The notes below the pieces were generated by a model that did no database searches, was not told where the DNA came from, and saw nothing but the letters and a program-made list of their open reading frames with translations. This document shows, piece after piece, positions 1 through 16,044 of a stretch of DNA of 16,044 nucleotides. The stretch lies in contig JAAZNX010000006.1 in the NCBI GenBank assembly GCA_012798025.1, positions 1 to 16,044 of the forward strand, read 5' to 3'. The position numbers and the translations under genes are program-made. Source of the stretch: Methanothrix sp. (lineage in GTDB: Archaea > Halobacteriota > Methanosarcinia > Methanotrichales > Methanotrichaceae). How positions within the stretch are numbered: position 1 is the first letter of the stretch; each line of letters opens with the position of its first letter.

Positions 1-489
1 CTTGAAGGCCTCCTCAAGTTCCCCAGGCATGTCATGGGTGCTCTCCAGGGTCTGGAAGTAAACATGCACATCCACTCCTTGGGCCTCCACTGATTTTTCG
101 TAAAACGACAGGCCGAAATCGATGAGGCAGATCTTTCCGGATCGCAAGATCATATTCGATGTGGTGAGGTCGCCATGGATGATGCCGCCTTTGTGCAGTC
201 TACCCACCATCTCTCCGACCTTCTCAGATATCTCAGGGGTGATGATATCTTTCAGCTTCTCTCCACGCACGTGTTCCATCTTCAACTCGAAACGAGAGAT
301 GTCGCGGATAATAGGCGTTAGGACCCCGTGCCTGCGAGCGTCCGAAGTGATTTTTGCTTCTCGGAGAGTCCTTTCCTGCCGTATGCGCTCATCCAGCTCC
401 GTCTGACGATAGCTTTTGGGCAGCCTCCACTTCCTTACAGTGCCGTTCTCTAAAGTTATGATCGCTTCTGCGCCTCTGCCTATCTCCAT
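1..489 (-). CDS. bud32: Kae1-associated atypical protein kinase Bud32 (KEOPS subunit), 3' end outside window
   Basis: Translating the minus strand from the ATG at 489 gives 163 codons that stay open to the window edge; standalone Bud32 proteins are about 200-225 residues, so the C-terminus is missing. Seen: an N-terminal GRGAEA glycine-rich loop (residues 4-9), the catalytic loop HGDLTTSN (105-112, Asp107) and the metal-binding IDFGLS (123-128, Asp124). These are signatures of the small RIO-like kinase/ATPase that works with Kae1 in the KEOPS complex for tRNA N6-threonylcarbamoyladenosine synthesis. The start overlaps the stop of the upstream DUF1786 gene by 10 bases, with a GAGG a few bases upstream, so the two are probably translationally coupled. 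Bud32 is here not fused to Kae1, although Kae1-Bud32 fusions occur in several methanogens (known). Family assignment is secure. Confidence 0.93.
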   Translation of the reverse strand, partial: MEIGRGAEAIITLENGTVRKWRLPKSYRQTELDERIRQERTLREAKITSDARRHGVLTPIIRDISRFELKMEHVRGEKLKDIITPEISEKVGEMVGRLHKGGIIHGDLTTSNMILRSGKICLIDFGLSFYEKSVEAQGVDVHVYFQTLESTHDMPGELEEAFK

Positions 490-1517
490 AGATCCTCTTT
501 TCTGTTCCAGGCCTCCACTAGGCCAAGGCAGCCAGTGATCATCATATCCCCTCCAGGCGATGCCGCCACTGCGTCACGCAGAGCACCACTCTTTAAAAAT
601 TGCTCTCTGCGAGGTCCTGTGACGAGGGTTGACAAGATCCTTTCTGGAATGCTCTCGATATAAGCTCCGTGGCCCCCATCATCGAATACCTCGGAGTTCT
701 TCAATCTTCCGGAGCACAGCTTATCCACAAGATTCCTGAGCTTCTCAGGAGTGAGCCAAGAGGTATGATGCTCGAAGATGGCTGTTATCCTCCCTTCGTC
801 GAGCAGAGCCGCCACAGTGTGGCCGTTTCCAAAGTTGATGATAAGCGAAGGCTCTATGCATCGCGGATCCAGAGAGGCCCCGAAGACTGCAGCAGGGCCG
901 GTATCCATGATCAGCGGTCGAAATCCTTCAATGGCCAGGTAACTGTGAACGGCAAGCATCCTGGTCATGGCATCCGGTGGCTGTCGAAAGGCAAACGACT
1001 TCAATGTCCCGCCGGAACGAATGGCGTTTCTCAGATGTTCAAACCTGACGATGCGATTTGACCTTTGCGGGGAATATCCATGATCCTGCACCGCTACAGC
1101 CAGATCCCTTGGAAGGTCCAGGTCAAAGAGCTGGAAGGCCCTGCGAAGTGCTGGAAGATCCAGATCCCCTGTCTGGATTGCCTCAGCCGATGAGGGAGCG
1201 TCTTCCCGAATTATGACGCCGAGAGCCTCCACTCGCTCCAGACTGTCGTTAATGGTAGCAGCCGCCGTAGGAGTGGCATATACCTTCAGGCCTGCTGCCA
1301 GATGCCATCTCACTGCTGCGGTGCAGGCGCCTCCACCCATTGTCGGGCCGTGCAGGAAGACATCTTTCCCAGCCAGACGTGCCCGATTTATCCTGTTTCC
1401 CACGATCACCGTGGAGCTTGGCAAGACCATCTTGGTAGAGCCTTCAAGAGGAACATCCTCCTGGTAGTACAGGATATCCTGGGTGCCTGCGCCCACATCA
1501 ATCGCTAAGAGCGACAT
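480..1517 (-). CDS. DUF1786 family protein with actin/hexokinase-like (ASKHA) nucleotide-binding motifs
   Basis: 345 residues. An N-terminal phosphate-1 type motif, IDVGAGTQDIL (residues 6-16), and a second phosphate-type motif, INFGNGHTVAAL (227-238), suggest an actin-like/Hsp70 ATPase fold. The family is often labelled 'pyruvate formate-lyase activating enzyme-like' in databases, but no radical-SAM CxxxCxxC cluster is present, so that name is not supported here. There is no signal peptide or membrane segment, so a cytoplasmic location is likely. A minus-strand TATA-like box (about 1540-1550) and GAGGT (1529-1533, 11 bases from ATG) precede it. It is the first gene of a two-gene unit with bud32, reading away from moaB. 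Function is unknown. The placement directly before Bud32, a partner of another ASKHA protein (Kae1), is suggestive but may be coincidence. Confidence 0.85.
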   Translation of the reverse strand: MSLLAIDVGAGTQDILYYQEDVPLEGSTKMVLPSSTVIVGNRINRARLAGKDVFLHGPTMGGGACTAAVRWHLAAGLKVYATPTAAATINDSLERVEALGVIIREDAPSSAEAIQTGDLDLPALRRAFQLFDLDLPRDLAVAVQDHGYSPQRSNRIVRFEHLRNAIRSGGTLKSFAFRQPPDAMTRMLAVHSYLAIEGFRPLIMDTGPAAVFGASLDPRCIEPSLIINFGNGHTVAALLDEGRITAIFEHHTSWLTPEKLRNLVDKLCSGRLKNSEVFDDGGHGAYIESIPERILSTLVTGPRREQFLKSGALRDAVAASPGGDMMITGCLGLVEAWNRKEDLWR

Positions 1518-1592
1518 ATTCTATTCGAACCTCAAGACCAATAAAGCAATCGTACGGGAAAAATTTTATCCTCATCGCATAGAGGATAATAC
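1518..1592. promoter_or_regulatory. Divergent promoter region for DUF1786-bud32 (minus) and moaB (plus)
   Basis: On the plus strand GAAAAATTTTAT (1559-1570) is a BRE/TATA-like element about 25-30 bases ahead of the moaB ATG at 1593, with AGAGGAT (1581-1587) as ribosome-binding site. On the minus strand the complement of 1537-1550 contains GCTTTATTGG, with a GAGGT before the DUF1786 start. Both leaders would be very short. This is judged by eye. Confidence 0.5.
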
Positions 1593-2096
1593 ATGATCAT
1601 CGGTGTTGTTGTCGCGAGCACATCCCGCTATAAAAGATATGGGCCTGTAAATAGTCCATCTGCGGCAGAGGACCTATCAGGAAAAGTGATCCAGGACATG
1701 ATACGGGCAGCAGGATACACAGACCACTATCAGCTTGTGTCTGACGGCATCCAGACCATCCGGGACGCTGTGGGAAAAAGCTCTGCTGATGCGATGATCA
1801 TCTGTGGTGGGACTGGTCTTACTCATCTGGATCTGACAATCGAAGCTGTCGAGCCCCTTTTCGAGAAGACGCTTCCTGGCTTTGGGGAGATCTTCCGCTA
1901 CAAGAGCTTGGAGGAGGTTGGAACGAGGGCAATGCTCACAAGGGCCACAGCCGGAATATATCAAGGAAAGCCGATATTTTGTCTTCCGGGAACGCCAGGG
2001 GCTGCCCGACTTGGCACTGAGCTTATCCTGGCAGAAATAGAACATATTATCAACCATATTCGGGGGCGAACAGGCCATCATTCAGGGAATAAATGA
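1593..2096 (+). CDS. moaB: MoaB/MogA-type molybdopterin adenylyltransferase
   Basis: 167 residues, the usual length for MoaB. Seen motifs: a GGTGLTHLD loop (residues 72-80), PGFGEIFR (95-102) and the C-terminal CLPGTPGAARL (130-140). These correspond to the molybdopterin-binding loops of the MoaB/MogA fold. The family activates molybdopterin by adenylylation before molybdate or tungstate insertion; in methanogens the product would serve, for example, formylmethanofuran dehydrogenase (inference). The ATG at 1593 follows AGAGGAT with 5 bases between. It appears to be a single-gene transcript: an 8-bp hairpin (2118-2144) ending in TTTT lies 22 bases after the stop, and the next gene has its own TATA. 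No other molybdenum-cofactor gene is visible nearby. Confidence 0.9.
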   Translation: MIIGVVVASTSRYKRYGPVNSPSAAEDLSGKVIQDMIRAAGYTDHYQLVSDGIQTIRDAVGKSSADAMIICGGTGLTHLDLTIEAVEPLFEKTLPGFGEIFRYKSLEEVGTRAMLTRATAGIYQGKPIFCLPGTPGAARLGTELILAEIEHIINHIRGRTGHHSGNK

Positions 2097-2117
2097 AAAT
2101 ATACTATTAATCGTATT

Positions 2118-2144
2118 AAAGGCTATTGAGGCGCAGTAGCCTTT
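2118..2144 (+). repeat. Perfect 8-bp inverted repeat between moaB and the CBS-zinc ribbon gene
   Basis: AAAGGCTA (2118-2125) and TAGCCTTT (2137-2144) are perfect complements around an 11-base loop. The right arm runs into TTTTATAT (2142-2149), so it overlaps the BRE/TATA of the next gene. It could be a moaB terminator hairpin, an operator at the 2198 promoter, or both. Confidence 0.55.
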
Positions 2145-2188
2145 TATATCTGTAGCACTCTGATAAGGATATAGAGCTATCACGGAGA
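2141..2188 (+). promoter_or_regulatory. Promoter and RBS of the CBS-zinc ribbon gene
   Basis: CTTTTATATC (2141-2150) is a good archaeal TATA box; initiation would be expected near 2171. GGAGA (2184-2188) lies 9 bases before the ATG at 2198. Confidence 0.6.
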
Positions 2189-2197
2189 GATAGGCCA

Positions 2198-2749
2198 ATG
2201 GAGACAGAGATTCCAGTGCGGGATATCATGACCCGCCCGGTGATAACAGCCGACGCCGACCTAGACATTCTGAACGCTGCGAAGAGGATGGGCTCAGCCA
2301 ATGTGGGAAGCCTGATAATATTATCCGAGGGCAAGCCCATAGGCATTCTTACTGAAAGGGATTTAGTAAAGAAGGTTGTGGCTCAGGCGGCCGATCCCAG
2401 AAGCGTGAAGGTAGGAGACATCATGAGCGCACCAGTGGTCGCCATCGATCCAGAGGCAAGCTTGCGCGAGGCAGCAGAGCTGATGCTGAAGTCCGGCGTC
2501 AAGAGGCTCCCTGTGATCTCCAATGGAGGGCTAGTAGGAATAATAACTGACACAGATCTGGTCTCTGGATCCTCTGTCGGCCTCAATGAGATTTTGAGCA
2601 ATCTCATAGAAATGCACCGTGAGAGCGTCCACTTTGAGGAGTCCAGAGAGGTTGGAAGTGGAATTTGCGAACTTTGCGGCCAGCTCTCAGACTCCTTGAA
2701 GAGCATAAACGGCGAGCTTCTATGTTGGAGCTGCAGAGAAGGCAAATAA
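2198..2749 (+). CDS. Two-CBS-domain protein with C-terminal zinc ribbon
   Basis: 183 residues. Two CBS motifs form one Bateman module: about residues 7-60 (VRDIMTRPVITA ... GILTERDLV) and 71-125 (VGDIMSAPVVAI ... GIITDTDLV). A linker with acidic and histidine residues follows, then a C-terminal CELC (157-160) and CWSC (176-179), a four-cysteine zinc ribbon-like knuckle pair. CBS pairs sense adenine nucleotides or S-adenosylmethionine; the ribbon suggests nucleic-acid or protein binding (inference). There is no catalytic domain, so the old label 'IMP dehydrogenase-related' would be misleading. It has its own promoter and is followed after 34 bases by another promoter and the large CBS operon, so it is a neighbour of that operon rather than certainly part of it. 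Confidence 0.88.
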   Translation: METEIPVRDIMTRPVITADADLDILNAAKRMGSANVGSLIILSEGKPIGILTERDLVKKVVAQAADPRSVKVGDIMSAPVVAIDPEASLREAAELMLKSGVKRLPVISNGGLVGIITDTDLVSGSSVGLNEILSNLIEMHRESVHFEESREVGSGICELCGQLSDSLKSINGELLCWSCREGK

Positions 2750-2775
2750 TTTTATACCAGCTTGCAGGACCGAGG
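2748..2775 (+). promoter_or_regulatory. Promoter and RBS of the CBS/RNA ligase operon
   Basis: AATTTTATAC (2748-2757) overlaps the stop codon of the previous gene and looks like a TATA box. GAGG (2772-2775) sits 8 bases before the ATG at 2784. Initiation near 2778 would give a near-leaderless message, so the TATA and SD assignments are slightly in tension; read-through from 2198 may use the SD. Confidence 0.5.
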
Positions 2776-2783
2776 AAATAATT

Positions 2784-3560
2784 ATGTTAGTTGAGGATAT
2801 TTTATCCAGAGATCCTCTTTACGTAGAGGATTCCACTTATCTGACTAAGGCGCGCCAGTTGATCAGAGACCATCATGTGCGAGGACTGCCGGTTGTGAAC
2901 GATAATAAGCACGTCCTTGGCATTGTAACTGCTCGGGATATGCTCAGAGTAACCTCGACCAAGTCGAATGTGACTGTAGCCGGCTTCATGGTCCAGGTTC
3001 CACTCGTGACAGGACAGATGGACATGTTCGATGCAGCCCGTCTCATGCTCAAGGAGAAGAGTGCCTTGCTGCCAGTGATTGAGTCCATGGACAAGCCTCG
3101 CCTTCGGGGCGTAGTCACCCTCCTGGATGTATTCAAACATATAGACCTTGAGAAGGTTCCAAAAAAGCAAATTCAAGAGTTTATGAGCACCAAGGTCGTA
3201 ACTGCAAGCCCGGACGACCCGGTAACAAAGGTCTGGGACAAGATGGTGGAAGAGGACTTTACAGGACTGCCAGTTGTAAAAGATGGCAAGCCCATTGGGA
3301 TGATCACAAGGTTCGATATTCTGAAGAGAGGTTGGGCCAGGATCAGCAAAGAGAGCGAAACCAGGCCCGTCGATTCCACGCAGATGCGCATAGAGAAGCT
3401 GATGAGCTCTCCCATATACAGCATAAAGCCGGATGCCAGCCTTGCCAGCGCCATAGAGCTGATGCGCAAATACGAAATCGGCCGGATATCTGTAGTAGAT
3501 GAGGGAAAGCTCATTGGGATAGTCGATAGAAACGATCTGATCAAAGGCTACCTAGGGTGA
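2784..3560 (+). CDS. Four-CBS-domain protein (first gene of the CBS/RNA ligase operon)
   Basis: 258 residues made entirely of four CBS motifs in two Bateman pairs: about residues 1-57, 63-122, 130-185 and 200-258. Typical signatures are seen: RGLPVV ... GIVTARDML, the more divergent second repeat SALLPVI ... GVVTLLDVF, TGLPVV ... GMITRFDIL, and GRISVV ... GIVDRNDLI. A basic linker (about 186-199) separates the third and fourth. No enzyme, membrane or DNA-binding domain is visible. The expected role is a soluble adenosine-ligand sensor (AMP, ADP, ATP or SAM), possibly acting on operon partners; ligand and target cannot be read from the sequence. It is followed after 6 bases by the next CBS gene. 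Confidence 0.88.
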   Translation: MLVEDILSRDPLYVEDSTYLTKARQLIRDHHVRGLPVVNDNKHVLGIVTARDMLRVTSTKSNVTVAGFMVQVPLVTGQMDMFDAARLMLKEKSALLPVIESMDKPRLRGVVTLLDVFKHIDLEKVPKKQIQEFMSTKVVTASPDDPVTKVWDKMVEEDFTGLPVVKDGKPIGMITRFDILKRGWARISKESETRPVDSTQMRIEKLMSSPIYSIKPDASLASAIELMRKYEIGRISVVDEGKLIGIVDRNDLIKGYLG

Positions 3561-3566
3561 ACGAAG

Positions 3567-4544
3567 ATGAGCAAAGGGCCAACAACCGGAAAAGAAGTAA
3601 CAAGGATACCGAAGAAGAATGACAGGATGCCAGTAGCCCCAGGTTCAGGGAAAAGAGCACCTTTGCAATTCGATTCCCGATCTGCAAGGCGAATGGGCGA
3701 AGTTTTAAGCGTAGCGTCCACTGACGTCGTCACAGTCCCGCCTACTACAACGATCATGGGAGCCATAAAGACGATGACCTTTTATGGTTTTTCCAGGCTT
3801 CCAATAGCCGATGCTGGGACCAGAAGGTTGATCGGATTTGTGACATCAGTGGACATCGTGGACTTCCTGGGCGGAGGCCTGCGTCATAACCTCCTGAGGG
3901 AGAAGTTTGGCGGCAACATCTTCACGGCCATCAATGCCGATATCAGGGAGATCATGAGCACAGAGCTCACATACGCCAGCGATAAGTCCTCCTTGAACGA
4001 TGTTTTAAAGCTGATGTACGAGAAGAACGTGGGCGGCCTCCCTATAGTTGATGAAGAAAACCGCATTGAAGCCATAATAACCGAGGAGGACTTCGTGCGC
4101 TTCTGCAGCAATCTGGATACGGGGTTGCTTGTAGAGTCATTCATGAACCCCAATGTGGTGACGGCTCCAGCGCAAACCACCATCGAGAAGATGACCAGAA
4201 TGATCATTCAGAAAGGATTCCGCCGCATGCCTGTCGTGCAGGACGGTGTGCTCATGGGCATGGTCACTGCATCAGACATAATGAAATATCTTGGCAGTGG
4301 CGATGCATTTGAAAAGGTCGTAACTGGTGATATTGCTGAAGTCATGAACCAGCCTATCAAGAGCCTCATCAAGAGCAGCTTAATTGTTACAGAAAAGAAG
4401 GCGGACTTGGGGGCTGCAGCCAAGAAGATGATGGATAACGACATTGGGTCTTTGCCTGTTTTGGACAATGAATCCTTGGCAGGAATTCTGACAGAGAGGG
4501 ACTACGTGAGGGCATTGGCCGAGAACAGGGGGATACTATCATGA
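3567..4544 (+). CDS. Four-CBS-domain protein with basic N-terminal extension
   Basis: 325 residues. A lysine/arginine-rich, low-complexity extension of about 40 residues precedes four CBS motifs: about 43-103, 126-182, 188-245 and 255-320. An insertion of about 20 residues (RHNLLREKFGGNIF region) lies between the first two. Signatures include SRLPIA ... GFVTSVDIV, GGLPIV ... IITEEDFV, RRMPVV ... GMVTASDIM and GSLPVL ... GILTERDYV. The ATG at 3567 follows GGGTGA, which overlaps the previous stop; the spacing is good. The stop overlaps the next start by 4 bases (ATGA). The basic tail could bind RNA or another polyanion, which would fit the RNA ligase downstream (inference). Confidence 0.87.
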   Translation: MSKGPTTGKEVTRIPKKNDRMPVAPGSGKRAPLQFDSRSARRMGEVLSVASTDVVTVPPTTTIMGAIKTMTFYGFSRLPIADAGTRRLIGFVTSVDIVDFLGGGLRHNLLREKFGGNIFTAINADIREIMSTELTYASDKSSLNDVLKLMYEKNVGGLPIVDEENRIEAIITEEDFVRFCSNLDTGLLVESFMNPNVVTAPAQTTIEKMTRMIIQKGFRRMPVVQDGVLMGMVTASDIMKYLGSGDAFEKVVTGDIAEVMNQPIKSLIKSSLIVTEKKADLGAAAKKMMDNDIGSLPVLDNESLAGILTERDYVRALAENRGILS

Positions 4545-5401
4545 TCATAAAAAAAGTCAAAGACTACATGAGCGCTCCTATATACGTTATCGAGCGGAAT
4601 GAGCCCATCCAAAGAGCCAGAAATCTGATGTTCAAATACGGCATTGGCAGAATTCCTGTGATGGATAAGGGCAAGCTGGTAGGCATAGTTACAAAATATG
4701 ACATCACCAACCGGCTCAACCAGGCAGCTCCGGAGTGGCGCAGACGGCCCATTGACAAAATCCCCATCCAAGTAGTGATGACCGAAAAGCCCATAACCAT
4801 TTTCCCCGATGCCACCATGCCCCAGGCGGCTGAGCTCATGGTCGAGAACGATATCAGCGGCTTGCCAGTGGAGCGCGATGGCGATATCGTGGGCATGATC
4901 ACCTCCCGAAACATGGTGAAGTACTTCTCAGAGCAGGATGTCAGGGCAACAGTTGGCGACCTGATGAATAAAAACATTTTGAGTGTCCATCGGCACCACA
5001 CAATAGGCCATGTCCTGGAGGAGATGAATGTGCAGGGCGTCAGCCGTGCCCTGGTCTATGAGGACAACGCAACTCCCGTTGGGATTGTCACCCGCTCAAG
5101 CCTCACGTTCTCGGATATCATGGGACCAAAAGATGAGATGGAGACCAAGAACATAAAGATGACCAGAAAAGAGAGCACTGCCGGCAGAAAACAATACAGA
5201 TATATAAGGCAGATGCCTTTTGTGGCCGAGGATATCATGACATCTCCCATCATCACAGTTAACCCGGAGATAAAAGCGGTAGAAGCTGCCAAGACGCTCT
5301 CTGAGAAGAACATCATTGGCATGCCAGTCATGGAGAATAACGATGTTGTGGGCTACTTCTCGGCCGATGAGATCATATCAGAGATTGGGAGGTGGAAGTG
5401 A
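4541..5401 (+). CDS. Four-CBS-domain protein
   Basis: 286 residues with four CBS motifs: about 6-60 (VKDYMSAPIYVI ... GIVTKYDIT), 75-130 (GLPVERDGDIVGMITSRNMV), 134-194 (a degenerate repeat with SRALVYEDN ... GIVTRSSLT) and 226-284 (AEDIMTSPIITV ... GYFSADEII). A charged linker rich in Lys and Arg (about 200-222) separates the third and fourth, the same position as the basic linker in the protein at 2784, suggesting these genes arose by duplication. The start lies within the ATGA overlap with the previous stop, indicating translational coupling. The stop overlaps the next start by one base. Confidence 0.87.
   Translation: MIIKKVKDYMSAPIYVIERNEPIQRARNLMFKYGIGRIPVMDKGKLVGIVTKYDITNRLNQAAPEWRRRPIDKIPIQVVMTEKPITIFPDATMPQAAELMVENDISGLPVERDGDIVGMITSRNMVKYFSEQDVRATVGDLMNKNILSVHRHHTIGHVLEEMNVQGVSRALVYEDNATPVGIVTRSSLTFSDIMGPKDEMETKNIKMTRKESTAGRKQYRYIRQMPFVAEDIMTSPIITVNPEIKAVEAAKTLSEKNIIGMPVMENNDVVGYFSADEIISEIGRWK
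5388..5394 (+). promoter_or_regulatory. Strong Shine-Dalgarno that fixes the start of the next CBS gene
   Basis: GGAGGTG lies within the end of the preceding gene, 6 bases before the ATG at 5401. The longer reading from the GTG at 5392 would start inside this site, so ATG 5401 is the better start. Confidence 0.7.
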
Positions 5402-6180
5402 TGCAGGTAAAGGACATAATGACTGAGCCGGTCACCATCGACAAATCAGAGAGAATTGGCCACGCACTGGACCTGATGGAGAAGAACGACCTGCGCAGGC
5501 TCTTGGTGACCAACAAGGACAAGATGGGTGGAATAATAACCACAAGACAGATCGCTCGTGTGCTTGGCACTCGAAAGAGCCTGGGCATGCCGGCATCCTC
5601 GCTGCATGTGGCTGCAGCAACTATGGATGCCGTGATCAAGGTCTTGCCAGATATGAGCGTGGAAGATGCCATGGTCCTCCTGCAGAAGACCTCTGTGCTG
5701 GTAGTAGTGGATGGCGACAAGATCCTGGGATGGATCCGGCCAAGAGAGATACTGGCTGCAGTAAATGTGAGCGGCCATGCCTCCGATGCCATGAGGTTCC
5801 CTCTGACTGCGAACCCCAACGATCGCCTGGTTCATGCCCGGCGCATGATGCTGGACAGAGATGTGGGCAGGCTGCCAGTTGTGGAAGCCGGTCGGCTGGT
5901 GGGGATAATAACTGAGAGGGACATGGCAAGGTCTCTGCGGGCCTTCCGAGACCTTAACGATACCGCAAGCAAGCAATATGCTCGCATCTACAATATACTG
6001 GTCGCTGACGTGATGACCCACGATGTTTTGTATGTGTACACAGACACTCCCCTGGAAGATGTCAAGAAGATGATCCTCACTGAAGGCAAGGGTGGCCTGC
6101 CAGTTCTCAATCGCAAGGAAGAGGTGGTGGGGATGATAACCAGGAGGTCAATCCTTGATTATCTGGTGAGGACCAGATGA
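5401..6180 (+). CDS. Four-CBS-domain protein (last CBS gene before the RNA ligase)
   Basis: 259 residues from the ATG at 5401 (TGATG overlap with the preceding stop), chosen because of the GGAGGTG 6 bases upstream; a GTG at 5392 would add three residues. Four CBS motifs: about 1-58 (VKDIMTEPVTID ... GIITTRQIA), 65-125 (degenerate, SVLVVVDGDKILGWIRPREI), 128-185 (GRLPVV ... GIITERDMA) and 200-258 (GGLPVL ... GMITRRSIL). It overlaps the RNA ligase start by 4 bases (ATGA), so the two are very probably co-translated. There is no catalytic domain. A direct regulatory link with the ligase is an inference from position only. Confidence 0.88.
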   Translation: MQVKDIMTEPVTIDKSERIGHALDLMEKNDLRRLLVTNKDKMGGIITTRQIARVLGTRKSLGMPASSLHVAAATMDAVIKVLPDMSVEDAMVLLQKTSVLVVVDGDKILGWIRPREILAAVNVSGHASDAMRFPLTANPNDRLVHARRMMLDRDVGRLPVVEAGRLVGIITERDMARSLRAFRDLNDTASKQYARIYNILVADVMTHDVLYVYTDTPLEDVKKMILTEGKGGLPVLNRKEEVVGMITRRSILDYLVRTR

Positions 6181-7298
6181 ATCTGGGAAGAGTAGCAGAA
6201 AAACTAGGAATTACCAAAGAGAGACTGCAAAACCTGCATGATGCTGTAGTAAAACAATCGAGCTGGCCAGAGCCCCGACTTCTGAGGTTTGAGAAAGCGA
6301 CCTCGGGAATCGAGGCGGGCACAGTTGTTTTTGAAAACGGCGAGATCATCTACGGCTATCCTAAAATTCGCCGCGCTATGATGCTCGGTCCGGCTGTAGA
6401 GAAACATTTTTCAGGCGTTGTGGCAGTCGAGGAGAAGATGAACGGCCACAACGTGCGTATATCTTCTGTGGATGGCGATGTGGTGGCTCTGACACGTGGC
6501 GGATTCATCTGTCCCTATTCAACAGAGGTTGCGCAGAGACTATTGCCTGAGGAGATCTTTGAGGAGCATCCGGATCTTGTTTTATGCGGAGAGATGGTAG
6601 GCCCTGAGAACCCCTATGTCCCCAAGAGCATCTACCCCACAGACACCATAGACTTCTACCTCTTCGACCTCTCACGGAAGAACTGCAAGAGCACTCTGGG
6701 AGTGCATAAGACGCACAGGTTTGCAGAGGATCATGGGATACGGGCGACTGCACTCTTGGGGGAGTTTAATAAAGATAAGGCCCCGGAGAAGATCAAGCAA
6801 ATTGTGAAAAGGCTGGGTCGTCAGGGAAGGGAAGGCGTTGTGATTAAGGACCCGGATAATTTGGCAGCTCCACTCAAGTACACCAGTTCCGAGACCAATT
6901 GCAACGACCTCTCTGTGGCCTTCCGCTACTACAATGATTATGCTCTTGACTTCTTTTTGTCCCGGGCAATCCGAGAGGGGTTTCAGTCTGTGGAGTGGAA
7001 GGAGTCCGATGATGAGAGGAGAGCGAGAGCTCTACGCCTCGGCGAGAGCATTCTTTTGCCTATGGTCGACACAATTCAGAGAAAGCAAGCTGGAGAGAAT
7101 ATCGCCCAGAAGGTGCAGATCAGGGTGAAGAGTCTGCAGACTGCACGGGAGTTTGAATATCACTTGAGGCGCAGCGGCATGAGGGCGATATTCGATCAGC
7201 CAGAGCCAGATGACGACGGCTATCTGGTGAGGATCACAAAGCTTGTTATGAGCACAAATGATAAAACCCAGGCACTCCTGGAAGGTGAGACTTGGTGA
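6177..7298 (+). CDS. ATP-dependent RNA ligase, archaeal Rnl3 (Pab1020/MthRnl) family
   Basis: 373 residues, close to the roughly 380 of characterised archaeal homologues. Nucleotidyltransferase motifs are in order: motif I KMNGHNVR (Lys87, the AMP acceptor), LCGEMVG (136-142), motif III DFYLFDL (159-165), motif IV REGVVIKD (218-225) and motif V APLKYT (Lys234). A C-terminal helical region after about 250 corresponds to the dimerisation domain of the family. Known members adenylate and ligate or circularise 5'-phosphate/3'-OH single-stranded RNA. Archaeal tRNA exons are joined by RtcB instead, so the intron-bearing tRNA downstream is not an obvious substrate. It sits behind four CBS genes and overlaps both neighbours by 4 bases. 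I recall a similar CBS-gene/RNA ligase arrangement in Methanothermobacter, which would need checking. Confidence 0.92.
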   Translation: MNLGRVAEKLGITKERLQNLHDAVVKQSSWPEPRLLRFEKATSGIEAGTVVFENGEIIYGYPKIRRAMMLGPAVEKHFSGVVAVEEKMNGHNVRISSVDGDVVALTRGGFICPYSTEVAQRLLPEEIFEEHPDLVLCGEMVGPENPYVPKSIYPTDTIDFYLFDLSRKNCKSTLGVHKTHRFAEDHGIRATALLGEFNKDKAPEKIKQIVKRLGRQGREGVVIKDPDNLAAPLKYTSSETNCNDLSVAFRYYNDYALDFFLSRAIREGFQSVEWKESDDERRARALRLGESILLPMVDTIQRKQAGENIAQKVQIRVKSLQTAREFEYHLRRSGMRAIFDQPEPDDDGYLVRITKLVMSTNDKTQALLEGETW

Positions 7299-8548
7299 AG
7301 GCCGATCTTATGAGCGAGATTGCTGATATCGAGATGGAGGGCCACCTCATCGACTCACAGATGCTGACCAAAGTCCTGGATAAGGTCATGGACATGGGAG
7401 GCGAGTTCGAGATCAAGAAATTCCGGATAGGCCAAAAGAAGAACGACACCAGTTATGTGCAAATCACAGTTACTGGCGAGGACGCCGCACACCTGGACAG
7501 GATACTGCTGGAGTTGCATGCCTTAGGGGCACGTCTGGTGGAGATGGATGATGTTCGCACGGCCATTTCGCCGGGTGACATGGTTGTGCCCAGAGGGTTT
7601 TACTCTACCACCAATCATCCCACCTATGTGCGCTATCAAGGTGCATGGGTGGAGGTTGAGCACAACCACATGGATTGCCTCATAGTCCTCAAGGATGGCC
7701 GTGCCATATGCACGCCCATTGGCCACATCAAGAAAGGCGATCGCGTTGTGATAGGAACCTCAGGAGTTAAGGTCGTGCCGCCCGAACGTCCCAGGGAGAA
7801 GACGTTCTTTGGGTTCATGTCCAATGAGGTCTCCTCAGAGAGACCAAGTGGTGAGCTTGTCCGTCAGCTCGCCAGAGAGATAATCAGGACAAAAAACGCC
7901 GGCGGCAAGATCGCCGTGGTTTGCGGACCTGCAGTGGTTCACACCGGTGCAGCACCGTCCCTGGCAAAGCTCGTGCGGGACGGATACGTGGATGTGCTGC
8001 TGGCAGGAAATGCCGTAGCAGTGCATGACATCGAGCGCCAACTCTTCGGCACCAGCCTCGGCATGAACTGCGCTGGAAATGCTATTTCAGGAGGACATAG
8101 GAATCATCTTTACGCTATCAGCGAAATCATGGCCAGCGGTTCCATCAGGAATGCCATAGCAGAGGGCAAGCTCAAGGGAGGGATAATTTACGAGTGCATT
8201 AAGAGAGGCACAACCTTCGTCCTGGCAGGCTCGATTCGCGATGACGGGCCTCTCCCCGAGGTCATCACTGACACAGTGCAGGCCAAGGATGCCATGGATG
8301 CTGCGCTGCAGGGAGTGGACATGACCATAATGCTGGGAACAATGCTGCACTCCATCGCCGTGGGCAATCTTCTGCCCTCCTTCGTCAAGACCATTTGCGT
8401 CGATATCAATCCAGCGACGGTTACCAAACTCATGGACCGAGGGTCTGCTCAAGCCATAGGCCTCGTGACGGATATTGGAATCTTCTTGCCTCAGTTGGCC
8501 GAGGAGATCGACAAGCAAAAGCTAGAGATTTCCAAAACCCCCCCCTAG
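7295..8548 (+). CDS. TIGR00300 (LOR/SDH-type) protein, ornithine cyclodeaminase-like
   Basis: 417 residues from the GTG at 7295, chosen because it forms a GTGA overlap with the ligase stop and has GGTGA (7284-7288) 6 bases upstream; a TTG at 7292 and an ATG at 7310 are alternatives. The N-terminal region (about 1-110) matches the LOR/SDH conserved region found with lysine-ketoglutarate reductase/saccharopine dehydrogenase, for example DRILLELHALGARL. The C-terminal part contains KIAVVCGPAVVHTGAAPSL, VLLAGNAVAVHDIERQLFG and GTSLGMN, typical of the archaeal family. Homologues are described as a non-classical ornithine cyclodeaminase (ornithine to proline plus ammonia); the relation to cyanobacterial AgrE/ArgZ is from memory. 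It ends the operon at a run of eight C directly before the TAG. Confidence 0.85.
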   Translation: MKADLMSEIADIEMEGHLIDSQMLTKVLDKVMDMGGEFEIKKFRIGQKKNDTSYVQITVTGEDAAHLDRILLELHALGARLVEMDDVRTAISPGDMVVPRGFYSTTNHPTYVRYQGAWVEVEHNHMDCLIVLKDGRAICTPIGHIKKGDRVVIGTSGVKVVPPERPREKTFFGFMSNEVSSERPSGELVRQLAREIIRTKNAGGKIAVVCGPAVVHTGAAPSLAKLVRDGYVDVLLAGNAVAVHDIERQLFGTSLGMNCAGNAISGGHRNHLYAISEIMASGSIRNAIAEGKLKGGIIYECIKRGTTFVLAGSIRDDGPLPEVITDTVQAKDAMDAALQGVDMTIMLGTMLHSIAVGNLLPSFVKTICVDINPATVTKLMDRGSAQAIGLVTDIGIFLPQLAEEIDKQKLEISKTPP

Positions 8549-8560
8549 TGTGGATCGCAA

Positions 8561-8570
8561 ATCTTAAATT
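8561..8570 (+). promoter_or_regulatory. TATA-like box of the tRNA gene
   Basis: ATCTTAAATT lies about 35-40 bases before the tRNA 5' end, a fitting distance for an archaeal tRNA promoter with a short 5' leader. Confidence 0.45.
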
Positions 8571-8602
8571 CGCAAGGATATGAGCAACTAACAGTCTCAC
8601 AA

Positions 8603-8691
8603 GCCGCCGTGGCTTAGCCCGGTTAAAGCGGCTGATTCGTAAGTACATCCGAAAGATCAGCAGTCCATGGGTTCGAATCCCATCGGCGGCT
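8603..8691 (+). tRNA. tRNA-Thr(CGT) with a 14-nt intron
   Basis: The acceptor stem GCCGCCG (8603-8609) pairs with CGGCGGC (8684-8690). D arm GCTT/AAGC (8612-8615, 8626-8629) with GG in the loop; anticodon stem GCTGA/TCAGC (8631-8635, 8657-8661); T arm ATGGG-TTCGAAT-CCCAT (8667-8683). After removing the intron at 8642-8655 the anticodon loop is TTCGTAA, giving anticodon CGT (8638-8640). The discriminator is T (8691), which agrees with U73 being a threonine identity element in archaea (known). The mature tRNA is 75 nt, with no encoded CCA. It lies between the RNA ligase/cyclodeaminase operon and tbp with its own TATA-like box. Confidence 0.93.
8642..8655 (+). other. tRNA-Thr intron (14 nt) with bulge-helix-bulge fold, position 37/38
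   Basis: TTCG (8636-8639) in the anticodon loop pairs perfectly with CGAA (8650-8653), forming the 4-bp central helix. This leaves two 3-base bulges, TA^A (8640-8642) and AG^A (8654-8656), cut by the splicing endonuclease. The intron apex is GTACATC (8643-8649), so the outer helix is at most one base pair: a minimal, relaxed BHB. Confidence 0.87.
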
Positions 8692-8692
8692 C

Positions 8693-8710
8693 TTTAATTT
8701 TGTTCTCTTT
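8693..8710 (+). terminator. T-rich terminator of the tRNA gene
   Basis: TTTAATTTTGTTCTCTTT follows the tRNA by one base. Oligo-T runs are the usual archaeal termination signal; there is no hairpin. Confidence 0.5.
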
Positions 8711-8724
8711 GACCTTTATAAACA

Positions 8725-8765
8725 GTATTTAAGTGCTTTATAAGCAACTTATAAATCTTAAATAC
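8725..8765. repeat. Long imperfect palindrome of TATA-like boxes upstream of tbp
   Basis: Arms are GTATTTAAG (8725-8733) with CTTAAATAC (8757-8765), and TTTATAAG (8737-8744) with CTTATAAA (8748-8755), around a 3-base centre (CAA). This gives 17 complementary positions with a 3-versus-1 base asymmetry. Another TTTATAAAC lies at 8715-8723. It could be a protein-binding site (including TBP itself), a set of alternative TATA boxes, or part of a terminator. Confidence 0.7.
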
Positions 8766-8769
8766 TCAC

Positions 8770-8807
8770 ATATATATACCCCCAGTTTATAAAGGGAGTT
8801 TGGAGAT
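8770..8807 (+). promoter_or_regulatory. tbp promoter and ribosome-binding site
   Basis: ATATATATAC (8770-8779) and GTTTATAAAG (8785-8794) are both plausible TATA boxes. The first would start transcription near 8800, the second at about the ATG. GGAGAT (8802-8807) lies 8 bases before the ATG at 8816 and argues for a leadered message. Confidence 0.55.
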
Positions 8808-8815
8808 ATTTGCCT

Positions 8816-9367
8816 ATGGAGTCCACAATAAATATCGAGAACGTGGTGGCATCTACCAAGCTGGCGGAGGAGTTTGACCTTCACAAGATCGAAGCCGAGC
8901 TGGAGGGCGCTGAGTATAACAAAGAGAAGTTTCCCGGCCTCGTCTACAGGGTCAAGGCCCCCAGGGCTGCTTTTCTCATCTTTACCTCAGGCAAGGTAGT
9001 ATGCACCGGGGCCAAGAACGTCGAGGACGTTCGCACTGTCATCACCAACATGGCCAAGACGCTCAAGTCCATCGGCTTTGAGAATATCGATCTTGAGCCC
9101 GAAATCCACGTTCAGAATATTGTGGCTTCTGCAGACCTTAAGACCGATTTGAACTTGAATGCCATCGCTCTGGGCCTGGGACTTGAGAACATCGAGTACG
9201 AGCCTGAGCAGTTTCCCGGCTTGGTTTATAGGATCAGGCAGCCCAAGGTGGTGGTGCTAATATTCAGCTCAGGAAAGCTGGTGGTCACGGGCGGAAAATC
9301 GCCGGAGGAGTGCGAGGAGGGTGTGCGGATCGTGCGGCAGCAGCTTGAGAACATGGGACTGCTGTAA
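8816..9367 (+). CDS. tbp: TATA-binding protein (TBP/TFIID)
   Basis: 183 residues, the normal archaeal length. Two direct repeats are obvious: about residues 1-89 and 90-183. Each has INIENVVAS or IHVQNIVAS, then FPGLVYR, then a LIFxSGKxVxTG segment holding the DNA-intercalating phenylalanine region. The protein binds promoter TATA boxes and recruits TFB and RNA polymerase. The ATG at 8816 is preferred over a TTG at 8810 because GGAGAT ends 8 bases before it. The acidic C-terminal tail typical of some methanogen TBPs is short (EECEEGV inside the last helix). The upstream region is unusually rich in palindromic TATA-like boxes, which could allow autoregulation (inference). A T7 run follows the stop. 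Confidence 0.97.
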
Positions 9368-9370
9368 TAC

Positions 9371-9385
9371 GGTTTTCATTTTTTT
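9371..9385 (+). terminator. T-rich terminator after tbp
   Basis: GGTTTTCATTTTTTT follows the tbp stop by three bases; the T7 run is at 9379-9385. Confidence 0.5.
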
Positions 9386-9412
9386 GAATCCATCTAATCT
9401 GTCACAAAAATT

Positions 9413-9457
9413 ACTTAAATTAAGAACGCCAATTAAGATCTAAGAGAGATCTGGAGG
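9413..9457 (+). promoter_or_regulatory. Promoter and RBS of the small membrane protein gene
   Basis: ACTTAAATTAAG (about 9412-9423) is TATA-like, with initiation expected near 9443. GGAGG (9453-9457) is 8 bases before the GTG at 9466. Two AGATCT hexamers (9436-9441 and 9447-9452) flank the likely start site. Confidence 0.5.
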
Positions 9458-9465
9458 GCGTGGCG

Positions 9466-9606
9466 GTGTTGGACTTTGGGGAGGGGAGAGTTCAAGAGAC
9501 TTTCTTGGAGAGCTTGCAAAAGAACAAATACAGCGACTTGGTCTTGTTTTGTATTTTGATTCTGACGTTCGTCGTACTGATAATTGCATCTGTCACGCTC
9601 ACTTGA
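9466..9606 (+). CDS. Small single-pass membrane protein, 46 residues, unknown
   Basis: Reading from the GTG at 9466 (or the GTG at 9460, 48 residues) to the TGA at 9604-9606 gives a protein with a charged N-terminal half (LDFGEGRVQETFLESLQKNK) and a C-terminal hydrophobic stretch (LVLFCILILTFVVLIIA region), i.e. one membrane helix near the C-terminus as in tail-anchored proteins. A TATA-like box, a GGAGG and a downstream hairpin with a T run all fit in the short gap between tbp and hisS, which makes it more than a chance frame. The GTG at 9466 is chosen because the GGAGG is 8 bases upstream, against 2 for 9460. I do not recognise the family; topology is probably N-terminus inside. Confidence 0.68.
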   Translation: MLDFGEGRVQETFLESLQKNKYSDLVLFCILILTFVVLIIASVTLT

Positions 9607-9631
9607 AGGACGATATTTATGTCCTCTTTTT
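9607..9631 (+). terminator. Hairpin terminator after the small membrane protein gene
   Basis: AGGAC (9607-9611) pairs with GTCCT (9621-9625) around a 9-base loop, followed by CTTTTT (9626-9631). It separates the gene from the convergent hisS. Confidence 0.5.
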
Positions 9632-9648
9632 CGCGAATGCCCTTCACC

Positions 9649-10995
9649 TCAAGTGCATCGGAAATGCTCCTCCAGCCGTTCCTCGATCTCCTCCAGCGTC
9701 AGGCTCTCTTGCTCTCCAGTCTGCATATTTCGCAATGTGAGCTTTCCCATGTCCAGCTCATTTCTGCCCAATATTATCGCGAACTGGGCGCCTGCTGATC
9801 CTGCTGCCTTGAGCTGCGCCCCAAGTCCCCTGCCCATGACATCAAGAACTACTGGCACTCTTTGGCGCAGCTTCTTTGAAATCTTCGCAGCATCGACTTT
9901 GACATCTGGCGTAAAGGCCAAGAAGACAGGAGGCTTTCGCTCATCTTTGATCTGCACGATCTCCATGATGCGATCGAAGCCGAGGCCAAAGCCCGTGGAC
10001 GAGGTCTCTTTGCCTCCGAAGAGGCTGGCCAGCTCATAGGTCCCTCCGCCGCAGATCTGCCGCTGCGCACCCAATCCTTCTGCATAAATCTCGAAGACAG
10101 TGCCTGAGTAGTATTCCAGGCCGCGCACGATCTCAAAGTCAGTGGTGAAGTTGACGCCATAGGCTTCGAGGAGCTCCACGGTCTCGCGAAACTCATCCAT
10201 CTTAAGCTCTGCGCTCACAAAACGACCAGTGCGTGCGGAGGCCCTGCCAGCCGTCTCAGAAGATCTAGCCAAGGATCCCGCAGTCGACGCTGATTCCGGT
10301 GTTCTGACTGCGCCCAGATCTCGTGCGATCTCCAAGGCTTTATCCAGGGCATCTTTGCCTTTCAGATCGATCAACTCCAGCAGACCGAGATGGTTTGCAC
10401 CTATATCATCCAGGAACTCCGCCAAAGCCTCGCGCTCTTTTTTGTCGATCATCCTCATGACCGCAGGCCTGTTCTCTGCGCCGATCTTGTCCATCAGGGA
10501 TCTGATCAGCCCAAGGTATCCGACGTGGATCTCGCCCACCACGTTAACGCTGCGCAGCGTCTGGTCTGCCAGCGCGATGACCTCAGCCTCAGAATCAGGC
10601 CTGGATCCGCCGATCAGCTCTGCGCCAAGCTGCCAGAACTCCCGGAAGCGCCCCTTCTGGGGCCGCTCATAACGGAAGCAATTGCCAAAGTAGTAGAGCC
10701 TCTGGGGCCGCGGAGCATTCTGCAGCTCGGATACGTACATGCGCATCACAGGCGCTGTCAGCTCTGGCCGCAGGGCAAGATCACGGCCACCCTTGTCCTT
10801 GAAGCTATAGATCTCGTCTATCACCGACTGGCCCGACTTTATGGTGAAGAGCTCCAGTAGCTCAAAGGTGGGCGTGGCTATCTCCTGATATCCCCAGCGC
10901 CCTAAAACACTCTCCATAGCCTCCCTGGCTATGCTTCTCCGCCAGGCTTCTGCAGGAAGAAAGTCCCTGGTGCCTCTTGGTCTCTGTATGGTCAT
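9649..10995 (-). CDS. hisS: Histidyl-tRNA synthetase
   Basis: 448 residues from the ATG at 10995, which gives the typical class II HisRS N-terminus MTIQRPRGTRDFLP. Seen: motif 2 RYERPQKGRFREFWQLG, the histidine-binding motif IVRGLEYYSGTVFEIY, ICGGGTY, motif 3 FGLGFDRIM, and a C-terminal anticodon-binding domain (VVLDVMGRGLGAQLK, FAIILGRNEL). The enzyme charges tRNA-His with histidine using ATP. A Ser/Ala/Arg-rich insertion (TPESASTAGSLARSSETA region) is low complexity and may be a surface loop. The open frame extends 39 codons upstream to 11112, but that part looks like untranslated promoter sequence containing a tandem repeat. A TATA-like box about 30 bases before the ATG and no clear SD suggest a leaderless transcript. 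It converges on the small membrane protein gene. Confidence 0.95.
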   Translation of the reverse strand: MTIQRPRGTRDFLPAEAWRRSIAREAMESVLGRWGYQEIATPTFELLELFTIKSGQSVIDEIYSFKDKGGRDLALRPELTAPVMRMYVSELQNAPRPQRLYYFGNCFRYERPQKGRFREFWQLGAELIGGSRPDSEAEVIALADQTLRSVNVVGEIHVGYLGLIRSLMDKIGAENRPAVMRMIDKKEREALAEFLDDIGANHLGLLELIDLKGKDALDKALEIARDLGAVRTPESASTAGSLARSSETAGRASARTGRFVSAELKMDEFRETVELLEAYGVNFTTDFEIVRGLEYYSGTVFEIYAEGLGAQRQICGGGTYELASLFGGKETSSTGFGLGFDRIMEIVQIKDERKPPVFLAFTPDVKVDAAKISKKLRQRVPVVLDVMGRGLGAQLKAAGSAGAQFAIILGRNELDMGKLTLRNMQTGEQESLTLEEIEERLEEHFRCT

Positions 10996-11021
10996 ATCGC
11001 AAAGGGTTTCGCGCAAAATGC

Positions 11022-11061
11022 CCATATAGTTTGTGATGAGAAAATAGTTCGCGATGAGATA
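11022..11061 (-). promoter_or_regulatory. hisS promoter with an 18-bp tandem duplication
   Basis: The complement of 11022-11031 reads ACTATATGGG, a TATA-like box about 30 bases before the hisS ATG. The plus strand shows two tandem 18-mers, 11026-11043 and 11044-11061, matching at 15 of 18 positions (core AGTTyGyGATGAGA). The ACTAT part of the box is duplicated with the unit. Confidence 0.5.
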
Positions 11062-11108
11062 AGACAGCCCTGTCGCAAAGCCCAAGCTAGAGGCAAGGCA
11101 CCGTCGAT

Positions 11109-11801
11109 TCACTTAAGTTTTTCCTCTACCTCTGATGAGCAGACGATGATCTGCACAGGCTTTATTATTATATTCGAAGTGGCCACCGCACTGCCACCTT
11201 CAACGGTATTTATAGCGCTGACAGTTATGCCGTGAACATCGATATTCATGCTGTTCCCCAAGCGTTGCGAAGGCCTTTGCGTTCCTTTCGCTTGAGAGCG
11301 GCTGTCATTCATGCAAGAATTCAATTTATCGTCAACAATTTTTTCAATATCTTCGCCTTCGTCAGCTATCGACCACTCTTTTTCCGAGTACTCCTCGCCT
11401 GTAACCCTGACGTCCAGAAAATTCGCCAGGCCTTGCGCCTCAGGGTCCCCATTTTGGAGTTCATCGTAAAATATATCCCTTTGTCGAAGGGCATTCATGG
11501 CCTTCAGGCCTTGAACTTGGTGATCTGAATAGGATTGGTTCAAGCGAATCTTCTCCTCCACTGGTGCTATATGAAGGATAAAATCAGTGCTATGAGTCAA
11601 TGAGACCTGTGGCCTTCGCGAAGCCCAGGGAAAGATATGGGTGTTATTATTGGGAAGCTTGAGCTGCCCTACACCAGATTCAAACTGAGGATGAATTAAA
11701 TTTAATCGTTGTTCTGTCGCTGATGCTCCTAGCATCAAGCAGAGACAAACAATAGTGGCCCCCACCAGCAATGCGCCGGTGGGTCCCATTATTCTGTTCA
11801 T
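11109..11801 (-). CDS. Secreted protein B1 of a duplicated two-gene cassette, unknown function
   Basis: 230 residues with an N-terminal signal peptide (hydrophobic GALLVGATIVCLCLMLGASA, probable cleavage after ASA, residue 28). It is a paralogue of B2 at 12611: shared blocks are LRQRDIFYDELQ (LKQRDIYWDDSQ in B2), a GN-LD-V-G stretch, and a strongly conserved C-terminus with VSAINTVEGGSAVATSNIII, then PVQ and EEKLK. B1 carries an extra acidic segment in the middle (EWSIADEGEDIEKIVDDKLN). No enzyme motif is visible and there is no C-terminal anchor. It starts 30 bases after the stop of A1, with a hairpin in that gap and no strong SD. The C-terminal block resembles the A-protein repeats in style (alternating small/polar residues with G-N-A turns), suggesting a beta-rich extracellular structural protein (inference). 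Confidence 0.78.
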   Translation of the reverse strand: MNRIMGPTGALLVGATIVCLCLMLGASATEQRLNLIHPQFESGVGQLKLPNNNTHIFPWASRRPQVSLTHSTDFILHIAPVEEKIRLNQSYSDHQVQGLKAMNALRQRDIFYDELQNGDPEAQGLANFLDVRVTGEEYSEKEWSIADEGEDIEKIVDDKLNSCMNDSRSQAKGTQRPSQRLGNSMNIDVHGITVSAINTVEGGSAVATSNIIIKPVQIIVCSSEVEEKLK

Positions 11802-11811
11802 ATAGCACTCA

Positions 11812-11829
11812 TCAGGTCCTGGGACCTGA
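11812..11829 (-). repeat. Hairpin between secreted genes A1 and B1
   Basis: TCAGGTCC (11812-11819) and GGACCTGA (11822-11829) form a perfect 8-bp stem with a 2-base centre, ending two bases before the A1 stop codon. No T run follows. It may stabilise the A1 message or partly terminate transcription, so that A is made in excess over B. Confidence 0.65.
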
Positions 11830-11831
11830 AA

Positions 11832-12314
11832 TTACTGCTGGTTGGTGGCGATCTCTACGTTGTTTTGAGCCAGAGTAGACGCAGCGTTCCTCGCGAAGGG
11901 GAAAGCACCCTGAATGCCGACTCCGATGGCAGTGGCACTTCTGCTCCCTACCTCGATCTGCTCCACGTTGTACTTGGGACTGCAGGATGCACATGTGGCA
12001 CTGTCACCTGTATCCTGATTTTTCTTGATCTTCAGGTTGTTTTGCGCAGTTACAGCAGCCGAATTAGTGCCAAATGGTCCTGCAAATTGTCCGCCTACAC
12101 CTATTGCCAGGGCGTTATCGTTTCCTACTTTAACTGAGTCGTAGTTCGTATTAGACGCTGCAGGGAACTTGAATGCGCTGCCTTGGGTCTCAAAAATTCC
12201 CTCGCCCAGAACATCCACACCGCCATTTCCAACTATTGCGCTTTGGGCCATCACTGGGGCCGCAAGAGCTGCCACAGCCATAGCCAGCACAAAGAATATT
12301 GCTACTCTTTTGAT
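11832..12314 (-). CDS. Secreted repeat protein A1, curlin-like repeats, apparent ATC start
   Basis: 160 residues if started at the ATC at 12314. The signal peptide IKRVAIFFVLAMAVAALA is followed by APVMA^Q cleavage (residue 23/24). No ATG, GTG or TTG exists in this frame between an upstream TAA and the ATC. A GTG at 12290 would give a signal peptide with no basic end and only about 15 residues. GGGGTGA lies 4 bases before the ATC. The mature protein has a GIFETQGSAFKFP block shared with A2, then two repeats of about 42 residues (60-101 and 118-160): DSVKVGNDNALAIG ... AQNNLKIKKNQ and EQIEVGSRSATAIG ... AQNNVEIATNQ. The joining segment contains CASC. The VGN-x-x-A turn and the AQNN/NQ ends recall curlin repeats; a beta-solenoid or amyloid-like fold is inferred. 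Confidence 0.75.
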   Translation of the reverse strand: MKRVAIFFVLAMAVAALAAPVMAQSAIVGNGGVDVLGEGIFETQGSAFKFPAASNTNYDSVKVGNDNALAIGVGGQFAGPFGTNSAAVTAQNNLKIKKNQDTGDSATCASCSPKYNVEQIEVGSRSATAIGVGIQGAFPFARNAASTLAQNNVEIATNQQ

Positions 12315-12373
12315 AGTCTCACCCCATAAATCTTTTTAGATTAGACTTAACTAACACTCAATTATATATATAC
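12315..12373 (-). promoter_or_regulatory. Promoter and Shine-Dalgarno of A1
   Basis: The complement of 12362-12373 is a TATA box (TATATATATAAT type) preceded by ACCAAAA as BRE. Initiation is expected near 12341, giving a leader of about 27 bases. The complement of 12319-12325 is GGGGTGA, 4 bases before the ATC. The leader matches A2 closely around the SD. Confidence 0.65.
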
Positions 12374-12610
12374 GTTTTGGTGCCTTTTTTAAAGGAATAA
12401 TAGAATTATAGAAATATTTGTACTAATTAATTTTCCATAAGATATGTGCGGTGTGATATGCGATCCATATAATACAACCCTAAATAGCAAGCTTCGCATA
12501 GCAGTATGATTTCCCTGCTAAATGCAAAAGCCCTGAAAATGCAAAAGTCCTGGAAAAAGAGACGAATGAGGTTTACTGTCTTTGCTAGAAATATGGGCCC
12601 ATGGCGGGCA
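12374..12610. other. AT-rich gap between A1 promoter and B2, with a 17-bp tandem repeat
   Basis: No gene is seen. Two adjacent 17-mers, 12521-12537 and 12538-12554 (core AATGCAAAAGyCCTG), match at 15 of 17 positions. A weak hairpin after the B2 stop, GCCC (12597-12600) with GGGC (12606-12609), and the palindrome ATGGGCCCAT (12593-12602) may help end the B2 transcript. The rest is unremarkable AT-rich sequence. Confidence 0.5.
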
Positions 12611-13177
12611 TTATTTTAACTTTTCAGATACCTCGGGAAGGGGGGAGTAAATTATAGTTTGGACCGGGCTTATGATTATATTGGATGTGGCTGCTGCATT
12701 GCCATCTTCAACTGTATTCATGGCGCTAACCAATATATTGCTTACATAGACATTAAGGTAGTTTCCAACAAAACCGGACCTGCAACTTCTGGATTGTCCA
12801 TTCGTAAGATCGCTACCATCAATCAAACCACCATCCACCCATATGTCCAAAGCGTTGCCAACTGGTTGGCGCTCCAGACCATACGTCTGAGAATCGTCCC
12901 AATAAATATCCCGTTGTTTTAAGTCGTTTATTACAGATAGGTCTTCCAATTTTGCCCGTGAATGAGAGCCATTTATGAGAATCGCCTTGTCGAGAAGCTC
13001 GAGCTGCCCTGTCACAGGTCTTTGCCCGTGATAAACGAGATCAGATTGAAATTCTTTAACCTTATTGAGCGGCTCGGACAGATCAGGATGATGCTCTGCC
13101 AAGGCCAAGATAGATGAAAAGCAAATAAAGAAAAAAACCACCAGCAGCATGCCAGTGGATTTTAGCTGGGCATTCAT
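12611..13177 (-). CDS. Secreted protein B2 of a duplicated two-gene cassette, unknown function
   Basis: 188 residues. The signal peptide (GMLLVVFFFICFSSILALA) is probably cut after ALA, about residue 27. It is a paralogue of B1. The conserved blocks are INDLKQRDIYWDDSQ, GNALDIWVDG and the C-terminal GNYLNVYVSNILVSAMNTVE, then G-A-ATSNIII, PVQ and SEKLK. GN-x-LDIxV and GN-x-LNVxV look like two copies of one short beta motif inside the protein. It begins 32 bases after the A2 stop without a clear SD, so translation may depend on A2. It lacks the acidic insertion of B1. No family is recognised and no transmembrane anchor follows the signal peptide, so a released or matrix protein is expected. 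Confidence 0.78.
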   Translation of the reverse strand: MNAQLKSTGMLLVVFFFICFSSILALAEHHPDLSEPLNKVKEFQSDLVYHGQRPVTGQLELLDKAILINGSHSRAKLEDLSVINDLKQRDIYWDDSQTYGLERQPVGNALDIWVDGGLIDGSDLTNGQSRSCRSGFVGNYLNVYVSNILVSAMNTVEDGNAAATSNIIISPVQTIIYSPLPEVSEKLK

Positions 13178-13209
13178 ACAGGACCGTCTTTTAGGTCAGA
13201 TATCAGGAC

Positions 13210-13668
13210 TTACTGCTGATTGTCCACGATCTTCACATTGTTGGTAGCTTGGGCAAATCCGAATGCAAGAGATTCTCTGTTGCCAACCTTGATCTGCGCG
13301 ATGTTGAGCTTAAGACAGCTATCCTGGCAGATAGGGTTGCCGTCAGCATCGGTAGCCACACATGGGTCACAGGCGCCTGAGTCCTGGTTCTTCTTGATCT
13401 CCAGATTGTTCTGAGCATTGGCAGGACCATTGTTAAATCCAAACGGGAAGCTTTTGCCCATTCCAAAGGCTGTAGCCTTATCGTTTCCCACCTGCACTGA
13501 GCCATAGCTGGTATCTTGGAAAACCGGGAAGGTAAATGCGCTCCCATCAGTCTCAAAGATGCCATCGCCCAAAATATCTACCTTGTCTCCACCCATTGCC
13601 ATCTGGGCCATAACTGGAACAGAGAGAAACGCCATGGCCAGAACCACAAATGCTCCTATTTTTTTGAT
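13210..13668 (-). CDS. Secreted repeat protein A2, curlin-like repeats, apparent ATC start
   Basis: 152 residues if started at the ATC at 13668, giving the signal peptide IKKIGAFVVLAMAFLSVP with cleavage after VMA (residue 21). The frame has no ATG, GTG or TTG between an upstream TAG and the ATC; a GTG at 13647 would remove the basic end. GGGGTGA is 4 bases before the ATC, exactly as in A1. The mature protein shows GIFETDGSAFTFP, repeat 1 (about 56-95, SVQVGNDKATAFG ... AQNNLEIKKNQ) and a shortened repeat 2 (about 123-152, AQIKVGNRESLAFG ... TNNVKIVDNQQ). Between them lies a four-cysteine insertion (CDPC ... CQDSC, residues 100-118) where A1 has only CASC, perhaps disulphide or metal cross-linking. 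It is first in the A2-B2-A1-B1 array. Confidence 0.75.
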   Translation of the reverse strand: MKKIGAFVVLAMAFLSVPVMAQMAMGGDKVDILGDGIFETDGSAFTFPVFQDTSYGSVQVGNDKATAFGMGKSFPFGFNNGPANAQNNLEIKKNQDSGACDPCVATDADGNPICQDSCLKLNIAQIKVGNRESLAFGFAQATNNVKIVDNQQ

Positions 13669-13731
13669 AGTATCACCCCATACATTCTTTAATATAGTCT
13701 ACTGTTGGTATTAATAATACTTATATTTTTT
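13669..13731 (-). promoter_or_regulatory. Promoter and Shine-Dalgarno of A2
   Basis: The complement of 13721-13731 is an AAAAATATAA-type TATA box preceded by ACCAA, as at A1. Initiation is expected near 13700 with a leader of about 32 bases. The complement of 13673-13679 is GGGGTGA, 4 bases before the ATC. Confidence 0.65.
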
Positions 13732-13740
13732 GGTAGGTTA

Positions 13741-14016
13741 TACTCGAGTTTTTCCTCGTGATTGTCCCATAAAATCATCGATATCCTACGATGATGTATT
13801 GAAGGGGTGCTAAAGAAAATTTCTCCTTTGCGTCTTTGCATCTCTGTGATGATCTCAGAGCATTACGAATTCACCGCATAGGAGCAGAGATATAGAGAAG
13901 TTGCAGTCATTGTCCACCCATACAAAAACAGCGAAAATTCATTAAAAGACTTATGGAGACAATTAAAAGTCATAAATAATATAATAAAATGAAATAGTAA
14001 AATGAGGATTGTATAG
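13741..14016. other. Gene-free gap with an inverted repeat and a degenerate REP-like element
   Basis: No gene is supported. ATCATCG (13774-13780) and CGATGAT (13789-13795) form a perfect 7-bp inverted repeat with an 8-base loop. CTTTGCGTCTTTGCATCTCTGTGA (13826-13849, 24 bases) and the stretch starting TTCACCGCATAGGAGC (13870-13900) resemble the two arms of a widespread dispersed intergenic repeat (TTTGCGTCTTTGCGTCTCTG type), here decayed. The part next to DP1 (about 13930-14010) is very AT-rich and gives T runs on the minus strand that could end the DP1 transcript. Confidence 0.45.
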
Positions 14017-15507
14017 TTAAAAGATCAATTTGCGTACCTTCATTGTAGAGAGATCGACTATGGGCACCACGGCTGGCTGTGGCTGAATGTTCATCTTCTT
14101 TTGAAAATCGGTTTGAGACTGCCAAGTGCCACTATTTATAACGGCAACCCCCTTGTACCTGGTGATCCCAACAGTATGCACGTGCCCACAATGCAATATG
14201 GCGGGAGGCCGGGATATAACGTAATGGTCCTCATGCTCAGGTGCAATGGACACGCGACTTCCATAGACGGGAGAAAGATGTCGCCTCTTCAGCATCTCTA
14301 CCATGGCCTTCTCAGGCGCCGCATATGAGATACCAGGCAGTCGGAGCACCAGATCATCTATGCTCCTGCCATGGTAGATCAGAACCGATACGCCACCTAA
14401 TGTCACCCATGCAGGATTTCCCACAAATAACCCGCCCTCCCGGAAGTACTTTCGCACGGTCTCCGGCAGAGCTGGCTGGGGCTCGGCCTGACGCACAATA
14501 TCGTGATTTCCCGGGGAAATGATAACAGAGACATCACTTCTTATAGCGTTGATGCGCTCCGCCGCAGCTTCATACTGAGCATAGATGTCCTTGATCGCCA
14601 GGTCTCCCTCCTGGCCGGGATAGACGCCGATGCCGTCCACAAGATCCCCTGCAATCACCACGTACTTTACTTGGGACGCAAGGCCAGATGGATCTTCGAC
14701 CTGTCCATTGAGCCATTGAATAAATCTCTGCCAGGCATCGTCCATGAAGTATTTGCTCCCAACATGAAGGTCGGACAGCAAGAGTGCACAGCCACCACCT
14801 ACCTCCAGCGGAGCTGTCTGATTGGGTATATCTGGCCACAGCAAAGACTTGACGAAGATCCTTCCATTGCCGTCCGACGTGCCAGTGACGCCAAGGACTT
14901 CATCCGGCAGTATGTTGCCAGACTGCTCATAGATTTGTGCATCTTTTTGAACGAATGCGACTATTAAGCCCGTAGGATCCTCCAGCTCTATGACTCGATT
15001 GCCCTTGGCCGTGGTATGAACATCCATGACCATGCCGATCAATGAGACCTCTCTGCCAGCAGTGCTTTTGCCCAGTGATTCTATAGGCCGAGCGTTCAGG
15101 CGACGGGAGAGTATCTCTCTGATCTTGGTATATCTATCGCGAAAGTAGCGAACGAAGTCGTCATAATCGCCTACACATGTGGACCTTCCGGTTATGTCGC
15201 ATTTCAATTCAGCCGCTGCAGCCTGCGAGGAGGGAATACAAGGCAAGGCAGAAGATTTCTCAAGCAAAGCTCCTGGCGCATCTGTTGAGGTTAGGAGGCT
15301 GGAGACTTGAAATGCGCGAATCACTGCTACCGATCGATCCATTCGGCCGATGATGCTGCGGATCAGGTCGTCCTTTGAGCCCGGATAACTGCAAATGAAC
15401 TCAAGGGCCTCTGGCTCAAGCTGGTATCCCTGCTCCGCGAACCTCATAACGATACCTCGACGGTTATCCAAAGCCCCGCGGATGCTAGAACGCGAGATCT
15501 CCATCAT
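14017..15507 (-). CDS. polB: DNA polymerase D (Pol II) small subunit DP1, 3'-5' exonuclease
   Basis: 496 residues, in the normal range for DP1. An N-terminal region (about 1-130) carries the helical and variable linker part. An OB-fold-like segment (about 140-230: VSLIGMVMDVHTTAKGNR) follows, then a calcineurin-like phosphoesterase with all metal-binding motifs intact: DLHVG (246-250), GDLVDG (287-292), GNHD (333-336), YHG (378-380) and HCGHVH (439-444). This is the Mre11-like proofreading nuclease that pairs with the large catalytic subunit DP2, which is not in the window. PolD is a euryarchaeal (and some other archaeal) replicative polymerase. Two consecutive ATGs (15507, 15504) are possible starts; no SD is clear and a TATA-like box is close, so a leaderless message is likely. 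It is divergent from a signal peptidase gene. Confidence 0.96.
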   Translation of the reverse strand: MMEISRSSIRGALDNRRGIVMRFAEQGYQLEPEALEFICSYPGSKDDLIRSIIGRMDRSVAVIRAFQVSSLLTSTDAPGALLEKSSALPCIPSSQAAAAELKCDITGRSTCVGDYDDFVRYFRDRYTKIREILSRRLNARPIESLGKSTAGREVSLIGMVMDVHTTAKGNRVIELEDPTGLIVAFVQKDAQIYEQSGNILPDEVLGVTGTSDGNGRIFVKSLLWPDIPNQTAPLEVGGGCALLLSDLHVGSKYFMDDAWQRFIQWLNGQVEDPSGLASQVKYVVIAGDLVDGIGVYPGQEGDLAIKDIYAQYEAAAERINAIRSDVSVIISPGNHDIVRQAEPQPALPETVRKYFREGGLFVGNPAWVTLGGVSVLIYHGRSIDDLVLRLPGISYAAPEKAMVEMLKRRHLSPVYGSRVSIAPEHEDHYVISRPPAILHCGHVHTVGITRYKGVAVINSGTWQSQTDFQKKMNIQPQPAVVPIVDLSTMKVRKLIF

Positions 15508-15541
15508 CGGAAAAAGTATAAGGACGTACCAACTGATAAAT
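15508..15541. promoter_or_regulatory. Compact divergent promoter between DP1 and signal peptidase
   Basis: AAAAAGTATAAGG (15511-15523) is a plus-strand TATA about 25 bases ahead of the ATG at 15540. On the minus strand TTTATCAGTT (complement of 15531-15540) would place initiation just before the DP1 ATG. Only 32 bases separate the two start codons, so the two promoters overlap and probably compete; both messages look leaderless. Confidence 0.5.
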
Positions 15542-16044
15542 GTGGCTGATGAAGATCGGAGAATGGTTCGACAGCTTGCCCCTTCCTGGTTTTGTCAAGG
15601 ATATCATTTTCGTGGTGGTGGTTGTGGGGGGCATCTCTCTTCTGTCTCAACTCGCCCTGGGACTTTGGACGCCCATGGTAGCAGTGGAGTCGGGAAGCAT
15701 GGTGCCAAACCTAAACATAGGAGACATCATATTGGTGCAGGGAGCAGCGCGCACTGAAATTATACCATGGGATGTGGCGGAGAAGAAGAACTACAGCGCA
15801 TTCAATAGACCTGGAGATGTCATTTTATACAGGCCTTACGGAAAGGCGAGCCCGAACCTACTGGATCAGCTGATGATGCTGGTAGGCTTGTCGCCTGGGC
15901 AGGATAAGGCCACGCCCATAATCCATCGCGCACTGAGATATGTTAATGCGGGTGAGCCCATGTGGAATGGCGGTCCTGTAGCTCCTTTTTCTGGGTACAT
16001 AACCAAAGGTGACCATAACGAGGTGATAGACCAGATGGCAGGCC
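15540..16044 (+). CDS. Signal peptidase I (archaeal/ER type, S26B), 3' end outside window
   Basis: The frame is open from the ATG at 15540 to the window edge (168 residues). One membrane helix (about 20-43, IIFVVVVVGGISLLSQLAL) is followed by the catalytic serine motif ESGSMVPNL (Ser53), the domain continuation RPGDVILYRP, then IIHRAL (His129) and GYITKGDHNEVIDQ (Asp158/Asp164). The Ser-His-Asp pattern, with His in place of the bacterial general-base Lys, is that of archaeal and eukaryotic signal peptidases. It removes signal peptides at the outer face of the membrane; the secreted A and B proteins nearby would be substrates (inference). An alternative start at the ATG at 15549 would remove three residues. 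An insertion of about 30 residues (PWDVAEKKNYSAF and LLDQLMMLVGLSP) enlarges the usual core. Confidence 0.93.
   Translation, partial: MWLMKIGEWFDSLPLPGFVKDIIFVVVVVGGISLLSQLALGLWTPMVAVESGSMVPNLNIGDIILVQGAARTEIIPWDVAEKKNYSAFNRPGDVILYRPYGKASPNLLDQLMMLVGLSPGQDKATPIIHRALRYVNAGEPMWNGGPVAPFSGYITKGDHNEVIDQMAG

Follow-up and report, generated by a model that had tools for sequence, protein, structure and literature searches.

A conserved gene pair of the Methanotrichaceae with an apparent AUU, AUC or AUA start codon in its first gene

Two small proteins with signal-like N-termini, here called A and B, are encoded by an ancient pair of neighbouring genes in the Methanotrichaceae, and comparison of the sequences indicates that translation of A appears to begin at AUU, AUC or AUA (hereafter AUH) and not at AUG. 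The analysis followed up a window of 16,044 nt (the whole stretch of DNA analysed) from a Methanothrix sp. contig, in which the ORF list and translations give the gene order A2-B2-A1-B1, with all four genes on the minus strand (Table 1). The tandem two-gene cassette described in the initial annotation is real, with A-B gaps of 32 (A2-B2) and 30 (A1-B1) bases as given there. In a search of the own genome A2 finds A1 at E 8e-31, with 55% identity across A1 residues 1-132; B2 and B1 are 41% identical in the alignment and the B2 query finds B1 at E 8e-11, values that place both similarities far beyond chance. The blocks said to be shared were recovered within the A pair (GIFETxGSAFxFP, terminal NQQ) and the B pair (NTVE, ATSNIII, PVQ, EKLK), except that the block named RQRDI reads KQRDI in B2, leaving QRDI as the common part. 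Judged by eye, A and B have signal-like N-termini, and each A is preceded, at a distance of about 47-62 nt, by a TATA-like stretch. When 68 distinct A-B gaps were folded, a hairpin was predicted for A1-B1-type pairs, including those of several sister genomes, and for a few others; it was dropped as a general feature, being missing from most A2-B2-type gaps, including that of the window.

Table 1 Features of the A-B locus in the window (positions count from the first nucleotide of the window).
Feature	Position	Strand	Basis or remark
PolD1, DNA polymerase D small subunit-like, upstream flank	14017..15507	-	conserved neighbour
Mini-ORF ATG-GGG-TGA, A2 leader	13673..13681	-	GGGGTGA (13673-13679) doubles as Shine-Dalgarno-like sequence
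Proposed AUC start codon, A2	13666..13668	-	no in-frame ATG/GTG/TTG/CTG back to prior stop; homologues ATH or ATG there
A2, PolD1-side A	13210..13668	-	152 codons counted from ATC
A2 module copy 1	13381..13509	-	three predicted strands; module profile
A2 module copy 2	13213..13305	-	three predicted strands; module profile
B2	12611..13177	-	ATG start, signal-like N-terminus
B2 conserved C-terminal module	12659..12766	-	alignment, profile comparison
Mini-ORF ATG-GGG-TGA, A1 leader	12319..12327	-	GGGGTGA (12319-12325) is the Shine-Dalgarno-like sequence
Proposed AUC start codon, A1	12312..12314	-	reading frame and homologue alignment
A1, HisS-side A	11832..12314	-	160 codons counted from ATC
A1 module copy 1	12012..12146	-	repeat alignment, module profile
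A1 module copy 2	11835..11969	-	repeat alignment, module profile
Predicted 7-bp hairpin in the gap from the A1 stop to the B1 start	11812..11829	-	folding of A-B gaps
B1	11109..11801	-	ATG start, signal-like N-terminus
B1 conserved C-terminal module	11151..11255	-	alignment, profile comparison
Presumed HisS, histidyl-tRNA synthetase, downstream flank	9649..11004	-	conserved neighbour; name judged from the protein sequence

Of the 47 Methanotrichaceae genomes with a B gene, 46 have A immediately before it, and a search of 187 other genomes of the class found no member of either family. The usual locus is PolD1-(A-B)n-HisS, and the copies cluster by their side of the locus (PolD1-side versus HisS-side). 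All family genomes but two carry A and all but three carry B; the exceptions are incomplete or gapped, and both genes occur in every family genome whose flanking region was found whole. The absence in one assembly (G026) was not counted as a real loss because PolD1 and HisS matches are missing from it as well, and another (G033) has no HisS match and PolD1 at a contig edge. Separate occurrence of the homologues, named in the initial annotation as evidence against a partnership, is not the common state: a partner lies next to 69 of 96 A-like ORFs and to 70 of 81 B-like ones. Orphans thus exist, A above all (27 A-like ORFs without an adjacent B, a set that includes fragments and large proteins), yet nearly every B-holding genome keeps the pair. 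Among the 120 database matches listed of 158, 633 and 150, the named entries belong to Methanothrix, Methanotrichaceae or unspecified archaea, and no viral match was significant.

The A ORFs as listed begin at a GTG within the signal peptide, a point passed over in the initial annotation. The conserved frame of A1 and A2 reaches upstream to an ATC, with no ATG, GTG, TTG or CTG between this codon and the preceding in-frame stop. In 90 A homologues with readable 5′ ends, the position expected to encode the first methionine holds ATT, ATC or ATA in 77 cases, ATG in 13 and no other codon; ATG occurs in genera g4 (1), g5, g6 (1), g7, g9 and g11 (g, genus labels) and in L105 of g1. This position usually lies 5 nt after GGTG. 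For 57 of 72 anchored AUH genes there is no upstream in-frame ATG, GTG, TTG or CTG, while the other 15 do carry one. In the stretch from AUH to the following canonical start codon, the synonymous share of substitutions is 426/903 (0.47) against 0.23 expected, with flat phases upstream, and U precedes AUH at -1 in 65/72 genes compared with 15/88 and 29/210 in controls, counts that treat related sequences as independent. A search of 50 genomes with the combined Shine-Dalgarno and AUH pattern returned 63 matches, 58 of them in frame with an A ORF; the others include an A-type site where a contig ends and the start of an A with a masked stretch, and the reversed control gave no match. A genome-wide use of AUH starts was also considered and dropped: ATH is not in excess after GGTGA in 20 stretches of 20 kb from each of two genomes (G016 and G011), so these genomes do not use such starts as a rule. 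The missing canonical upstream start in most genes, the Shine-Dalgarno-like sequence at the proper distance and the alignment with ATG homologues together point to AUH initiation. Bacterial infC is known for a start codon of the AUU/AUC/AUA type, and A resembles it in combining a proposed AUN start with a Shine-Dalgarno-like sequence; A differs in that it forms a multi-copy family of archaeal genes, whose products have signal-like N-termini, and in its conserved minicistron that ends in the Shine-Dalgarno-like sequence. A search of open-licence PMC papers yielded no archaeal surface gene reported to start at AUU, AUC or AUA.

This minicistron, a tiny AUG-(NNN)n-UGA frame ending inside the Shine-Dalgarno-like sequence, precedes 63 of the 72 AUH genes, compared with 42 of 1349 background GGTGA sites (3.1%) and 5/29, 2/54 and 0/7 GGTGA-led ATG ORFs in three genomes. 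Its length differs between genera, nine AUH genes are without it, and 33 further ATGs upstream of AUH genes stand in another frame. We propose that this start-stop minicistron probably brings the ribosome to AUH by termination-reinitiation, A then being translated from an AUU, AUC or AUA 5 nt after the GGTG of a strong Shine-Dalgarno-like sequence; the weak start may limit the output of A relative to the ATG-started B.

The same mini-ORF would also fit a programmed +1 frameshift, in which ribosomes start at its AUG and slip at GGG-UGA to give M-G-E-T-I-K-K and so on, AUH being read as a plain isoleucine codon. The AUG stands in the same frame in 63 of the 72 AUH genes, with lengths that differ by genus, the mature protein would be identical, and the geometry of the leader resembles the known prfB-type shift. 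The nine genes without such an AUG argue against a frameshift, as does the isoleucine position, which changes only to ATG, aligned with the start in other genera, while the residues after it vary; the N-regions of signal peptides are, after all, freely variable. Since the 24 nt upstream of AUH also show no codon-position bias, we consider this explanation improbable. A start within the signal peptide, at its first ATG, GTG or TTG and with the codons upstream serving as leader, agrees with most of the current gene models (of 133 inspected database entries, 116 start in the hydrophobic core or beyond it, 12 upstream of AUH, and five had no landmark), but the position of that codon ranges from +3 to +12 among 72 homologues, the basic N-region would be missing from the signal and the codons before that start are under the synonymous constraint described above, which makes it a very improbable choice. 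A programmed -1 frameshift at an A-run in A2 was dropped because A1 and genus g8 have neither the A-run nor the required AUG frame. Initiation at AUH, coupled to the minicistron, stays our preferred reading.

A consists of two copies of a module of about 31-45 residues with the pattern N...G..A.A...A.NN..I..NQ. The module also ends unrelated, apparently secreted proteins of cohesin, phosphoesterase, phosphatase, DUF7507 and SdrD_B types; in the 16 large carriers inspected it is C-terminal in 14 and near the N-terminus in two (L222 and L218). Whether carriers are secreted was judged by eye, and part of the N-termini are masked or missing. This wider use of the module is absent from the initial annotation. 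No Pfam or NCBIfam model covers it in the carrier proteins scanned. The conserved end of B gives a weak profile match to the module (hhalign probability 28%, and 5% with fewer sequences), which beats all of 200 column shuffles. Searched against the window's own genome, the module profile detects just four copies, those inside A1 and A2, so docking through the module cannot be general, and in the genome taken as M. thermoacetophila PT it finds a single place, within the A gene. The predicted structure of A is of middling quality (pLDDT 62.8), with six main strands in two triplets; that of B is poor (pLDDT 46) and has an N-terminal helix at residues 7-26. Neither model had a match in the PDB. 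In line with the initial annotation, which recognised no described family, A1, A2, B1 and B2 match no Pfam family at E<=1 and no NCBIfam model, and B thus resembles no known enzyme family in these collections.

The curli proteins CsgA and CsgB are small secreted proteins that are encoded side by side and share a repeat; CsgB nucleates the amyloid fibre of CsgA. A and B, also adjacent small genes, have in common a weakly detectable short beta-strand repeat, A being mostly repeat and B repeat plus additional sequence, with secretion judged by eye; the likeness drawn earlier to the logic of CsgA/CsgB stands to this extent, and a fibre or joint export is still putative. Unlike curli, A and B match no curlin repeat model, as no Pfam model matched at E<=1, and their repeat is about 31-45 residues long. 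Dockerins, Por/type IX sorting domains and PGF-CTERM are C-terminal sorting or docking domains, to which the module compares as a short end of otherwise unrelated, apparently secreted proteins; in contrast to these it is covered by no Pfam or NCBIfam model in the proteins scanned, is occasionally N-terminal and also occurs alone as a two-copy protein. The SH sheath proteins (Methanospirillum MspA/SH, Methanothrix SH) are likewise secreted, beta-rich and repeated and come from filamentous sheathed archaea, although the export of A and B is here predicted. Their core is formed by two six-stranded antiparallel beta-sheets, compared with the two triplets modelled for A, the B model being unusable. 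No sequence match appeared in what was compared, A is about 150 aa long, and the distribution of A and B is narrower as far as searched; a 2024 survey describes SH proteins from Methanotrichales, Methanomicrobiales, ANME-1 and some Thermofilales (PMC11576556). MspA of M. thermoacetophila (ABK14853.1; Mthe_1069), a reported sheath component (PMC6242892; PMC10470525), shares with A and B the order Methanotrichales but is a protein of 60.9 kDa, and the module profile does not reach beyond the A gene in the genome taken as PT.

What A and B may do is best accommodated, at about an even chance, by a lineage-specific secreted surface scaffold onto which the module docks enzymes and adhesins and in which A is made from a throttled non-AUG start. 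This reading draws on the family restriction within the class, the pairing, the synteny, the AUN invariance, the codon constraint, the minicistron and the sharing of the module; export, assembly, docking, actual use of AUH and throttling are the steps it supposes. A and B, from adjacent genes, would co-assemble outside the cell as a minor component of sheath, plug or matrix; A would essentially be two three-strand modules and B would end in a related one, and the module at the end of phosphoesterases and of cohesin-like, DUF7507 and SdrD_B-type proteins would dock them onto this scaffold. A more specific version, an undescribed Methanotrichaceae surface assembly whose module polymerises as A, partners B and docks both enzymes and adhesins by their ends while A is gated by minicistron-coupled non-AUG reinitiation, is put forward tentatively and is rather doubtful. 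In open-licence PMC papers we found no report of such start selection in archaeal structural genes and none on A or B, nor did we find data on the expression of either or on their presence in proteomes. A place for A and B in or near the SH superfamily, as minor members or as relatives, is unlikely: they share the organisms, A has beta-rich repeats with Cys, and SH genes also duplicate in clusters (PMC11576556), but the A profile had no convincing match to ORFs in 100 kb of the genome taken as M. thermoacetophila PT, outside which the SH genes may lie, and against the wide range of SH proteins stand A and B, found only in Methanotrichaceae among the genomes searched of the window's class. We also think it unlikely that the pair is non-structural, with A secreted to act as an effector or a signal and B, bound to the membrane, serving as its partner or receptor. 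The small Cys-containing A beside a less conserved B would suit this, and the N-terminal helix of B may hold the protein in the membrane instead of being cleaved off as a signal; near-universal presence in the family and a module shared with enzymes and adhesins, however, suit scaffolding better.

In the 2024 survey, the composition of the plugs is described as poorly understood, the proteins of sheath assembly as unclear and gene context as uninformative (PMC11576556). The signal-like N-termini, the occurrence in every family genome with whole flanks and the link through the module to surface-type enzymes make A and B concrete candidates for sheath or plug proteins. If the AUH start is true, most database entries for A have wrong N-termini, and together with the conserved minicistron it would provide a natural comparative case of archaeal non-AUG initiation.

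The two A and two B genes that the initial annotation had read as a tandem A2-B2-A1-B1 cassette do form one, in which A2 and A1 are 55% identical (E 8e-31, search of the own genome) and B1 and B2 align at 41% identity (mutual match E 8e-11), with the reported A-B gaps of 32 and 30 nt. The cassette lies between PolD1 (DNA polymerase D small subunit-like) and an ORF that, from its sequence, we take to be HisS (histidyl-tRNA synthetase). The features attributed to A were present as well: a signal-like peptide (called by eye, as in B), the GIFETxGSAFxFP block and a module that occurs twice, N...I.VGN..A.A.G...A.A.NN..I..NQ, each copy modelled as three strands. None of the four proteins matched a family in Pfam (E ≤ 1) or NCBIfam (E ≤ 0.1), in keeping with the statement that no described family was recognised, and no known fold was found for A (middling model, pLDDT 62.8) or B (unusable model, pLDDT 46.1). 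A hairpin is predicted between the A1 stop and the B1 start, as it is for several A1-B1-type pairs of sister genomes, but not in the A2-B2 gap of the window; it possibly sets the A:B ratio. Elsewhere in the window, five consecutive ORFs, presumably CBS-domain proteins as judged from their sequence, are followed by an RNA ligase and an ArgZ-like/LOR gene, an order retained in two sister genomes (regions L200 and L201).

Positions of the cassette, its neighbours and further features in the window and in two regions around profile matches (L numbers)
Feature	Region	Position	Strand
PolD1	window	14017-15507	minus
A2	window	13210-13668	minus
B2	window	12611-13177	minus
A1	window	11832-12314	minus
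Predicted hairpin	window	11812-11829	minus
B1	window	11109-11801	minus
HisS (presumed)	window	9649-11004	minus
Five ORFs (presumed CBS-domain)	window	2198-6180	plus
Tandem A genes	L119	1784-2311 and 2684-3211	plus
1758-aa repeat ORF	L220	5981-11254	minus

When 237 genomes of the class were searched with profiles, A turned up in 48 and B in 47, all belonging to the family of the window (50 genomes), and neither in the 187 genomes outside it. Scanning the window and 80 regions around matches, hand-picked from the match lists, with iterated profiles gave 96 A-like and 81 B-like ORFs, totals that include fragments and a few large proteins; 69 of the former and 70 of the latter have A immediately 5′ of B on the same strand, and a stricter pairing rule gives 67 pairs. 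The proposed partnership thus survived the search for unpaired homologues, with an adjacent pair in 46 of the 47 B-bearing genomes and a sole exception, genome G003, in which two A genes lie together and B elsewhere. Three family genomes lack B: G023 (58% complete) has an A truncated at the end of a contig, G033 is 56% complete, and the 94%-complete G026 has no A or B match. No PolD1 or HisS match was found in G026 either, and in G033 HisS is lacking and PolD1 lies at the edge of a contig, so the A/B region is missing or cut in these assemblies; a chromosomal stretch seems to be missing from the G026 assembly. In L119, near-identical tandem A genes, probably a recent duplication, are followed by B directly after the second only.

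The PolD1-HisS interval holds at least one A-B pair in eight genera (g numbers). Five of these genera have a single pair, g2 and g6 have two, and many g1 genomes have two or three; some g1 genomes carry one pair by PolD1 and another by HisS, either far apart or on separate contigs. The g4 interval carries two A genes without B, and in g8 and g9 neither flanking gene was found beside the pair. In trees of A and B (48 proteins each) the copies group by side far beyond shuffles (0/500 as low). One set of B proteins (92/88) unites 19 HisS-side copies with one middle copy, and a second (95/98) comprises 14 of the 20 PolD1-side copies plus one unlabelled copy; B2 of the window and its two closest relatives stand apart from the second. 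The A tree splits less cleanly: PolD1-side genes form groups of 13 and 7, the smaller containing A2 of the window, and three HisS-side genes (L117, L147, L103) fall among them. The duplication looks old, with both pairs retained, its exact history being less certain.

Between the preceding stop and the signal peptide, A1 and A2 have no in-frame ATG, GTG, TTG or CTG, and the expected Met position is an ATC located 5 nt past GGTG (GGGGTGA-NACT-ATC-AAA). Six A-like ORFs were set aside (L076, cut at a contig end; L077 and one of L111, masked; the large proteins L097 and L101; the second L102 piece), and the start position was taken as the codon preceding the first Lys, Arg or Glu, or as the aligned ATG. 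Because the anchor required ATN, it passed over 12 ORFs (six of g9, L087, L105, L112, L114, L120, L102), which were read separately, as was the misplaced row L130. The remaining 90 ORFs have ATH at this position in 77 cases, ATG in 13 and no other codon. ATG is the codon in g5, g7, g9 and g11, in L105 of g1 and in a single gene each of g4 and g6; the g11 leader (ATG) is nearly the same as that of g8 (ATA). Back to the stop, 57 of the 72 anchored AUH genes contain no in-frame ATG, GTG, TTG or CTG, 13 others have at least one of ATG, GTG and TTG, and two have CTG only.

AUH is probably used as the start of A, as judged from sequence comparison, because four observations converge, although their counts come from related and not independent sequences. 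Synonymous changes make up 426 of the 903 single-base codon differences between AUH and the first canonical start (0.47; random changes would give 0.23), and codon-position bias appears downstream of AUH and not in the 24 nt upstream, in a set containing the misplaced L130. U stands at -1, where it can pair with A37 of the initiator tRNA, in 65/72 AUH genes against 15/88 and 29/210 Shine-Dalgarno-led ATG ORFs. The pattern GGGGTGANANTATHARR has 63 matches in the 50 genomes (reversed pattern, 0): of the 59 in fetched regions, 58 share the frame of an A ORF and one is an A1-type sequence 45 bases from a contig end. Of the four elsewhere, one is the start of an A that has a masked stretch, and the remaining three open frames of only 5, 5 and 32 codons. 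Two genomes, each sampled as 20 stretches of 20 kb, show no general ATH excess behind GGTGA. In the databases, 116 of 133 A proteins (P0001-P0120, P0241-P0253) begin inside or past the signal-peptide core, so their N-termini are likely wrong. A search of open-licence papers found no description of A, B or AUH-type starts in archaeal surface genes.

In 63 of the 72 anchored AUH genes an ATG at most four codons upstream shares its frame with the TGA in the Shine-Dalgarno-like sequence, most commonly as ATG-GGG-TGA (ATG-AAG-GGG-TGA in g8). The same rule finds such a mini-ORF at 42 of 1349 GGTGA sites (3.1%; forward strands of 40 sampled stretches), a laxer one at 5/29, 2/54 and 0/7 GGTGA-led ATG ORFs of at least 150 aa in three genomes, and ATG-started A genes with the same spacing have it in two of five cases. 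Further ATGs within 15 nt number 33 in one other frame and five in the third, so upstream ATGs are not limited to the mini-ORF frame. The pattern fits termination-reinitiation at AUH; the main rival is a +1 frameshift at GGG-UGA in place of an AUH start, against which stand the nine AUH genes without the mini-ORF ATG and the invariant AUN position.

The A profile also matches large ORFs, of which 16 were inspected and ten domain-scanned. Fourteen of the 16 carry the module at their C-terminal end, and two YCF48-like propeller proteins (L222, L218 plus strand) carry it near the N-terminus. Other scanned carriers have cohesin (L211), SdrD_B (L216) or DUF7507/DUF11 domains (L223; L212, below the curated cut-off). 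Methanotrichaceae proteins of phosphoesterase or metallophosphatase type also end in it, with Phosphoesterase (one L218 ORF, L219), Metallophos (another L218 ORF, L219, L224) and purple-acid-phosphatase N-domains (L218, L219), as does an L220 ORF of near-identical tandem repeats resembling DUF11/DUF7507. A module-only profile matched at least 47 of the 237 genomes, all of the family among the matches listed, and in the own genome only the four copies inside A1 and A2. The conserved end of B aligns in register with the module (hhalign score 18.96, the highest of 200 column shuffles being 16.91; probability 28%, and 5% in an earlier comparison with fewer sequences).

The initial likening to CsgA/CsgB holds for the layout but not for membership, since the curlin model had no match (Pfam, E ≤ 1). 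A survey of the SH sheath proteins names no identified assembly or plug partners (PMC11576556). The reading of A and B as structural partners in a secreted scaffold is strengthened, and is plausible but unproven. A would be the module-rich subunit and B a partner with its own N-terminal part, the modules associating with one another; where a genome has enzymes and adhesins tagged with the module, these would act as clients. More speculatively, a weak start behind a strong Shine-Dalgarno sequence may hold A output below what the promoter allows, which could be useful for a self-associating protein. Of all these features, the start codon of A and the shared end module most merit testing.
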